Source: Ignavibacteria bacterium
Lineage (GTDB): Bacteria; Bacteroidota; Ignavibacteria; Kapaibacteriales; Kapaibacteriaceae
Direction of reading: 5' to 3'
DNA: 64,000 nt
Assembly: GCA_947495975.1 (NCBI GenBank)
Contig: CANMBE010000014.1
Span: 1 to 64,000 of the forward strand
The notes beneath the pieces are model-generated. The model worked only from the letters and a program-made list of their open reading frames with translations. It ran no database searches and was not told the DNA's origin. Below are positions 1 through 64,000 of the stretch, in pieces (position 1 is the first letter of the stretch; each line of letters starts with the position of its first letter). The position numbers and the translations under genes were made by a program.

Positions 1-11
1 AAAACAATCAT

Positions 12-127
12 CTTGGTGACGATTGCGCGGGGGTCACACCTCTTCCCATTCCGAACAGAGTAGTTAAGCCCCGTTGCGCCGATGGTACTGCATCTGAACT
101 GGTGTGGCAGAGTAGGTAGTCGCCAGG
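12..127 (+). rRNA. rrf: 5S ribosomal RNA
   Basis: The sequence has the 5S layout. The 5' end CTTGGTGAC pairs with the 3' end GTCGCCAGG to form the terminal helix, and the internal motif CCCATTCCGAACAGAG and the loop AAGCCCC are typical of bacterial 5S rRNA. The length of about 116 bases fits the family. The 23S and 16S genes are not in the window and presumably lie just upstream, making this the distal end of an rRNA operon. Ends are set from the helix and may be off by one or two bases. Confidence 0.95.
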
Positions 128-141
128 TATTCTTTCAAATT

Positions 142-177
142 GCTCCTGTTTGCGCTTGCAGACAGGAGCTCTTTGCG
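142..177 (+). terminator. Terminator after 5S rRNA
   Basis: GCTCCTGT and ACAGGAGC form an 8-bp stem around a loop of about 12 bases, followed by a short T-rich stretch (TCTTTGCG). It lies 14 bases past the 5S gene and would close the rRNA operon. Confidence 0.7.
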
Positions 178-240
178 TTATACGCGGCGCCTACGTTCTG
201 CGCACAATGCTCGATGAAATATTCAGAACCTCTAACACCG

Positions 241-248
241 TAGTTTTG
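241..248 (+). promoter_or_regulatory. TAnnTTTG promoter box before the receptor gene
   Basis: TAGTTTTG matches the -7 element of Bacteroidota primary-sigma promoters (TAnnTTTG). With the usual start four bases further on, the mRNA leader would be only about 8 nt. I see no clear -33 TTTG at the expected distance. A leader this short leaves no room for a cobalamin riboswitch. Confidence 0.45.
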
Positions 249-259
249 ATAGTTAGAAA

Positions 260-2179
260 ATGCACTGCCTCTTTCTCCTCTTCATTGTTGTCCTTTCCAC
301 TCCAGTTTTCGCTGCTGATAGTGTGCGTGTGGATACAACAAAACGTAGACCCGTTGTAGTAACAGCAGACAAATGGCTTACCGATGCAACAGGTGCAGGC
401 ATGCCCACAATTCAACTGAGCTCAGACATTTTGAACAGGCTGGCTCCTCAGTCTCTCATTGCAGTATTGCCACTCATCCCAGGCGTGTTCGTGCGCGACT
501 ATGGTGGACTTGGTGGGCTGAAGACTTTTTCAATCAGAGGGGGCTCGGCATCACAAGCACTCGTGATGATCGATGAAACACGAATGTCCTCTGCGCAAAA
601 CGGCACTATCGATATTGGTCTGCTACCCGCAAGATTCGTTGAGAACATCAGCGTCATTCGTGGCGGGGTATGCGCACTCTACGGCGCAAACGCAATGACT
701 GGTGCAATGGATGTGCATATGCGCGTTCCAGAGTCAACTTCTGTGCGCACGTTTGCAAGTGGAGGCTCTTTCGATGAATGGCGGTTGGCTCTAGGAGCAT
801 CGGCATCGATTGGTGTGGTGCGGATTGGCGCCGACGTGGAATCTCTTGGCACGTCGGGATCATTCCCCTTTCGCACAGATCAATTTGGCGAGACGTACAC
901 CATCAACCGCAACAACGGCGATGCCAAGTCAACCTCTGGCACGATGCGCGTAGAAGCTGATAACGTGGGATCATTCACGTTCCTTGGTCGAACAACAGAT
1001 CGTGGTGTACCAGGCGCAGTTGTCCAGGGAAACGTGACCAGCGCGCGTGCGAGATTGAGCGACGATGATTTCATTGGACTCCTTCGTATAAAATTATTTA
1101 CGCAGCCTACACACTCACTCTCGCTTGTTGGATCAGCGCGCCATCTAGAGCAACGCTATGCAGACCCTGACGCTACAATCACGGGTCCAGGAGGTATAGA
1201 CGTAACGTATCTACAGCGCGATGTTTCCTTTGGTGTTGTCTCCAAAAGTGTATTCTCAGGAGCACTCAACACCACGCGCATTGATGCGAACTATGCAGAC
1301 TTGAGCGGCGAGTCCATCATAACGGATTCTGGATCTCTTGTTCTGCGCAAGTCCATTGGCATATCAACGGATTGGCAATGGGATGGGGCTTTAGGTTCAC
1401 CGCTAGATATCCGCGTAGCCATTCGTGTTGACGGATTCTCAGATATGGGCTGGGCTGTCTCGCCCCTTCTGGCGATGAAGCTTGCGATTACTGAGACGGT
1501 TGCACTGCGTGCTTCTTGGAGTTATAATTTCCGACCTCCAACGTTTAATGAATTGTATTACCTGAATTATGGAACACGGTCATTGTCACCTGAACGATCG
1601 CAATCGATTGATTTTGGTATTGCAGTTCGACCATGGTCATGGCTTGCTGTTGATGTGGACGTATTTTCCATCATGACCAACAATCTCATTGTATCTGTTC
1701 CCGTGAGCCCCGTTATAACAAGTGCGCAAAATGTAGGCGCTGCACAATCACTCGGAATGGAAATTCTTGCAAGGGGCTCCTGGTTTGATGGACGCCTCAT
1801 TGTGCAATGGTCATACACAATACAGAATGTAACGGATCAGACAGGTCGCGCGAGTATTGATGGCACGATGATCCCATACTCTGTGCCAGAGCTCGCATCA
1901 GTGCTTGTGCAATGGGATGATTCAATATGGACGGGCTCTGTGCAGTGGGCGTATACGGGATATCGCTATGCGCAAGCAGGCGGAGAGCATACATCTCTGC
2001 TGCAACCGTTTGCACTCATTGGCGCACAGATTGGCGTGCACGTCCGTGGACGCAACACGCGCGCCGATGTGCGCCTACAGGTAGACAATGTGCTTGATGA
2101 AGCATACGTTGTGGTGCGTGGCTATCCCATGCCAGGCCGCGTCTTTCGTTTGTCAACATCAATTGTCATTAGTCCATGA
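260..2179 (+). CDS. TonB-dependent outer-membrane receptor, BtuB-like
   Basis: Predicted TonB-dependent transporter of 639 residues that would carry a scarce ligand across the outer membrane using TonB energy. A signal peptide (LFLLFIVVLSTPVFA) is followed by a TonB-box-like PVVVTADK and a plug domain (about residues 45-155) with IPGVFVRDYGG, FSIRGGSASQALVMIDE and ISVIRGGVCALYGANAMTGAMDV. The rest is a beta-barrel, ending in an aromatic-rich strand (RVFRLSTSIVIS). The size, close to E. coli BtuB (about 600), and the BtuG-like neighbour two genes down favour corrinoid as ligand. The ligand is inferred. It overlaps the next gene by 4 bases (ATGA). Confidence 0.88.
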   Translation: MHCLFLLFIVVLSTPVFAADSVRVDTTKRRPVVVTADKWLTDATGAGMPTIQLSSDILNRLAPQSLIAVLPLIPGVFVRDYGGLGGLKTFSIRGGSASQALVMIDETRMSSAQNGTIDIGLLPARFVENISVIRGGVCALYGANAMTGAMDVHMRVPESTSVRTFASGGSFDEWRLALGASASIGVVRIGADVESLGTSGSFPFRTDQFGETYTINRNNGDAKSTSGTMRVEADNVGSFTFLGRTTDRGVPGAVVQGNVTSARARLSDDDFIGLLRIKLFTQPTHSLSLVGSARHLEQRYADPDATITGPGGIDVTYLQRDVSFGVVSKSVFSGALNTTRIDANYADLSGESIITDSGSLVLRKSIGISTDWQWDGALGSPLDIRVAIRVDGFSDMGWAVSPLLAMKLAITETVALRASWSYNFRPPTFNELYYLNYGTRSLSPERSQSIDFGIAVRPWSWLAVDVDVFSIMTNNLIVSVPVSPVITSAQNVGAAQSLGMEILARGSWFDGRLIVQWSYTIQNVTDQTGRASIDGTMIPYSVPELASVLVQWDDSIWTGSVQWAYTGYRYAQAGGEHTSLLQPFALIGAQIGVHVRGRNTRADVRLQVDNVLDEAYVVVRGYPMPGRVFRLSTSIVISP

Positions 2180-3021
2180 CGAGGAGTCAGATGTTTTCCA
2201 TCGTTGTTTCGCTCGCAATGTTCGCTGTGTGCGTCACCAACACGAATGCTCAATGGCAAAGAGAGTTGTGTGATACAGTAATGCGTTTCATGCCAGGAAC
2301 GGGACAGACAAATGGTCAAGGTCCTGTGTTCTTTCCAAAGAATATCCTGAGTGGTCCATCGCGCATTGCTACAGAATTTGTTCCCGACACTGATCCGCGC
2401 GAGATCTGTTCCATTGGATTGGGTGGAAGTATTGTGCTCGGCTATCGTGGAGCGTTTATTGTGGATGGACCTGGCGCTGACATTGTAGTGATTGAAAACA
2501 CCTTTCGCTACTCAGCCCAGCGTATCTATGCAGAGCCTGCAATGGTTGAGGTGAGTCGCGACGGAGTTATGTGGAAGGCCTTTCCATTTGATTCCGCTAC
2601 GCTTATTGGCTGCGCCGGTGTTACACCCCTTGGGGATTCCTTTGATCTTTCTTCTGTTGGTGTTGATAGCATTCGATGGATCCGCATTACGGATGTAACA
2701 TCAATAGTGATCAATAATCCTAAACATGTTTATTATGATCCAACGCTGACCGGATTTGACCTAGATGTTGTTGTTGGTCTGCACGTTACTCCCACAGCAT
2801 TCGCGTTGGCATTGACCGACGTTTTTCCAACATCTTCAGTACGGATTGATGCGCCACAGGCATCTACAATTTACGTGTATGACAGTAGAGGTGCTGTGGT
2901 TCTCACAGCAGTCATTGCTGCCGGAGTGCGCATGCTTGATCTCGCCCCCTTGCCATCTGGTGGATATTTTGTTGTGCTTGATGATGGAAGTAGTCGTAGC
3001 ACATTAAAGGTATTGCGATAA
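2176..3021 (+). CDS. Sorted cell-surface protein in the corrinoid-uptake cluster
   Basis: Secreted protein of 281 residues with a signal peptide ending near TNTNAQ. The centre carries the pattern GLGGSIVLGYRGAFIVDGPGADIVVIENTF, which I associate with cell surface proteins found beside TonB-dependent receptors in FCB bacteria. The last 80 residues (VRIDAPQASTIYVYDSRG to GGYFVVLDDGSSRSTLKVLR) look like a type A C-terminal sorting domain for type IX secretion. The role is probably ligand capture or surface assembly, but this is inferred. An alternative ATG at 2191 has GAGGAG four bases upstream. The ATG at 2176 overlaps the previous stop (ATGA) and gives a signal peptide with a basic residue, so I kept it. 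Confidence 0.75.
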   Translation: MTRSQMFSIVVSLAMFAVCVTNTNAQWQRELCDTVMRFMPGTGQTNGQGPVFFPKNILSGPSRIATEFVPDTDPREICSIGLGGSIVLGYRGAFIVDGPGADIVVIENTFRYSAQRIYAEPAMVEVSRDGVMWKAFPFDSATLIGCAGVTPLGDSFDLSSVGVDSIRWIRITDVTSIVINNPKHVYYDPTLTGFDLDVVVGLHVTPTAFALALTDVFPTSSVRIDAPQASTIYVYDSRGAVVLTAVIAAGVRMLDLAPLPSGGYFVVLDDGSSRSTLKVLR

Positions 3022-4085
3022 TGAGAACGATTATCATCCTTGTGGTTGCCTCATTCTGCGTGCGTTGTGTTCCCGTTCCAACTGCGCCTGACCCGTCAAC
3101 CACGCCACTTGTCTCCGGTGGGTTCTTTGTTGTTTGTGAAGGCCTGTGGCGTCAAGACAACGCAACATTGTCCTTTATTACTCCAACGGGTTCAGCCGAG
3201 CGTGATGTTGTTTCTACGCGTAACGTTGGTCTACGTCTTGGTGATACGGGCAGCGACATTCTTGTGCGCGGAGACAGTATCTATGTGTGTGCAAGTACGT
3301 CTGGTACGATTGAAGTGTATCATCGATTAACTGGTATATGGAAGGGGCGAATCCGTTTTGAAAACGGACGCGAGCCATATCGTCTTGTCATTGTAAAAGA
3401 TCACGTTGCTGTTTGTTCTATACGAAACGATGATTGTATTGCAGAGATAGACCTGCGCTTGTTGACCGTTCGTGTGCCTCGTGCGCCCGCTGGACCAGCC
3501 CCAGAAGGCCTCTGTTGTCTCCGCGGTCGCATCTACGTAGCAAACAGTGGTCTTGGTGATCTGCGCCTAAAGGAGACTGGTGCTGGGACTGTTTCCGTGC
3601 TTGATGCAAAAGATCTCCGCGTCGTAAAAACGATTGAAGGCCTACCAAACGCGATGCAGTGCACAGCCGATGCCGTGCGTGGCCTCATCTGGTTTACGTA
3701 CCGTCACCTCGCAACAAAGCCCGATTCTCTCGGCGGCGTTGTTTGTTACGATCCGGCTCTCGATAGTATCATCGATCATCAACGATTTGTATCTCCGAAG
3801 GGGCTTGTCGTAGACCCTACGACGGGTATAATCTATGTTCTCCACCGCGATGGCATCGACTCATTTGACCGCAACACACAGACTCGTCGTACCATAGCAA
3901 CACACAAATCCACTAATGGCAATGATGTGTGGTACTCACTCGGTTGGTGGAAGAGTCAACGAGCGCTGCTCGTTGGCAACGCCCGCACCTACGTCACAGA
4001 TGGAGAAGTGATTGCTCTAGACCTCAACGGCAACGTGAGTTTTAAGGCTGGCGTAGGGCTGAATCCCTCGGCTTTTGCTGATTAG
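3021..4085 (+). CDS. BtuG-like (DUF5074/YncE) beta-propeller lipoprotein
   Basis: 354-residue exported protein; Cys residues at 13 and 16 after a hydrophobic segment suggest a lipoprotein, though the lipobox is not textbook. GGFFVVCEGLWRQDNATLSF (residues about 33-52) matches the first blade of the BtuG/DUF5074 family. Later segments such as RIYVANSGLGD, GTVSVLDAKDLRVVKTI and IIYVLHRDGIDSFDRNT are YncE-type blades. In Bacteroides, BtuG is a surface propeller that binds vitamin B12 extremely tightly and hands it to BtuB. Here the gene follows the receptor and sorted protein with a TAATG overlap, so co-function is likely. Corrinoid specificity is inferred. Confidence 0.72.
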   Translation: MRTIIILVVASFCVRCVPVPTAPDPSTTPLVSGGFFVVCEGLWRQDNATLSFITPTGSAERDVVSTRNVGLRLGDTGSDILVRGDSIYVCASTSGTIEVYHRLTGIWKGRIRFENGREPYRLVIVKDHVAVCSIRNDDCIAEIDLRLLTVRVPRAPAGPAPEGLCCLRGRIYVANSGLGDLRLKETGAGTVSVLDAKDLRVVKTIEGLPNAMQCTADAVRGLIWFTYRHLATKPDSLGGVVCYDPALDSIIDHQRFVSPKGLVVDPTTGIIYVLHRDGIDSFDRNTQTRRTIATHKSTNGNDVWYSLGWWKSQRALLVGNARTYVTDGEVIALDLNGNVSFKAGVGLNPSAFAD

Positions 4086-4098
4086 TTCATCGGTTAAT

Positions 4099-4118
4099 GA
4101 GTTAGTGCCCAGTAACTC
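4099..4118. repeat. Small inverted repeat between convergent genes
   Basis: GAGTTA and TAACTC flank an 8-base loop between the BtuG-like gene and the convergent SUI1-like gene. It has no T-tract and may be a weak terminator. The adjoining bases contain AGTTACGG on the minus strand, a unit that recurs elsewhere in the window (see findings). Confidence 0.25.
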
Positions 4119-4123
4119 CGTAA

Positions 4124-4453
4124 CTATCCCCCCACCTTATATCCCTCTTCCTCCAACACGTTCTTCATCCTCGCAACGTGGTCTCCTTGCATTTCGATGG
4201 TTTGATCAACGAGTTGACCACCAGCGCCGAGAGTTTTTTTAAAGAGTGTAAGTAGTCTGTTGAGTTCCATGGGATGAGAGAAGAAGCCCCATGCAATGGA
4301 CACGGGTTTACCTCTGCGTTTTTCGACTCGGACGCGGAGACGAAGCACGTTACCATCATGGCCTCTTCGTTTATCGTTGGCCTTGGCAGTGGATGTGTTC
4401 TTATCTGGCTCGGGAATGCCGAGTAGTGCTGCGAGATCTTTTAGGTCGGCCAT
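4124..4453 (-). CDS. SUI1/YciH-like translation factor
   Basis: 109-residue protein starting MADLKDLAALLGI. The second half has the SUI1/eIF1 fold pattern: LRLRVRVEKRRGKPVSIAWGF, then LNRLLTLFKKTLGAGGQLVDQTIEMQGDH and a closing helix KNVLEEEGYKV. Bacterial YciH proteins resemble eIF1 and are thought to act at the ribosome in initiation fidelity or stress; the role here is by homology. The ORF track extends to 4828, but the added residues are composition-biased and unlike the family, so I start at the ATG at 4453. TATTTTCA, a poor match to TAnnTTTG, sits three bases before that ATG. Confidence 0.85.
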   Translation of the reverse strand: MADLKDLAALLGIPEPDKNTSTAKANDKRRGHDGNVLRLRVRVEKRRGKPVSIAWGFFSHPMELNRLLTLFKKTLGAGGQLVDQTIEMQGDHVARMKNVLEEEGYKVGG

Positions 4454-4818
4454 TATTGAAAATAGAACATCGTCTGAAGTTGTGGAATAGGGTGGACTAT
4501 TGTTGGATTCTCTAAAAATATCATAATCGGCACGTCTTTGCCAACGAAGTTGGTGCTGATTCCACGAAGAGCAGAGAAGCGATATGAGGATGATTTGAGA
4601 GCAGGTACTGAAACTCGCCACCGATCTACCAGACGAGGTTCTGGATTGTAACGTAGACAACGATGAGTGTGACGGCGAATCTGCTGGCCAAAGAAAAACG
4701 AAGGGCAATGCCACTGACCGTTGCAATGCCTGCCTTGTCATTGTTGTGTGTATCAAAGGCGTTACTGGTAATCTACGAGGCTTCGTGCAGTCCGCTATCC
4801 GTACTTTTGAACAATATC
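4454..4818. other. Intergenic region between divergent SUI1-like gene and plsC
   Basis: I assign no gene here. The plsC frame is open back to an ATG at 4663, but the extra 52 residues precede the expected N-terminal membrane segment. On the minus strand one frame encodes a hydrophobic stretch (ASRFAVTLIVVYVTIQNLVW) before a stop but lacks an ATG or GTG start, so it is not called. The main recognisable signal is the promoter box at 4802. Confidence 0.5.
4802..4809 (+). promoter_or_regulatory. TAnnTTTG promoter box before plsC
   Basis: TACTTTTG matches the Bacteroidota -7 consensus and lies 9 bases before the GTG at 4819. The implied leader is about 6 nt. It argues for the GTG start over the upstream ATG at 4663, which would lie before the transcription start. 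Confidence 0.45.
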
Positions 4819-5526
4819 GTGCGAACATGGTTTATCATCTTTGTTGTTTTTCTTGTAACTGCCGCCTATGGGACGGCTGTGATGATCCATATGTTCCTGT
4901 GGAAAAATCACGATGTGTTCTATGCATACACAAGGTCATGGGCCAGGTTTGTTCTTAAAATATCACGGGTGCAGGTTGTAACCGTTGGAACAGATGAGAT
5001 ACGGCCTGAGGAACGCTACGTCTATATTGCCAATCACGCTAGCCTATTCGACATACCTGTTCTAATTGCAGCCGTGCCGGATAACTTTAGGATTATCTAC
5101 AAACGCGAACTACAGAAGATCCCGATCTTCGGATGGTGCATTCGTATGTCGCCGTTTATTGCCATTGACCGTGAGCGTAGCCGAGATGCGGTAGACGTTC
5201 TTGATACTGTGAGCCAAACCATGCGTCAAGGTAGCTCGGTGCTGATTTTTCCTGAAGGCACTCGCAGCGATAGTGGAATTGTAGGCGAGTTTCGGCGTGG
5301 TGCTTTTTCTCTTGCCGCTCGCAGCGGTAGATCCATAATTCCAATTTCCATTGTTGGAACCAGAAATACCCTTCCCAAGAAGACGCGACACATCCAAGGG
5401 GGACTGGTCACTATACATGTAGGAAGCCCCATAACGGTGCCAGAGGTTACAACTCGCGAAGCAGAACGAAATCTCATGGAGCATGTACGTCAGATCATTT
5501 CGAACACCGTAGATTCGTACCTATGA
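4819..5526 (+). CDS. plsC: 1-acyl-sn-glycerol-3-phosphate acyltransferase
   Basis: Transfers an acyl chain to lysophosphatidic acid to make phosphatidic acid for membrane lipids. The N-terminus is a membrane anchor (TWFIIFVVFLVTAAYGTAVMI). The acyltransferase motifs follow in order: NHASLFDIPVL (the HxxxxD catalytic pair), a basic segment YKRELQKIPIFGWCI, FPEGTRS (glycerol-phosphate binding) and PISIVGT. From the GTG at 4819 the protein is 235 residues, normal for PlsC. The ORF track starts at 4663, which would add 52 residues before the anchor; start choice is the main uncertainty. It ends in an ATGA overlap with gatC. Confidence 0.88.
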   Translation: MRTWFIIFVVFLVTAAYGTAVMIHMFLWKNHDVFYAYTRSWARFVLKISRVQVVTVGTDEIRPEERYVYIANHASLFDIPVLIAAVPDNFRIIYKRELQKIPIFGWCIRMSPFIAIDRERSRDAVDVLDTVSQTMRQGSSVLIFPEGTRSDSGIVGEFRRGAFSLAARSGRSIIPISIVGTRNTLPKKTRHIQGGLVTIHVGSPITVPEVTTREAERNLMEHVRQIISNTVDSYL

Positions 5527-5804
5527 ATGCTACTGAAGTCCTTCGAATTGCCGAGTTATCTCGGCTGCACTTTTCCGATGAGGAAGCTGCGGCATTTGCC
5601 GAGCAGTTCTCAAACATTGTTGAATATGTTGGCGCTATCAATGGCATTGACATGCAAAATGTAGAACCGCTCGTGTCGATCAATGATCATGTGAACGTTC
5701 TGCGAGAAGACATCGTGGGCGAGTGCCTTACCACTGAAGAAGCCTTACGAAATGCTTCAAAGAAGGATGAGGCATTTTTTAAAGTGCCGAAAGTACTCGG
5801 ATGA
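5523..5804 (+). CDS. gatC: Asp/Glu-tRNA amidotransferase subunit C
   Basis: 93-residue small subunit of the GatCAB complex, which amidates mischarged Glu-tRNA(Gln) or Asp-tRNA(Asn). GatC stabilises GatA and bridges it to GatB. The family pattern is clear: VLRIAELSRLHFSDEEAAAFAEQFSNIVEYVGAINGIDMQNVEPL, then LREDIVGECLTTEEALRNA and the C-terminal FFKVPKVLG. gatA and gatB are not in the window, so the subunits are encoded apart. It overlaps plsC and kdsB by 4 bases each, implying one transcript. Confidence 0.95.
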   Translation: MNATEVLRIAELSRLHFSDEEAAAFAEQFSNIVEYVGAINGIDMQNVEPLVSINDHVNVLREDIVGECLTTEEALRNASKKDEAFFKVPKVLG

Positions 5805-6550
5805 TAGTTGGAATTATTCCAGCGCGATACGCTTCGTCTCGGCTGCCTGGTAAGCCTCTTATCGATTTAGAAGGCCAGTCGATGATTGAGCGTGTATGGC
5901 GCACAGCGTGTGAGTCATCGGCCATTGACCGCGTGATTATCGCAACAGATAACGAGTGCATTGTTGCAGAAGCACAACGAATTGGCGCGGAGTTCGTGCT
6001 TACATCGCCTGATGAACCTAGCGGAACTGATAGGTGCTACGCTGCAATACGTACTCTCAAACTTTCACCTGATGTTATCGTGAATATCCAAGGTGATGAA
6101 CCACTCTTACACCACAATGTACTGACGGTGTGCATCGATGCGCTGCGATCAACGCGGGCGGATGTTGCTACGCCAATTGCGTTGATCAAGAGCGCGCATG
6201 AACTTACTGATCTAAACGTAGTAAAAGTTGCTCGCGCAGAGAGTGGCAGAGCTTTGTACTTCTCGCGGTCACCAATCCCGCATCATCGTGGTGTTGAGGT
6301 GGCTGATTGGATTGCTGATGTTCCGTATTGGAAGCACATTGGTCTGTATGCGTACACAGCCGATGCATTGCAACGCCATATTCTGCTGCAGCCGTCACCA
6401 CTTGAACGCATAGAGCATCTTGAACAGCTACGGCTGCTTGAGAATGGGGCTCTTATTACGTGTGTAGAAACGCAGTATGATGGTTTGAGTGTTGACACTG
6501 CTGAGGATGCTGAACGCGTGCGCGCGGTGCTGCGTGCGAGTAATCACTAG
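5801..6550 (+). CDS. kdsB: 3-deoxy-manno-octulosonate cytidylyltransferase
   Basis: Activates Kdo with CTP to CMP-Kdo, needed for the inner core of lipopolysaccharide. The start MIVGIIPARYASSRLPGKPL is the nucleotide-binding loop of the KdsB family. Other signatures are IERVWRTA, VIIATDN, TSPDEPSGTDRCYAA, VNIQGDEPLL, ALYFSRSPIPHHR, HIGLYAY and EQLRLLENG. The length of 249 residues is typical. It is the last gene of the plsC-gatC-kdsB run and meets the GT9 gene tail to tail 7 bases on. Presence of kdsB shows the cell makes Kdo-containing LPS. Confidence 0.96.
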   Translation: MIVGIIPARYASSRLPGKPLIDLEGQSMIERVWRTACESSAIDRVIIATDNECIVAEAQRIGAEFVLTSPDEPSGTDRCYAAIRTLKLSPDVIVNIQGDEPLLHHNVLTVCIDALRSTRADVATPIALIKSAHELTDLNVVKVARAESGRALYFSRSPIPHHRGVEVADWIADVPYWKHIGLYAYTADALQRHILLQPSPLERIEHLEQLRLLENGALITCVETQYDGLSVDTAEDAERVRAVLRASNH

Positions 6551-6557
6551 GGTTGCG

Positions 6558-7493
6558 CTATAGCAACGATTGCACGGCTGCGTAGGCAGCATCCAAGGAG
6601 ATGGTGGACATGTCATCGCCTGAACCACACGCAAGAACAACGCAATGTTTTGTATAGGGACCCCACCTGCGCGCGCTCATTGATGGCGTAGTAGGATAGA
6701 ACCCAACTACGCCAACACCTAATGCCGCAGCAATGTGCAACACACCGGTTGAGTTGGCGCACAACACACATGATGAAGCAATGAGGTCAATCATGTCATC
6801 GAGTTCAAGTGCCCCGCAGAGATTCTCTGACTCTGGGCATAACGCATGAACCTCATCACAAAGCGCGCGTTCTGCTTCAATGCCAGTAATGACTATGTGC
6901 GCACCGAGTTTGTTGTGTAGCATTTGTGCGAGCAATCCAAACCGCTCTGCCGGCCAGTCACATGCGGATCCGCCCGACCCTGGATGAATGATGATCCATG
7001 GCGGTGAACTCTTTGTTGCAACGTTCTCGAGCCGAGGAGAAACAAGATGTACTGCTGGCTGTGCACCTCCAAAGGCATGCGATATCATTCGCACATTATA
7101 TTCTGCTTCGTGAAAGGCAGCATCGGAGCGGTGCTCTGTTATCCGTGTTGTAAAGAGTGGTGAGTACCACCGAAACCCACTGCCGATTCGCTGCTTCACA
7201 CCCGCACGAACGGCAGCCCATAGCTCTGAGAGCCGTGGACGTGGAAAGAATGCGGCGTCAATTGCATGAGCATGCAGGAGCGCATGCAGCGGTTCATTGT
7301 GCTCGTCTATATACACCACGTTGTCGATGTCGCTTAAATCGTGCACCAGTGGCCGTGCGTATGACCGCGTAATCAGCGTGCGCTGTGCATCAGGAAAACG
7401 CTGACGCAGCACCGAAAACATTGGCAAGGTGAGAACCATATCGCCGAGGCGATCTGTTCTGATGATAGCAATATGGGAAGGGTCTTCTGTCAT
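6558..7493 (-). CDS. Glycosyltransferase family 9 (heptosyltransferase-like)
   Basis: Protein of 311 residues that probably transfers a sugar, by analogy heptose, to the LPS core in the cytoplasm. Family features are the N-terminal IAIIRTDRLGDMVLTLPMFSVLRQRFP, the middle PPWIIIHPGSGGSACDWPAERFGLLAQML, and the donor-site region CVLCANSTGVLHIAAALGVGVVGFYP. The ORF track starts at 7547, but those 18 extra residues run through a perfect hairpin (7501-7529) that I read as the upstream gene's terminator, so I start at MTEDPSHIAIIR. It lies opposite kdsB, consistent with an LPS role. Confidence 0.88.
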   Translation of the reverse strand: MTEDPSHIAIIRTDRLGDMVLTLPMFSVLRQRFPDAQRTLITRSYARPLVHDLSDIDNVVYIDEHNEPLHALLHAHAIDAAFFPRPRLSELWAAVRAGVKQRIGSGFRWYSPLFTTRITEHRSDAAFHEAEYNVRMISHAFGGAQPAVHLVSPRLENVATKSSPPWIIIHPGSGGSACDWPAERFGLLAQMLHNKLGAHIVITGIEAERALCDEVHALCPESENLCGALELDDMIDLIASSCVLCANSTGVLHIAAALGVGVVGFYPTTPSMSARRWGPYTKHCVVLACGSGDDMSTISLDAAYAAVQSLL

Positions 7494-7500
7494 ACAAGAA

Positions 7501-7529
7501 CGGGCATCGTCAGTTGCTGACGATGCCCG
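7501..7529 (-). terminator. Hairpin terminator for the barrel-protein gene
   Basis: CGGGCATCGTCAG and CTGACGATGCCCG form a perfect 13-bp stem with a 3-base loop. It lies 24 bases past the stop of the minus-strand barrel gene and just ahead of the GT9 ATG. On the minus strand the run after the stem is TTCTTGT, so the U-tract is weak. Confidence 0.65.
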
Positions 7530-7553
7530 CCTGGATATACTTTTCATCGTTGA

Positions 7554-8027
7554 TCAGAAGAACCACTCAACACCGATGGCCGGTGTGGCAATTCCGAAAG
7601 TAACGTATTGTGTGCTTGGGCTAAAGGGAACTTTCAACACTGCGATTTGTGCAAACACTCCAAAATGGTCAGTAATGAAATACTCAGCACCGCCACCAAA
7701 TGTGAGTCCGGTGGTTGAAGAACCCGATACCGTGTTCGACGTAAGAAACAGTTGGCCGATCAAAAATGGCTTGAGTTCCTTTGATCCCTTAAAAAGATAC
7801 TTTCCATAGGGTGCAAATGTGATTTGTGTATTAGCGTCAGAAATGAGGAGCCCAAACTGTGTTCCTACATGGAATGCCGGATCGATGGCATAAACCACAT
7901 GACCACCAATATCATACCAGCCAATGGATGCGCCCACACCTAATTGCCCACTAGGGCTCTGGGCAGAGACCATTGTGGCACCTGACACCATAACGAAAGC
8001 GAAAAGAACAAGGAAAAGATTCTTCAC
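7554..8027 (-). CDS. Small outer-membrane beta-barrel protein
   Basis: Exported protein of 157 residues. From the GTG at 8027 (GGAG about 8 bases upstream) it reads VKNLFLVLFAFVMVSGATMVSAQ, a clear signal peptide. The mature part alternates Gly, aromatic and polar residues in short strands (GVGASIGWYDIGGHVVYAIDPAFHVGTQFGLLI, FTSN..GLTFGGGAEYFITDHFGVFAQ) and ends in IGVEWFF, a C-terminal aromatic typical of barrels recognised by Bam. It looks like an OmpW/OmpX-type 8-stranded barrel, but I cannot name a ligand. A minus-strand TATATTTG box at 8065 implies its own promoter. Confidence 0.75.
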   Translation of the reverse strand: MKNLFLVLFAFVMVSGATMVSAQSPSGQLGVGASIGWYDIGGHVVYAIDPAFHVGTQFGLLISDANTQITFAPYGKYLFKGSKELKPFLIGQLFLTSNTVSGSSTTGLTFGGGAEYFITDHFGVFAQIAVLKVPFSPSTQYVTFGIATPAIGVEWFF

Positions 8028-8064
8028 GTTGAGCTCCAAACAATGGTTGATGATTCTTGCCGTC

Positions 8065-8072
8065 CAAATATA
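8065..8072 (-). promoter_or_regulatory. TAnnTTTG promoter box for the barrel gene
   Basis: TATATTTG on the minus strand is a perfect -7 match. A TTG lies about 17 bases upstream (CTTGCAACG), near the -33 position. The implied leader to the GTG at 8027 is about 34 nt and carries the GGAG ribosome site. Confidence 0.55.
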
Positions 8073-8103
8073 CCGAGTTAACTTCGTTGCAAGAATATAC
8101 ACT

Positions 8104-9081
8104 ATGCCCTACAACATCACAGTACACCCCTACACATTTGAAGATCGCCCGGAATGGGACGCCTTTGTTGAGCGCTCTAATAACGGGACGATGTTTCATC
8201 TACACCGCTTTTTGGACTATCATCCAGGAGGGAAGTGGAATTGGCATCATCTCATGTTCCGGGATGGAAATCGCCTTGTTGGTGTATTGCCCGGAGGGAT
8301 CAACAAGGAAGGGGCATATTGGTCTCCCACAGGAGCGTCGTACGGATCTATTTGCACGCAAGACATCTCCTTCGAACTAACCCTTGCTATTGTAGATGCA
8401 TTCATTGCCTATTGCAAGTCCATCGGGGTGCGCAACGCGTACTTAATCCCTGCGCCCCTCATCTATACACACAACTACAGTCAGCATCATGAATACGCAA
8501 TGCTGTACCGCAAGGCCAGCTTTGAATTGCATTACATCTCGCATGCTATTGAACTAAAACATGGCGCCGATTTTGAAAAACACTTTGACGCAACTGCACG
8601 CAAGAGTGTTCACAAGATTCTGCGGGAAGGAAACATCACAATTCGCGAGAGTGATGACTACGCTACGTTTCACGAGATACTGTTGGAGAATAAGGCTCGT
8701 CATGGCGTGTCGCCCACACACACGTTGTTGGATCTTTTAAAGCTACGCGAATTAGTGCCCGACAAAATGAGATTGAACATGGTGTACCTTGGCGAAGAAC
8801 CTATTGCAGGATCGCTCCTCTTTCTTGCAAATCCAAAGGTTGTTTTGTGCTTTTACAACATGCTTCGTTATGAATACGAGCACGTACGTCCAATCTATCT
8901 CGTGATGCACGAAACGTGCCGGTGGGCTGTGGAAAATGGCTATGGATGGGTTGATATTGGCGTGTCACAAGACACAACCGTGCCCGATCCTATGACGCCC
9001 TCTATTGGATTGATCAACTTTAAGGAGCGCTTTGATGCGCGCGGAATATTGAGGAGTACCTACCATCTCAGCATTGAATAA
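8104..9081 (+). CDS. FemAB/GNAT-like acyltransferase
   Basis: Protein of 325 residues resembling the GNAT-fold FemAB group, enzymes that transfer aminoacyl or acyl groups to cell-wall or glycan substrates. Supporting signs are a double GNAT-like layout, LEENKARHGVSPTH in the middle, the strand LNMVYLGEEPIAGSLLFLANPKVVLCFYN, and the C-terminal WVDIGVSQ..SIGLINFKERFDARG, which matches the fKerfG motif of this group. The track's extension to 7924 runs back across the divergent gene, so I use the ATG at 8104. The GT4 gene starts 1 base after its stop, suggesting shared work on a surface glycan. Substrate unknown. Confidence 0.7.
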   Translation: MPYNITVHPYTFEDRPEWDAFVERSNNGTMFHLHRFLDYHPGGKWNWHHLMFRDGNRLVGVLPGGINKEGAYWSPTGASYGSICTQDISFELTLAIVDAFIAYCKSIGVRNAYLIPAPLIYTHNYSQHHEYAMLYRKASFELHYISHAIELKHGADFEKHFDATARKSVHKILREGNITIRESDDYATFHEILLENKARHGVSPTHTLLDLLKLRELVPDKMRLNMVYLGEEPIAGSLLFLANPKVVLCFYNMLRYEYEHVRPIYLVMHETCRWAVENGYGWVDIGVSQDTTVPDPMTPSIGLINFKERFDARGILRSTYHLSIE

Positions 9082-9082
9082 C

Positions 9083-10228
9083 ATGCCTGCGACGGTTGAT
9101 GTGTTGCTCCTTGCTGTGGCTGACGTTACGCGAGACGCACGCACAATCAATCTTGCACGAGCGCTTGCCAAAGATGGTGTTACGGTTGGTATTGTAGGCG
9201 CAGGCAAGCAATTGCATAGTACCGTGGCGAGTGAAGACTCAAATATCGCGTTCTTCGAGTGGTTAGATCCAGGAGGCAGAGCTCTTCGTAGATGGTGGAG
9301 CTTTAATCGATGTGCGGCAACGCTTGATGTGCGCGCTCGATGCGTTGCGGCTATGGACTTGTTTGCACTTTCTGCTTCGCGATCAATTGCGCGCAGATGC
9401 AAGGCGCACCTGTTGTATGACATGCGAGAATTCTACTTTGCACTTGGTCCGCTCCAGGGCAAGGGGCTCCGCCAACGCATTCTTGCAGCACATGAATCTC
9501 GTCTTGTTGGTAACGTGGATGATGTCATCGTATCGGGTGAACTCGATGCCAACATTGCCCAAAAGCGCTTTGCGCTTGCAAAACGTCCAGTTGTTCTGCT
9601 CAATACACCGCCCTACAAGGACGTAGTTCCGTCATCGTTAGAGACCGTGGTAACGCGCAATTCTCATCAAAGTACAAGCCTCTCTCAGAAGACTCTTGTA
9701 CTCTATCAAGGTGTTGTGCATCATGGGAGGGGGCTAGCCCCTTTCATGAATGCAATGGCCGTAATGCCTATGGTGCAGCTTGTGGTTATTGGTGATGGCC
9801 CGGCACGTCATGATCTACAAGCATTGGCTGAAAGACTTGGCGTTGCTCATCGAGTGGCGTGGATAGGGTCTGTCCCATACGATGAACTTCATCAGCTCAC
9901 CTGCGGCGCCCACGTTGGGCTGTGCCTGATAGAGCCAATATCGATGAGTTATGAATATGCATTGCCAAACAAACTCTTCGAATACATGATGGCTCGCGTT
10001 CCAAGTCTTGTTACGGACTTGCCAGCATTGCATGAGCATATCATCAGGCATCCGGTGGGTGTGCTTGTTGATCCAGCGTTGACGATAGACAACATCGTGT
10101 TGGCAATGGAGCGTGTCATACATGCTGAGACGTACACCGCTATGAAGCATGCTTGCGAGGAGATTCGCAATCTGTCGTATGAGCGGCAAGCACGCACGGC
10201 GGTAGCGTTGTTTCGCGAGCATCTGTGA
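9083..10228 (+). CDS. Glycosyltransferase family 4
   Basis: GT-B fold glycosyltransferase of 381 residues. The N-terminal domain begins VDVLLLAVADVTRDARTINLARALAKDGVTVGIVGAG. The C-terminal donor domain has TLVLYQGVVHHGRGLAPFMNAM, VVIGDGPARHDLQALAERLGVAHRVAWIGSVPYDEL and the donor motif EYALPNKLFEYMMARVPSLVTDLPA, typical of GT4. The reading frame allows a TTG at 9074, but the ATG at 9083 is the first strong start. Sitting between a FemAB-like gene and an EamA transporter, it probably builds a cell-surface glycan; acceptor and sugar cannot be read from sequence. Confidence 0.85.
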   Translation: MPATVDVLLLAVADVTRDARTINLARALAKDGVTVGIVGAGKQLHSTVASEDSNIAFFEWLDPGGRALRRWWSFNRCAATLDVRARCVAAMDLFALSASRSIARRCKAHLLYDMREFYFALGPLQGKGLRQRILAAHESRLVGNVDDVIVSGELDANIAQKRFALAKRPVVLLNTPPYKDVVPSSLETVVTRNSHQSTSLSQKTLVLYQGVVHHGRGLAPFMNAMAVMPMVQLVVIGDGPARHDLQALAERLGVAHRVAWIGSVPYDELHQLTCGAHVGLCLIEPISMSYEYALPNKLFEYMMARVPSLVTDLPALHEHIIRHPVGVLVDPALTIDNIVLAMERVIHAETYTAMKHACEEIRNLSYERQARTAVALFREHL

Positions 10229-11100
10229 TGACATATCTGCTTTTGCTGTTGCAGCAGCTCATTTCTTCGAGCACACATCTTGTAGCAAAGAGTGTAACTG
10301 AAACACTACATCCTACAACCGTGGTACTTATTCGCGGTGTCTTGTCCTGTGTTGCTTTCGGAATCTGGGTTCTGATCCGCAGGAAGAGTATCAGAGGAAT
10401 CGATAGAGAAGACATACCACGGTTATTGCTGCTTGGTTTGATCAACATGCCGATTAACCAACTCCTCTTTATTTGGGGAGTAAAGTATACAACAGCACCC
10501 AACGCATCCCTCGCGTATGCGCTTACACCTGCCTTTGTTGTGATTCTGTTGTTCATGTTCCGCCGAACCAATCCGGGATGGAAGAAGATGGCTGGCGTCT
10601 GTGTGGCCTTCATCGGCGCTGCAATTGTGCTGATAGATCGTGGCGCAGGGTTTGCCCCCTCCCAAACCCTTGGCAATGTGATGGTTCTGGGCGCTAGTAT
10701 GTCTTGGGCAGGATTTACAGTACTTGGCCGACAAATGGTGCTGAAGTACGGCCCCATCTATACTACGGCACTCACCTTTTTTGCTGGGTTGGCACTCTAC
10801 ATACCATTGTGGGCACTGATTCCCGTGCATGACCCAGCGTTTCCGTTAACAGATTCAACGTGGTTATCTACGTGGACTCAACTCTTCTACCTGGGTGTGA
10901 TAACCTCTGGAGTGGGCTACGGGCTGTGGTATTACGCCCTGAGTAGAATGGATTCGGGACGTGTTTCGGTATTCAATAACCTCCAGCCAATAATTACCTC
11001 AGTACTTGCACTCGTCATTTTTGGCACCCATCCAACACCGCTCTTTCTTGTAGGTGGTGTGATTGCATTGATTGGTGTAATCATAACCCAACGCGCCTAA
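10228..11100 (+). CDS. EamA/DMT-family membrane transporter
   Basis: Protein of about 290 residues with ten predicted membrane segments in two EamA repeats, each of five. Signs are LLLLLQQLISSSTHLVAKSV at the start, VVLIRGVLSCVAFGIWVLI, YALTPAFVVILLFMF, AGVCVAFIGAAIVLID, and in the second repeat MSWAGFTVLGRQ, LGVITSGVGYGLWYYALSRMDSGRVSVFNNLQPIITSVLALVIFG and VGGVIALIGVIIT. Such proteins export metabolites or amino acids; substrate unknown. The start is ATG 10228 (TGATG overlap) or GTG 10225 (GTGA overlap). Confidence 0.88.
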   Translation: MTYLLLLLQQLISSSTHLVAKSVTETLHPTTVVLIRGVLSCVAFGIWVLIRRKSIRGIDREDIPRLLLLGLINMPINQLLFIWGVKYTTAPNASLAYALTPAFVVILLFMFRRTNPGWKKMAGVCVAFIGAAIVLIDRGAGFAPSQTLGNVMVLGASMSWAGFTVLGRQMVLKYGPIYTTALTFFAGLALYIPLWALIPVHDPAFPLTDSTWLSTWTQLFYLGVITSGVGYGLWYYALSRMDSGRVSVFNNLQPIITSVLALVIFGTHPTPLFLVGGVIALIGVIITQRA

Positions 11101-11170
11101 TACCTAGCACCACAACTGATGCATTGACGTTGTAATTTGGCATGCGAGAACACAACGATGCAGTAAGGAA

Positions 11171-11716
11171 ATGATGAGACTTGAAGCCAACCATGCCGTA
11201 GCCTTGTGCGTTGACGTCCAAGAGCGCCTTTTCCCTCATATTCACGGACATGAATCGCTGGCTGCTCGCTGTGAAATTCTCATCAAGGGATTAAGGATTC
11301 TTGATGTGCCCATCACTGTTACGCAGCAATACACAAAGGGTCTTGGTCCAACTGTTGCGTCCGTTGCTGCGGCACTCGGTGAGTTTGATCCAATAGAAAA
11401 GATCACCTTTAGTTGTTGTGGCAATAATGCGGTTGAAGCAATTGTATTGGGGTCTGCTCGGCATAACATCGTGGTGTTTGGTATTGAAGCACACATCTGT
11501 GTTTTACAAACCGTACGTGATCTGCTCCACCAAGGACAAAAAGTTTTTGTAGTGGAGGACTGTATCTCTTCTCGTAATATCAACGATAAACAGGTTGCAG
11601 TAGAGCGGATGCGCCAAGCAGGAGCAAGCATCACCACGGCGGAGTCATTGCTTTTCGAATTTCTCCATGAAGCCGGCACAGAAACGTTTAAAGCTATATC
11701 TGAACTCGTTAAATAG
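11171..11716 (+). CDS. Isochorismatase-family cysteine hydrolase
   Basis: Cytoplasmic hydrolase of 181 residues. The expected catalytic triad is visible: Asp15 in CVDVQERL, Lys77 in IEKITFSC and Cys110 in GIEAHICVLQTVRDL. The last segment is the usual GIEAHxCV motif. Length and motifs fit the YcaC-like branch of unknown substrate rather than nicotinamidase, because the metal-binding Asp-x-His set of PncA is not obvious. AAGGA precedes the tandem ATGATG start. It lies just ahead of a broken DinB gene. Confidence 0.85.
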   Translation: MMRLEANHAVALCVDVQERLFPHIHGHESLAARCEILIKGLRILDVPITVTQQYTKGLGPTVASVAAALGEFDPIEKITFSCCGNNAVEAIVLGSARHNIVVFGIEAHICVLQTVRDLLHQGQKVFVVEDCISSRNINDKQVAVERMRQAGASITTAESLLFEFLHEAGTETFKAISELVK

Positions 11717-11728
11717 GAGATACTTTGT

Positions 11729-12138
11729 ATGTCTGTGATAAACATGTTTCGTGATTCACTCATTAACAGTATTGATGGTATTTCTCGTGAAGTATCTGCA
11801 TTTGCGCGCGAAGCAGATGTTTGGGCTATCATATGAACCACTTCATCGGTGCAACGCTTGGAAATACGGGCTACGTGAGCGATCGTGTGGCTGAGTTCGC
11901 ACACAGCAACGTGCCACGAGATATGATTCTATCGAAAATCTCTGAAGTTCGAGAAATAATACATCATGCGTTTTTGATGTTGACCGATGCTGATCTAGAT
12001 TTGATCTATCCTCTTGCAACATGTGGTGAAGGCAAAACAACAGCATCTGTTTTGATCTTGCTCTGCTCTCATGCTTCATATCATCTTGGCCAAATGAACT
12101 ACCTGCGCAGAACACTCGATGGAGTGTTGCATGGCTAA
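11729..12138 (+). pseudogene. Broken DinB-family gene with internal deletion
   Basis: The N-terminal part opens at ATG 11729 (MSVINMFRDSLINSIDGISREVSAFAREADVWAII) and stops at a TGA. The C-terminal part continues in another frame (HMNHFIGATLGNTGYVSDRVAEFAHS to [19 protein letters not shown]) to 12138. In related DinB proteins about 15 residues of the type PxGxsNsxGnLxxH join these two halves; they are absent here. A frame-shifting deletion of a few tens of bases at about 11825-11835 explains this. DinB proteins are four-helix metal-binding thiol-transferase-like enzymes. The acs start lies inside the 3' end. Confidence 0.7.
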
Positions 12139-14083
12139 GGTGGATGTTAAATTTTCGCCACACAAGGCATTTGCAAAAGAGGCACACGTGGCAACCAAGG
12201 CCGCTCTGTCCAGAATGGTTGATGAGGCATCAGAAGATGTTGTGTCCTTTTGGGAAGGGCAAGCACGTGAGCTTGCATGGTTTGCCCCGTGGAGAAAGCC
12301 ATTTGTGTGGAAGCATCCACATGCTCAGTGGTTTGTAGGCGGCACTACGAATGCCTCAATGAATTGCCTTGATCGTCACCTCGGCGGATGGCGAAAGTCA
12401 AAGGCAGCAATCATTTGGGAAGGTGAGCCAGGTGAAACGCGAACGTTAACATATCAGCAGCTTCATGCAGAGGTTTGTAGGGCTGCAAATGCTCTGTTGA
12501 AGCTTGGTGTGCAACGGGGTAACGTGGTGGCAATCTACATGGGGATGGTGCCCGAGGCGATAGTTGCGATGCTTGCGTGCGCACGCATCGGTGCAACACA
12601 TAACGTAGTCTTTGGTGGATTTAGCAGCGAAGCATTAAAAGAACGAATGAATGATTCCAATGCTGTTGCGCTCATCACGCAGGATGCTGCATGGCGCAGA
12701 GGCGATCTAGTGCATCTCAAAGCTGCGGCAGATGCAGCGCTCAAAGGTTGCAAGTCTGTTCAGCATGTAATTGTGCTGCAAAGAACCTCGGAAAAAACCG
12801 CCATGAAGTTGGGACGAGACCACTGGTGGCACGAAATACTTGCCGGAGCTTCTCGCACAAATGAACCGGCAAAGCTTCCGAGTGAACATCCGCTTTTTAT
12901 ACTCTACACCAGCGGGTCAACCGGCAAGCCAAAGGGCATTCTTCACACAACGGGAGGGTACCTAACGCAGGTTGCCTATAGCGCTAAGTTGGTCTTTGAT
13001 CTTAAAGAGGATGATGTCTACTTCTGCACTGCAGATATTGGATGGATAACGGGACATTCATACATCGTCTATGGTCCACTCCTCAACGGCGCAACAATCG
13101 TGATGTACGAAGGGGCTCCAAATTGGCCCGAGCCAAATAGATTCTGGGATATCATTGAGCGCCATGGCGTTACCATATTCTATACTGCGCCAACGGCCAT
13201 TCGTGCTTTTATTAAATGGGGCGAGTCGTGGCCTGCTAAGCACGATCTGTCTTCGCTCCGACTTCTTGGCACCGTTGGTGAACCAATTAATCCTGAAGTA
13301 TGGATGTGGTATCATTCTGTGATTGGCAAGCAGCGATGTCCTATCGTAGACACCTGGTGGCAAACAGAAACTGGTGCCATCATGATTTCACCTGTGCCTG
13401 GTGCAACAACAACCAAGCCGGGGACTGCCACGAAGCCCCTTCCCGGAATTGCAGTTGATGTAGTTCGTAAGGATGGCACCTCATGCGATGTAAATGAAGG
13501 TGGACTCCTTGTAGTGAAACACCCTTGGCCATCTATGCTGCGAACGATTTATGGTAATGATGTGCGATATCGAGAGGCCTATTGGAGCGAGTTTCCAAAA
13601 ACACGCAAACATCCTGGATGGTATTTCACTGGTGACGGGGCTAAGCGCGACAAGGACGGATACATTTGGATTATTGGCCGCGTTGATGACGTGGTGAACG
13701 TGAGTGGGCACCGCCTCGGTACGGCTGAAATTGAGAGCGCCCTTGTGTCTCACAAACTCGTGGCCGAAGCCGCTGTTGTTGCCAGGCCCGATGAATTGAA
13801 GGGTCACGCCTTGGTTGCCTTTGTCAGCTTAAAATCGAGTGCCAAGGGCTTAAATACCGACAAACTTCGCGAAGAACTACGGGCTCTAGTTGCAAAAGAG
13901 ATAGGTCATTTTGCAAAACCAGACGAGGTGCGTTTTGCCGAATCATTGCCAAAAACTCGAAGCGGGAAGATCATGCGCAGACTGCTTCGCGAAATTGTAT
14001 CAGGTTTTGGCGTAACGGGCGACGTGTCAACTCTTGAAGATATGAGTGTTTTGGAACGACTACATAAAGGGGACGAAGAATAG
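12131..14083 (+). CDS. acs: Acetyl-CoA synthetase
   Basis: AMP-forming acetyl-CoA synthetase of 650 residues: acetate, ATP and CoA to acetyl-CoA. The order of motifs is standard: [27 protein letters not shown], the P-loop [96 protein letters not shown], and the C-terminal [14 protein letters not shown] with the lysine that Pat-type acetyltransferases modify. I prefer the ATG at 12131 to the one at 12119; 650 residues is the usual length. It overlaps the decayed DinB gene by 8 bases. Confidence 0.96.
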
Positions 14084-14340
14084 ATCGATAGGGGGCGAAT
14101 TATTTTTCACTGTTTACCCACGATACATCATGGTACAAATTCAATGGGTTTTGGATTCTTCAGGTAGGATTATAGAAGGCCGCATTGTCCTATTTCGGCG
14201 GCCGGCTGCTTTTACCTTCTAAATTTGATCGAATTCTTCCTTTCCGGCGCCGAGCGACATATCTGTTACTCGGCGTTGGTTGTTTGGTGGCTATGTTTGT
14301 GCCACACTTAGCGCTTCATTCACGTAACCAGCATCGTTGC
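14084..14340. other. Intergenic region between acs and the fused nucleotidyltransferase gene
   Basis: The region contains an imperfect hairpin GGCCGC/GCGGCC near 14180-14206 followed by GGCTGCTTTT, possibly the acs terminator. The downstream frame is open to a TTG at 14185, but the extra 52 residues are basic and unlike the family. TATGTTTG at 14292-14299 fits the -7 promoter consensus. Confidence 0.4.
14292..14299 (+). promoter_or_regulatory. TAnnTTTG promoter box for the fused nucleotidyltransferase gene
   Basis: TATGTTTG matches the -7 consensus, predicting a leader of about 38 nt before ATG 14341. No clear -33 element is at the expected spacing. Confidence 0.35.
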
Positions 14341-16842
14341 ATGAGCATTCGCAAGGCCGTTATCATGGCCGGTGGATTCGGAACCCGATTACGTCCACTT
14401 ACGATGTCCATCCCCAAGCCCATGGTCCCAGTGGCCAACCGGCCTATGATGGAACACATCGTGGAGCTTCTAAAGCGTCACGACATTCGGGACATCGTAT
14501 CATTGTTGTACTTCCAACCAGAGATCATCACTGAATTCTTTGGCGAAGGTTCGGCGCATGATGTTTCGATGCGATATATGTTGGCCGAGGCGGACTTCGG
14601 CACTGCGGGCAGCGTTAAGAACGCCGAGTCATTTCTTGATGAGTCCTTCATTATCATTTCGGGCGATGTTTTAACAGACATTGACATTGAAAAAGCTATT
14701 GCCTTCCATGAACAACGTAAGGCAATGGCCACGATCATTCTAACACGTGTTCCTCAGCCCCTTCAATATGGCATCGTGATGACGGATGATAAGGGGCGTA
14801 TCACGCGCTTCCTCGAAAAGCCATCATGGGGAGAAGTATTCAGCGATACCATCAACACTGGGATCTATATCCTAGAACCTGATGTGTTGGAGCTCATACC
14901 GCCAAAGGTTGATTTTGATTTTGGTAAAGATCTGTTTCCACTCATGTTGGAACAGGGACTTCCACTCTATGGCTATGTAGCCGAAGGGTACTGGAAAGAT
15001 GTAGGCAACCTTGCAGAGTATCAGTTGGCGCATGATGATGTGATTGCTGGTAGAGTACGAGTTGAGTTCACAGGTGAAAAGTGCGATTCACGGTATTGTG
15101 GCAACGGTCTGCAGCTCTCGCCATTAGCCAAGTTGGAAGGTCTTGTGATACTCGGTGATGAAGTAGTGATTGGCGACTATGCACGATTACGCAACTGTGC
15201 CATTGGAGATGGGTGTACGATTGGAGCAGGTGCAGTTATTGACGGCGCTGTGCTGTGGCGCGATGTAATTGTGGGCGACTTTGTTGAAATCACCAGTGCT
15301 GTTGTCTGCAATGACACAACCATTGGCGCCCAAGCGTCAATTGGTGAAAACGTCATCATTGCAGAAGAGTGCGTTATCGGCAACGATGCACGCCTTATTT
15401 CTGGAGTAAAACTTTGGCCAAGCAAGGTTGTGGAATCTCATGCAGTGGTAACACACAGTCTTGTTCAAGAAGAGCGCTGGGCTCGTGAGCTCTTTACCGA
15501 TGCACGCATCAGCGGTATCTCCAACATTGAAATGAATCCTGAGTTTGCAGCGAAGCTTGGATCGGCACTTGGTACAGCTCTAGGCGCAGGAACAACAGTC
15601 ATTGCCTCGCGTGATGATGATGCTGTTTCACGAATGATCAAGCGCAGTGTTACAGCTGGACTCATGAGCGCTGGCATTAATGTCTCTGATTTGCAGACAA
15701 CATCTATCCCGCAGACGCGCCAAGAGCTGCACACTGGTAAATATGTAGCTGGATTCCATGTGCGACGGTCGCCACGAAAGCATGGTCGCACAGACCTCAT
15801 TCTGTTTGGAAAAGACGGCAGAGATGTGCCACTATCTCAAACCAAGTCCGTTGAACGATTCTTCCTTGGTGAAGACATTAAACGAGTAGACTTTGAGTCC
15901 GTTGGCCGGCTTGCCTTCCCTGAGCGCTCCACAGCAATGTACATTGACCGGTTCCTGAATGCACTCGATACCGAGCGAATCAGACAGCGTCAGTTTAAAC
16001 TTTTGGTGGACTATTCATTTGGTCTTGCATCAACTGTGTTCCCACAGATTCTTGGTGAACTAAAATGCAGAACTCTTGCAATGAACGCATACGTAGATGC
16101 TTCACATTATGCTGATCCACTCACAGAAGTACTCGATGAGTCATCAACAATCATGCGCTCACTTGGCTATGAAATTGGATTTAAGATTGATCCAGGTGTA
16201 GAAAAGATAGCACTCGTAGACGAACGTGGCATTTGGTATACATCGTTACGATTGTTGTCCATTGTTACAAAACTTTTCCTCGAGACGAACAAACACAAAC
16301 AGCCGTACAAGATTGCAATCCCGGTTCAGGCAACTGAAGAGATAGAGCGTGTTGCTGCCGGCTACAACGTAGAAGTTGTGCGCATTCGCAACTCCCACTC
16401 GGCAATGATGGAAGCAACAAAGGACGAAGACGTCCGCTTTGTTGGAGGCACTCGAGGGGGCTTCATCTTTCCTGAATTCCTCGCTGCAAGCGATGGTATG
16501 TATACGGCGTGTCGGATTCTCGACATGCTTGCACAAACAAACTTCCTGCTCTCCGAGCTAGATCAGTCACTACCGAAGCGTCATCAGTCTACCATCTCCG
16601 TTCCGTGTCCATATGAGTGCAGAGGCACAGTGATGCGCAAAGCAATGGAGCATTCCGAAGGCATGCAGAGACTGCTTGTTGATGGAGTGCGTCTGTCCAA
16701 AGATGGAATAACGGTGTTGCTTGCACCGGATAAAGAAGAAGCACTTTTCATGATTACAGCAGAAGCTGACAGTGCAGACGAAGCTCGCGCAATGCGAGAC
16801 ACGTATGCAGAATTCGTTACTCAATGGCGCGACGGCCGATAA
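14341..16842 (+). CDS. Fused sugar-1-phosphate nucleotidyltransferase / phosphomutase-like protein
   Basis: Protein of 833 residues with three parts. Residues 1-235 are a nucleotidyltransferase (MAGGFGTRLRPLTMSIPKPMVPVANRPMMEH, SGDVLTDID, EKPSWGEVFSDTINTGIYI, WKDVGN). About 250-380 are left-handed beta-helix hexapeptides (VVIGDYARLRNCAIGDGCTIGAGAVIDGAV). The rest resembles phosphoglucomutase/phosphomannomutase, ending CPYECRGTVMRKAMEHSEG. The mutase serine loop (normally TASHNP) reads FHVRRSPRKHGRTD, so phosphoserine catalysis is doubtful. Similar fusions, often annotated mannose-1-phosphate guanylyltransferase, occur in cyanobacteria and actinobacteria. It probably supplies an NDP-sugar for envelope glycans. 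Confidence 0.82.
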   Translation: MSIRKAVIMAGGFGTRLRPLTMSIPKPMVPVANRPMMEHIVELLKRHDIRDIVSLLYFQPEIITEFFGEGSAHDVSMRYMLAEADFGTAGSVKNAESFLDESFIIISGDVLTDIDIEKAIAFHEQRKAMATIILTRVPQPLQYGIVMTDDKGRITRFLEKPSWGEVFSDTINTGIYILEPDVLELIPPKVDFDFGKDLFPLMLEQGLPLYGYVAEGYWKDVGNLAEYQLAHDDVIAGRVRVEFTGEKCDSRYCGNGLQLSPLAKLEGLVILGDEVVIGDYARLRNCAIGDGCTIGAGAVIDGAVLWRDVIVGDFVEITSAVVCNDTTIGAQASIGENVIIAEECVIGNDARLISGVKLWPSKVVESHAVVTHSLVQEERWARELFTDARISGISNIEMNPEFAAKLGSALGTALGAGTTVIASRDDDAVSRMIKRSVTAGLMSAGINVSDLQTTSIPQTRQELHTGKYVAGFHVRRSPRKHGRTDLILFGKDGRDVPLSQTKSVERFFLGEDIKRVDFESVGRLAFPERSTAMYIDRFLNALDTERIRQRQFKLLVDYSFGLASTVFPQILGELKCRTLAMNAYVDASHYADPLTEVLDESSTIMRSLGYEIGFKIDPGVEKIALVDERGIWYTSLRLLSIVTKLFLETNKHKQPYKIAIPVQATEEIERVAAGYNVEVVRIRNSHSAMMEATKDEDVRFVGGTRGGFIFPEFLAASDGMYTACRILDMLAQTNFLLSELDQSLPKRHQSTISVPCPYECRGTVMRKAMEHSEGMQRLLVDGVRLSKDGITVLLAPDKEEALFMITAEADSADEARAMRDTYAEFVTQWRDGR

Positions 16843-16851
16843 CCCCCACCT

Positions 16852-17322
16852 ATGGATATTAAGATCGCAGACATTCTCGACCCTGCTTGTATTTGCCTCA
16901 ACATGGAAGCAAAAGACAAAGTCAGCGCACTCAACCAGATGGTAGACCTTCTTGCATTAAATGGCAAGGTGCATGACCGTGCAACCCTCGCAACCGTGAT
17001 TCTCGACCGCGAACGTTTGATGTCCACTGGCATAGGCAACGGCGTTGCGCTGCCCCACGGCAAGACAAACGTTGTTGATAGATCCATGGCTGCACTTGCA
17101 ACCCTTCGAACACCAATCGATTTTGATGCTCTCGATGACAAGCCCGTATCGATCATTCTCCTGCTCGTTGGAACAGAAGGTAATGTAGGTGTACACCTAC
17201 GTTTGCTCAGCAGAATATCACGCATGGTTGGCTCAGAGCAATTCCGCACGTCACTGCTCAACACAAAGTCCATCGAAAACGTAATGACGCTTCTTGGAAC
17301 GCATGAAGAGGAGCGAGCGTGA
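16852..17322 (+). CDS. PTS IIA domain protein, PtsN-like
   Basis: 156-residue EIIA of the fructose/nitrogen-regulatory class. The phosphorylatable histidine is His69 in GNGVALPHGKTNVV, preceded by the classic ILDRERLMSTGIGNG. The C-terminal half (ISIILLLVGTEGNVGVHLRLLSRISRMV) is standard. With no IIB or IIC gene nearby and no sugar operon, it is more likely a regulator taking phosphate from HPr or NPr than a sugar transporter part. It overlaps hisS by 4 bases (GTGA). Confidence 0.88.
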   Translation: MDIKIADILDPACICLNMEAKDKVSALNQMVDLLALNGKVHDRATLATVILDRERLMSTGIGNGVALPHGKTNVVDRSMAALATLRTPIDFDALDDKPVSIILLLVGTEGNVGVHLRLLSRISRMVGSEQFRTSLLNTKSIENVMTLLGTHEEERA

Positions 17323-18584
17323 GCCTGCAGGCAATTCGTGGCACGCGCGATATCTTCGGGCCGGAAATGCTCGCGTGGCATCGTGTGGAAGAAATCTTTC
17401 GTGATGTAACACGAACATTCTCGTATGAAGAATTCCGAACGCCAATCATCGAGAGCACTGAACTCTTCAAGCGTGGTGTAGGTGAAGAAACCGACATCGT
17501 AGGCAAGGAGATGTATACGTTTGATGATAGAGGGGGCGATTCTATCACGCTGAGGCCCGAGATGACGGCGCCCATCGTACGTGCGATGATTGAGCACAGC
17601 ATCTTGCACCACCATCCTCTTACAAGACTATGGTATGCCGGTCCGCAGTTCAGATATGAGCGCCCGCAGAAGGGCCGCTATCGCCAGTTCCATCAGTTTG
17701 GTGCGGAGTGTATTGGCTCTGCTCATCCTGAGAGCGACGCTGAAATAATCCTGCTAGCCCATGAAGTGCTGTGCAGAACGGGACTCAAGTCCTTTACTCT
17801 AGAACTCAATTCGCTTGGTACTGCCTCTGTTCGCCAAACATATCGTCAGGCACTGATAGAATATCTCACACGAAACAAAGACGGTCTCTCTGATGATTCA
17901 CAACGTAGGATCACAAAAAATCCGTTGCGCGTGCTTGATTCAAAAGATAGAAAGGACAAGGACATCATAGCTGCGGCGCCCCTTCTCAGCTCATTTTATG
18001 ATGATACGAGCGCAGCCCATTTTGCTGCGGTGCGTGCGCTGCTAGACGTTGCAGGTGTACCATACGTGATAAATCCGCTGCTCGTGCGCGGCCTTGACTA
18101 CTATAATCAAACCGTGTTTGAGTTTACAACTACTGCACTCGGAACGCAGAATGCTATTGGAGGGGGCGGGCGTTACGACCCATTGTTTGCAATGCTCGGT
18201 GGTGGGGATGTTCCTGCGGTTGGATTTTCGATTGGTATTGAGCGCGTTGTACTTCTTCTCGAAGCCGAGCAAGGTGGATGGCAAGAAGAATCATCACGCG
18301 GAGTGTATTTGTGTGCGATTGGCGATGAAGCAATTCTTCCAGTGCAGACGATTGCATACAGACTCCGCCGCGCGGGACTTCATGTTGTAACCGATCTGCA
18401 GCGCAGATCGATGAAGGCGCAAATGAAGGAAGCCAACAAGCAGCGAGTGAAGTGGACGGTGATGATTGGTGAGAATGAACTTGCAAACAGCACGGCTGTT
18501 CTAAAGTCTATGGAAACAGGAGAGCAACAGACCGTTGCACAACTCGATCTCGAAACGATTCTCATGGATACCCACACCGCATGA
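17319..18584 (+). CDS. hisS: Histidine-tRNA ligase
   Basis: Class II synthetase of 421 residues charging tRNA(His). Motif 1 is around RVEEIFRDVTRTFSYEEFRTPIIESTELFKRGVGEETDIVGKEMYTF. Motif 2 is LRPEMTAPIVRA..LWYAGPQFRYERPQKGRYRQFHQFGAE. The histidine-binding LVRGLDYYNQTVFEF and motif 3 (AIGGGGRYDPL..VPAVGFSIGIERV) follow. The C-terminal anticodon domain (RGVYLCAIGDEA to QLDLETIL) is present. It starts at GTG 17319 overlapping the IIA gene and ends in an ATGA overlap with a histidine kinase gene. Confidence 0.97.
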   Translation: MSLQAIRGTRDIFGPEMLAWHRVEEIFRDVTRTFSYEEFRTPIIESTELFKRGVGEETDIVGKEMYTFDDRGGDSITLRPEMTAPIVRAMIEHSILHHHPLTRLWYAGPQFRYERPQKGRYRQFHQFGAECIGSAHPESDAEIILLAHEVLCRTGLKSFTLELNSLGTASVRQTYRQALIEYLTRNKDGLSDDSQRRITKNPLRVLDSKDRKDKDIIAAAPLLSSFYDDTSAAHFAAVRALLDVAGVPYVINPLLVRGLDYYNQTVFEFTTTALGTQNAIGGGGRYDPLFAMLGGGDVPAVGFSIGIERVVLLLEAEQGGWQEESSRGVYLCAIGDEAILPVQTIAYRLRRAGLHVVTDLQRRSMKAQMKEANKQRVKWTVMIGENELANSTAVLKSMETGEQQTVAQLDLETILMDTHTA

Positions 18585-19825
18585 GTCTGGGTAAAAAGTC
18601 CGGGCGATCGGATCGCATCCGTATCTGGCGTGCCAGCGTAACGAAATGGCAGCTAAAAGTACTCTTGACCCTCACGGGACTTGGCATCATGGCTGCCGTG
18701 TTGTATTTCACGAAGACCATTGTAGATGAACTCGTTGCAAATGAGCGACGCACCGTTGAACTCTATGCGGGATTGTTAGCACGGTCATATCAAGCAGCGA
18801 ATGATGAAGACCTTTTGTTCTATGTTGACCTCGCATATTCTTCTATACACTTCCCTGTAATTCTAGCAGATAAAAACGACAAGCCAGTGTATCCGTATCA
18901 GCAATTCATGATGAATGTTGACATGGACACAATGCTGTCTGTTCAGCAGCAGAAGGTGTGGCTTACGTCATACATTCAGGAAATGGAACAGGAGTACACG
19001 CCGTTTGAGATTACAGATCCCGATGGAAAAGTTGTCCAGCGTATGTTCTATACGAACTCCGCAATCGTTCGCCGCCTCCGCTACATGCCGTTTGTAGAGA
19101 TTCTCATTGTAGCGGCATTTATAATCGTTGGATACGTTGCGTTCTCAACCATTCGCAGAAACGAAGAGTCAAACATTTGGGTTGGCATGGCAAAAGAGGC
19201 GGCACACCAATTGGGGACACCGCTTTCGAGTATGCTTGCATGGCTGGAGATTCTCCGCATGGAGCGCCATGATGCACGCCGTGTAGAAGAAACATCGCGC
19301 GAAATGGAGAGAGATGTTGACCGGCTCAACGTCATTGCAAATCGATTTGCAAAAATTGGATCGCAACCCAAGCTGGAGAACGTTGCTGTTGGAGCGGTCA
19401 TTGAACATGTCTGTTCATATTTTGAAACACGCTTACCCAACCTTGGTCGAAAAGTGAGCATCGTACGCACGCTCAACGCAACACTCCACGCTCATATCAG
19501 TGTTGAACTTTTTGAATGGGTTATAGAAAACCTGATCAAGAATGCCGTTGAGGCAATCGAGCGAAAAGATGGCGTCATTGAAATTTCTATGCGGAATAGG
19601 CCACGGGGCGATGGGCTCCTTGTTGTTGTGCACGATAACGGGAAAGGGATGACGCGTCAGATTGCATCTCATATATTTCAGCCAGGGTACACAACAAAGA
19701 AGCGTGGATGGGGACTTGGTCTGTCTTTGTGCAGAAGAATTATTGAAGACTATCATGGTGGCAAGCTTACGGTCCGCGAAACACAGCCCGGAGTTGGAAC
19801 CACGTTCTGGATAGAATTGCCGTAA
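18581..19825 (+). CDS. Membrane sensor histidine kinase
   Basis: 414-residue sensor kinase with two membrane segments (about 25-47 and 171-190) enclosing a periplasmic domain of roughly 120 residues (LAYSSIHFPVILADKNDKPVYPYQQF). The H-box is KEAAHQLGTPLSSMLAWLE with His209. The ATPase core has ENLIKNAVEAI (N box), VVVHDNGKGM (G1), IFQPGYTTKKRGWGLGLSLCRRIIEDYHGG (F and G2) and GTTFWIELP. No response regulator lies in the window, so it is an orphan here. The gene overlaps hisS by 4 bases and is 1 base from ftsW. Confidence 0.9.
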   Translation: MSLGKKSGRSDRIRIWRASVTKWQLKVLLTLTGLGIMAAVLYFTKTIVDELVANERRTVELYAGLLARSYQAANDEDLLFYVDLAYSSIHFPVILADKNDKPVYPYQQFMMNVDMDTMLSVQQQKVWLTSYIQEMEQEYTPFEITDPDGKVVQRMFYTNSAIVRRLRYMPFVEILIVAAFIIVGYVAFSTIRRNEESNIWVGMAKEAAHQLGTPLSSMLAWLEILRMERHDARRVEETSREMERDVDRLNVIANRFAKIGSQPKLENVAVGAVIEHVCSYFETRLPNLGRKVSIVRTLNATLHAHISVELFEWVIENLIKNAVEAIERKDGVIEISMRNRPRGDGLLVVVHDNGKGMTRQIASHIFQPGYTTKKRGWGLGLSLCRRIIEDYHGGKLTVRETQPGVGTTFWIELP

Positions 19826-19826
19826 C

Positions 19827-20960
19827 ATGAACACACGTCCTGAACCTTCAAACATCGACTGGCTCATCTTGCTACCCATAGCTGGGTTGCTGATGTTTAG
19901 TGTGGCATTCGTGTATAGTGCCAGTGCCTCGTTTGCAGATGTAAAGTTTGGCTCAAGTGAAGAACTCGTGTGGAACCATGCAATACGGGTACTCATTGGT
20001 TTGACGCTCATGATCGTGTTTGCAAAGATCGACTATCGAGTATGGCAGGGTACGTCGGCCACGGTGCTCCTTGTTGCCATTGGTTTCTTGGTTATGGTCC
20101 TCGTTATGGGAACGGAGATTAAGGGCGCCAGCAGATGGGTCAAGCTTGGGCCTGTAAACTTTCAGCCATCGGAACTTGCCAAGTTTGCGCTGGTCATTCA
20201 CACCGCGTCACTCCTCAGCACAAACCGCGCGCTCCTGCGGACGTGGAAGAAGGGCATCGTTCCCATTCTTGTGTGGATGTTGCCTGTATGCGTGCTCATT
20301 GCCCTGCAGCCAAACCTATCTACAGCCAGCGTGATCTTTCTGATCGTTATGGTAATGATGTTTTTGGCCGACGTGGACTTCAAGCATTTGGCCATAATCG
20401 TAGGGTCGGGCTTTGCCATCGCGGCCGTCTATGCCGTTAGCGCCGAATATAGACTACGAAGACTGGTAGCATTCTTCGGAGGAGGTACTGGAGACGAGCC
20501 AGTCCGATACCAACTCGATCAGGCGCTCATTGCCTTTGGCAATGGAGGAATTACGGGCGTTGGCCCCGGACAAAGCAGGCAGCGAGACTGGTTTTTGCCT
20601 GAATCGTATGGGGATTTCATTTTTAGCATTGTAGGTGAAGAGTACGGTTTTGTAGGTGTTACGCTCCTAGTCTTGGCCTTTGTGCTCATTACATGGCGTG
20701 GCTATACCGTTGCAAAGAAGGCACCAGACGCCTTTGGCAGGCTGTTGGCGGCTGGGATCACCACCACACTGGCTGTTTATGCCTTTGTGAACGCAGGTGT
20801 TACCTGCGGGATTCTACCCACCACCGGCCTTCCCATGCCTTTTATCTCCTATGGCGGCTCCAGTGTGTTCTTTAGCGCAATTGCTGTTGGTGTTCTATTA
20901 AACGTATCTTCCCAAGCGGGGGTGTACAGAAGACGAAATGCGCGCCCGCTTGCCGAATGA
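19827..20960 (+). CDS. ftsW: FtsW/RodA-family SEDS peptidoglycan polymerase
   Basis: Polytopic protein of 377 residues with about ten membrane segments. It polymerises lipid II into glycan strands with a partner transpeptidase. Family signatures are GASRWVKLGPVNFQPSELAKFALV, ALQPNLSTASVIF, YQLDQALIAFGNGGITGVGPGQSRQRDWFLPESYGDFIFSIVGEEYGFVG (with the catalytic Asp region) and GILPTTGLPMPFISYGGSSVFFSAIAVGVLLNVS. The last region and the length fit FtsW better than RodA, though the gene is outside a dcw cluster, so the FtsW name is likely but not certain. Confidence 0.85.
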   Translation: MNTRPEPSNIDWLILLPIAGLLMFSVAFVYSASASFADVKFGSSEELVWNHAIRVLIGLTLMIVFAKIDYRVWQGTSATVLLVAIGFLVMVLVMGTEIKGASRWVKLGPVNFQPSELAKFALVIHTASLLSTNRALLRTWKKGIVPILVWMLPVCVLIALQPNLSTASVIFLIVMVMMFLADVDFKHLAIIVGSGFAIAAVYAVSAEYRLRRLVAFFGGGTGDEPVRYQLDQALIAFGNGGITGVGPGQSRQRDWFLPESYGDFIFSIVGEEYGFVGVTLLVLAFVLITWRGYTVAKKAPDAFGRLLAAGITTTLAVYAFVNAGVTCGILPTTGLPMPFISYGGSSVFFSAIAVGVLLNVSSQAGVYRRRNARPLAE

Positions 20961-21001
20961 TTCTCGCCTCTCTCAGTGCTTTTTTGTAATATCGGATCCA
21001 G

Positions 21002-21430
21002 ATGCTACACACCATTAAGAAGCTATATCACTCAATTACGGAAGTAGCCAAGATCATTGGCGAAGAGCAGCACGTATTGAGATACTGGGAAAGGGAGTTC
21101 TCGCAACTTCGTCCGCAGAAAAATCGGGCGGGTAATCGTGTCTATACACGAAGAGACCTAGCGATTTTACGTGTGATACAGCGGCTGCTACGCGATGAGC
21201 GTTATACTGTTGCAGGAGCGAGAGAATTTCTCAAGCAACACGGATTGCCTGAAGACGTGGAGTTAATGGTTGGAAGTGAAGAAGTGGGGAATGCGGCGAG
21301 CAAGAGCGCAAACGTTACGTTGTTGCGTTCTGTACGGAAATCAACGGTTGACGTTGGGCTTGCGCAAGATGTTATTGAAGAGCTGCGTTCTATCGCATCG
21401 AGTCTCCGCTTGCGACTTGCCACGACGTAA
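21002..21430 (+). CDS. MerR-family transcriptional regulator
   Basis: 142-residue regulator with an N-terminal winged-helix MerR domain: HSITEVAKIIGEEQHVLRYWEREFSQLRPQKNRAGNRVYTRRDLAILRVIQRLLRDERYTVAGAREFLKQHG. The two helices and the RxYWExEF pattern are diagnostic. No metal-binding cysteine set or ligand-binding domain is evident in the short C-terminus, which ends in a possible coiled-coil (VGLAQDVIEELRSIASSLRLRL). This matches the small HTH-only MerR type common in Bacteroidota, whose ligand is unknown. Confidence 0.87.
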   Translation: MLHTIKKLYHSITEVAKIIGEEQHVLRYWEREFSQLRPQKNRAGNRVYTRRDLAILRVIQRLLRDERYTVAGAREFLKQHGLPEDVELMVGSEEVGNAASKSANVTLLRSVRKSTVDVGLAQDVIEELRSIASSLRLRLATT

Positions 21431-21469
21431 CCACACGGCGAATCATTCATCAAATGGGTTGAGGATAAA

Positions 21470-22477
21470 ATGCGAATGCTACGATCGAGTGCTATTGTAC
21501 TATTGGTACTGGCCGTTTCTGCGCTTGGTATGTGGGGACAACAACGCTCCTACACCGCTTCCACGATTGGCAAACATGCCGACGAAGTACTCGGTGTCTT
21601 TGTGAACGATGCGAACACGATGGTGGCCACGTGTAGTCTTGACGAAACTGTCAAGCTATGGTCGCTTCCTGACGGTAAGGAGCAACGAACACTTACCGGG
21701 CACACCGCTCAGGTAAACAACATCTCATTCTCGGGCGACGATAAGTGGCTTGTAAGCGCAAGCAACGATCGTACGATTCGTGTTTGGGACGTTGCTACAG
21801 GCAAGCAAGAGCAAGTTCTCCGTGGGCACACTGCAGAAGTGATTGGCGTGTACTTCAATCCTATTGAAGGCAGTTCGCTTGTTGCTAGCACGTCTTTCGA
21901 CAAGACGGTAAAGATTTGGGATACAAAGATTGGCATTGAAGCAAAAACGCTTCGGGGTCATACAATGCAAACCAATAACGTAGCATACTCATATGATGGA
22001 CGCTTCCTTGCGTCATGCTCAGATGATCGGACAGTGAAAATTTGGTCAAGTGATCTTTCAAAGAAAGATCCGATCATGACGCTTGCTGCACATCAAGCTC
22101 CAGTGCTTGTTGCGCTGTATTCCTTTGACTCAAAATATTTAGCTACTGCTGACCAAGACGGAGTAGTAAAGATTTGGTCGATGCCGTCCGGCGAACTTGT
22201 TCGCTCAATCAATGCTCACCTGGAGCTTGTGCAGGACGTTGCATTTGCGGAAGACAACAAGACACTCGTTACATGCAGTCTCGATAAGAATGTTAAGATG
22301 TGGGACATCGTAACGGGGCAGAATCTCATGACCAACAATGTTGGTGTTGAAGTTTGGTCACTAGACGTAACCAGCAATGCGGGGCTCATCGTGCTTGGTT
22401 GTGCCGATGGTACTGTTAGAATGTTAAAAGAAACAGGGTCAGAGACCGGTCGCTCAAATCGTGGTGGAGGACGTTGA
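21470..22477 (+). CDS. Exported seven-bladed WD40 protein
   Basis: 335-residue protein with a signal peptide (SSAIVLLVLAVSALGMWGQQ) and seven WD40 repeats. Examples are TGHTAQVNNISFSGDDKWLVSASNDRTIRVWD, RGHTAEVIGVYF..TSFDKTVKIWD, RGHTMQTNNVAYSYDGRFLASCSDDRTVKIWS and NAHLELVQDVAFAEDNKTLVTCSLDKNVKMWD. GAGGA precedes the ATG. The blades imply a protein-interaction scaffold, probably periplasmic. The gene is adjacent to an OmpA-like gene whose TTG or ATG start touches its stop, so the two are probably co-expressed. Confidence 0.85.
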   Translation: MRMLRSSAIVLLVLAVSALGMWGQQRSYTASTIGKHADEVLGVFVNDANTMVATCSLDETVKLWSLPDGKEQRTLTGHTAQVNNISFSGDDKWLVSASNDRTIRVWDVATGKQEQVLRGHTAEVIGVYFNPIEGSSLVASTSFDKTVKIWDTKIGIEAKTLRGHTMQTNNVAYSYDGRFLASCSDDRTVKIWSSDLSKKDPIMTLAAHQAPVLVALYSFDSKYLATADQDGVVKIWSMPSGELVRSINAHLELVQDVAFAEDNKTLVTCSLDKNVKMWDIVTGQNLMTNNVGVEVWSLDVTSNAGLIVLGCADGTVRMLKETGSETGRSNRGGGR

Positions 22478-22479
22478 AC

Positions 22480-23211
22480 ATGAAAAATTTCAATTCTATG
22501 CGGATTATGAAAACAATGTTCATTGTTGCCCTCGTAGTAGGCAGCAGTATTGTGGTGAGTGCACAAAGTGCGCTCGGTAGCGTTGTAACTCTCGCTGGAT
22601 ATTTCCTCAGTGGACAATCGTTAACACCTGCTGAAGTAAACTATTCTTTGATTGATAACCAGGGCAAAAAGATTGGCCAATCATCCAAGAGCAATCCAAC
22701 TGAGGGCTATCTGCAAACGGGCCTCAAGCCAGGAGAGAGCTACATCATCCGTGTTGAGGATCCACGCTACTTCCGTCAAGAGTTTCGTGTTGACGTTCCA
22801 GCAACTGGTAAGTATCTCGAAATCTCTAAAGACTTTGTGGTACGCGCAATGGAGACTGGCCATACGGTTGCCATCACACCCTCACCATTTGATCTCAAGA
22901 AGGCTGTCCTCAAGACTGGCGCAGAAGATGATCTCAGTGAGTTTGTCAAGATCCTTATCATGAACCCAGGTACAAACGTTGAGTTTGTGTGTTATCCTGA
23001 TGCTGAAGGATCTGCAGACGTGATCCAGAAGATCAGCGCGGGTCGTGCCGAGTCGCTCAAGAAGTTTGTCGTAGCAAAGGGTGTTTCTGCTGGGCGTGTA
23101 AGTGTCCGTGCGGTATCATCCACAGACCCAATTGACCCACCACCCATCCGTAAGGCTGCCAAGGGTAAGCGCTACGTTGGACCGGTCTACATGGTGATAA
23201 CAAAGATCTAG
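22480..23211 (+). CDS. OmpA-like envelope protein
   Basis: 243-residue exported protein with signal peptide TMFIVALVVGSSIVVSAQ. The middle (LAGYFLSGQSLTPAEVNYSLIDNQGKKIGQ..LKPGESYIIRVEDPRYFRQEFRVDVP) resembles a beta-sandwich of CarboxypepD-like or Ig-like type. The C-terminus (SPFDLKKAVLKTGAEDDLSEFVKILIMNPGTNVEFVCYPDAEGSADVIQKISAGRAESLKKFVVAKGVSAGRVSVRA) fits the OmpA/MotB peptidoglycan-binding fold. It likely ties the WD40 partner or the outer membrane to the wall. TTG 22474 is an alternative start. Confidence 0.78.
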   Translation: MKNFNSMRIMKTMFIVALVVGSSIVVSAQSALGSVVTLAGYFLSGQSLTPAEVNYSLIDNQGKKIGQSSKSNPTEGYLQTGLKPGESYIIRVEDPRYFRQEFRVDVPATGKYLEISKDFVVRAMETGHTVAITPSPFDLKKAVLKTGAEDDLSEFVKILIMNPGTNVEFVCYPDAEGSADVIQKISAGRAESLKKFVVAKGVSAGRVSVRAVSSTDPIDPPPIRKAAKGKRYVGPVYMVITKI

Positions 23212-23273
23212 TATTTTTCGAAAAAACGCCAAAAACTACCCGTTTCTTGCGTATTTCATAGCAAATCGATCAA

Positions 23274-23303
23274 AAAAGGGGGCTAAGAGGCCCCCTTTTC
23301 TTA
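23274..23303 (+). terminator. Rho-independent terminator
   Basis: AAAAGGGGGC and GCCCCCTTTT pair over 10 bp around a 6-base loop, and the arm runs into TTTTCTT. It closes the WD40-OmpA transcript just before the tRNA. Confidence 0.9.
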
Positions 23304-23309
23304 TATTCG
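23302..23309 (+). promoter_or_regulatory. Probable tRNA promoter -7 box
   Basis: TATATTCG differs from TAnnTTTG at one base and lies 9 bases before the mature tRNA 5' end, a normal distance for a short leader. It overlaps the end of the preceding terminator T-tract. Confidence 0.4.
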
Positions 23310-23318
23310 CATCCCTCT

Positions 23319-23392
23319 GGTCCCGTGGTAGAGTGGCTATACAGAGCTCTGCAAAAGCTCGTACATCGGTTCAAATCCGGTCGGGACCTCCA
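23319..23392 (+). tRNA. tRNA-Cys (GCA)
   Basis: GGTCCCG pairs with CGGGACC as a 7-bp acceptor stem. The anticodon arm GAGCT-CTGCAAA-AGCTC gives anticodon GCA. The T arm is CATCGGTTCAAATCCGGTC. The CCA end is encoded (23390-23392) after discriminator T. Reported with CCA included. Confidence 0.96.
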
Positions 23393-23422
23393 CAGCACTT
23401 CATTCCATTGACACCATAAAGC

Positions 23423-23989
23423 ATGGCAACAACAGCCGATCTCCGAGTAGGTGCCGTTATCCGCCATAATGGCGAGCTCTGTTCGGTCCTCGAAACTATT
23501 CACCGTACACCCGGCAACCTCCGCGCCTTCTACCAAGTGAAGATGCGCGTGATTAAGACAGGGAAGCTACGTGAAGAACGATTCCGCTCAGGTGAATCCA
23601 TCGAGTTTGTTCGCGTTGAAACTCGCAACTACCAGTATCTCTACCGCGATGGCGACGTATTCATGTTCATGGACTCCGAGTCATACGATCAAATTCCTGT
23701 AATCGTAGAAATCGTTGGCGAATCTGCGAAATACATGAAGGAAGGTCTGGAAGTTCAGATCGCCCGAGACGAGGCAGACAACGTTGTGTCGGTAGCAATG
23801 CCCAACCACGTTATCCTGCGCGTGGTGTCCACTGAACCTGGCGTCCGCGGAGATACAGCAACAAATGCACTCAAACCAGCAACTGTAGACACGGGTGCCA
23901 ATGTAAACGTGCCTCTGTTTGTGAATGAAGGAGACCTCATCCGCGTTGAAACATCAAGCGGATCATACATGGAGCGAGTGAAAGAGTAA
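23423..23989 (+). CDS. efp: Elongation factor P
   Basis: 188-residue EF-P, which enters the ribosomal E site to relieve stalling at polyproline. It has the KOW-like N domain (DLRVGAVIRHNGELCSVLETIHRTPGNLRAFYQVKMR) and two OB domains with EFVRVETRNYQYLYRDGDVFMFMDSESYDQIPV and the signature LRVVSTEPGVRGDTATNALKPATVDTGANVNVPLFVNEGDLIRVETSSGSYMERV. The tip loop is PGNLR, with Asn32 where E. coli has the modified Lys34. It starts an efp-accB-accC-gcvH run. Confidence 0.96.
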   Translation: MATTADLRVGAVIRHNGELCSVLETIHRTPGNLRAFYQVKMRVIKTGKLREERFRSGESIEFVRVETRNYQYLYRDGDVFMFMDSESYDQIPVIVEIVGESAKYMKEGLEVQIARDEADNVVSVAMPNHVILRVVSTEPGVRGDTATNALKPATVDTGANVNVPLFVNEGDLIRVETSSGSYMERVKE

Positions 23990-24043
23990 GGGGCTTAGCG
24001 AACAGTTTTCGCTTTTCGGAATTACGTCAACGTTGGAGGATTC

Positions 24044-24517
24044 ATGGATCTCAATTATCTACGTCGTTTGCTCAAAATTTTTGATGAGAGCAGCGCAACA
24101 GAGCTCAACATTGAAGAAGAAGGCGTGTCGGTTCAAATGTCAAAGGCCACGCAGCAACCTGCGGGCATGATGGCTCCTACGTACATCATGGGCTCGCAAC
24201 CAAGCGCCGCAACTGTCGCACCTGCATTGCCTGCTGCTGCAGCGCCCGTGGCCGCTGCGCCAGTTGCAGAAGAGACAATGCACAAGCTCCTTTCGCCGAT
24301 TGTGGGTACGTTCTACAGAGCCCCTTCCCCAGATGCAGATTCATTCGTGCAAGTTGGACAGCACGTCACTGCAGGTGAGACGCTTTGCATCGTGGAAGCA
24401 ATGAAGCTCATGAATGAGATTGAGTCCGATGTTACTGGTACCATCATGAAGATTCTTGTAGAGAATACACATGCGGTGGAATACAACCAGCCCATGTTTC
24501 TTATTAAGCCCGACTAA
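24044..24517 (+). CDS. accB: Biotin carboxyl carrier protein of acetyl-CoA carboxylase
   Basis: 157-residue carrier. The N-terminal helix region ([34 protein letters not shown]) and Ala/Pro linker (about 50-75) precede a biotinyl domain, [45 protein letters not shown], with the biotinylated Lys121 in EAMKLM. It carries carboxybiotin between AccC and the carboxyltransferase in fatty-acid synthesis. A strong GGAGG lies 6 bases before the ATG. accC follows 18 bases on. Confidence 0.97.
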
Positions 24518-24535
24518 TCTGAAGGGCTCCGATCC

Positions 24536-25876
24536 ATGATTAAAAAGCTACTGATTGCCAACCGAGGCGAGATTGCGTTGCGCATTATTCGTGCTGCAAA
24601 AGAACTCGGTATTAAAACTGTTGCCGTGTATTCCGAGGCTGATCGCGCTTCACTTCATGTACGTTTTGCCGATGAGGCAGTATGTGTTGGACCGGCTCAA
24701 GGTAAGCTGTCGTATCTCAACATCCCATCGCTCATCGCAGCGGCTGACGTAACCAACGCCGATGCCATTCATCCGGGTTATGGTTTCCTAGCGGAGAACG
24801 CAACGTTTGCCGAAATCTGTTTGGATTGCAATCTCACGTTTGTTGGCCCCTCGCCTGATGCCATCACTCGCATGGGCAATAAGTCCTTTGCTAAGGACAC
24901 GATGATTGCAGCCGGAGTGCCCGTGGTGCCAGGCTCTGACGGCATCGTGCCTACGGTAGAAGACGCACGCCGCGTTGCAGAGGAAGTTGGATATCCAGTG
25001 ATGATCAAGGCAGTGGCAGGGGGCGGCGGTAAGGGTATGAGGTATGTGGAGATTCCATCTGAATTAGACCGTGCGTATGCTGCTGCACGAAACGAAGCCG
25101 AAGCTTCGTTTGGCAATGGCGATATCTACATCGAAAAGTTTGTTGAAGAGCCCCGTCACATAGAGATTCAAGTTTTTGGTGACACTCATGGCAACATAGT
25201 ACACCTCAATGAGCGTGAGTGCTCAATTCAACGTCGTCACCAAAAGCTTATAGAAGAAACCCCATCTCCGATCATGACGCCTGAACTTCGCAAGGCAATG
25301 GGGGAGGCTTCTGTGAAGGGGGCTGCGAGTGTTAATTATGTTGGCGCAGGAACGATTGAATTTCTCGTTGACAAACATCGAAATTTCTATTTCATGGAGA
25401 TGAACACGCGGATTCAGGTTGAGCATCCTATTACCGAACAGGCGTGCATGGTGGACTTGATCAAAGAACAATTGATTGTGGCTTCTGGCGAAAGGCTGAC
25501 GATTCAGCAGCGCGATCCAGTTATGCACTCGATGGAGTGTAGAATTAATGCTGAAGATCCGTACCACGATTTTAGACCGTCACCAGGGAAGATTGAATCG
25601 TTGAACTTTCCGGGTGGACCGGGCGTTAGGGTAGACTCGCATATCTACCAGGGTTATACCATTCCGCAGCATTACGATTCGATGGTTGCAAAGCTCATTA
25701 CATTTGCACCAACGCGCGCCGAATCAATCGCAAAAATGCGTCGGGCACTTGATGAGTTTATCATCGAAGGCATCCACACAACTATCCCATTTCATCGCAA
25801 GATGATGGACAACCCAGATTTTATTTCTGGTGAATTTGATACGAAATATCTCGACACTCATGATTGGAAAGCATAA
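24536..25876 (+). CDS. accC: Biotin carboxylase subunit of acetyl-CoA carboxylase
   Basis: 446-residue ATP-grasp enzyme that carboxylates the biotin of AccB with bicarbonate and ATP. Diagnostic segments are [68 protein letters not shown] (glycine-rich ATP lid), [38 protein letters not shown] and [19 protein letters not shown]. Length is normal. It sits between accB and gcvH in the same transcript; accA and accD are not here. Confidence 0.97.
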
Positions 25877-25879
25877 ACA

Positions 25880-26257
25880 ATGAACCTCCCAGCAGATCTG
25901 AAATACACAAGCGATCACGAATGGATTCGTGTTGACGGCGATGTAGGAACAATCGGCGTAACGGACCACGCACAAGGCGAACTTGGAGACGTTGTCTATG
26001 TAGACATTCCCGATGCTGGTGCAGCGGTAGGAAAGGGTGATACCTTTGGCTCTATTGAAGCCGTAAAAACAGTAGCCGACCTCTATGCACCTGTTAGCGG
26101 TCAACTCATCGAAGTGAATGAAGTGAACGCCGCTCCAGATTCTGTCAATAAAGACCCATACGGTAACGGTTGGCTAGTAAAGATGAAACTGTCAGACCTG
26201 TCCGAGCTTAATGCACTGATGGATGTTGATGCATACAAGGCACTCATTGGGGCCTAG
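25880..26257 (+). CDS. gcvH: Glycine cleavage system H protein
   Basis: 125-residue lipoyl carrier. The family pattern is LKYTSDHEWIRVDGDVGTIGVTDHAQGELGDVVYVDIPDAG, then the lipoylation loop GSIEAVKTVADLYAPVSGQLIEVNE, with the modified lysine in EAVKTV. The C-terminus NKDPYGNGWLVKMKLSD is typical. It follows accC by 3 bases. gcvT and gcvP are not nearby, so the protein may also act in lipoate relay, an inference from its separation. A strong terminator follows. Confidence 0.96.
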   Translation: MNLPADLKYTSDHEWIRVDGDVGTIGVTDHAQGELGDVVYVDIPDAGAAVGKGDTFGSIEAVKTVADLYAPVSGQLIEVNEVNAAPDSVNKDPYGNGWLVKMKLSDLSELNALMDVDAYKALIGA

Positions 26258-26305
26258 TTCATAGGGCTCATGTTGAAGAGTATTCGTAAAGAGATTGTTA
26301 AAAAG

Positions 26306-26337
26306 AAACGGCGTAGTTCAAAAGAACTACGCCGTTT
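26306..26337. terminator. Bidirectional hairpin terminator
   Basis: AAACGGCGTAGTTC and GAACTACGCCGTTT make a perfect 14-bp stem with an AAAA loop, ending in TTTTTC on the plus strand and preceded by A-rich bases for the minus strand. It serves gcvH and the convergent small gene. Confidence 0.92.
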
Positions 26338-26362
26338 TTCATTTCTGAGTGTGCCGAGCGCT

Positions 26363-26776
26363 TCATTTAGGCTGGGCCGCTTTTACTGCTTCTTGAAGAG
26401 CACTAACAATTTCTTTGAACTTCTCTGCTTCGGCACCCTTAAGTGAGCCACGTTGCATAAGAGTAAAGAGGTTCTGTACCTGCTCCATCTTCATTTCGAC
26501 GGTAACAATGTCCTCGTCCTTCTTTGACTCTTTGTTGGCAGTCTCAATAACCTCAACGAGGATCTTACGTGTGTCGAGGTATGCATCTACCTCTGTACCG
26601 CGGATGTCTACGCCAGCAATGAACTGGGTGACGGCTTTAACGTCTCCAAGTTTCATTTTTGGCTTAATCATCACCGGTGCTTGAGCTGCTGGAGTAAGCT
26701 GACTGCCCTGAGCGAACATGTCAACTGATCCAAAGAAAAAGGCGGCCGAGATGGCCAGGATTACGAATAGGCGCAT
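26363..26776 (-). CDS. Exported protein of unknown function
   Basis: 137-residue protein with signal peptide LFVILAISAAFFFGSVDMFAQ. The mature part is short, charged and helical (KMKLGDVKAVTQFIAGVDIRGTEVDAYLDTRKILVEVIETANKESKKDED..EMKMEQVQNLFTLMQRGSLKGAEAEKFKEIVSALQEAVKAA), probably a small periplasmic coiled-coil protein. I do not recognise a family. It converges on gcvH across the shared terminator and stands alone. The signal peptide and amphipathic helices make it a believable gene. Confidence 0.7.
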   Translation of the reverse strand: MRLFVILAISAAFFFGSVDMFAQGSQLTPAAQAPVMIKPKMKLGDVKAVTQFIAGVDIRGTEVDAYLDTRKILVEVIETANKESKKDEDIVTVEMKMEQVQNLFTLMQRGSLKGAEAEKFKEIVSALQEAVKAAQPK

Positions 26777-27160
26777 AGCTATGGTTCAAAGGGTGAAACA
26801 AATGCCACATTACACGGACATGTAAGTCCTTGATTGTACGTGTTTCATTGTACGTAGATAATCGTGCAGTGGGCTGAACATGAATGGACTTCATTGAGCT
26901 TCGTTAGGGGTCTTCATTATACGTCAACATGCAAATGTCTATACAAGCAGTGTTGTAGGGACTAAGTACGGGCAGATAAAGACCACACGGACACTCGTAA
27001 TCCTCAACAGGTGGATATGTTGAGGGTTATGTTGGTGTAAGAAATAGTTTGCATCATGTTGGTAAAGAGTTATGTTTGTACGTGAGACGCATAAGCACGG
27101 ACAGAACTCAAAAGGCATGCAGCATAACTCTTATTAGGTTGCTTCGGGGAATCCGCACCC
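26777..27160. other. 384-base intergenic region with repeats and stems
   Basis: No ORF of gene quality is seen. The region has three copies of TTGTACGT (26834, 26848, 27076), a perfect 8-bp stem CCTCAACA/TGTTGAGG (27002-27025) with an 8-base loop, and a longer-range pair GAGTTATG (27067) with CATAACTC (27123-27130) that encloses the third repeat. It could hold a 5' regulatory leader or a small RNA for the gene at 27161. No known riboswitch was recognised. Confidence 0.45.
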
Positions 27161-27526
27161 ATGGCTAAACGCACAAACACTCGTGTAACGCAGAGAGTCC
27201 TTACTCTGGACAAACAGATCGCAACAGCGGTTATGTCCTTGAAGGACTACAATCCTGCGAATAAGGAGTTTACTGCGCAGCGTCTGCGGGAAGCACTTAA
27301 GGGACTAGAGGACGCCACGGCAGCCGAGCAAAAAGCGCTCGAGGCCGTAGCCAAAGCCAGAGAGTCGGCTATCCGTGTAGAAAGTGCCTTCCATGAGCTA
27401 GTTCTTGGCACAAAGCGCCAGGTGCTTGCTCAGTATGGCGACGATTCAGACGAGATCACAAGTCTCGGTATGAAGAAAAAGTCGGAGCGTAAGTATGGCC
27501 GTCCCAGAAAAGGGACTACAAGCTAA
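27161..27526 (+). CDS. Small conserved basic protein
   Basis: 121-residue protein, no signal peptide or membrane segment, rich in Lys, Arg and Ala. The middle is a predicted coiled coil (FTAQRLREALKGLEDATAAEQKALEAVAKARESAIRVESAFHELVLGTKRQVLAQYG). The C-terminal DDSDEITSLGMKKKSERKYGRPRK resembles the ending of short hypothetical proteins I recall from many bacteria (YGxDSxEvxxxGxKkKSERK). The basic tail could bind nucleic acid, but no function is established. It has a long upstream region with structure and its own terminator, so it is probably monocistronic. Confidence 0.75.
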   Translation: MAKRTNTRVTQRVLTLDKQIATAVMSLKDYNPANKEFTAQRLREALKGLEDATAAEQKALEAVAKARESAIRVESAFHELVLGTKRQVLAQYGDDSDEITSLGMKKKSERKYGRPRKGTTS

Positions 27527-27580
27527 CGCCCGTAACGTCGTAGCGGACATGCCAGGGGGAAAGGCATGACGCCAATAGAA

Positions 27581-27617
27581 AAACGGTCGTCCTTATGAAG
27601 GACGACCGTTTTTTTTG
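27581..27617 (+). terminator. Rho-independent terminator
   Basis: AAACGGTCGTCCTT and AAGGACGACCGTTT form a perfect 14-bp stem around ATG, followed by seven more T residues on the plus strand. It ends the small conserved gene and could also work for the convergent minus-strand ORF. Confidence 0.93.
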
Positions 27618-27622
27618 CCGGA

Positions 27623-28024
27623 TCAGAAGCGAAAACAACGGCTTTCAGCAGCACCAACGCCAGATCTACCACAGATCATCATCGTTCCATTCTTCAATAT
27701 TCTAGCATGAGGATCTGTGTTCAACCGAATAAAGTCTGCTTCTGGCACGAGTTCATGCATGTTGTCTGAATCAAAACCCGAAAATACTCCTACACTCGAT
27801 ACAGTTTGAACAATTCCCCAGCGTACATGCGTCTGGAGATACGTGCTATTGCGCAAACCAACCAGTGAAGACCACCAGAACATAGGCGTTTGACATACTA
27901 ATCGGCTCTGCATACCTATCAAGACAATCGCAACGAGAACGATTGAAGCAATCCTTGGCAGATTCAATCTGCTTTTAAAAATTTTTATGATGATAGTTCC
28001 AATCATCATAAAAATGTATCGCAT
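27623..28024 (-). CDS. Hypothetical membrane-anchored or exported protein
   Basis: 133-residue ORF with an N-terminal hydrophobic segment after a basic stretch (KSRLNLPRIASIVLVAIVLIGMQSRLVCQ), which may be a signal anchor or signal peptide. The remainder (TPMFWWSSLVGLRNSTYLQTHVRWGIVQTVSSVGVFSGFDSDNMHELVPEADFIRLNT) matches nothing I know. A minus-strand TAGTTTAG box at 28040-28047 lies a short way upstream, supporting expression. Codon use is less convincing than in neighbours, so the gene is only moderately supported. Confidence 0.5.
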   Translation of the reverse strand: MRYIFMMIGTIIIKIFKSRLNLPRIASIVLVAIVLIGMQSRLVCQTPMFWWSSLVGLRNSTYLQTHVRWGIVQTVSSVGVFSGFDSDNMHELVPEADFIRLNTDPHARILKNGTMMICGRSGVGAAESRCFRF

Positions 28025-28098
28025 TGTTATGTGCCACCTCTAAACTATTTCTTGGAACATAGTATGGAGCAGAACGATCTACACAAACGCATAGCTTT

Positions 28099-28572
28099 CT
28101 ATGCTAGTCCTTCTACAGCTTCGTAGATTTCGTCGTAATCAGGCTCTAGGCCCGGGTTTTCTGTCACGTTTACGTGGCGGATCACTCCTTCAACATCAAT
28201 CACAAACGTTGCACGATCAGAGCGTACAAGGTCCGGAATTCCTGCAAAGTTGTTTAAAGCCACATCGTAGGCATTAATCGTAGAAAGGCTCCAATCAGAA
28301 AGCACAGGAAAGGTTAGGCCGTGAGCAACGGCAAATGCCTTGTTTGCAAATGGTAGGTCAGCCGATACCGCAATAACTGTGGCATTCAGTCCATTAAGAC
28401 GTTGTATTGCAGTCTGAAATGAGCACATTTCAGCTGTGCAGATTCCCGTGAAGGCTGCAGGGAAGAATGCCAGAACAACATTTTGCCCCTTAAAAGATGA
28501 AAGACTCACTGGTTGCATGCCGCTATCGAAAAGTGTGAAATCAGGTGCCGTAGTTCCAATAGAAAGTGCCAC
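28099..28572 (-). CDS. Peroxiredoxin (AhpC/TSA, BCP/AhpE-like)
   Basis: Thiol peroxidase of 157 residues from the GTG at 28572 (GGAG 8 bases upstream). The core is LSIGTTAPDFTLFDSGMQPVSLSSFKGQNVVLAFFPAAFTGICTAEMCSFQ, with peroxidatic Cys45 in FTGICT and a second Cys50 five residues on, the arrangement of BCP-type atypical 2-Cys enzymes. FPVLSDWSLSTINAYDV and RATFVIDVEGVIRHV complete the thioredoxin fold. The ORF track begins ten residues earlier at 28602. It would reduce hydroperoxides in the cytoplasm. No reductase is adjacent. Confidence 0.9.
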   Translation of the reverse strand: MALSIGTTAPDFTLFDSGMQPVSLSSFKGQNVVLAFFPAAFTGICTAEMCSFQTAIQRLNGLNATVIAVSADLPFANKAFAVAHGLTFPVLSDWSLSTINAYDVALNNFAGIPDLVRSDRATFVIDVEGVIRHVNVTENPGLEPDYDEIYEAVEGLA

Positions 28573-28673
28573 GAAAAACTCCAAAGTGAAAGTGATGAAC
28601 ATATTGTGGAGAGCAAACCTACCACCACAAGCTTCCTCGTGCTAACTTTCGAGAGTGTAAAAAAGGAATAATT

Positions 28674-28958
28674 ATGCATTCGTATGGTGAAAAAGACCTG
28701 GTTGCTGTGGCAAGCTTCAATAATGCGTTTGATGCTCAGATTTGCTGTGGGCTTCTGCTTCACAATGATATCCATGCAGTGGTTATGGACGAATCTGTTG
28801 GTTCGCTCTTTGCAATAGCCGTGGGAGGGGCCAAAGTGTGTGTGTTGTCTACTGATGCAGACCGCGCTCGCACTATTATCGAGGCAGAAATTGAAGAGGA
28901 CCACATAGAAAATGAAGGATACGATGCTGAAGGTGGAGAGCAGAATGAAGAGAGCTGA
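28674..28958 (+). CDS. DUF2007-type small protein
   Basis: 94-residue protein. DLVAVASFNNAFDAQICCGLLLHNDIHAVVMDESVGSLFAIAVGGAKVCVLSTDADRARTIIEAE follows the DUF2007 pattern (a ferredoxin-like fold called putative signal transducing protein in Pfam), in which V(xx)F(xx)xxEAxxaxxxLexxGI..vxV...dxxxAxxil is conserved. The tail is acidic (EEDHIENEGYDAEGGEQNEES). AAGGA precedes the ATG. The function is unknown; small size and acidic tail suggest a partner-binding role. Confidence 0.75.
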   Translation: MHSYGEKDLVAVASFNNAFDAQICCGLLLHNDIHAVVMDESVGSLFAIAVGGAKVCVLSTDADRARTIIEAEIEEDHIENEGYDAEGGEQNEES

Positions 28959-29025
28959 CGTAACATTTGCAGATGCGTGTATATTGCGATAGTAATGCCA
29001 CGGTAACTAAAAAGGGGGCGAATGC

Positions 29026-30477
29026 ATGGCTTTTGAATTGAAGTTCCGCAAGGACATCTCTCAACTTCAGCGAGACGCTGAAAGTTCTACGGATCTCAAG
29101 CGTACGCTTGGTCCGTTGAATCTTGTGAATCTGGGAATAGGCGCCATCATTGGTGCTGGACTCTTCTCTTTAACAGGAATTGCAGCAGCTGAACATGCTG
29201 GGCCAGCAGTTTCGATTTCTTTTGTGATTGCAGCAATTGGCTGTGCTTTTGCTGGACTCTGTTATGCAGAGTTCGCAGCAATGATCCCGATGGCAGGCAG
29301 CGCTTACACGTATGCGTACGCCACCATGGGAGAATTTTTTGCGTGGATCATTGGATGGGACTTAGTCCTCGAATATGCCGTTGGCGCTTCTACTGTTGCT
29401 GTTTCTTGGTCAGCCTACGTTGCAAAATTCCTTGCGTACTTCAATGTTTCGCTGCCCGCCTCTATATCGATGTCGTATTGGCAAACGCCACCAGGTAGTC
29501 CTGAAATGGGCTTGATTAACATCCCTGCGATGATCATTGTTTTTGCCGTTTCGTTGTTACTCATCCGAGGAATTCAAGAGTCGGCCCGTGCAAACGCGGT
29601 TGTTGTTTTCCTCAAAGTGGCTGTTGTGATCATCTTCATCGGTCTCGGATTTGCCTACATCAATGCAGACAACTACACTCCATTCATTCCAGAGAACACT
29701 GGAAAGTTCGGTGTATTTGGTTGGAGTGGAATTCTGAAGGCTGCAGGTATGGTATTCTTTGCATTCATCGGCTTTGATGCGGTTTCAACGGCAGCACAGG
29801 AAGCAAAAAATCCGCAGAAGGATATGCCAATTGGTATCCTTGGTTCGCTCGTTATCTGCACAATCCTCTACGTGCTTTTCTCGTTTGTTATGACGGGAGT
29901 TGCCAATTACACAGAGTTTGCCGGTGTTGCTGCTCCTGTTGCGGTTGCGGTTGAGAAGATGGGAATCTCGTGGTTGGGACCAGCTATTAATCTCGCAATC
30001 ATTGCAGGTTACTCAAGCGTTATTCTTGTGATGTTGCTTGGACAGTCTCGCGTATTCTTCTCGATGTCCAAAGATGGACTCCTTCCTAAACTTTTTAGTG
30101 ATTCACATCCGAAGTTCAAGACGCCTTGGAAGTCGAACATCTTATTCGCATGTGTTGTAAGTCTCTTTGCTGGGTTTGCACCAATTCACATCGTAGGTGA
30201 GATGACGTCTGTAGGTACACTCTTTGCCTTCATTATTGTCTGCCTTGCCGTACTCATTTTGCGATACAAAGATCCAGATCGTCCGCGTCCGTTCAAGACG
30301 CCCCTTGTGCCACTCATCCCAATACTTGGCATTCTGGCATGCGGAACCCTGCTTGTGTCGCTTTGTATTAGCGATTGGATGCATGCTGCACGTTTGTTCG
30401 TGTGGCTCGGCATTGGTCTGATTATCTACAACCTTTATAGCATCAAGCACTCAAAGGTGCGCAAAGCTCAGTCATGA
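29026..30477 (+). CDS. APC-family amino acid permease
   Basis: Integral membrane transporter of 483 residues with about twelve segments. The start KRTLGPLNLVNLGIGAIIGAGLFSLTGIAAAEHAGPAVSISFVIAAIGCAFAGLCYAEFAAMIPMAGSAYTYAYATMGEFFAWIIGWDLVLEYAVG is the hallmark of cationic amino acid (CAT-like) transporters, with the glycine-rich unwound helix GIGAIIGAGLF. FFAFIGFDAVSTAAQEAKNPQKDMPIGILGS is the second conserved loop. It overlaps the next permease gene by 4 bases (ATGA). Substrate is likely an amino acid, direction uncertain. Confidence 0.92.
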   Translation: MAFELKFRKDISQLQRDAESSTDLKRTLGPLNLVNLGIGAIIGAGLFSLTGIAAAEHAGPAVSISFVIAAIGCAFAGLCYAEFAAMIPMAGSAYTYAYATMGEFFAWIIGWDLVLEYAVGASTVAVSWSAYVAKFLAYFNVSLPASISMSYWQTPPGSPEMGLINIPAMIIVFAVSLLLIRGIQESARANAVVVFLKVAVVIIFIGLGFAYINADNYTPFIPENTGKFGVFGWSGILKAAGMVFFAFIGFDAVSTAAQEAKNPQKDMPIGILGSLVICTILYVLFSFVMTGVANYTEFAGVAAPVAVAVEKMGISWLGPAINLAIIAGYSSVILVMLLGQSRVFFSMSKDGLLPKLFSDSHPKFKTPWKSNILFACVVSLFAGFAPIHIVGEMTSVGTLFAFIIVCLAVLILRYKDPDRPRPFKTPLVPLIPILGILACGTLLVSLCISDWMHAARLFVWLGIGLIIYNLYSIKHSKVRKAQS

Positions 30478-31895
30478 GTTTTCGTCGCCAGCTCGGACTT
30501 TTTGATTCCACAATGATCGTTGCCGGATCCATGATTGGATCCGGCATCTTTCTTGTGAGTGCAGACATTGCACGTAGCGTTGGCTCACCTGCAATGTTGT
30601 TGCTTGTGTGGATTATCACGGGTGCACTTACGCTGATTGCTGCACTCTCGTATGGCGAACTTGCTGGACTCCTTCCGCATGCCGGCGGACAATACGTCTA
30701 CCTGCGCGAAGCCTTCGGAAAGATGTCCGGATTCCTCTATGGCTGGACGCTCTTTACAGTTATTCAGACCGGGACAATTGCTGCTGTAGCGATGGCCTTT
30801 GCAAAATATTCGTCTGTAATTTTTCCTGCAGTTGGCGAACAAAACATTCTGCTCGATCTTGGAGTCATGCGCATTAATGCAGCGCAAGTATTGGCAATAG
30901 CTTCCATCCTTGCACTCACGGCACTGAACGCACGAGGCGTGCATCTTGGTAAGATTATTCAGAACACGTTTACCACAACAAAAATTGTCAGCGTAATTGC
31001 ACTTGCAGTAGTAGGAATTGTTGTGGGATGGTCCACGGGTGCATGCAGTTTTAACTTCGGTGACATGTGGACGTCGCAATTGCCCCCTAGCACAGAAACA
31101 TCTATTCCATTCCTTGCTATCATTGCTGTTGCAATGGTAGGTTCAATATTCTCAAGCGATGCGTGGAATAACATCACGTTTGCAGCAGCAGAAGTAAAAC
31201 AGCCCGAGCGAATCATACCGCGAGCACTATTTGGTGGCGTTGTATTGGTTACGGTGCTCTACTTGCTAACGAACGTTGCCTATCTCTCATTGATGCCGCT
31301 TGTTGGCCACCCCACTGGTGTAACTGCAGTTGAACGTGGGATAGCGTATGCTACGAGCGACCGTGTAGGGGCAGCTGCAGCAGATGTCATGTTTGGTGGC
31401 ACTGGCGCAATGATCATGGCAATCCTCATCATGATCTCTACGTTTGGATGCAATAATGGCATTATCCTCAGTGGCGCGCGCGCGTATTATGCAATGGCGC
31501 AGGACAAGCTTTTCTTTCGTAAGGCAGGGGAGTTGAATGCAGGGGGCGTGCCATCGCGCTCATTGTGGATGCAGGCTTTATGGGCTAGCGCATTGTGCTT
31601 GAGTGGCAAGTATGGCGATCTGCTCGACTATGTAGTCTTTGCGGTGCTCTTATTCTATGTGCTTACTATTCTTGGAATATTTCGACTTCGCAAAACTCGT
31701 CCTGATGAGCCCCGTCCAATCAAAGCTTTTGGATACCCAGTATTACCCGCACTCTACATCGTTGTTGCACTCTTCATCTGTGGTTGTTTGTTGATATACA
31801 AACCGCAGTATAGTTGGCCTGGACTCATCATTGTTGCAGCAGGTATACCCGTGTACTTTGTTTGGAGCATACGTGATGAAGGCACTATGGGTTAA
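30474..31895 (+). CDS. Second APC-family amino acid permease
   Basis: 473 residues with about twelve membrane segments. The start LGLFDSTMIVAGSMIGSGIFLVSADIARSVGSPAMLLLVWIITGALTLIAALSYGELAGLLPHAGGQYVYLREAFGKMSGFLYGW is of the LAT/AdiC-like APC branch. FSSDAWNNITFAAAEVKQPERIIPRALFGG is the conserved loop. It resembles the preceding permease in fold but not closely in sequence, so this is not a recent tandem duplication. ATGA overlap indicates co-translation. Together the pair could import and export, or exchange, amino acids. Confidence 0.91.
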   Translation: MSFRRQLGLFDSTMIVAGSMIGSGIFLVSADIARSVGSPAMLLLVWIITGALTLIAALSYGELAGLLPHAGGQYVYLREAFGKMSGFLYGWTLFTVIQTGTIAAVAMAFAKYSSVIFPAVGEQNILLDLGVMRINAAQVLAIASILALTALNARGVHLGKIIQNTFTTTKIVSVIALAVVGIVVGWSTGACSFNFGDMWTSQLPPSTETSIPFLAIIAVAMVGSIFSSDAWNNITFAAAEVKQPERIIPRALFGGVVLVTVLYLLTNVAYLSLMPLVGHPTGVTAVERGIAYATSDRVGAAAADVMFGGTGAMIMAILIMISTFGCNNGIILSGARAYYAMAQDKLFFRKAGELNAGGVPSRSLWMQALWASALCLSGKYGDLLDYVVFAVLLFYVLTILGIFRLRKTRPDEPRPIKAFGYPVLPALYIVVALFICGCLLIYKPQYSWPGLIIVAAGIPVYFVWSIRDEGTMG

Positions 31896-31928
31896 TGGGG
31901 TAGCTTGTTAGTATGGTTCATACAACTC

Positions 31929-34046
31929 CTACCTCGCCACGGTCACAAGCTTTGCAGATGTTGTATCACCTGCACTACATCTGAGCACATATCTTCCAAT
32001 TGGCATTGATGATACATCAACAGCTATTTGATGTTGACCCGCACTCAACATTGATGCGTGATGTGTCCACACAATAGTGCCTGTGATATTTACAAGCTCG
32101 AGATGTACATCGCTTGATGTTGCAAGTGAGAGTGTGATGTTTACATCGGCAAACGCGGGGTTTGGACCCACGTCCATCCGAGGCACGTCTAGGTTGTTGT
32201 TGCCGCGCTCGTCTGCAACATCGGTTGTGGTAACGGATGCGATACGCCCCTTACCCATGTCATAGAACGTGCCACTCGCGGTGCTGCGCAATGCACAACA
32301 CCGAACCATGTATTGAACGGAGCCTTGGTTTACGAGTGAGTCCTTAAAAGTGGTTATCACAATTGGATCAGCGGTAAGGGGCGTCCACTTGCGTGCACCG
32401 TTTAGCTTACGATAGACGAGATATGCCTGCGCATCACCGGCAGGTTTTGACCATGAGAGCAAAACTTTGTTGGGATAGTCTGTTTGTGCCGTCACACTTG
32501 CAATCACCGCAACTGGCTTTGTTACTGCGCGCAGCGAAGGGTCGCCCATGAGTGCGATGTGCACACTGCGATCTCCGGCCGATGCAACATTTAAACCAGT
32601 GGTCCCCACGGTAATATTGGGCACGTAATTCCCAAAGTTGTTGCCCACAATCGGCCGATTGTTCTGCGAGATGCGTGTACTATAACCGATTGTCTCTCCA
32701 AGCGCCATGTGATGAAGGTACCAATGTGGCCGGCCTGACCAACCAGATGCTAGTACTCTGGGCTGTGTTGCAATTGCAGAGCGAAGGAGATTATTCTGTG
32801 TATTCCAATCACCAAAGTAGCTGCCAAAGAGCATTGCAAAAACGGCATGCACGGGCTTTGTTGCAAGGTCTGCAGAGGAACCAATGCCATCTGCAGAATT
32901 GTCTGTGCCGCCACCACATCCATATCCGAGTAACATGGTTGTTGGACCCGCAAGGTCTGTGAAGAAATCACCCGCTCTTACTGCAGTGTCAGAACCAAAG
33001 ACACTAAATGATCGCCATGCAGAGGCAGCAAAAAGTTCTCCATACGTTCCAAAATTGTCATCAATGATTCCTCCCATGGTTACGTTCCACAGGTTTGTCC
33101 GATAGTCGTGATTTTTTTGCAAGTACGCCTGTAGTAATTCTGTTTCACTCTTGGCAAACACGGGCATGTCGAAAAAATCAATGCGACCAATGGGAATGTC
33201 AATATCTGTTGACCATTGACCTGGATCGTATTTACCATCCGCTAGTAGGTTCTCATTCGCAGGTCTACCTGCATTTTTTACATTTACAAAGTTGTCAGAA
33301 TAGGTACCATCGATGTCGCCATATATGCCATCTGCTGGCCATGCTCCCATGTGATCTGGGTGTCCATCCGGAGCGATGTTGCCGCTATATGGCACAGGCA
33401 CACGTCCAATGAGAATCACACCTCCAAGATCTTTTTGTCCAGCAAGCCACTCACCTTTTATCAGATCTCTTACAACGTTTACCTTAGCCCCGTTAAAAGA
33501 TTCAGCCCGAGGAGTTCCAAGTGTAGTTACTTCCCAACCTTCGTTCTCGAGATCTTGTTTGAGCAATGCTAAACCTGCCTGTAGTGGACCCAGCATTGTA
33601 GAGTCTGCAAGTACAAGCATCCGTTCTCGTGGGCTAGGGGGCGCTGCAATTCCGCTAACGATGTATCCGGTTGCATAAAAATATTTGTATATCGGAACCT
33701 TGTTTACTGAATCGTATCCGGTTTGCGTGCGGCTGTAACGTAGTAGTCGATACTCGTATGCGATACCTCGTTTCACTGTCACATCTGCCCACTGAGTTGC
33801 AGAACCTGCTATCACGGAATCCATTGCAGCCCCAGGAAAAGCTGCTGCTTCCTTAAGCTTACGCCAGATGTATACGCGCTGCTGGTTTGCGTCCGTATTC
33901 CAGTGAAGCGTGATTCGCGGGTTTGGCTGCTCGGCAACCGAGGCCGAAAGCATAACGGTCATGTCCTTTGGCTGCTGGCCAAGGAGCGGCGTTGGGCTTA
34001 GAACGTAAAGAAACAGGGCAAATACAGGCAGGATCAAGGGGCGCAT
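31929..34046 (-). CDS. Secreted gingipain-fold (C25-like) protein with sorting domain
   Basis: 705-residue secreted protein. A signal peptide (1-23) is followed by a fibronectin-like segment (about 40-135) and a caspase/gingipain-like region (about 140-460): LGGVILIGRVPVPYSG, GIYGDIDGTYSDN, DIDIPIGRIDFFDM and MLLGYGCGGGTDN..HAVFAMLFGSYFGDWN. In gingipains the catalytic His is in GHG and the Cys in ACxxGxF; here those places read GCG and GSYFG, so ordinary protease activity is doubtful. A second fibronectin-like part (about 510-600) and a type A sorting domain (PNPAFADVNITLSL to GRYVLRCSAGD..AKLVTVAR) follow. Divergent from the giant surface protein. Confidence 0.72.
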   Translation of the reverse strand: MRPLILPVFALFLYVLSPTPLLGQQPKDMTVMLSASVAEQPNPRITLHWNTDANQQRVYIWRKLKEAAAFPGAAMDSVIAGSATQWADVTVKRGIAYEYRLLRYSRTQTGYDSVNKVPIYKYFYATGYIVSGIAAPPSPRERMLVLADSTMLGPLQAGLALLKQDLENEGWEVTTLGTPRAESFNGAKVNVVRDLIKGEWLAGQKDLGGVILIGRVPVPYSGNIAPDGHPDHMGAWPADGIYGDIDGTYSDNFVNVKNAGRPANENLLADGKYDPGQWSTDIDIPIGRIDFFDMPVFAKSETELLQAYLQKNHDYRTNLWNVTMGGIIDDNFGTYGELFAASAWRSFSVFGSDTAVRAGDFFTDLAGPTTMLLGYGCGGGTDNSADGIGSSADLATKPVHAVFAMLFGSYFGDWNTQNNLLRSAIATQPRVLASGWSGRPHWYLHHMALGETIGYSTRISQNNRPIVGNNFGNYVPNITVGTTGLNVASAGDRSVHIALMGDPSLRAVTKPVAVIASVTAQTDYPNKVLLSWSKPAGDAQAYLVYRKLNGARKWTPLTADPIVITTFKDSLVNQGSVQYMVRCCALRSTASGTFYDMGKGRIASVTTTDVADERGNNNLDVPRMDVGPNPAFADVNITLSLATSSDVHLELVNITGTIVWTHHASMLSAGQHQIAVDVSSMPIGRYVLRCSAGDTTSAKLVTVAR

Positions 34047-34193
34047 GAGGCGTCTCGAAAAGAGTGAATATCAATGCCCAAGATAACAAAGATGGCGCTC
34101 GGTGAAACTACGGAGTTCGTATCTTAGAAGGGAAGCGTAACTCCCGTCCTAGGCGGTGGTTCTTCACTAGATAATATCAGATTGGATTGGCCC

Positions 34194-37100
34194 ATGAGCG
34201 CAATGCTTCGTGTTCTTCTTGCTGTCATTTTGTTGGTCACGTCCATTCCTGCCTCTGCGCAGTTCCCTGCGTCGTGCGATTCGCGCAAGGATTGCATTGG
34301 GCAGGCCGTTACGTTTGATGTAACGAGTGGGCGAAACGCTCACTTTATGGAGCTATCAAAAAATCCAATCAGGCCACGGCAAACGGCTATGACGTTTGAG
34401 ATGTGGGTGAGGGTGGACCGCCAGGCCGGGCTTCGGCAGTTCCTTGCTGGCCTCTGGGGTCCCAATAGCGATTTCAATGATGTCTTTGTGATCTACATCG
34501 ATGAAAGCGACCGGCTTGTCTTTGAAGTAAACGGAGACCAAGGCACATTGCAACGTGCAGACAACACGATTGTAATAGCCTCTGCACAAGCACTCTATGT
34601 TGGCTGGCATCATGTGGCAGCAGTGTTTGATGGAGCGTCCGCAAGTGTAACGTTGTTTATCGATGGTGTACTTGCTGGAGGTCCGGTTACAAATGCAGCC
34701 TATCCAGCAGAATACCTAAAGCCTCTTGATAGAGCAGATCTACCGTTGTTGATAGGATCATTCAATGGAGTGGCAGATAATCAGGATCTCTTCCGCACGC
34801 TCAAAGGTCAAGTTGATGAGATTCGTATCTGGGACAGAGTGCTAACGGCTGCAGAATTGCTTTGTAAGAAGGATCAATCACTCAACGGCAACGAAGCTGG
34901 ACTTCGTGCCTACCTACGTTGTAATGAACCTGTTAATCAGAATATTCAGTGCTGCGATGCTACAGGCAATGGTCACACCGGACTTCTTCGCTCTGGTGCA
35001 GCAAACGGGGCCTCAACACGAGTAGCACCTCGGACTGTTAGCGTAAGCCCAGCTTCAATCAAGGAAGATATCAAGTGTGATACCGTAAAGAGCTGGACAT
35101 TCACAATTTCAGATACGTCTGTATGTGGTAGTGCGGCAGCAGTGGTGATGAGAGGTCCTGACGCAGGGAATTTTACCGTTGTGCCACCAAGCATCACGCT
35201 TACACCTGGCGTACCTGTTAGTGTAACGGTTACCTACCGCGGAACGCACGTTGGTACGTTTACAGACACGCTCGAAATACGACCAACCAACCGCTGCGGT
35301 CAACCAAACACGCGCATTCGATTCGAACTGAATCGTATAACAGAAGTTGGAATATCACGCGCAATAATCACGTACGATACGTTGTGGGTTGGATGTACGC
35401 AGACAACATATTTTGATTCTACAGTTACCATTTGCAATACGTCAGATCAAATTGGTGCGCCAAGAACGCTTCGTATCAGTGGTATCTCTGCTAAGGAGCC
35501 CCTTGGATATCGCGTTATTGGTGTAACGTTTCCATTGTTTTTAACACCTGGCCAATGCACAACGATTGTTGTTCGTTGCTTGGTTAGAGATACTACTGCA
35601 GACTACGTAGACACGCTTCAGATTTTCTCCGATGATAGATGTCAGAGCACGCCAGTTCGCATTGCACTTGTAGGTAGGTCGCAAGAAGTAATCTCCATCC
35701 GCTCTTCTGATGGTCAGTCACGACTAGACACCTTGCGGTTTGAGCCAACATGCCCTGGACTCCTTAGCTCTCCACAAACATACACGTGGCAGAATCTTAC
35801 GCTAACGGATATGCGCGTTGATACTGTGATCGTTCCCAAGGACTTCACGCATTACCGGCTACGATTCCCATATCTACTTGCAAGAAATACCGGCTATCCA
35901 GCAAATGCTGTGCGATTTTTACCTCGCCAGCCAGGTATCATTTTTGATTCCATCATTATTCGCACAACTATCCAAGGGTGTGCGATTGAAAAGAAGATCT
36001 ATGTAACCGGTAGAGGATTAGACAACAAAGTTGAATGGTCCGTAAACGGTCAAGTAGATTTTGGAAATGTTATCGTTGGGCAGCAGCGCACCATTAGCGT
36101 AAACGCACGTAACAACAGCAAGTTTGATGCACTCAACGTTGCGTTGTATGTAGAGCGGGGCGAATCGTTTGCACTTCTGACTGGTACGGGGCGCACCATT
36201 CGCCCAGGTGACTCAACAGTGATTCCGGTTACCTTCCGCCCAATCGACTCACTGCAATACGTAGACAGGCTGTGTCTCTTTGAAACACGCTGCTATACGG
36301 TTGACTGCATCGATCTTAAGGGTAAGGGTATTCTTCAGACCTTTCGATCGAGTCCGCTTGTCCTTGAAACGCAAAATGTAATTGCGTGCGATGAGCGACT
36401 AGACTCCGTGTATATCGTGAATCTCCTGAAGGCTCCAGCAACAATTGACTCACTCACATTCGTTGATCAGAGCGGTGGCAGGCTAACAATTGTGAACCCT
36501 CCATTGCCGTGGGTGAATAAATCCATTACAATTCCGGCAGGCGACTCAACGCTCTTCATAACACGCTACCGACCGAATGACGTTACCCAGGACCGCGCAG
36601 ATCGCGCCTATATCCGCTATCGCTCCATTGATCGCGCAGAGTGGCAGGTACAGCTCATAGGCACGTCTGCAACACCAAAACTATTCGTTACTCAGTTCAC
36701 TGCACTTGGCACTGTAGAAGTTGGTGATGTTCGTCGAGCGCAGCTCATTGTAGAAAACACTTCATCGCTACCGGTGCGTCTCGATAGCTTGTCGCTTGGT
36801 GCCGGCTATGTAATTCTTGGAACGAGTCGCCCCTTACCACTTACACTTGCACCACGCGACTCGATCAGAGTGGACATTGAGTTTCGTCCGGATGCTGCCC
36901 GCACATTTGATGCAGATCTCATCGCATACTCAAACAGCCCGTGTATTATTCGTGGTGTTGGTAAAATCAGTGGCCGCGGCGTGATCATCAAACTCGAGAG
37001 CGCTCTGAGCCTGGTAAACTTTGGATATGTGCGGCCGTGCGAGTGTTTTGAGCGTACGATTGAACTGCTCAACGCGTCTCTTGTATTTGATATGACGGTT

Positions 37101-39233
37101 GATTCTATGTGGATTGATGCAGCCGGAGTGCCGGGTGGCAAGCCGCAGTTTTATGCATGGCGATCAAAGTTCTCGCCAACAGGTGTGGTGCCGTATACGA
37201 TCCCTCCTGGACAGCGAGATACAGTTGTGATTACATTCTGTCCGCGAACACTTGCTGATGTAACAGAAACAGAGTGCAGGGCAAGGTTGCATGTAAAGGC
37301 GCGTGGTTCTCAGTGGAGCGCGCTCCTCGAGACGTTTCTTATTGGCAAGCAGTCATTAACCTTTAGGCCTACACCGTCGTCTGTGCAGTTCCCTCCGGGT
37401 GTTATTGATTTTATGAGTCCAACACAATTGCGCGTAGAAGTGAAGATCCCAGATTTCACATTGAACCCAAGCCAAGACCGCGTTGTTATCGACTCCATTA
37501 CGTTTGAACCAAACGACCGTGTATTTTTCCTCGATGCTCCGCTCTCTTTCCCTCAAGTAATTGATCCAGGCGGCACTCTCGTCATCACGTTCCGTCAGCG
37601 GCCACGTGCACCACGAAGTTATCGCGCGCGATTGAAGCTATGGATGAGCTCGCCGTGTGTTGGATGGGATACTACTGTCCTTGTTCGTGGTAGCGGCTTT
37701 GCACAAACAAAGGGATTGCAGTTTACGTTCGATCCCAAGCAAGCGTTGCCAGATAATTTTGTGATGATATCGTGTGACACACTTGCAGTGCCGTTATACA
37801 GCACAATCAACATCGATGCTTCCGTTGTAGATATTAGTATGCGTGTGGACTATGACTCTACCCAATTACGTTTGCTTGATGTTACGTCAACAATATTGGC
37901 TGAAACGTGCACGAGTGCTACGGGTAGTGTTCTGTATACACCATCGCTGATAGTAGCGCCATCTCCATATGGTGGACAGGCTGTTACGCTTAAGAATTTC
38001 TGTAGAGTGGATTCCCTTGCACCGTTTGCCGTGATGCGTTTTGTTACGCTTAACAATAACCGAGCAAACAGTCGGATCACCGTGGACAGCATCAACTTTG
38101 ATACAGAAGATGTGATTCTCTACCGACTCATTGCAACCGGCGATCGTGGTACTATTATCGCGTTGAAATCAGCGATCGATATCAGACAGAGCACGGCATT
38201 TGATTCTGTTGAAATTCTCAATTGTGCAGATAGGACAGTCACGGTGTTTAACACGGGTGACATTGCCAACACACTTGATCAATTACTAGACTTGCCTCTC
38301 TACACATCCATCGTGAGTTCCGTGCCAGCACTTGGAGATACAGTGAACTCAGGTGATTCCGCAATTGTAACAATTCGGTTCTGCCCACGCAGTGAGCGAT
38401 TCGTAGACACCAATGTTATCGCTATAAGTTCATTCCCATGTGAAGTGCGTGATACCACAGCTGTTACGGGCTATGGATATGCTCCCGAGCTTGATGTTGC
38501 ATTAGCGCCAACACGCACTTTCTTTGTTCCTGATTCGCTGTCAGGTACGATTGGTGATACGATTGAAGTGCCGGTGATGATTGATCGAGACATTTCGGCC
38601 ATGTACAATGGAGTAACGTACTTCCTCAATGGACTCAACTTTGACGTAGTGGTTACCTATAACGCACGATCACTCAAGTATATAGATGCTTCATTCCTTG
38701 AAGAGCCCCTTGCAACAACTGTGAATCCATCACTTGGATCTGTGTCGCTCGAAATTCGTGGCGCAGATACAATCAAGGCGGGAACGATTGCTCTACTTCG
38801 GTATGTAGTTGTGGTTCCTGAATTCCAGACAACAGATATCGCAGTTACATCAAATGGATTCCTGTCTGACTCACTGCAGTTCCTAGACATTATTCCAACA
38901 GGGGGCAATGCACCGTTCATTACAGGCGGTAAGTGCGACATTACTGTTGTAAGGTATTCTACGGTTGGAGCGCCACGTATGTCGATTCATCCTCAGCCCG
39001 TGCGAGAAGATGCCGCAATTTCATTCCGTATGCAGGAGACAGTTCCTGTTACGCTTGAGATTGTTGATGCGCGCGGCATTGTTGTTAAGCGATTGTTGGA
39101 CGGCTCAATCATATTGTCCGGTGGTGAGTACAGCGTGCGTGTTGGTACGGCCGATCTAGCCGGTGGCGTGTATTTCGTTAGGATTGGTGCGGGTATCTTC
39201 AGCGCAACATCGCCTTTCATCATTGCCAAGTAA
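34194..39233 (+). CDS. Giant secreted LamG and Ig-like repeat protein with sorting domain
   Basis: 1679 residues from ATG 34194 (track start is a TTG at 34182). After signal peptide LRVLLAVILLVTSIPASAQF comes a LamG/concanavalin-like domain (about 45-240: AMTFEMWVRVDRQAGLRQFLAG, GWHHVAAVFDGASASVTLFIDGVL, GQVDEIRIWDRVLTAAEL). Then come many Ig-like domains of the ASPM/Hydin or choice-of-anchor D type (VDFGNVIVGQQRTISVNARN, LGTVEVGDVRRAQLIVENTS, VNFGYVRPCECFERTIELLNAS), many with a Cys pair. A type A sorting domain ends it (RMSIHPQPVREDAAISFRM to GGVYFVRIGAG). Probably a long surface adhesin or stalk. Function unproven. Confidence 0.82.
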   Translation: MSAMLRVLLAVILLVTSIPASAQFPASCDSRKDCIGQAVTFDVTSGRNAHFMELSKNPIRPRQTAMTFEMWVRVDRQAGLRQFLAGLWGPNSDFNDVFVIYIDESDRLVFEVNGDQGTLQRADNTIVIASAQALYVGWHHVAAVFDGASASVTLFIDGVLAGGPVTNAAYPAEYLKPLDRADLPLLIGSFNGVADNQDLFRTLKGQVDEIRIWDRVLTAAELLCKKDQSLNGNEAGLRAYLRCNEPVNQNIQCCDATGNGHTGLLRSGAANGASTRVAPRTVSVSPASIKEDIKCDTVKSWTFTISDTSVCGSAAAVVMRGPDAGNFTVVPPSITLTPGVPVSVTVTYRGTHVGTFTDTLEIRPTNRCGQPNTRIRFELNRITEVGISRAIITYDTLWVGCTQTTYFDSTVTICNTSDQIGAPRTLRISGISAKEPLGYRVIGVTFPLFLTPGQCTTIVVRCLVRDTTADYVDTLQIFSDDRCQSTPVRIALVGRSQEVISIRSSDGQSRLDTLRFEPTCPGLLSSPQTYTWQNLTLTDMRVDTVIVPKDFTHYRLRFPYLLARNTGYPANAVRFLPRQPGIIFDSIIIRTTIQGCAIEKKIYVTGRGLDNKVEWSVNGQVDFGNVIVGQQRTISVNARNNSKFDALNVALYVERGESFALLTGTGRTIRPGDSTVIPVTFRPIDSLQYVDRLCLFETRCYTVDCIDLKGKGILQTFRSSPLVLETQNVIACDERLDSVYIVNLLKAPATIDSLTFVDQSGGRLTIVNPPLPWVNKSITIPAGDSTLFITRYRPNDVTQDRADRAYIRYRSIDRAEWQVQLIGTSATPKLFVTQFTALGTVEVGDVRRAQLIVENTSSLPVRLDSLSLGAGYVILGTSRPLPLTLAPRDSIRVDIEFRPDAARTFDADLIAYSNSPCIIRGVGKISGRGVIIKLESALSLVNFGYVRPCECFERTIELLNASLVFDMTVDSMWIDAAGVPGGKPQFYAWRSKFSPTGVVPYTIPPGQRDTVVITFCPRTLADVTETECRARLHVKARGSQWSALLETFLIGKQSLTFRPTPSSVQFPPGVIDFMSPTQLRVEVKIPDFTLNPSQDRVVIDSITFEPNDRVFFLDAPLSFPQVIDPGGTLVITFRQRPRAPRSYRARLKLWMSSPCVGWDTTVLVRGSGFAQTKGLQFTFDPKQALPDNFVMISCDTLAVPLYSTINIDASVVDISMRVDYDSTQLRLLDVTSTILAETCTSATGSVLYTPSLIVAPSPYGGQAVTLKNFCRVDSLAPFAVMRFVTLNNNRANSRITVDSINFDTEDVILYRLIATGDRGTIIALKSAIDIRQSTAFDSVEILNCADRTVTVFNTGDIANTLDQLLDLPLYTSIVSSVPALGDTVNSGDSAIVTIRFCPRSERFVDTNVIAISSFPCEVRDTTAVTGYGYAPELDVALAPTRTFFVPDSLSGTIGDTIEVPVMIDRDISAMYNGVTYFLNGLNFDVVVTYNARSLKYIDASFLEEPLATTVNPSLGSVSLEIRGADTIKAGTIALLRYVVVVPEFQTTDIAVTSNGFLSDSLQFLDIIPTGGNAPFITGGKCDITVVRYSTVGAPRMSIHPQPVREDAAISFRMQETVPVTLEIVDARGIVVKRLLDGSIILSGGEYSVRVGTADLAGGVYFVRIGAGIFSATSPFIIAK

Positions 39234-39240
39234 CGCAGCG

Positions 39241-40410
39241 GTGGTAGACGTTATCGTGCTTGGGGCGGGCGCCGCGGGCCTGCACTGTGCGGCATTTGCA
39301 GCATCAACGGGCAAGCGCGTTGTTGTGCTAGAGCACAATGATAAGCCAGGGAAGAAGATTCGCATTTCTGGTGGAGGTAGGTGTAATTTCACGAACCGTG
39401 AGGTTGCACATCGGAATATGATCTCGCAAAATCCCGACTTCGCACGTTCTGCATTGCATCGCTACACACCGCAAGATTTTATTGCTCTCATTGAGCGCTA
39501 CAACATTGCATGGCACGAGAAGAAGTTAGGTCAACTCTTTTGTGATGAGTCCGCTCAGCAGATCATCGACATGTTAGTTCATGAATGCACGATTGCTGGT
39601 GTAGAGATTCACTACAACGCTGTGATTCAACGCGTATCCAAGAACGAACTCTTTACGGTTGCCACAAGTGAAGGCGATCTAGAAGCACTCAATGTAGTTG
39701 TAGCTACCGGCGGACTCAGTATACCTTCACTAGGTGCATCAAATCTTGGCTATCGAATTGCGACCCATTTCGAACTACCAATAATACCAACAGCACCCGC
39801 CTTGGTGCCCCTTACCTTTGACCGGTCATACGAAGCCCGATGGAAGGGGCTATCCGGTATTAGTGCAGATGCTATTATCTCTGTAGGCGATGTTGCTTTC
39901 CGGGAGAACCTACTCTTCACACATCGCGGATTGAGCGGTCCAGCAATACTTCAGATCTCTTCCTACATGCCAAGCAACAATACAATTGTTGTAGACTTAC
40001 TGCCGGACGATAACCTGCAAACGCTAGTTGAAGATCTGCCAGGTGAGAAACGGCACCTCACAACCATTCTATCGCAGCGTCTTGCTCAGCGAATTATGGA
40101 TCAATGGGGTGATGACATGCTTCACAAACCAGTCAATACAACTTCAAAGAAGCAACTTGAGCAGAGTATACATTCATTGAAGAATTGGACACTCACCGCA
40201 CACGGCAATGAAGGCTACGCAAAGGCAGAGGTCACCAAGGGCGGCGTTAGCACTGCATGCCTGTCTTCCAAAACCATGGAGTGCATAGGGATCCCCGGAC
40301 TCTTCTTCATCGGCGAGGTTGTTGATATAACTGGCTGGTTAGGGGGCTATAACTTTCAGTGGGCATGGTCAAGCGCATATGCTGCGGGGACGGCCATAGC
40401 AGAAAGGTAG
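39241..40410 (+). CDS. FAD-dependent oxidoreductase, HI0933 family
   Basis: Flavoprotein of 389 residues from GTG 39241. It has the Rossmann FAD loop VDVIVLGAGAAGLHCAAFAASTGKRVVVLEHNDKPGKKIRISGGGRCNFTNRE, typical of the HI0933/YhiN family. LNVVVATGGLSIPSLGASNLGYRIATHF, LFTHRGLSGPAILQISSY and the closing TKGGVSTACLSSKTMEC..GLFFIGEVVDITGWLGGYNFQWAWSSAYAAGTAIAER confirm it. The reaction is not known for this family. The track start at 39163 lies inside the previous gene's sorting domain, so I moved it 7 bases past that stop. Confidence 0.9.
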   Translation: MVDVIVLGAGAAGLHCAAFAASTGKRVVVLEHNDKPGKKIRISGGGRCNFTNREVAHRNMISQNPDFARSALHRYTPQDFIALIERYNIAWHEKKLGQLFCDESAQQIIDMLVHECTIAGVEIHYNAVIQRVSKNELFTVATSEGDLEALNVVVATGGLSIPSLGASNLGYRIATHFELPIIPTAPALVPLTFDRSYEARWKGLSGISADAIISVGDVAFRENLLFTHRGLSGPAILQISSYMPSNNTIVVDLLPDDNLQTLVEDLPGEKRHLTTILSQRLAQRIMDQWGDDMLHKPVNTTSKKQLEQSIHSLKNWTLTAHGNEGYAKAEVTKGGVSTACLSSKTMECIGIPGLFFIGEVVDITGWLGGYNFQWAWSSAYAAGTAIAER

Positions 40411-40437
40411 CGCAGTCATTATCGACCGCGCTACCTT
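40404..40437. terminator. Inverted repeat between convergent genes
   Basis: AAGGTAGCGC and GCGCTACCTT form a 10-bp stem with a 14-base loop across the stop codon of the flavoprotein gene, 20 bases before the end of katG. The T-tract is minimal, so termination strength is uncertain. Confidence 0.45.
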
Positions 40438-40458
40438 GCAATACATTGATTACGAGAT

Positions 40459-42636
<2,178 letters not shown>

Positions 42637-42777
42637 TCACATTCGTTGGTATTGATAATCATAAAATTACGACAAAGAAAACTGACGGCCGATGAACACC
42701 CACAACACGCGTCAAGTTCCGATCAATTTGATGGCTCTGTTACGGTCTGGTAACGGGGCAGATCAATACTCATGATA

Positions 42778-42785
42778 TATTTTTG
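42778..42785 (+). promoter_or_regulatory. TAnnTTTG promoter box before the reductase gene
   Basis: TATTTTTG matches the -7 consensus and would give a leader of about 33 nt. The predicted start lies downstream of ATG 42783 (the start in the ORF track), so it favours ATG 42822. Confidence 0.45.
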
Positions 42786-42821
42786 GCCTTTGCATTCATA
42801 CATCTCATCATACATCAAACA

Positions 42822-43838
42822 ATGAAAAAAGTATTAGTAACAGGAATTTCAGGATATGTAGGACAGCATTGTGCTGCCGAATTATTAAAAAAAGGCTACT
42901 CCGTAATAGGTTCCGTAAGGAAATTATCGAGATCAGATGAAGTTGTAAATGGCATTAAAAAAGAAATTGACCCAAAAGGCAGTTTAGAATTTTGCGAGCT
43001 TAACCTGATGAAAGATGCAGGTTGGGATGAGGCAATGGAGGGGTGCGATTATGTATTGCACATTGCTTCTCCTTTTGTCATTAAAGATCCTAAAGATGCA
43101 AACGAATTAATAAAACCTGCTGTTGAGGGTACTTTACGAGCATTAAACGCTGCAAAAAAAGCAGGAGTTAAAAGAGTAGTGCTTACATCTTCTATAGTTG
43201 CGATGTCTGGTGGGAAACAAGGTCTGATAAAAATAAATCAAGACAGTTGGACTGATGTCAATAAAAAAAATGTTACCGCTTATTTTAAAAGTAAAACACT
43301 TGCCGAAAAAAGTGCTTGGGATTTTATAAAAAATCAAACAGGTGATTCCAAATTGGAATTGGTAGTGGTTAACCCAGGACCTATTTATGGCCCAAGCCTT
43401 ACAGGGAATTTAGATTCCGAATCAATGGATTTCTTCAAAAAATTGATAACGGGGAAACTACCCATGTTGCCACAGGCCTTTACTGTTATGTCGGATGTAA
43501 GAGATATAGCAGCAATCCATGTGGCAGCATTAGAAAATGAAAAAGCCAACGGCAAGCGTTTCATCGTAACATCAGAAAAACCGTATGCGATGCAAGCAAT
43601 CGCACATATTTTAAAATCAAATGGATATAATAAAGTAAGCACCACATTGGCGCCTACTTTTTTACTGAAATTTATGGCTCATTTCAATAGTGAAATGAAA
43701 GGAATGTTGCCTTTTATTGGAAATACGATTGAAGCTGACGTTAGTAATACGATGGCTGCATTTAATTGGACACCTATTCCCTTTGAAAAAACAGTTCTCG
43801 ATACGGCTAAATCTGTGGAGACAGCACTTAATAAATAA
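42822..43838 (+). CDS. NAD(P)-dependent SDR reductase, dihydroflavonol-reductase-like
   Basis: 338-residue extended short-chain dehydrogenase. It opens MKKVLVTGISGYVGQHCAAELLKKGYSVIGSVRKL, an NADP-type Rossmann loop, has VLTSSIVAMSG, and TAYFKSKTLAEKSAWDF with the YxxxK active site (Tyr-Phe-Lys-Ser-Lys). VVNPGPIYGPSL is typical of the DFR/aldehyde-reductase branch. Codons are far richer in AT than the flanking genes (AAA, TTA and ATA common), a sign of transfer from an AT-rich relative, probably another Bacteroidota. The track's N-terminal extension (MAFAFIHLIIHQT) starts only about 6 bases before the predicted transcription start. Confidence 0.88.
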   Translation: MKKVLVTGISGYVGQHCAAELLKKGYSVIGSVRKLSRSDEVVNGIKKEIDPKGSLEFCELNLMKDAGWDEAMEGCDYVLHIASPFVIKDPKDANELIKPAVEGTLRALNAAKKAGVKRVVLTSSIVAMSGGKQGLIKINQDSWTDVNKKNVTAYFKSKTLAEKSAWDFIKNQTGDSKLELVVVNPGPIYGPSLTGNLDSESMDFFKKLITGKLPMLPQAFTVMSDVRDIAAIHVAALENEKANGKRFIVTSEKPYAMQAIAHILKSNGYNKVSTTLAPTFLLKFMAHFNSEMKGMLPFIGNTIEADVSNTMAAFNWTPIPFEKTVLDTAKSVETALNK

Positions 43839-44068
43839 ATTAAAGTGTCTGGAAATAGTTTCTAATGAGACTTTTAAAACTTGACAAGCCAAAATTCTAG
43901 CCGCGTGCTATATTTGTTATCGGCTTAAAATAAATTTCAGTTTTCAAGATTGTTTTTTTCAAATTGTAGCACATGAACTTTCGTCAATAAAAAAATGAAA
44001 TGTAACAGGCGAAAGTCACGGCCTGTAAATTGTGACTGAACATAAAAACAATACAAGGTTTAAAAAAG
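43839..44068. other. AT-rich spacer within the insert
   Basis: 230 bases without a gene. It holds a perfect TATATTTG promoter box at 43909-43916. Downstream of it is a long, A/T-rich leader with GAACTTTCG and GGCGAAAGTC, which can pair imperfectly. The pairing might regulate the barrel gene; this is a guess. Confidence 0.4.
43909..43916 (+). promoter_or_regulatory. TAnnTTTG promoter box for the barrel gene
   Basis: TATATTTG is a perfect -7 match. The nearest upstream TTG (43881) is 25 bases away, further than the usual 19-21. It would produce a leader of about 150 nt before ATG 44069. Confidence 0.45.
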
Positions 44069-44965
44069 ATGAGAAATTTTATCGGACTCGTTTTTGTTCT
44101 TGCGCCATTCTTGCTTTCAGCACAAGATAATGGCACTAACATGTCTACCTATCTTTCTCCTTACGCTGGAGTAACATTTCAGGGAGTCGTGAATACCAAA
44201 CAAACTGGAACTGCGCATTTACGAGGTAATTTTAATGTGTTTAGCACTGATTTCGACTTACAAGTCATAGTGACAGGAGAGAGCGCAAGCACTATGGGTT
44301 ATACGTATGGGTTTACCTATGGAAGCGTGTGGAAGAAAGAGGGACGGAAATTGAATCCAGGCTTCGAAATAGATGTATTTCAAAACAGCTCCGCACATGA
44401 AAGTAAATTATCAAATCCAAATACTGAAGTAGTTGCGAATGTGGTTGGCCCAAATAGAGATTCGGTTCTTAGCCTTGTAGGACAGTACTATGGTGCAGGG
44501 AAGCATACATTCTCGAATACCATGACAATGAACAGCTGGAATGCTGCCGTTAACCTTACGTTGTCATACGATTTTTCGTCTAAAATTTCAGTAAATGGTG
44601 CATTGGGGGCTGGGTTCACTGCCGTTACATTAAAAAATGGTGTAAGCTTACAGTCAGGTCCGGCTCCGGCAGATCCAGGTTTCGAAGCAACAACAGATAA
44701 CGGTGGTGGTGTCGTGAATCATTTTAATAGCCAACCGAATGCTTCAGATAATCTCATGTTCGGTCTATTGCGCCTCGGTACAAAAATTGAATTGGTAGAA
44801 AATGTTGCCCTACGAATTGACGCACGTGGTATGTACATGGGAGAGAGTACATTTGTTTTTGGCAGTACCGTATATACAGATCATGCACCTACGGACAATT
44901 GGACGTATATGATTGATAAGGGTATAACATATGCGATTACCGTAGGCTTGCGTGTTTCCCTGTAA
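44069..44965 (+). CDS. Outer-membrane beta-barrel protein
   Basis: 298 residues with signal peptide FIGLVFVLAPFLLSAQ. The mature chain is made of alternating aromatic/polar strands (STDFDLQVIVTGESASTMGYTYGFTYGSVW, AAVNLTLSYDFSSKISVNGALGAGFTAVTL, DNLMFGLLRLGTKIELVENVALRIDARGMYMG) and ends YAITVGLRVSL, typical of a barrel C-terminus. I do not recognise a named family. It lies in the AT-rich insert but is less AT-skewed than the reductase before it. It may have come with the reductase, or be older. Confidence 0.72.
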   Translation: MRNFIGLVFVLAPFLLSAQDNGTNMSTYLSPYAGVTFQGVVNTKQTGTAHLRGNFNVFSTDFDLQVIVTGESASTMGYTYGFTYGSVWKKEGRKLNPGFEIDVFQNSSAHESKLSNPNTEVVANVVGPNRDSVLSLVGQYYGAGKHTFSNTMTMNSWNAAVNLTLSYDFSSKISVNGALGAGFTAVTLKNGVSLQSGPAPADPGFEATTDNGGGVVNHFNSQPNASDNLMFGLLRLGTKIELVENVALRIDARGMYMGESTFVFGSTVYTDHAPTDNWTYMIDKGITYAITVGLRVSL

Positions 44966-45011
44966 AATCTGTTTTGTTTAAAAGAAAAACTAACGAAGAG
45001 CTAATAGTGTA

Positions 45012-45049
45012 TAAGCAATGTAGCGCTGCCGCAGGCGCTACATTGCTTA
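45012..45049. repeat. Large perfect inverted repeat
   Basis: TAAGCAATGTAGCGC and GCGCTACATTGCTTA form a perfect 15-bp stem with an 8-base loop (TGCCGCAG). Three more base pairs can form beyond a 2-base bulge. There is no T-tract after it on either strand, so it is either a Rho-independent terminator of weak type or a mobile-element end. It marks the right side of the AT-rich insert. Confidence 0.7.
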
Positions 45050-45129
45050 CACGCAAAGCTTAGACAGCTAGTCTTGCATCTTCAAGACAATATGATCATC
45101 GTGTGTGACAACTTCGTGATCACCAACTG

Positions 45130-45234
45130 ATGGTGGTGCACTACGTCATCAATGAGATAGGCTCAGTCAACTTTGTACTTCAGAATGCGGGGTTGAGCAA
45201 GAGCACATCCTACTACTCAACGTTGGTGCGCTGA
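45130..45234 (+). pseudogene. Possible IS3-family (IS150-type) transposase OrfB N-terminal scrap
   Basis: A 34-codon frame reads HYVINEIGSVNFVLQNAGLSKSTSYYSTLVR and then stops. It resembles the N-terminal end of IS150-type OrfB, where a NELRxxYPLxxLLxxAGLxRSTFYY helix-turn-helix is common. No DDE catalytic core follows. It overlaps the 3' end of the AddA-like gene, so the fragment would have lost its body long ago. The similarity is by eye only and the call is tentative. Confidence 0.33.
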
Positions 45235-48200
45235 TGCGGCCTGCATCAAGCTTGCTTCCATCGCCGGCATCTCGTCTCGTTGCCACGTGCGGGAGTAGTC
45301 GATGGTGGTGAGCCCCTTACCGGCAGCCTTTGTAAACACGAGGCGAGTGATAACGGTGGTGCACTCGGGATACGCACGCAGACACAACCATGCGTATGTG
45401 AGCATCTGTATCATGTACGATTCTGCAACGGCAAGGAGATGATCCTCCGAGGCAACACGGTTGGTCTTCCAATCCCAAACCTCGATAGATGTAGCGTTTG
45501 TGTGCATACGCACATCAAGTATTCCCTGAAACACCATATCGTTGAGTGCACCAACAAGTTGAGTCTCTATACGCGATGTTGCGAGTAATGAGGCATGTTG
45601 CTGAATGAAGGGGCTATTAAGCAAGGCCATGATCTCCATCACGGCCTCTAGTGCGGCCGTACGATCGAGGTCGTGCATGGAAAGTACGCGCACGATCTCT
45701 GCACTTACGGATTCAACGGGCATTGATTGAAATGCGCGCACTACGGCAGCAAGAGCGTCGTGCACAGCAGAGCCATACACCGTCCCACCTATAGGCAGGC
45801 TGTCATTTGCATAAGAATGATCATCCTGAGAAGTGAAATGTAAGAGCTTGCTTGGTGATATGAGGGTAGGGGGCGGAGCATCAATTGCATAAGTGAAGTC
45901 TGCTTCTTTACGTGTAGCAACGCCGCCATTGTACGCTACGTCTTCCGTGCCCGGATAAATAGATGCATACGGAATATTTGAGAAGGGGCCACGTAGCGCC
46001 TTTGCCACAACCAGCGCAAGCCCTTTACTATTAGCATCGGCATTGTCTTTCTTGATCGACAAGATGACATGCATCTTGGCGCGTGTGAGGGCAACGTAGA
46101 GTTTGCGCCGAGACTCGGCATCGTTCCTGCGCGCATCAAGTCTCGTGTTCAATTCGTGTGACAACAATTGTGGCGTGTCAATGAGCGATGTTGGATCATC
46201 AAGTGAAGCAATCTTTTCAGGTAGAGAGAATGTAAACCCTAACTGATCTGTGAAGACGGTGGTGCTCGTGCGTGTACCTGAATCTAGACCACAGAGAATA
46301 ACAATGCCAAACTCGAGTCCCTTAGAAGCGTGAACCGTCATGAGCTGCACAACACCTTGCTCAAGAACTACGGAACCTTCTCGTTCACGGTCTACCAATG
46401 GTGGCTCGATAGCAGCAATTGCATCATGAATGCCAGCGCCAGTTCCTTCCATTGTACTGCGAATAATATCTATCACCTTTTCTACATTCGCAAGTATCTG
46501 ATCTCTGCGTGGTTCGTTTGCAATGGTCTCGTGCCACTGCGTGACGTGAAGTACGGAGCGGATAAATTCAGGAGTAGGCTTGGTGAGAATCTCCGTGCTC
46601 CAGCGTTCAAACAGTGAATGCGCCGCAAGCAGTGCTGGTGTTGCTCGGTTCTCCTGCACAAGTTGCAGTAAACCATCTTGCATGCTTGACTTTCTGCCGG
46701 CAAGTGACGCAGCGGTGATCTCGGCATCATTGCATCGTAAAAAGGGCGAGCGCATCGTGATTGCAGTTGCTAGATCGTCAGCAGGATCAATACACGTCGT
46801 CAACATCGCACGTATGTCACACACTTCCGGACGCGAGAAGAATGATCGTCCGTTATGCATTTGAAATGGAACGCCGTAACTGCGTAATGTCTCTGCCATT
46901 GCCTGCAACGACTCGTTCTTAGGCATAAGAACTACAATATCATCTGGACGTGCTGCACGTATCGTCAACTCACCGCTTTCTTGATTGAGTTCAGCAATAT
47001 CTTTTTGTATGGTGCCGTTGAGAATGCGAACAATTGTTCTCGCTATGGATTGAATCTCATTGTCACTATCGATAACAAGGCTGCACGTACCCAATCCGTC
47101 GATTGATGGAACTGCACGTCCCGCAATCAGGTCTGCGTATGCAACATCATACGATAGCAGATCATCAGGCTCTGGCGCGTCAACGCTTCCAAATGCACTC
47201 CCACAGATGCCGTTAACAACTGCACACAGGTCCTGATGCATGCGGTAGGATCTCGCAAGGTGCCGGTAGCCATCATCTGTGCCACGTGCGAGGTTTGCCT
47301 TCTTCATTGCCTGTGTAGCCCGGCGGAAAAGTCGCACGTCAGCATCACGAAAACCATAGATACTCTGCTTGTCATCACCAACGATGAACAGGTTTGGTCC
47401 ACAAGTATCTCTACCGATTAGCGCAGGAATTAGCAACTCCAACAAACGATATTGCTCAGGATCTGTATCCTGAAACTCGTCTACCATGAGATAGTGAATA
47501 CTATTTTGGATAGATAATGCGATGGCAGGATCTTGTAGTAGATGAATCACCATGCCTATCATATCATCAAAGTCTAGGCAGTTCCGCTCGCGCTTCTTGG
47601 CTGTGTATTTGTTGAGCGCGCTTGTTCCTAGGTGTAGAAGAAGCTTCGTAATCTCGAATAACTGAATCTCTCGATCTGGAGTCCATGGAGTTTGCAATGA
47701 TTCAAAGACCGCCAAAGCACTTTTGCTCATTGTTGGACGAACAGGTACAAATTCTTTCGTTGTTTTGTAGTGTTTAGCTTGTAGTTCACCTTTCAGAGTA
47801 AACCAGTGGGAGAGTGCGCTATTGGTCAATTCAACTGCCTCAGCCACACTCGCCTGCAAAACGCTGCTGCGAAAACTTTGCAATTGTTCAACTGCGTTGC
47901 GGTAAATCTCAAATTCATAATGTGGTAAGAGAACCTCAATTGCATTGTCCAACACTTCGATTGCAAACTCACGTTTCAACCGCAAGAGCTCCGTATGCTG
48001 CTTCTGCATCCATGACGCCGCGTCCATTGACACTTTCTCTTGAAGGTTGTTGCCAAACTGACGACTGCGAGCAATACGGGTTATGATGTCAGTAGCACTC
48101 TGAATAGTAACATGATCAAACAGTGCAAGAGTTGCATCTCGTAAAGGGCTCCCTGGCGCCAACGCCTCGCGCATTGCATGATCAACAGCTTCTGCCGAGA

Positions 48201-48630
48201 GTGCGGCGGCTTCTGCTTCTTCTAGATCACGTACGTCTGTTTCAAGCTCAAGCTCGTCTGCATATTGTCTGATGATTGAGGAGCAGAAGCTATGATAGGT
48301 GCTGATTCGCGACTGACCAATCTCATTGATCCAGCCTCGTATGCGAATGCAGAGTTGTTCATCTGTGAGCGATGTTGTAAAGAAAAGCCGCTCTTCCGGG
48401 TTCTGCAAGAGACTAACAAGCCTGCTGTGAACTCGCTCCCGCATTTCCGCCGCAGATGCTCGCGTAAACGTGATGGCTACGATCTGATCTAACGTTGTTG
48501 GCGTTTCGATGAGAATCTTCAGAAACCGATATGTAAGCACGCTTGTTTTACCAGAACCGGCATTGGCATGAACGGCACAGTGTACGTGCAGATCTAGCGC
48601 AGCAAGTTGTTCATCATGAAAGTGTATCAT
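45217..48630 (-). CDS. addA: AddA-like UvrD helicase-nuclease
   Basis: 1137-residue DNA helicase of superfamily 1 with a nuclease domain, acting in repair of double-strand breaks. Motifs in order: CAVHANAGSGKTSVLTYRF (Walker A), AITFTRASAAEMRERV, HYLMVDEFQDTDPEQYRLLELL (Walker B), LFIVGDDKQSIYGFRDADVRLFRRA, LARSYRMHQDLCAVVN, MTVHASKGLEFGIVILCGLD, KLYVALTRAKMHVILS. The C-terminus has a PD-(D/E)XK nuclease site GILDVRMHTNATSIEVWDWKTNRV. The architecture is that of AddA; no addB is in the window. Five bases separate it from the M16 gene upstream. Confidence 0.88.
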   Translation of the reverse strand: MIHFHDEQLAALDLHVHCAVHANAGSGKTSVLTYRFLKILIETPTTLDQIVAITFTRASAAEMRERVHSRLVSLLQNPEERLFFTTSLTDEQLCIRIRGWINEIGQSRISTYHSFCSSIIRQYADELELETDVRDLEEAEAAALSAEAVDHAMREALAPGSPLRDATLALFDHVTIQSATDIITRIARSRQFGNNLQEKVSMDAASWMQKQHTELLRLKREFAIEVLDNAIEVLLPHYEFEIYRNAVEQLQSFRSSVLQASVAEAVELTNSALSHWFTLKGELQAKHYKTTKEFVPVRPTMSKSALAVFESLQTPWTPDREIQLFEITKLLLHLGTSALNKYTAKKRERNCLDFDDMIGMVIHLLQDPAIALSIQNSIHYLMVDEFQDTDPEQYRLLELLIPALIGRDTCGPNLFIVGDDKQSIYGFRDADVRLFRRATQAMKKANLARGTDDGYRHLARSYRMHQDLCAVVNGICGSAFGSVDAPEPDDLLSYDVAYADLIAGRAVPSIDGLGTCSLVIDSDNEIQSIARTIVRILNGTIQKDIAELNQESGELTIRAARPDDIVVLMPKNESLQAMAETLRSYGVPFQMHNGRSFFSRPEVCDIRAMLTTCIDPADDLATAITMRSPFLRCNDAEITAASLAGRKSSMQDGLLQLVQENRATPALLAAHSLFERWSTEILTKPTPEFIRSVLHVTQWHETIANEPRRDQILANVEKVIDIIRSTMEGTGAGIHDAIAAIEPPLVDREREGSVVLEQGVVQLMTVHASKGLEFGIVILCGLDSGTRTSTTVFTDQLGFTFSLPEKIASLDDPTSLIDTPQLLSHELNTRLDARRNDAESRRKLYVALTRAKMHVILSIKKDNADANSKGLALVVAKALRGPFSNIPYASIYPGTEDVAYNGGVATRKEADFTYAIDAPPPTLISPSKLLHFTSQDDHSYANDSLPIGGTVYGSAVHDALAAVVRAFQSMPVESVSAEIVRVLSMHDLDRTAALEAVMEIMALLNSPFIQQHASLLATSRIETQLVGALNDMVFQGILDVRMHTNATSIEVWDWKTNRVASEDHLLAVAESYMIQMLTYAWLCLRAYPECTTVITRLVFTKAAGKGLTTIDYSRTWQRDEMPAMEASLMQAASAHQR

Positions 48631-48635
48631 CGAGT

Positions 48636-49880
48636 TCAGTCCTCAGATGATGGCATGATGGTGCACGTACTCCACTTAGACGCATCACACAACGTAGCAG
48701 CAACACGTGCTATATCGTCTAGCGTAACACGTTCTATCGCTGCTATTGTCTCGTACGGGTTTTCAGGAGCCCCTTCCTCCATTACGCCTTTGCCCATCAT
48801 CGTCATGCGTGAAGTAAGAGACTCAAGCGACATTAATTTCCCAGAGCGCAGTTGCGTTATTGCACGCCGTAATTCGGACTGTCGTATTCCATCGCGCGCA
48901 ATCTCATCTAATGCCGTTGTAATGATTGCATTCACACGATCAATCTTATGCTCATCTACACCGGCGTAGATGGCAATAATTCCGCAGTCTGAAAAGAGTT
49001 GTACCTGAGAATAGACGGAGTAGGCAAGTCCGCGCGACTCGCGCAGGCGCACGTTGAGGCGCGATGACATTCCGTCTCCCAATACCACATTCAGCAGCTG
49101 CAACACAAAACGATCTTGGTGCATGTAGCCTGGGGTTCTGCGCTGCCACAGAAGGTGCGATTGCTGTACAGGGCGATGCACAATCAAGGATGAATGAGGA
49201 AGCTCCTTTGGCGTTGTTCGTTTAGCGAGGCGCCGTTTTGGGAGAACATCCAAAGTCAAACGTTCAATGCTGCGAAGAAATTCACTGATCTCTACCTTGC
49301 CGCTTATAGCTACAACAATTGATCCTGCGTGATAGTGACGATCATGAAATGAGCGCACATCTTCAGTAGTGATGGTGGCAACACTTTGTGTTGTACCAAC
49401 AATCGGAACACCAATGGCGTGACCGTCAAACATTTGACGTTCTCCGAGATCAAAGATGTATTCCTCCGCTTCATCTTCGTAGGACTTGATTTCCTCGGTT
49501 ATTATGGTCCGCTCCTTTTCAACATCTGCATGAACAAACATTGGTCGGATTACAACATCTGTCAGTGTATCAACTACCCGATTGAGGTGGTCACTTAAGG
49601 TCCTGACGTAGTAGCACGTCTCTTCCTTTGTGGTGTATGCATTGGCATATGCACCAACGTTCTCGAAATCGCGCGAAATCTTCGACATCGTACGATTTCG
49701 CGTCCGCCTAAACGACGTATGCTCAACAAAATGGGCTACCCCATCGCCCCTTTGGGGTTCATCTCGAGTACCCGCACGCACCCACATCCCCACGGAACAG
49801 GAGTCCACCGTGGAAACAGGGTCGCAAAGCACTCGAATCCCATTCGGGAGTACAATATCAGTAGGGGGCAGCCATGGCAT
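48636..49880 (-). CDS. M16-family zinc metallopeptidase
   Basis: 414-residue peptidase of the insulinase/processing-peptidase family. The inverted zinc site HFVEH (His50, Glu53, His54) lies in GDGVAHFVEHTSFRRT; the third ligand is the Glu in RTIITEEIKSYEDEAEEYIFD. QSHLLWQRRTPGYMHQDRFVLQLLNVVLGDGMSSRLNVRLRESRGLAYSVYSQ is the usual second domain. The track runs to 50030 but the first 50 residues cross tandem repeats and fit no family, so I start at MPWLPPTDIVLPNGI. The protein has no signal peptide. Likely co-transcribed with addA. Confidence 0.9.
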   Translation of the reverse strand: MPWLPPTDIVLPNGIRVLCDPVSTVDSCSVGMWVRAGTRDEPQRGDGVAHFVEHTSFRRTRNRTMSKISRDFENVGAYANAYTTKEETCYYVRTLSDHLNRVVDTLTDVVIRPMFVHADVEKERTIITEEIKSYEDEAEEYIFDLGERQMFDGHAIGVPIVGTTQSVATITTEDVRSFHDRHYHAGSIVVAISGKVEISEFLRSIERLTLDVLPKRRLAKRTTPKELPHSSLIVHRPVQQSHLLWQRRTPGYMHQDRFVLQLLNVVLGDGMSSRLNVRLRESRGLAYSVYSQVQLFSDCGIIAIYAGVDEHKIDRVNAIITTALDEIARDGIRQSELRRAITQLRSGKLMSLESLTSRMTMMGKGVMEEGAPENPYETIAAIERVTLDDIARVAATLCDASKWSTCTIMPSSED

Positions 49881-49890
49881 TGGGCGGAAG

Positions 49891-49914
49891 ATACGGAGAT
49901 ACGGAGATACGGAG
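49891..49914. repeat. Three tandem copies of ATACGGAG
   Basis: ATACGGAG repeats exactly three times in a row just upstream of the M16 start codon. Related units (AGTTACGG, GTTACAGG) occur in other intergenic regions of the window. Confidence 0.85.
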
Positions 49915-49996
49915 TCAGATGGTAGCACGCTATTGCGTTCAGTTTTCTCCTGCGACAATCTCTCAATTGAGAAGCGTACATCGTATATAATTGAAT

Positions 49997-50330
49997 ATGA
50001 CATCAGCTCAATATTGGCTGATGGCAGCAATCATACTCCTCATTCTTGAAGTGATTACCCCCGGACTTGTCCGTGCGAATCTTGCAGCGGCTACAGAGTA
50101 ACATTGCTTACGGCAGATGCAAGCGCACAAGCAGCTGTTATGGAATCTCTTGGACAGCGAGAATCGCAGATCAACAATGCAGAAGGCGCAATCTCATCGC
50201 CATGCGCTACATCGAGGCAATGAAGATCTTGGGTATGAATAGCAAGAACACAGTCTTTATGCCGTACGAAGCAAGCGGAGTAATGAGTTCACTCGGTGCG
50301 CTGAAAGAAATATTTACGGCCGCACCGTAA
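49997..50330 (+). pseudogene. Remnant of an NfeD-SPFH (slipin) gene pair
   Basis: The first frame (49997-50101) reads MTSAQYWLMAAIILLILEVITPGLV, the N-terminus of an NfeD membrane protein, then breaks. A second frame reads DASAQAAVMESLGQRESQINNAEG, and a third reads [41 protein letters not shown] to 50330. These last two match the C-terminal part of SPFH/slipin proteins (AxVLESEGxREAxINxAEG and YIEALK..FMPxEASGVxSSLG). nfeD and SPFH genes are normally neighbours. A large deletion joined the start of nfeD to the end of the SPFH gene, and frameshifts followed. It has no intact product. Confidence 0.75.
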
Positions 50331-50931
50331 TTTCAATATGAGTGACTGGGTGGATCTCCCATGGAGACCCACGCCAGATACGAGTACCGCCCGATGAAGC
50401 CGATTCATCATCGTGCATCGCATCGTAGAATACCCAGCCGCGCACGATAACCCATCGTCCGAGAAATGCATCTCTGAGGCCTCGATTTGACCAATCGAGG
50501 CCTTTTTCTTTCATGAGCTGACGGAAGCGGGGTGTTACTTCAACGACAAGAAGTTTGGACTTATCACCCTCAATGATTGGGCTGAGAGTGAGTTCAATGT
50601 GCGTATCTCTGTGCCATTGATCCTTTTGACCACAATTACACGTTTCAACCGAACCAATCTTTACTTCAGCAACGAAGCCAACAATCTCTGCACCGTCTCC
50701 CTCTGTGAACAATGTTGGATGTTCATCAGATTTCATCAATACGTCAAACGTGATGTTGCGATTGATCTGCGCTGCCGTTGGAGAACCATCGCGATTCTTC
50801 TTGAGGTTCAAAACCTTTGCATTGGAGCGCTTTGCAGATCCTTCTGCACTGCATGTATCGAATGTTGATTGAGCCGAGGCGATGTTGCACAGGACAACGA
50901 GCGCAACAAGGGCATGTACGCATGACCTCAT
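50314..50931 (-). CDS. Exported OB-fold-like protein of unknown function
   Basis: 205 residues from ATG 50931, which overlaps the pyrC stop by 4 bases. A signal peptide ([19 protein letters not shown]) is followed by [72 protein letters not shown], and [42 protein letters not shown]. The ETCNC plus RDTHIEL arrangement and the strands of a small barrel suggest an OB-like nucleic-acid or ligand-binding fold with a possible metal site. I recall similar hypotheticals in Bacteroidota but no function. The 3' end overlaps the NfeD/SPFH relic. Confidence 0.72.
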
Positions 50932-51926
50932 GACACCTCCGCTACGCGCCAACTGATGGTACGTCCAGCCCACATAGGCACAACGCTTCCATACGACATC
51001 GGAATAGTCATTTGTTCTTTAACGAGATGCACTGTTGTTGTAGGGGGCTCAACACCATAGAGTCGGCGAGCGTTGTCGCTCACGAATGCCTGTAATTTCT
51101 CAAGAGCATTATGTTTGTCAAACAGCTCAACAAGGAGTGGCAAAATAATCGGTGCGGTAAATATTCCTGCTGCACATCCAGAGGATTCTTTTCTGTCAAC
51201 CGGATGTGGCGCACTATCGCTGCCCATCATTAATCGTGGATGCGTCAACAGCGCAGCAGCGAGAAGTGCGGCTCTGTCTTCTGGACGTTTTGCAACTGGC
51301 TTGCAAAACACGTGTGGGTTCATCAAGCCTCCTACCACATCATCAAGAGTAAGAAGCAAGTGGTGGGGAGTTACGGTAGCGCGCAAGTTCTCAAACTCAT
51401 CAAGGAGAGAAACGGCTGCTTCCGTTGTGATGTGCTCCATGGTAATCCGAAGGCGCGGAAATCGTGTGGCAAGGTTTCGGTAGACGTCACAAAATTCGTG
51501 CTCGCGGTCCATCACAAATCCATGTGTTTCGCCATGAACCAATAGCGGTATATCGAGCTCCTGCATCATTTCATACACATGTTCCATAGCCATGATCTGG
51601 CTTACACCACTTTCGCTATTCGTTGTTGCACCGGCGGGGTAAAGTTTTATCCCAATGATAAATGGCTTAGCCGCAACCAGTTCCTCGTGCGTGTAGTCGC
51701 GGAAGAAGAGCGTCATGTACGGATCAAACCGGTGATCTCCGGCGGCGCGCTTTACTTCTGTGGTGTAACACAACAAGCGCTCCAATGAGTTGATTGGAGG
51801 AATAAGATTGGGCATAATCACAGCGCCTGCAAAATGCTGTGCAGAGAGTGGCGCAACAACATCTAGCATCTCATCCTGACGCAAATGAAGATGCATATCG
51901 AGCGGCGAACGGAGAAGCAATTCCAT
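50928..51926 (-). CDS. pyrC: Dihydroorotase
   Basis: 332-residue class II dihydroorotase, which closes N-carbamoyl-aspartate to dihydroorotate in pyrimidine synthesis. The zinc-binding MHLHLR at residues 11-16 is followed by [30 protein letters not shown] (the carboxylated lysine), [30 protein letters not shown] and [17 protein letters not shown] with the catalytic Asp. Length matches E. coli PyrC. It begins 2 bases after the HsdR_N-like gene and overlaps the next by ATGA, so it belongs to a minus-strand transcript. Confidence 0.95.
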
Positions 51927-51928
51927 AA

Positions 51929-52381
51929 TTACGATGGATACACGGGAACATCATCTATCATATCCACGGTGCCATCGGCATCAACGTGGGCGCAATAGGC
52001 AACGCGTCCGTTTGTGAGAAGAACGTATGGAGCTTTGAGAGTGATGTTGTACCATGCTGATTGACGCAGAGCGTCTTTCGTGATTGGCACATCAGCCCCC
52101 TTACACTCAACAAGGAGAAATGGCCGCAAATCTTTATCATGCCATAAGAGGTCAAACCGCAATCCACTTCTGTCAAGCACTTTTTCAACACTACACCTAC
52201 CCATTGGAAAGCCTTTTACGACTAGCCAATTGAGACAATGTTGACGCACCCATTCTTCGGGTGTGAGCGCCACGTGCAACTTTCGTACGGGATCAAAAAT
52301 ACGGAGTGAGCCATCGTCGCTAGAGATTCGCATCTCAAACGTTGGAAAGATGAGCGTGGGTAGTGAAACCAGATCTGACAT
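51929..52381 (-). CDS. HsdR N-terminal-like PD-(D/E)XK protein
   Basis: 150-residue protein with the type I restriction enzyme R N-terminal domain fold as a stand-alone unit. [34 protein letters not shown] opens it. The PD-(D/E)XK core is [51 protein letters not shown], with Asp, Glu and Lys placed as in active nucleases. No HsdM, HsdS or helicase part is present, so it is not a restriction system. Small solitary copies are common in Bacteroidota; function unknown. It lies upstream of pyrC. Confidence 0.85.
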
Positions 52382-52383
52382 TG

Positions 52384-52656
52384 TTAGGATCTACCAGTAG
52401 CAATCATGTCTTGAATCTTTTTCGTGAGCATAAATCCGATAAAGAAAATGGCAACACCGTTTGCCCAAAGGATGCTGATATCGGAGCGAGCAAAACCATA
52501 TGCAAGCCATAAGATACTTCCTGTGATCATCAGGCCAAGCATTCCAATACTCAATTGATCAACAGCTCCTGTACGCCACACCTTGATTGCCTGAGGAGCA
52601 AGAGCAAAGGTTGAAAAGCAGCCAGCAATAAGTCCAAGAATGGTAACGGAGTCCAT
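52384..52656 (-). CDS. SemiSWEET-type sugar transporter
   Basis: 90-residue protein of three membrane segments and a single PQ-loop motif: ILGLIAGCFSTFALAPQAIKVWRTGAVDQLSIGMLGLMITGSILWLAYGFARSDISILWANGVAIFFIGFMLTKKIQ. The LAPQ motif of helix 1 matches the PQ box of SemiSWEETs, which dimerise to form a sugar path. It lies between HsdR_N-like and GDPD genes with spacings of 2 and 11 bases. Substrate not predictable. Confidence 0.9.
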   Translation of the reverse strand: MDSVTILGLIAGCFSTFALAPQAIKVWRTGAVDQLSIGMLGLMITGSILWLAYGFARSDISILWANGVAIFFIGFMLTKKIQDMIATGRS

Positions 52657-52667
52657 GCGTTTGTTGG

Positions 52668-53438
52668 CTACTTTTTTCGTGAGCGGTAATGAGACATGAT
52701 AGCATCAGGATAGTTCGATACAACTCCCTGCACGCCCATCTTCAAAGCATATTCCAGTTCAACAATTGAGTTAACTGTGTATACACCGATTGGGATGTGA
52801 TGTGACTTGCAATCTTCAACACGTTCGCGCGAGAGTTCTTCGAGCGAGCAGCCGTAAGCGTCGGCATGACAGGTGCGGACCACGTCATGTGGTAACCGCT
52901 CATCATAGGGGACATTTAATGCTATTGTGCTCAGGTGGGGATCAATCGATTTGATAAACAACAACGCGTGGTGATCAAAAGAGGCAAATACTACATAGTC
53001 TCTCATCTGACAGTCAACTACAGTTTGTACTATCGCATAGATGATTCTGGCAGATTCTTCACTCGCAATAAGGGGCTTCATCTCTATGTTTACATATGCG
53101 CGTCCGCGAACAAGCTGGAGCGCTTCTGCGAGCAATGGAATGTGTTCGTCCTTGAACTGTGAACTAAACCACGAGCCTGCATCAAGTGCCTGCACGTCAT
53201 CCAAGGTGCACTGACGAATGAAGCCATGGCCATTCGTTGTGCGATCGAGTTGCTCATCATGAAACACAACAAGCGCACCATCACTTGTTGTCTGCACGTC
53301 TAGCTCTATCATCATGGCGCCGCTGTCAAGAGCTGCTTGGAGAGCCGAGATAGTATTCTCAGGTGCTACGCCTGATGCACCGCGATGTGCACAGACGATA
53401 AATGGAGTGCACCGAGCGTATTCAACTAATGTCTTCAA
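52668..53438 (-). CDS. Glycerophosphodiester phosphodiesterase
   Basis: 256-residue GDPD-family enzyme that cleaves glycerophosphodiesters to glycerol-3-phosphate and alcohol. The TIM-barrel motifs are present: VCAHRGASGVAPENTISALQAALDSGAMMIELDVQTTSDGALVVFHDEQLDRTTNGHGFI, containing HR (first catalytic His) and the HDxxxxRTT element with the second His and metal ligands. INIEMKP carries the third ligand (ExK), and TVNSIVELEYALKMGVQGVVSNYPDAI is the usual end. No signal peptide, so it is cytoplasmic. It overlaps fmt by 1-4 bases. Confidence 0.93.
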   Translation of the reverse strand: MKTLVEYARCTPFIVCAHRGASGVAPENTISALQAALDSGAMMIELDVQTTSDGALVVFHDEQLDRTTNGHGFIRQCTLDDVQALDAGSWFSSQFKDEHIPLLAEALQLVRGRAYVNIEMKPLIASEESARIIYAIVQTVVDCQMRDYVVFASFDHHALLFIKSIDPHLSTIALNVPYDERLPHDVVRTCHADAYGCSLEELSRERVEDCKSHHIPIGVYTVNSIVELEYALKMGVQGVVSNYPDAIMSHYRSRKK

Positions 53439-54355
53439 CGAAACTTCCCTTCTGTTGGACCACGATACCCCCGGGCTACATCGCTGAACAACATACGCCG
53501 TTTGCCGGGTAACTGCATTTCGTCAATCGATAACATACCATCGAGGCATGCAACCGTCAATAATCCATTCTTCATAGACCATGTTCCTGGAGCCCCTTGC
53601 CCATCACACCAAGAGGCACGATAAATCTTGAGAACATCGTCATTCCAATGTGTCCACGCGCACGGTGCAGGAGAAAGTCCATGAATGAAATTACGCACTG
53701 TGTTTCTATCTTTTGTCCAGTCAATAACGCTTGTTTCTCTAAACACCTTGGGTGCTGGTGAAGCCAAACCATCTACTTGCGAGCGAGGGATAATGCTCCC
53801 ACTCAGTAGTCCACGACATGTATCAACGGCGCATTCTGCAGCAAGGGGCATCAGCTGGGCGTAGAGTTCGCCCGCCGTAGTGCCATCAGAAATGCTACAT
53901 GTGCGTTGTAGCAGAATAGTGCCTGTATCTACAACATCGTTGAGAAGGAATGATGTAACGCCAGTTTCGTGCTCACCATTGATGATTGCGTGATTGATTG
54001 GCGCAGCGCCTCTGAACGTAGGAAGGAGCGAAGCGTGCACGTTGAACGATCCGCAACGTGCAAGGCTGTAGATGGCGCGGGGGAGAATGCGAAATGCGAT
54101 AACACAGATCACATCAGGTGTGCGATCTGTGATTTCATGCACGAACGCAGGATCTTTGAGCGACGAGGGCTGAAGAATGTCGGTTATGCCAAGATCGAGC
54201 GCTGCTTGTGTAACGTTGGAAGGAGATACGCTCAGTCCTCTGCCACGGGGCTTATCAGGCGCACTAACCACGGTAGTAACACCAAACGCTGCATGCAACG
54301 CTTGCAATGAAGACACAGCAAACTCAGGCGTTCCCATGAAGATGATGTTTGCCAT
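53435..54355 (-). CDS. fmt: Methionyl-tRNA formyltransferase
   Basis: 306 residues from ATG 54355, formylating initiator Met-tRNA. Signatures are ANIIFMGTPEFAVSSLQAL, VVSAPDKPRGRGLSVSPSNVTQAAL, DVICVIAFRILPRAIYSLARCGSFNVHASLLPTFRGAAPINHAIINGEHETGVTSFLLNDVVDTGTIL (with the Asn-His-Asp catalytic set), and a C-terminal tRNA-binding domain. The track start at 54358 is TTG; the ATG overlaps the miaE stop as TGATG. def is not adjacent. It is part of a minus-strand group with miaE and GDPD. Confidence 0.95.
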   Translation of the reverse strand: MANIIFMGTPEFAVSSLQALHAAFGVTTVVSAPDKPRGRGLSVSPSNVTQAALDLGITDILQPSSLKDPAFVHEITDRTPDVICVIAFRILPRAIYSLARCGSFNVHASLLPTFRGAAPINHAIINGEHETGVTSFLLNDVVDTGTILLQRTCSISDGTTAGELYAQLMPLAAECAVDTCRGLLSGSIIPRSQVDGLASPAPKVFRETSVIDWTKDRNTVRNFIHGLSPAPCAWTHWNDDVLKIYRASWCDGQGAPGTWSMKNGLLTVACLDGMLSIDEMQLPGKRRMLFSDVARGYRGPTEGKFR

Positions 54356-54930
54356 CAACCGTGCATCGTTGGTTTGTTGGGGAGCCCCTTTACAATTTCT
54401 GCTTCGATAAGACTAAGCTCTTGTAGGCGTTCTTTAACATGATCAAAGGGGTAATACTCACGAGCGATATCGGTGTAGAGTCTGTAATGTCCAGCTTCGC
54501 TCTCGAATAACGAGCGATACAGAGCGCGCATATCCTCAGTTAACGCATGTTTTGCAAGAAGAGAAAATCTCTCGCATGAACGTGCTTCAATGAACGCGCC
54601 AGTAATGAGGAAGTCCAACATCCTTTTAGGTTCATTGCCGCTGACGTGTTCGTGCAACATCTTTGCATAATCACATCCCGGATCGCGTGTTAGCGTGAGT
54701 CCGCGCTTTTCCAATTCAGTAATAACAAGAGAGAAATGTTCAATCTCTTCAGCAGCAAGTCCGATCAGATCTTTCACAAGGCGCGTGCGACTTGGATAGC
54801 GATTGATCATTGTTAACGCAAAGAATGCAGCTTTCTTTTCGCAATGTGCGTGATCAAGAAGAATGAGATCCGGATTTGCCGTGGCAACGGGTATCCACTC
54901 TGGATTGGTAGGGCAGGCGAGACATAACAT
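54355..54930 (-). CDS. miaE: tRNA ms2io6A37 hydroxylase
   Basis: 191-residue diiron protein that hydroxylates the isopentenyl side chain of ms2i6A37 in tRNAs reading U-initial codons. The ferritin-like ligand set is visible: HAHCEKKAAFFALTMI, LIGLAAEEIEHFSLVI, GAFIEARSCERFSLLA and SLFESEAGHYRLYTDIA (Glu and ExxH pairs). LAC at the start and the long C-terminal helix match MiaE. A TAACTTAG box lies 4 bases before the ATG. It precedes fmt, a reasonable translation context. Confidence 0.93.
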   Translation of the reverse strand: MLCLACPTNPEWIPVATANPDLILLDHAHCEKKAAFFALTMINRYPSRTRLVKDLIGLAAEEIEHFSLVITELEKRGLTLTRDPGCDYAKMLHEHVSGNEPKRMLDFLITGAFIEARSCERFSLLAKHALTEDMRALYRSLFESEAGHYRLYTDIAREYYPFDHVKERLQELSLIEAEIVKGLPNKPTMHG

Positions 54931-54934
54931 CTTG

Positions 54935-54942
54935 CTAAGTTA
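54935..54942 (-). promoter_or_regulatory. TAnnTTAG box 4 bases before miaE
   Basis: TAACTTAG on the minus strand, followed by CAAG and the ATG at 54930. It differs by one base from TAnnTTTG and overlaps the stop codon of the upstream gene, so it may be coincidence. If real it predicts a leaderless miaE mRNA. Confidence 0.3.
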
Positions 54943-56211
54943 CGGGGCTAATAACTGAATGGCACGCTCTATCAGTCCGGCAAAGATGACGAGCTCAACG
55001 GCAGCGTCTGTCCGCATCCAAGAAGCGGAGATCGCATACCATTCTCCATTCTTGTGTCGCAGGAGATAGGTCATATTCAGGACACCGGATTCACTACCAC
55101 CCTTATATCCAACGTATGACCAGACTTTCCGGTTGATATCGAGGCCTGGGTTGATGCCCAATACACCACGGAGGTGCTCCGCTTTCTGATCCTGAGACTC
55201 TATTCGTAGCCAATCCATTGCCCGTACAAGATCGGGAGTGCGTGCAAACCACTCAACCTTATCCGGAAGGACGGGTGAGTCAATAAAATGTACGTCGTTC
55301 GATGAAGCCGTTGCTAGTGTATTCAAGAGTACCATTCTATCGCGGGCGTTGAGAGAAGCATACGTGGTGGCCTTACTTCCATTGTCGGAAAACTTCAGAA
55401 TGAAAAGTTGCCGGGTCGATAAAAACGGATCATTCAGTTCCGGTTTTGAATGTCCCATTTGCCGTTGAATGTTTTGTACCGCACGCTCACCAAGATAGTT
55501 GAGCAATACATCCGTGGCCGTGTTATCGCTTATTGAAATCATCTGCGATGCTAACGTATGGAGTGTTACTGGCGCTCCATGAGGCCACGTCTGAAGAATA
55601 CCTGATGGAAAAGAGAATCGTGTAGAGTCTAGCACAATAACTTCATCCCATCGGTGCTCTCCATGCTTTATCGATCTTACTAACTCGCCAAGCACGAAGA
55701 GTTTAAAACTCGATCCGATGGGCAGATACGAGGATGTATCTGAAGAAGCAAGCACTGCACCTGTTGTGAGATTCTTTGCAAAAATGGATGTTGATCCTGG
55801 TAGTACGTTAAGATCTCTAAGTACTTCTGTGAGATTTGCGGAAGCCTTGATGGGTGGCTTGAAGAACAAGCCTTCGATGCGGTGAGGGGGCAGCGTGGTA
55901 ACCGCAATAGAGATTGGGATTGTATAACCGTTGATCGTTAGCGCTTCTGCCTTTGCTCTGAATTGAGATTGTGGCTCAACAATTCGCGCTGATGTACACC
56001 CACCAGATTCCTTTGTAATCTGCTGAACAAGCACAGTGAGCTGCATCGGTGGTACTTGCCTCAAGAAATCAGAGGTAAATACAGTATCGAACTGCATCGA
56101 TTGCCCACTGAGAATAGAACAGATGTCGGCAAGCCGACGCTCTAGGGGAGCTTGGGCACTAACTGACTCAAAGGATGCAGCTGCAATGAAGAAGAATAGG
56201 ATAATGCGCAT
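54940..56211 (-). CDS. Exported class A beta-lactamase-fold serine hydrolase
   Basis: 423 residues from ATG 56211 (track start 56277 adds 22 residues). A signal peptide (IILFFFIAAASFESVSAQ) precedes an N-terminal DUF3887-like domain and the penicillin-binding fold: SSYLPIGSSFKLFVLGELV with the SxxK pair Ser167-Lys170, QMISISDNTATDVLL with SDN 228-230, and VGYKGGSESGVLN in place of KTG. The residue set is that of a serine beta-lactamase-like enzyme (PF13354). The Glu166 region is not obvious and no resistance claim is made. It could be a peptidoglycan carboxypeptidase. Confidence 0.8.
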   Translation of the reverse strand: MRIILFFFIAAASFESVSAQAPLERRLADICSILSGQSMQFDTVFTSDFLRQVPPMQLTVLVQQITKESGGCTSARIVEPQSQFRAKAEALTINGYTIPISIAVTTLPPHRIEGLFFKPPIKASANLTEVLRDLNVLPGSTSIFAKNLTTGAVLASSDTSSYLPIGSSFKLFVLGELVRSIKHGEHRWDEVIVLDSTRFSFPSGILQTWPHGAPVTLHTLASQMISISDNTATDVLLNYLGERAVQNIQRQMGHSKPELNDPFLSTRQLFILKFSDNGSKATTYASLNARDRMVLLNTLATASSNDVHFIDSPVLPDKVEWFARTPDLVRAMDWLRIESQDQKAEHLRGVLGINPGLDINRKVWSYVGYKGGSESGVLNMTYLLRHKNGEWYAISASWMRTDAAVELVIFAGLIERAIQLLAP

Positions 56212-56314
56212 AGCTCTCAAATTACGCGCTTCGTAGGTTCTGAAGAACTGACCGATGATTCCAATGACTCTGGACAATTTTTTGGTCTCAATCTACGTAG
56301 GCATGCTGAGTGCC

Positions 56315-57493
56315 CTATCTCACATGCTCTATCGGTACCATCACCGTAGACGAATTTGTTTTAATCACTGCAACATAATTGCCGGAGGGTTGATCGATGA
56401 GATCAATCTCTCGCTCTTGTACACCGCTTTCGCCTGACTCAGATGCCACGTCAAGTATCTTCAGCATGAGGCTATTGTGTATGGTGACGGTTACTCGGGA
56501 CACATCAGGAATTACATAACGTAGTGTATAGATTCCCTTAGTATCATTCGATGGAATCGCGCTTATGCGAGGAATCTTTGCGTCGCGTGTGGTAGACACA
56601 TCATTTTCGGTCTTCACACGAGGATAGAAATAGATAGGTGCTGCGTCTCCCCCTTCCTCACGCTCAGATGTAGTGTAAAACCCATCACCTTTTGCAGTGA
56701 AGCAGATTGCTTCGCCTTGCTCTTCAGGCATGTAGGTAACCTTTGTGCCTGCGCGCTTAAACAGCGCAGAGAGTGGCTCATTGCTCTTACGTGTCCAATG
56801 CCACACGTAGAGATAGTTCTTGAGCAAGATTTGAGAGCCGTCATGCGATACATCGCCCGCAGTAATGAGCGTCATTGGTAGCGTTGTGACAAACTGCAAC
56901 ACGCGAGTAGTACCTGTTTTATGCGGCGCTGCAGCGCGGTAGACGCGACCCTGCTTATCGCGCTTACTGATGATGTACATGTCTTGCGTAACGGGATCTA
57001 CAAGAAGCGCTTCAGCATCACGTGCACCGTCCGGATACGTAAACGTAAACGTTTCATATTGCAAAGGAATTGACGCGCGCTCTGTCTTCTTGCTCGTAAC
57101 GTCTGGCTCTGCAACGCGGTAGACAACAATGTTCGGTCGCTTCGCATTGTTGTCACCAATATCGCCCGCATACAGATACCAAATGCCCTTTTCAGGACCC
57201 GGACCATAGGCAAGATCTTCCCAGTCATGCGCTGTTGCCTGTGGCAATGTACATTTCTCAACAACTCCCTTTTTTGCCGACACTGCATAGAGCGTAGGCT
57301 CATCTCCAGAGTCATTATGCATCCAAATGATATCTGGATTTGTTGCAGACGCAATTATTCCTGATGCCTCTTGCAATACCTTCAGCGGAGTAACACCAAC
57401 CTTAAACGGTCCGCCATACCAGGCACTCTGTGCTAGTGCACACAATGATGCCGCACAGAATATTATGCAAAGTGTTAGGGGACGAATCATCAT
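56315..57493 (-). CDS. Secreted beta-propeller-like protein with sorting domain
   Basis: 392 residues with signal peptide LTLCIIFCAASLCALAQ. The body carries EASGIIASATNPDIIWMHNDSGDEPTLYAVSAKKG, HDWEDLAYGPGPEKGIWYLYAGDIGDNNAKRPNIVVYRVAEP and DGARDAEALLVDPVTQDMYIISKRDK, a propeller pattern in secreted SdiA-regulated or phytase-like proteins. The C-terminal 85 residues (VPDVSRVTVTIHNSLMLKILDVASESGESGVQEREIDLIDQPSGNYVAVIKTN) look like a sorting domain for type IX secretion. The ligand is unknown. It abuts leuS by TAATG overlap, a probable shared transcript. Confidence 0.75.
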   Translation of the reverse strand: MMIRPLTLCIIFCAASLCALAQSAWYGGPFKVGVTPLKVLQEASGIIASATNPDIIWMHNDSGDEPTLYAVSAKKGVVEKCTLPQATAHDWEDLAYGPGPEKGIWYLYAGDIGDNNAKRPNIVVYRVAEPDVTSKKTERASIPLQYETFTFTYPDGARDAEALLVDPVTQDMYIISKRDKQGRVYRAAAPHKTGTTRVLQFVTTLPMTLITAGDVSHDGSQILLKNYLYVWHWTRKSNEPLSALFKRAGTKVTYMPEEQGEAICFTAKGDGFYTTSEREEGGDAAPIYFYPRVKTENDVSTTRDAKIPRISAIPSNDTKGIYTLRYVIPDVSRVTVTIHNSLMLKILDVASESGESGVQEREIDLIDQPSGNYVAVIKTNSSTVMVPIEHVR

Positions 57494-60042
57494 TATCCAA
57501 TAATGAAGTTCACAAGTTTGCCACGTACAACGATTGTCTTGCGAATCTGTTTCCCGTCGATATGTTTTTGTGCACCAGCATCTGCAAGTGCAAGCGCTAC
57601 CATCTGGTCCTCACTTGCATCGGCGGCTACTACAAACTTGCCACGGATCTTTGAGTTTACTTGAATGACGATTTCCATTTCACGAGAAGCAAGTTTTGAC
57701 TCATCAAATGCAGGAAATGCAGAGGTGTGCACAGAGCCTTGCTCGCCAAGCACCTGCCACAATTCTTCTGCAATATGTGGAGCGAATGGGGCTATACATT
57801 GCACAAATGCGATCATGGCAGTGCGGGGACGCACCGTCGCAGGCGTGAATTCGTTAACAAAAATCATGAACTGCGCTACCGATGTGTTGAAGCTTAAGTC
57901 CTCAATGTCTTCGTGGGTTTTCTTGATGGTTGCATGAAGAGCGCGGTCTTGCTCAGGCGTACCAGCCACGTCTTGGACTGCAGGAGAGAGAGTGCCTTCT
58001 TCCGTTACGATAAGACGCCACGCACGATTCAAGAATCTCGAAATGCCATCAATACCCTGCGTATTCCATGGCTTTGATGCTTCGAGTGGGCCCAAGAACA
58101 TCTCATACATGCGCAATGCGTCAGCACCATGTGACGCAACAACATCATCGGGGTTGAGTGTGTTGCCAAGCGACTTCGACATTTTTCTTCCATCCTCACC
58201 AAGGATGAGACCTTGATGAAACACGCGCTTAAAAGGCTCAGGCGTTGAAACATGCCCATGATCGTACAGTACCTTGTGCCAGAAGCGCGCATACAAGAGG
58301 TGGAGCACTGCATGCTCGCCTCCGCCAATGTAAAGGTCTACTCCATCAGGACCCATCCAATAGCGCTCTTTTGTTGGGTCAACAAAGGCCGAGTTATTTG
58401 TTGGATCTGCATAACGCAAGAAATACCAACACGAGCCAGCCCATTGAGGCATAGTGTTGGTTTCAAAGCGCGCAGTTTTTCCCGTTTTGTCATCAATAAA
58501 CTTCATCCACGATGGCAAAGTGGCAAGGGGCGATTCACCCGTTCCTGCTGGCTGAAAACTCTCAACATTTGGAAGGAGGAGAGGCAATTCATCATTGTCG
58601 AGCGCACGACGCGAGCCATCCTCAAAAAACATTATCGGCATTGGTTCGCCCCAATATCTCTGACGAGAGAACAGCCAGTCCCTCAATCTATATTGTACTC
58701 GCCCCTTACCTTGATGTGTTGATTCTAGCCACTGGATAACACGCTGAATTGCGGAGCCTGACTCCACGCCATTCAATGATAGCCCTGCGTTCTCAGAATG
58801 AACTCCTCTGCCGTATCCGCTATATGCGGCAGCGCTCACGTCAACGTGTGACCCATCTGCAGGTTCAACAACTTTTGAGATTGCTAAGCCAAAGGTTGCG
58901 GCAAACTCATGATCGCGCTCATCATGCCCAGGAACTGCCATGATGGCTCCAGTTCCATAATGTGCCAATACGTAATCAGCTATCCAAATTGGGATGTGTT
59001 CACCGCTCGCAGGGTTTGTAGCATAAGCGCCCGTGAAGACGCCGGTTTTCGTCTTTGCAAGTTCCGTACGCTCAAGATCACTCTTGAGCGATGCAGATTC
59101 GCGATATGAACGAATGGTTGCGCGTTGATCTTCCGTAAGAATAACTTCAACAATTGGATGCTCGGGTGCAAGAACCAGGTACGTAGCGCCAAAGATTGTA
59201 TCGGGCCGAGTGGTGAACACCATTACATGCTGGTTGCCCCCTACCACAGAAAAACGGATCTCCGCACCATCACTTCTACCAATCCAGTGACGCTGCATTT
59301 CCAACGTGGACGATGGCCAATTCAGTGTGGCGAGATCTGCGAGCAACCGGTCTGCGTATTCCGTAATGCGCAACATCCATTGCCGCATTGGTCTGCGCTC
59401 AACAGAATATCCTTTTTCCTTCCACTCTTCAACTTCCTCGTTCGCAAGCACAGTTCCGAGGGCTTCACACCAGTTAACAGGAATGTTGGCGATGTATGCA
59501 AGGCGATGATCATCTCGGTAGTCGTCACGCTCTCGCTCTGCTGTTATGTCCGACGGAATTGGAAGTGTATCAATGTGCCGTGCACGCTTCGCTTCTCTAT
59601 CATACCACGAGTTGTAGATCACCAAGAACATCCACTGCGTCCAGCGGTAATATTCGGGCGATGTGGTGTTAACGGAATGTGACCAATCGTAATCAAAACC
59701 AATTGCGTTTAGTTGACGAGTAAACGTTGCCACATTTCGCTCAGTGATAAGCGCTGGGTGAATATTCTCCTTCATCGCCTGACGCTCAGTAGGGAGACCA
59801 AATGCGTCAAAACCCATAGGATGCAGAACGTTGAAGCCCATCATGCGCTTAAACCGACTCACAATGTCAGTGGCGGTGTAACCTTCTGGGTGGCCGATGT
59901 GTAGACCTTGACCCGATGGATAGGGGAACATGTCGAGAACATAATATTTTGGCTTGGACACGTCTCCGGACACTGCATACGTCTTATCAGCAACCCATCG
60001 GGCTTGCCATTTCTTTTCGATGTCTGTAAAGGGGTAGTGCAT
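57493..60042 (-). CDS. leuS: Leucine-tRNA ligase
   Basis: 849 residues from ATG 60042. Class I core: YYVLDMFPYPSGQGLHIGHPEGYTATDIVSRFKRM with HIGH at residues 48-51, an inserted CP1 editing domain (TRPDTIFGATYLVLAPEHP to PASGEHIPIWIADYVLAHYGTGAIMAVPGHDERDHEFA), and LGEDGRKMSKSLGNTLNPDDVV carrying KMSKS. The C-terminal domain (EIVIQVNSKIRGKFVVAADASEDQ) is present. A TATCTTTG box ends 3 bases before the ATG, predicting a leaderless mRNA. The track's TTG at 60048 lies inside this box and is rejected. Confidence 0.97.
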   Translation of the reverse strand: MHYPFTDIEKKWQARWVADKTYAVSGDVSKPKYYVLDMFPYPSGQGLHIGHPEGYTATDIVSRFKRMMGFNVLHPMGFDAFGLPTERQAMKENIHPALITERNVATFTRQLNAIGFDYDWSHSVNTTSPEYYRWTQWMFLVIYNSWYDREAKRARHIDTLPIPSDITAERERDDYRDDHRLAYIANIPVNWCEALGTVLANEEVEEWKEKGYSVERRPMRQWMLRITEYADRLLADLATLNWPSSTLEMQRHWIGRSDGAEIRFSVVGGNQHVMVFTTRPDTIFGATYLVLAPEHPIVEVILTEDQRATIRSYRESASLKSDLERTELAKTKTGVFTGAYATNPASGEHIPIWIADYVLAHYGTGAIMAVPGHDERDHEFAATFGLAISKVVEPADGSHVDVSAAAYSGYGRGVHSENAGLSLNGVESGSAIQRVIQWLESTHQGKGRVQYRLRDWLFSRQRYWGEPMPIMFFEDGSRRALDNDELPLLLPNVESFQPAGTGESPLATLPSWMKFIDDKTGKTARFETNTMPQWAGSCWYFLRYADPTNNSAFVDPTKERYWMGPDGVDLYIGGGEHAVLHLLYARFWHKVLYDHGHVSTPEPFKRVFHQGLILGEDGRKMSKSLGNTLNPDDVVASHGADALRMYEMFLGPLEASKPWNTQGIDGISRFLNRAWRLIVTEEGTLSPAVQDVAGTPEQDRALHATIKKTHEDIEDLSFNTSVAQFMIFVNEFTPATVRPRTAMIAFVQCIAPFAPHIAEELWQVLGEQGSVHTSAFPAFDESKLASREMEIVIQVNSKIRGKFVVAADASEDQMVALALADAGAQKHIDGKQIRKTIVVRGKLVNFIIG

Positions 60043-60045
60043 TTG

Positions 60046-60053
60046 CAAAGATA
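60046..60053 (-). promoter_or_regulatory. Promoter box 3 bases before leuS ATG
   Basis: On the minus strand TATCTTTG-CAA-ATG. The -7 box is perfect and, given the usual start four bases on, transcription would begin at the A of ATG. This predicts a leaderless transcript. Confidence 0.6.
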
Positions 60054-60071
60054 GTTAGCAAGAGCACGAGG

Positions 60072-60079
60072 TATCTTTG
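60072..60079 (+). promoter_or_regulatory. Promoter box 3 bases before aldo/keto reductase ATG
   Basis: On the plus strand TATCTTTG-TAA-ATG, the same arrangement as the divergent leuS promoter, so both predicted mRNAs start at their ATG. The two boxes are 18 bases apart and head outward; a shared regulator could bind the space between. Confidence 0.6.
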
Positions 60080-60082
60080 TAA

Positions 60083-61054
60083 ATGAACTACGTTTCCCTT
60101 GGCCGCACCGGCCTCAAGGTGTCTAAACTGTGCCTTGGCACGATGAACTTCGGCTATTGGATAGAAGAAGCTGAGTCTTTCCCCATTATGTCTCGTGCGT
60201 TAGAGCATGGCATCAATTTCTTTGACACAGCAAATGTGTATGGTTGGGATAAAGGTAAGGGGCGTACGGAAGAAGTAATAGGGAATTGGTTGGCGGAAGA
60301 TCCTTCGCGACGCGATAAAATCGTCCTTGCTACAAAATTTTATGGTCAGATGGGCGATGGTGTGAATGACCGCGGTTGTTCGGCGTATCACATTCGCAAG
60401 GCTTGTGAGGATTCGTTGCGTAGACTCAAAACAGATCATATCGATATTTATCAAATGCATCATATTGATCGAGCAACTCCGTGGGATGAAGTCTGGCAAG
60501 CAATGGAGCAACTCGTGCGCGAAGGCAAGATCCTTTACGTTGGATCATCAAACTTTGCAGCATGGAACATCGCGCAAGCAAATGAGCTTGCAAAGAACCG
60601 ACATTTCCTTGGCCTCGTAAGTGAGCAAAGCGTATACTCACTATACAATCGTCACATCGAACTAGAAGTAATCCCCGCATCAAAAGAATACGGTATGGCA
60701 ATGATTCCGTGGAGTCCTTTGGCAGGGGGCTTATTGTGCGGCATATTTTCTGCAACAGAAACCGTGCGTAGAAAGCGACCTCAACTTTTGGCTGCTGCAG
60801 AAAAGAAACGTCCACACATCGAAGCCTACGAGGCACTCTGCAGGGACATCGGAATAGACTATGCCGATGTGGCCCTTGCATGGATCTTACAACGCGATGG
60901 AGTAACAACGCCAATCATTGGACCGCGAACCGTTGAACAACTCGATGCCAACGTGCGCACGCTAGATGTAACGCTCAGCGAAGAAACGCTAACAAAGCTT
61001 GATGAAATCTGGCCAGGCCCTGGTGGGCAGGCTCCCGAGGCATACGCCTGGTAG
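60083..61054 (+). CDS. Aldo/keto reductase
   Basis: 323-residue NADPH-dependent oxidoreductase of the AKR superfamily. MNYVSLGRTGLKVSKLCLGTMNFG opens the barrel. FFDTANVYGWDKGKGRTEEVIG contains the catalytic Asp and Tyr; KIVLATKFYGQMGD has the Lys; DIYQMHHIDRATPWDE has the His. SNFAAW, IPWSPLAGGLL and VTTPIIGPRTVEQLDAN are further family marks. The branch is YajO/Tas-like; substrate unknown. The start sits 3 bases after a TATCTTTG box, divergent from leuS. Confidence 0.94.
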   Translation: MNYVSLGRTGLKVSKLCLGTMNFGYWIEEAESFPIMSRALEHGINFFDTANVYGWDKGKGRTEEVIGNWLAEDPSRRDKIVLATKFYGQMGDGVNDRGCSAYHIRKACEDSLRRLKTDHIDIYQMHHIDRATPWDEVWQAMEQLVREGKILYVGSSNFAAWNIAQANELAKNRHFLGLVSEQSVYSLYNRHIELEVIPASKEYGMAMIPWSPLAGGLLCGIFSATETVRRKRPQLLAAAEKKRPHIEAYEALCRDIGIDYADVALAWILQRDGVTTPIIGPRTVEQLDANVRTLDVTLSEETLTKLDEIWPGPGGQAPEAYAW

Positions 61055-61060
61055 AAGATT

Positions 61061-62518
61061 TTACATTCTAAACCGTAGGAAGCCAACTGCCAGTGAAACA
61101 ACTGGCTGTTTAGAAACAAGGTACGTGATGAGATCGCGAGAGGAGAGCCCTATTTCCCATGTACCGTTGAAGATTGAGAACACCGCTGATACGGGGACAA
61201 AGAATCCCATGTTGCTACCTGCGCCAATGCCCATTCCTAGCGTACACCATGGTGTAATGCGATAGTCTGCCCCACCGCTAAAGATTGGTTGCTCAATGGA
61301 GCCGGCGGCCTTATTTACGGAGGCCGCCATGTCTACACCAAATCGCCAACGATAATTGTAGAAATAGGAAACACCAGCCTTGAACCTCGTTGGAAGTTCT
61401 GTATCGGCGGTTTGCAACCCACTCCACTTAAAAAATTCTCCATCGCCAGTTATCTTTTGAGCTTCTTCAAAGATATTGTAGTTGTCAAAGCCAGTACTCG
61501 AAAGTCCATTTAAAATAGTGTCGTATGCGTTGAAGACGTTGCCATCAAAGACCAGCTTTCCTAGATCGGCAACACTTGCACTCATCGTCCAATCGCCAAT
61601 CTCCATGGTAGCACCCACATCAAGCCCCCAACCTAATCCAACTGGGGCCAAGGAGGTCCCCGGAATGGCAGACGGAGTTGTTGCTTTGCCATAGTTGATA
61701 TCAAAGAAGGGGCTCAATGCACTACGAGCATTGAATGTGCCATTCTCAACACGAGCATCGAGATAGGCGTATGACTCCAAGTACTTTAGCGTTGCACCAA
61801 CATACAATTTCACGGGTTTGATATCGAGAATTTTTACGCCGTAGGACGCGGCGTATTCGCGAAACCACAGCATCGACAAGACACTGCCGTTAAAAAGCTT
61901 TGAGAAGTACTGAGGATTTGTTGAAAACCCAATAGTATCTCCATTGAAATTTACAGCCACTGAGTCAAAATAGCCGGAGGTTCGTCCTTCAAAGATGAGC
62001 TTTGATGCTTCATCATTAAACACGAATGTTCCAGTAGCACGCTCGCGAATTGTCAATGCAAAGCCTCCAAAATGCTGCGACTGAAATGCAGCGCCAACTA
62101 CAAATACATCTGCATTGATTCTCACGCCATTGCCTGAGAACGCCTTTGCAGCGGCGGTTTTCTGTGCAGCACTAAATGTAACGCCACCTTCTTGGAAGAT
62201 CAGGTCAAAGAGTCCACCTCTGCCGAGCGCGTCACTATGAGCAGACACGCCCCCCTCCAAAAGTGTGAAGGTAAAGTCTCTCCGTCGGCGTTCAATGCCA
62301 CCCTCCATTGGAGTGGCTAATTCAAAGATGTCGGTTAGTGGCACAAAGCCAAGGTTTGCAGGGTTGATGCCAACACATTGATAGTCGGATACAGTTGTAG
62401 ACAAAAACGCGGCGTGGCCAATGCGAGCAAAGTCGCTTGTTTCAGATTGTCCGCTAGCATTCACACTGAAGAGTGCAAATAGAATCACGAGTGCCGAAGC
62501 ACGTATTCTTATTATCAC
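61061..62518 (-). CDS. Large outer-membrane protein, DUF5723-like
   Basis: 485 residues from GTG 62518, which overlaps the previous gene's stop by GTGA. A signal peptide (ASALVILFALFSVNASGQ) leads to RIGHAAFLSTTVSDYQCVGINPANLGF, a pattern I associate with FadL-like/DUF5723 barrel proteins of Bacteroidota. The body repeats barrel strands: VFVVGAAFQSQHFGGFALTIRERA, PVKLYVGATLKYLESYAYLDA, GLGWGLDVGATMEIGDWTMSASVADLGKLVF and RFKAGVSYFYNYRWRFGVDMAASVN, ending VSLAVGFLRFRM. Likely a hydrophobic-ligand porin or T9SS-associated barrel; unproven. Confidence 0.8.
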   Translation of the reverse strand: MIIRIRASALVILFALFSVNASGQSETSDFARIGHAAFLSTTVSDYQCVGINPANLGFVPLTDIFELATPMEGGIERRRRDFTFTLLEGGVSAHSDALGRGGLFDLIFQEGGVTFSAAQKTAAAKAFSGNGVRINADVFVVGAAFQSQHFGGFALTIRERATGTFVFNDEASKLIFEGRTSGYFDSVAVNFNGDTIGFSTNPQYFSKLFNGSVLSMLWFREYAASYGVKILDIKPVKLYVGATLKYLESYAYLDARVENGTFNARSALSPFFDINYGKATTPSAIPGTSLAPVGLGWGLDVGATMEIGDWTMSASVADLGKLVFDGNVFNAYDTILNGLSSTGFDNYNIFEEAQKITGDGEFFKWSGLQTADTELPTRFKAGVSYFYNYRWRFGVDMAASVNKAAGSIEQPIFSGGADYRITPWCTLGMGIGAGSNMGFFVPVSAVFSIFNGTWEIGLSSRDLITYLVSKQPVVSLAVGFLRFRM

Positions 62519-63480
62519 GTTCGTACGAGTCGATCTATCCATTCTGCGATTCTCACGGCATGCGCCCCATCGTGAAGTGTGACAGCCGCACGCGATTGTG
62601 TACGGATGCTCTCTAAAAAAGAACGTTGTTCTTCGGCAATAGCATTTATGGACTCCACTGTGGGTGTGTCATACACAATCACTCTGTCTCCGTGTTCTGT
62701 GTTCACAGTTCCAAGTGGAACTTGATGGCTTAGCTCTAACGCAGAATTCTCAATGAGTCGGTAGAGTTCCACAGCACCAGATGCAAGATCAAGAGACACA
62801 TAGCTGTCACGTTGAAAAACCCTCAACTTCCGCATTGGTTTCGCCGATATGCGAGAGGCAGTCACATTTGCAACACATCCATTAGCAAACGTTAGCCGCG
62901 CGTTGCAAATATCCGGCGTTTGTGTAAGTACTGCAACGCCCGTTGCCTGAATGTCAACTACCTCGGACCCAGTCATCCACAACAACAAATCGATATCATG
63001 AATCATGAGGTCATGAATCACGCTCACGTCTATGGCTCTGGGTTTGAAAGGGGCTAATCGGTGTGCTTCAATAAAGAGTGGCTGAAGCTTAAATGCTGCA
63101 AGTGAGCGTATTGCAGGGTTAAAACGCTCAACGTGCCCTACCTGTATAACGCAGTCAGTAGTAGCAGCGCGCCTCATGAGATCTTCTGCCTCTGCAAAAG
63201 TTGCTGTAACCGGCTTTTCGATAAAACAATGCAGGCCTCTGTCTAAGCATGCCAGCGCAAGTGCATGATGATGCAAAGTAGGCGCTGCAATAACAACCGC
63301 ATCCACCTCTGGCATTGATTCCACAGTGGCATACCATGTAGCCCCATGCTCAGATGCAACGGACGTACCCTTGCATTCATCAGGATCTACGATGCCCACC
63401 AACGTTACGTTAGGATTTTGTGCAAGGAGCTTGGCGTGGATAGATCCGAGGTGTCCGGATCCGATAACAGAAATGCGCAT
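62515..63480 (-). CDS. Gfo/Idh/MocA-family dehydrogenase, GnnA-like
   Basis: 321 residues. Rossmann start RISVIGSGHLGSIHAKLLAQNPNVTLVGIVDPD; conserved FIEKPVTATFAEAEDLMRRA; then VGHVERFNPAIRSL, RAIDVSVIHDLMIHDIDLLLWM and FANGCVANVTASRISAKPMRKLRVFQRDSYVSLDLASG. The HVERFNPA and DLMIHDIDL motifs match the group containing GnnA, UDP-GlcNAc 3-dehydrogenase, which begins GlcN3N lipid A synthesis. A GnnB aminotransferase is not in the window, so that reaction is inferred. The ATG at 63480 is 3 bases after TATTTTTG; the track's TTG at 63486 lies inside that box. Confidence 0.82.
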   Translation of the reverse strand: MRISVIGSGHLGSIHAKLLAQNPNVTLVGIVDPDECKGTSVASEHGATWYATVESMPEVDAVVIAAPTLHHHALALACLDRGLHCFIEKPVTATFAEAEDLMRRAATTDCVIQVGHVERFNPAIRSLAAFKLQPLFIEAHRLAPFKPRAIDVSVIHDLMIHDIDLLLWMTGSEVVDIQATGVAVLTQTPDICNARLTFANGCVANVTASRISAKPMRKLRVFQRDSYVSLDLASGAVELYRLIENSALELSHQVPLGTVNTEHGDRVIVYDTPTVESINAIAEEQRSFLESIRTQSRAAVTLHDGAHAVRIAEWIDRLVRT

Positions 63481-63483
63481 AGA

Positions 63484-63491
63484 CAAAAATA
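63484..63491 (-). promoter_or_regulatory. Promoter box 3 bases before the gnnA-like ATG
   Basis: Minus-strand TATTTTTG-TCT-ATG: a perfect TAnnTTTG box ending 3 bases before the start codon, the third exact case in the window. It predicts a leaderless mRNA. Confidence 0.6.
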
Positions 63492-63593
63492 CAGAGTTAC
63501 GGGGTTACAGGGTTACAATGACACGGTAGCGCTATAGCGTGCTATCGCGCAATGCGTATGATTTGCGCTTAAAAAAGGCATTGGACATAGTGC

Positions 63594-63601
63594 TATATTA
63601 G
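63594..63601 (+). promoter_or_regulatory. Promoter-like box before the M23 peptidase gene
   Basis: TATATTAG followed by GTGC and the ATG at 63606. It is one mismatch from TAnnTTTG with a 4-base gap, similar to miaE. Confidence 0.35.
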
Positions 63602-63605
63602 GTGC

Positions 63606-64000
63606 ATGGCGTTCCTCATCATCTTTGTTATCATATCTGTTGGCGTAGTGGCACAGCCAATTCGCTTTACGTATCCAATTGAAGGAGTGCTAGGGCAAGA
63701 CTATTTCATTGTAAATCATGTGGATCATGATTCACGGACTGCCGTGTATCGCGATCATGCGTGTGGCATACAGACATACGACGGTCATGACGGCACTGAC
63801 TTTATCTTGAGATCATTTCGTCACATGGATAGTGGGATCTATGTTCTTGCTGCAGCCGATGGTGAAGTAATCACCGCAGTAGACTCTCTTCCTGACCGCA
63901 ATAAACAAAGTGTGATAGAGAGTGGATTCGGAAATTTTATTGCTATCAGACATCCAGAAGGATACATCACGTATTACGCTCATCTACGGCGTGGAAGTGT
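63606..64000 (+). CDS. M23-family peptidase, truncated by window end
   Basis: The frame from ATG 63606 is open to the window edge (131 full codons), so it is not in the ORF track. MAFLIIFVIISVGVVAQ is a signal peptide. The mature start PIRFTYPIEGVLGQDYFIVNHVDHD precedes YDGHDGTDFILRSF, the M23 zinc motif HxxxD, then VLAAADGEVITAVDS, GFGNFIAIRHPEGYITYYAHLRRGSV with the HxH-type closing element begun. It is a LytM/M23 endopeptidase or a degenerate relative acting in the periplasm or outside the cell. C-terminus unseen. Confidence 0.85.
   Translation, partial: MAFLIIFVIISVGVVAQPIRFTYPIEGVLGQDYFIVNHVDHDSRTAVYRDHACGIQTYDGHDGTDFILRSFRHMDSGIYVLAAADGEVITAVDSLPDRNKQSVIESGFGNFIAIRHPEGYITYYAHLRRGS

Follow-up and report, generated by a model that had tools for sequence, protein, structure and literature searches.

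The beginning of the stretch of DNA analysed here (64,000 nt, in the following called the window) raises the question of what a TonB-dependent receptor, a sorted surface protein, and a beta-propeller accomplish together when they are encoded by three overlapping genes, and how these genes are controlled if no cobalamin riboswitch precedes them. A preliminary description had regarded the cluster as encoding a variant of the B12 capture complexes known from gut Bacteroides. The BtuB, BtuG, and sorted-protein identities proposed there are upheld by the present analysis and refined in one respect, namely that the sorted protein is now connected with BtuH by sequence and fold evidence. We consider it likely that the trio represents an outer-membrane B12 capture operon with a BtuH-like protein exported by the type IX secretion system (T9SS), from which the riboswitch has been split off in the family Kapaibacteriaceae. 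What is new is the assignment of the sorted protein as BtuH-like and the finding that the operon is separated from the riboswitch across the family; the BtuH module as such has been described before in Bacteroides thetaiotaomicron, where it is fused to BtuG1. The features of the region are as follows.

12..128, plus strand: 5S rRNA (Rfam RF00001, 89.8 bits)
142..169, plus strand: terminator-like hairpin after the 5S rRNA with a 12-pair stem and a short T tail, TCTTTGCG
241..248, plus strand: TAGTTTTG, operon promoter, -7 box of the Bacteroidota type, 11 nt ahead of the btuB ATG (from sequence, conservation in the genus, and box spacing)
260..2179, plus strand: btuB, TonB-dependent outer-membrane receptor, 639 aa (Pfam plug and barrel; PDB relative 8blw_A)
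2176..3021, plus strand: middle gene, encoding a secreted, T9SS-sorted protein of 281 aa, BtuH-like (BtuH domain of BtuG1 matched by profile, fold match, TIGR04183)
2248..2805, plus strand: BtuH-like jelly-roll domain, residues 25-210 (AlphaFold2 pLDDT 93.7; Foldseek rank 1 8blw_B)
2497..2505, plus strand: codons of Asn108-Thr109-Phe110 (HMMER alignment to 7biz)
2839..3018, plus strand: T9SS type A sorting domain, approximately residues 222-281 (TIGR04183)
3021..4085, plus strand: btuG, DUF5074 beta-propeller, probable lipoprotein (Cys16), 354 aa (PF16819, BtuG1 profile match)

The three co-directional ORFs overlap in the way initially proposed, btuB and the middle gene by ATGA, and the middle gene and btuG by TAATG. 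The closest solved relatives of both receptor and propeller are BtuB1 and BtuG1, encoded at locus 1 of B. thetaiotaomicron (8blw; PMC10404256). The btuB product contains a plug (PF07715) and a barrel domain (PF00593), both above the Pfam cut-offs, and retains the BtuB1 motif DYGGxGGLKTxS. Its best match among solved structures, covering nearly the full length, is BtuB1 (8blw_A; E 1.3e-92 with profile A3) rather than a siderophore or heme receptor, and all of the top ten PDB matches are BtuB proteins. The btuG product, which had been assigned to the DUF5074/BtuG propellers from the outset, passes the cut-off of PF16819 (DUF5074; 42.1 bits as compared to 27.2) and is nearest to BtuG1 (8blw_B; E 8.5e-54 with profile A2). 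Its Cys16 is invariant across the 31 rows of the alignment, and the protein is probably lipid-anchored through this residue. The btuG gene is one gene away from btuB here, and directly adjacent to it in other lineages. Among gut strains, BtuG has been reported from Bacteroidetes only (PMC6143338). Sets of BtuB, BtuG, and a second BtuG-like propeller, termed PROP2, also occur outside of the Bacteroidota, in two records of candidate division KSB1 (L150, L167).

The protein encoded between them combines a signal peptide with a jelly-roll domain and a T9SS type A tail. The tail reaches 25.6 bits with TIGR04183 (cut-off 23), in agreement with the earlier placement of a sorted protein between BtuB and BtuG, and stays under the Pfam cut-off of PF18962; homologues of the flavobacterial type reach up to 56 bits with PF18962. 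Searching the PDB with the single sequence gave nothing useful. A profile built from 35 relatives matched the BtuH domain of BtuG1 (E 1.4e-4) and, more distantly, BtuH2 (BT1956; 7biz; PMC8941943) at E 0.11, and a profile from a broader alignment reached E values of 5.4e-5 and 0.012, respectively. Up to E 1, no other PDB entries were matched except through the sorting tail, and the matches to BtuG1 and BtuH2 span only about 65 and about 95 residues, respectively, i.e., a part of the domain. The AlphaFold2 model of the domain alone retrieved 8blw_B, the BtuG1 chain that carries the BtuH domain, at Foldseek rank 1 (E 3.2e-5, TM 0.55 of the query). A fold search with the full-length model was left unused, as this model mixes two domains: beta-glucuronidases dominated the matches at rmsd values of 15-17 and a TM of about 0.2, and BtuH was not among the top 50.

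In BtuH2, Asn399 contacts the phosphate of B12 and Phe401 its lower ligand (PMC8941943). Both residues are conserved in the window protein, aligning with Asn108 and Phe110 in the HMMER alignment to 7biz if the chain numbering is taken as offset by 100, a reading of the construct with which the residue types agree. Position 108 is Asn in 85 of 85 homologues, and position 110 is Phe in 80 of the 85. The further BtuH2 contacts Gln333, His476, Tyr510, Trp511, and Trp577 have no confident alignment position in the middle protein. As judged from sequence and model, the middle protein is probably a free-standing, T9SS-sorted BtuH-like B12 binder, and binding of B12 itself appears likely. We call it BtuH-like rather than a BtuH of the described type because it lacks the surface-lipoprotein architecture of BtuH, which often includes a PKD or propeller domain, and shows a signal peptide and a T9SS tail instead. 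BtuH has been described from gut Bacteroidales as a lipoprotein. Its module occurring as a free T9SS-sorted protein in many environmental Bacteroidota and some other phyla would provide a widespread unnamed protein with an identity and a testable function. An assignment to DUF4465/BtuJ was discarded, as Pfam gave no DUF4465 match. Most middle ORFs of the genus additionally carry an in-frame N-terminal DUF5522 (CCGxxCRHCP) before the signal peptide (L069, L070, L071, and L073-L078; 75 bits in the two tested), which is not present in the window protein and its closest relative.

Since BtuG1 of B. thetaiotaomicron carries a BtuH domain, the same three modules come together at its locus 1 and in the window operon. 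The two loci differ in that the former has the BtuH domain as part of the lipoprotein BtuG1 and the latter as a separate T9SS-sorted protein, and in that the former has riboswitches and the latter none. The lipoprotein BtuH2 begins with Ig-like PKD domains ahead of its BtuH part, whereas the window protein is devoid of such domains and ends with a T9SS tail. BtuH2 of B. thetaiotaomicron does not co-purify robustly with BtuB2 or BtuG2 (PMC8941943).

The middle gene was found in 63 of the 80 Kapaibacteriales genomes searched, and the btuB-middle-btuG trio with its overlapping genes is conserved throughout the Kapaibacteriaceae, as had been suggested for examination in other genomes of the group. 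Searches of the open-access literature for this trio in Kapaibacteriota or Ignavibacteria yielded no report. Beyond the family, the middle gene adjoins btuB and/or btuG in Ignavibacteria, Melioribacteraceae, KSB1, Caldithrix, and flavobacterial-type genomes, with varying gene order. In several families, it stands alone or together with btuG, with neither btuB nor a riboswitch nearby; within the stretches fetched, the loci of the order with such incomplete sets are L119-L121, L123, L124, and L128. An apparent fusion of middle protein and BtuG in L144 turned out to be an open frame of another reading frame.

With respect to regulation, the preliminary description had stated that no riboswitch precedes the operon, and Rfam scans for cobalamin-type riboswitches were indeed empty, both for the 64,000-nt window at gathering thresholds and for positions 1-700 at E values up to 10. 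None was detected beside the trio in any Kapaibacteriaceae locus scanned, either. What had escaped the earlier description is that the genome does contain a single cobalamin riboswitch on another contig (C12:35549-35760, minus strand), which lies directly before the gene for PROP2 on the same strand. PROP2 is a T9SS-tailed propeller and only weakly similar to BtuG1 (E 4e-4). Nearly all second loci fetched from Kapaibacteriaceae fit this arrangement of riboswitch and PROP2, as assigned by reading, the exception being a genome (G017) with two riboswitches, neither of which has a recognised PROP2 next to it. Among other Bacteroidota, the sister families included, the gene set mostly stands behind a cobalamin riboswitch, often with PROP2 as first gene. 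Outside of the family, 15 of 15 distinct operon loci scanned, which had been chosen for carrying the gene set and in which L168 and L222 represent one locus, have a cobalamin riboswitch upstream, with the middle gene coming first in some of them. The riboswitch-led PROP2-btuB-middle-btuG operons of other families of the order (e.g., L111, L118, and L147-L149) contain homologous genes in the same order, and the family of the window differs from them by having PROP2 and the riboswitch at another locus. Operons of the flavobacterial type (btuB-btuG-middle; L217, L218) combine the same three kinds of genes, including a middle protein with a T9SS tail, but deviate from the window operon in their gene order and in the presence of a riboswitch. 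The loss of riboswitch linkage is a trait of the Kapaibacteriaceae, whose middle proteins form one clade (100/99), a topology compatible with a single split event.

The -7 box of Bacteroidota promoters spans positions -12 to -5 (PMC9723704), which would put the transcription start of the operon at about position 253 and leave a leader of approximately 7 nt, close to the 8 nt estimated previously. The motif TAnnTTTG is no more frequent in the window than expected by chance (33 occurrences as compared to 33.6 expected), and the TAGTTTTG box is credible because its position is conserved in the genus: TAG[TC]TT[TC]G is present 6-13 nt before the start of btuB in all 11 genus members fetched, which as related genomes do not count as 11 independent events. 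The box spacing indicates leaders of about 2-9 nt across the genus, too short to hold a riboswitch, and the trio is therefore probably transcribed independently of B12 or through another regulatory factor. The hairpin at 142-169 may act as a terminator after the 5S rRNA, although comparable hairpins are as frequent in shuffled sequences, which makes it suggestive only. Because the contig begins at window position 1, the remainder of the rRNA operon falls outside of the assembly here. The contigs of several relatives likewise end inside an rRNA operon near the B12 operon.

In the proposed mechanism, BtuG as lipid-anchored lid and BtuB as TonB-dependent channel would act in the manner of the known lid-and-channel pair. 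The middle protein, presumably exported by the type IX system and not as a lipoprotein, would capture cobamides on the surface of the cell and may hand them over to BtuG and BtuB. In the ancestors of the family, the gene set would have been located behind a cobalamin riboswitch together with PROP2; the set would then have been split, the riboswitch staying with PROP2 elsewhere and btuB now having a promoter with a short leader.

Other readings of the proteins have to be weighed against this proposal. That the receptor imports not cobamides but, e.g., a siderophore or heme might be concluded from its score with the equivalog model TIGR01779, which is far under the cut-off (136 bits as compared to 599.7) and is equalled by other receptors of the genome. 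However, a Bacteroides control genome also stays under this cut-off, so the model does not define the BtuB proteins of Bacteroidota, and the exclusively BtuB-type PDB matches, the conserved motif, the btuG gene in the same operon, and the cobalamin riboswitches of orthologous operons render a different substrate extremely improbable. It is less far-fetched, but still unlikely, that the middle protein of a genuine B12 uptake operon is a jelly-roll accessory for binding carbohydrates or surfaces, which shares no more than fold and motif with BtuH: CBM32 and F5/8-type domains follow 8blw_B in the fold search, their E-values being weaker by a factor of only about five to ten, and the sequence match to BtuH is short. 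Against such an accessory function, BtuH tops the sequence as well as the fold matches, the conserved positions include the Asn and Phe that contact B12, and the middle gene is the first one after a cobalamin riboswitch in records of Melioribacteraceae and KSB1 (L168, L150, L165).

The split from the riboswitch leaves some room for B12 control by other means. A protein regulator or another small RNA element may have taken over, so that only the mechanism would have changed and the response stayed the same; this is conceivable, if not the expectation we favor, since, in addition to the conserved upstream box and its spacing, the genus shows further conserved letters nearby that could hold an operator, whereas the box itself corresponds to an ordinary sigma-A consensus. 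An expression by read-through from the upstream rRNA operon, with levels following the growth rate, would fit the end of the 5S rRNA about 130 nt before btuB and the rRNA that some relatives (L071, L073, L087) likewise have on the same strand ahead of the operon. We regard it as very improbable in view of the hairpin between the 5S rRNA and btuB and of other genus members that have no rRNA in the upstream stretch fetched and still keep the promoter box. Under the preferred reading of a capture operon separated from its riboswitch, the family-wide split of riboswitch and receptor would serve as a natural experiment to see if the uptake of B12 has to be controlled by B12.

The need for such an uptake system is apparent from the genome, which encodes MetH, methylmalonyl-CoA mutase, and an IcmF-like protein (named by reading the sequences), while CobS was absent in a genome search; the presence of B12 enzymes together with the absence of CobS implies that the cell needs imported B12. 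Neither FecCD/BtuC nor a BtuF-type binding protein was found in the genome, and FecCD is absent in 21 of 23 Kapaibacteriaceae genomes. The missing BtuFCD points to an importer of another kind in the inner membrane, for which a gene beside the riboswitch is a candidate. It codes for an MFS transporter resembling aromatic-acid/sialate symporters (L089:5802-7022, plus strand, contig C12) and lies divergently next to the riboswitch and PROP2 in most second loci, an arrangement conserved in nearly all genomes of the family, most of which lack BtuFCD. As a more speculative extension, to which we assign a rather low probability, the family may have freed its B12 capture operon from B12 control, retained the riboswitch on the secreted PROP2, and come to import B12 without BtuFCD, possibly via the MFS protein. 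Downstream of the riboswitch and PROP2, genes for a 1058-aa sortilin/BNR-repeat protein and a PAP2 phosphatase (L089:1063-4239 and 467-1066, both on the minus strand) are located, which recur in Kapaibacteriaceae.
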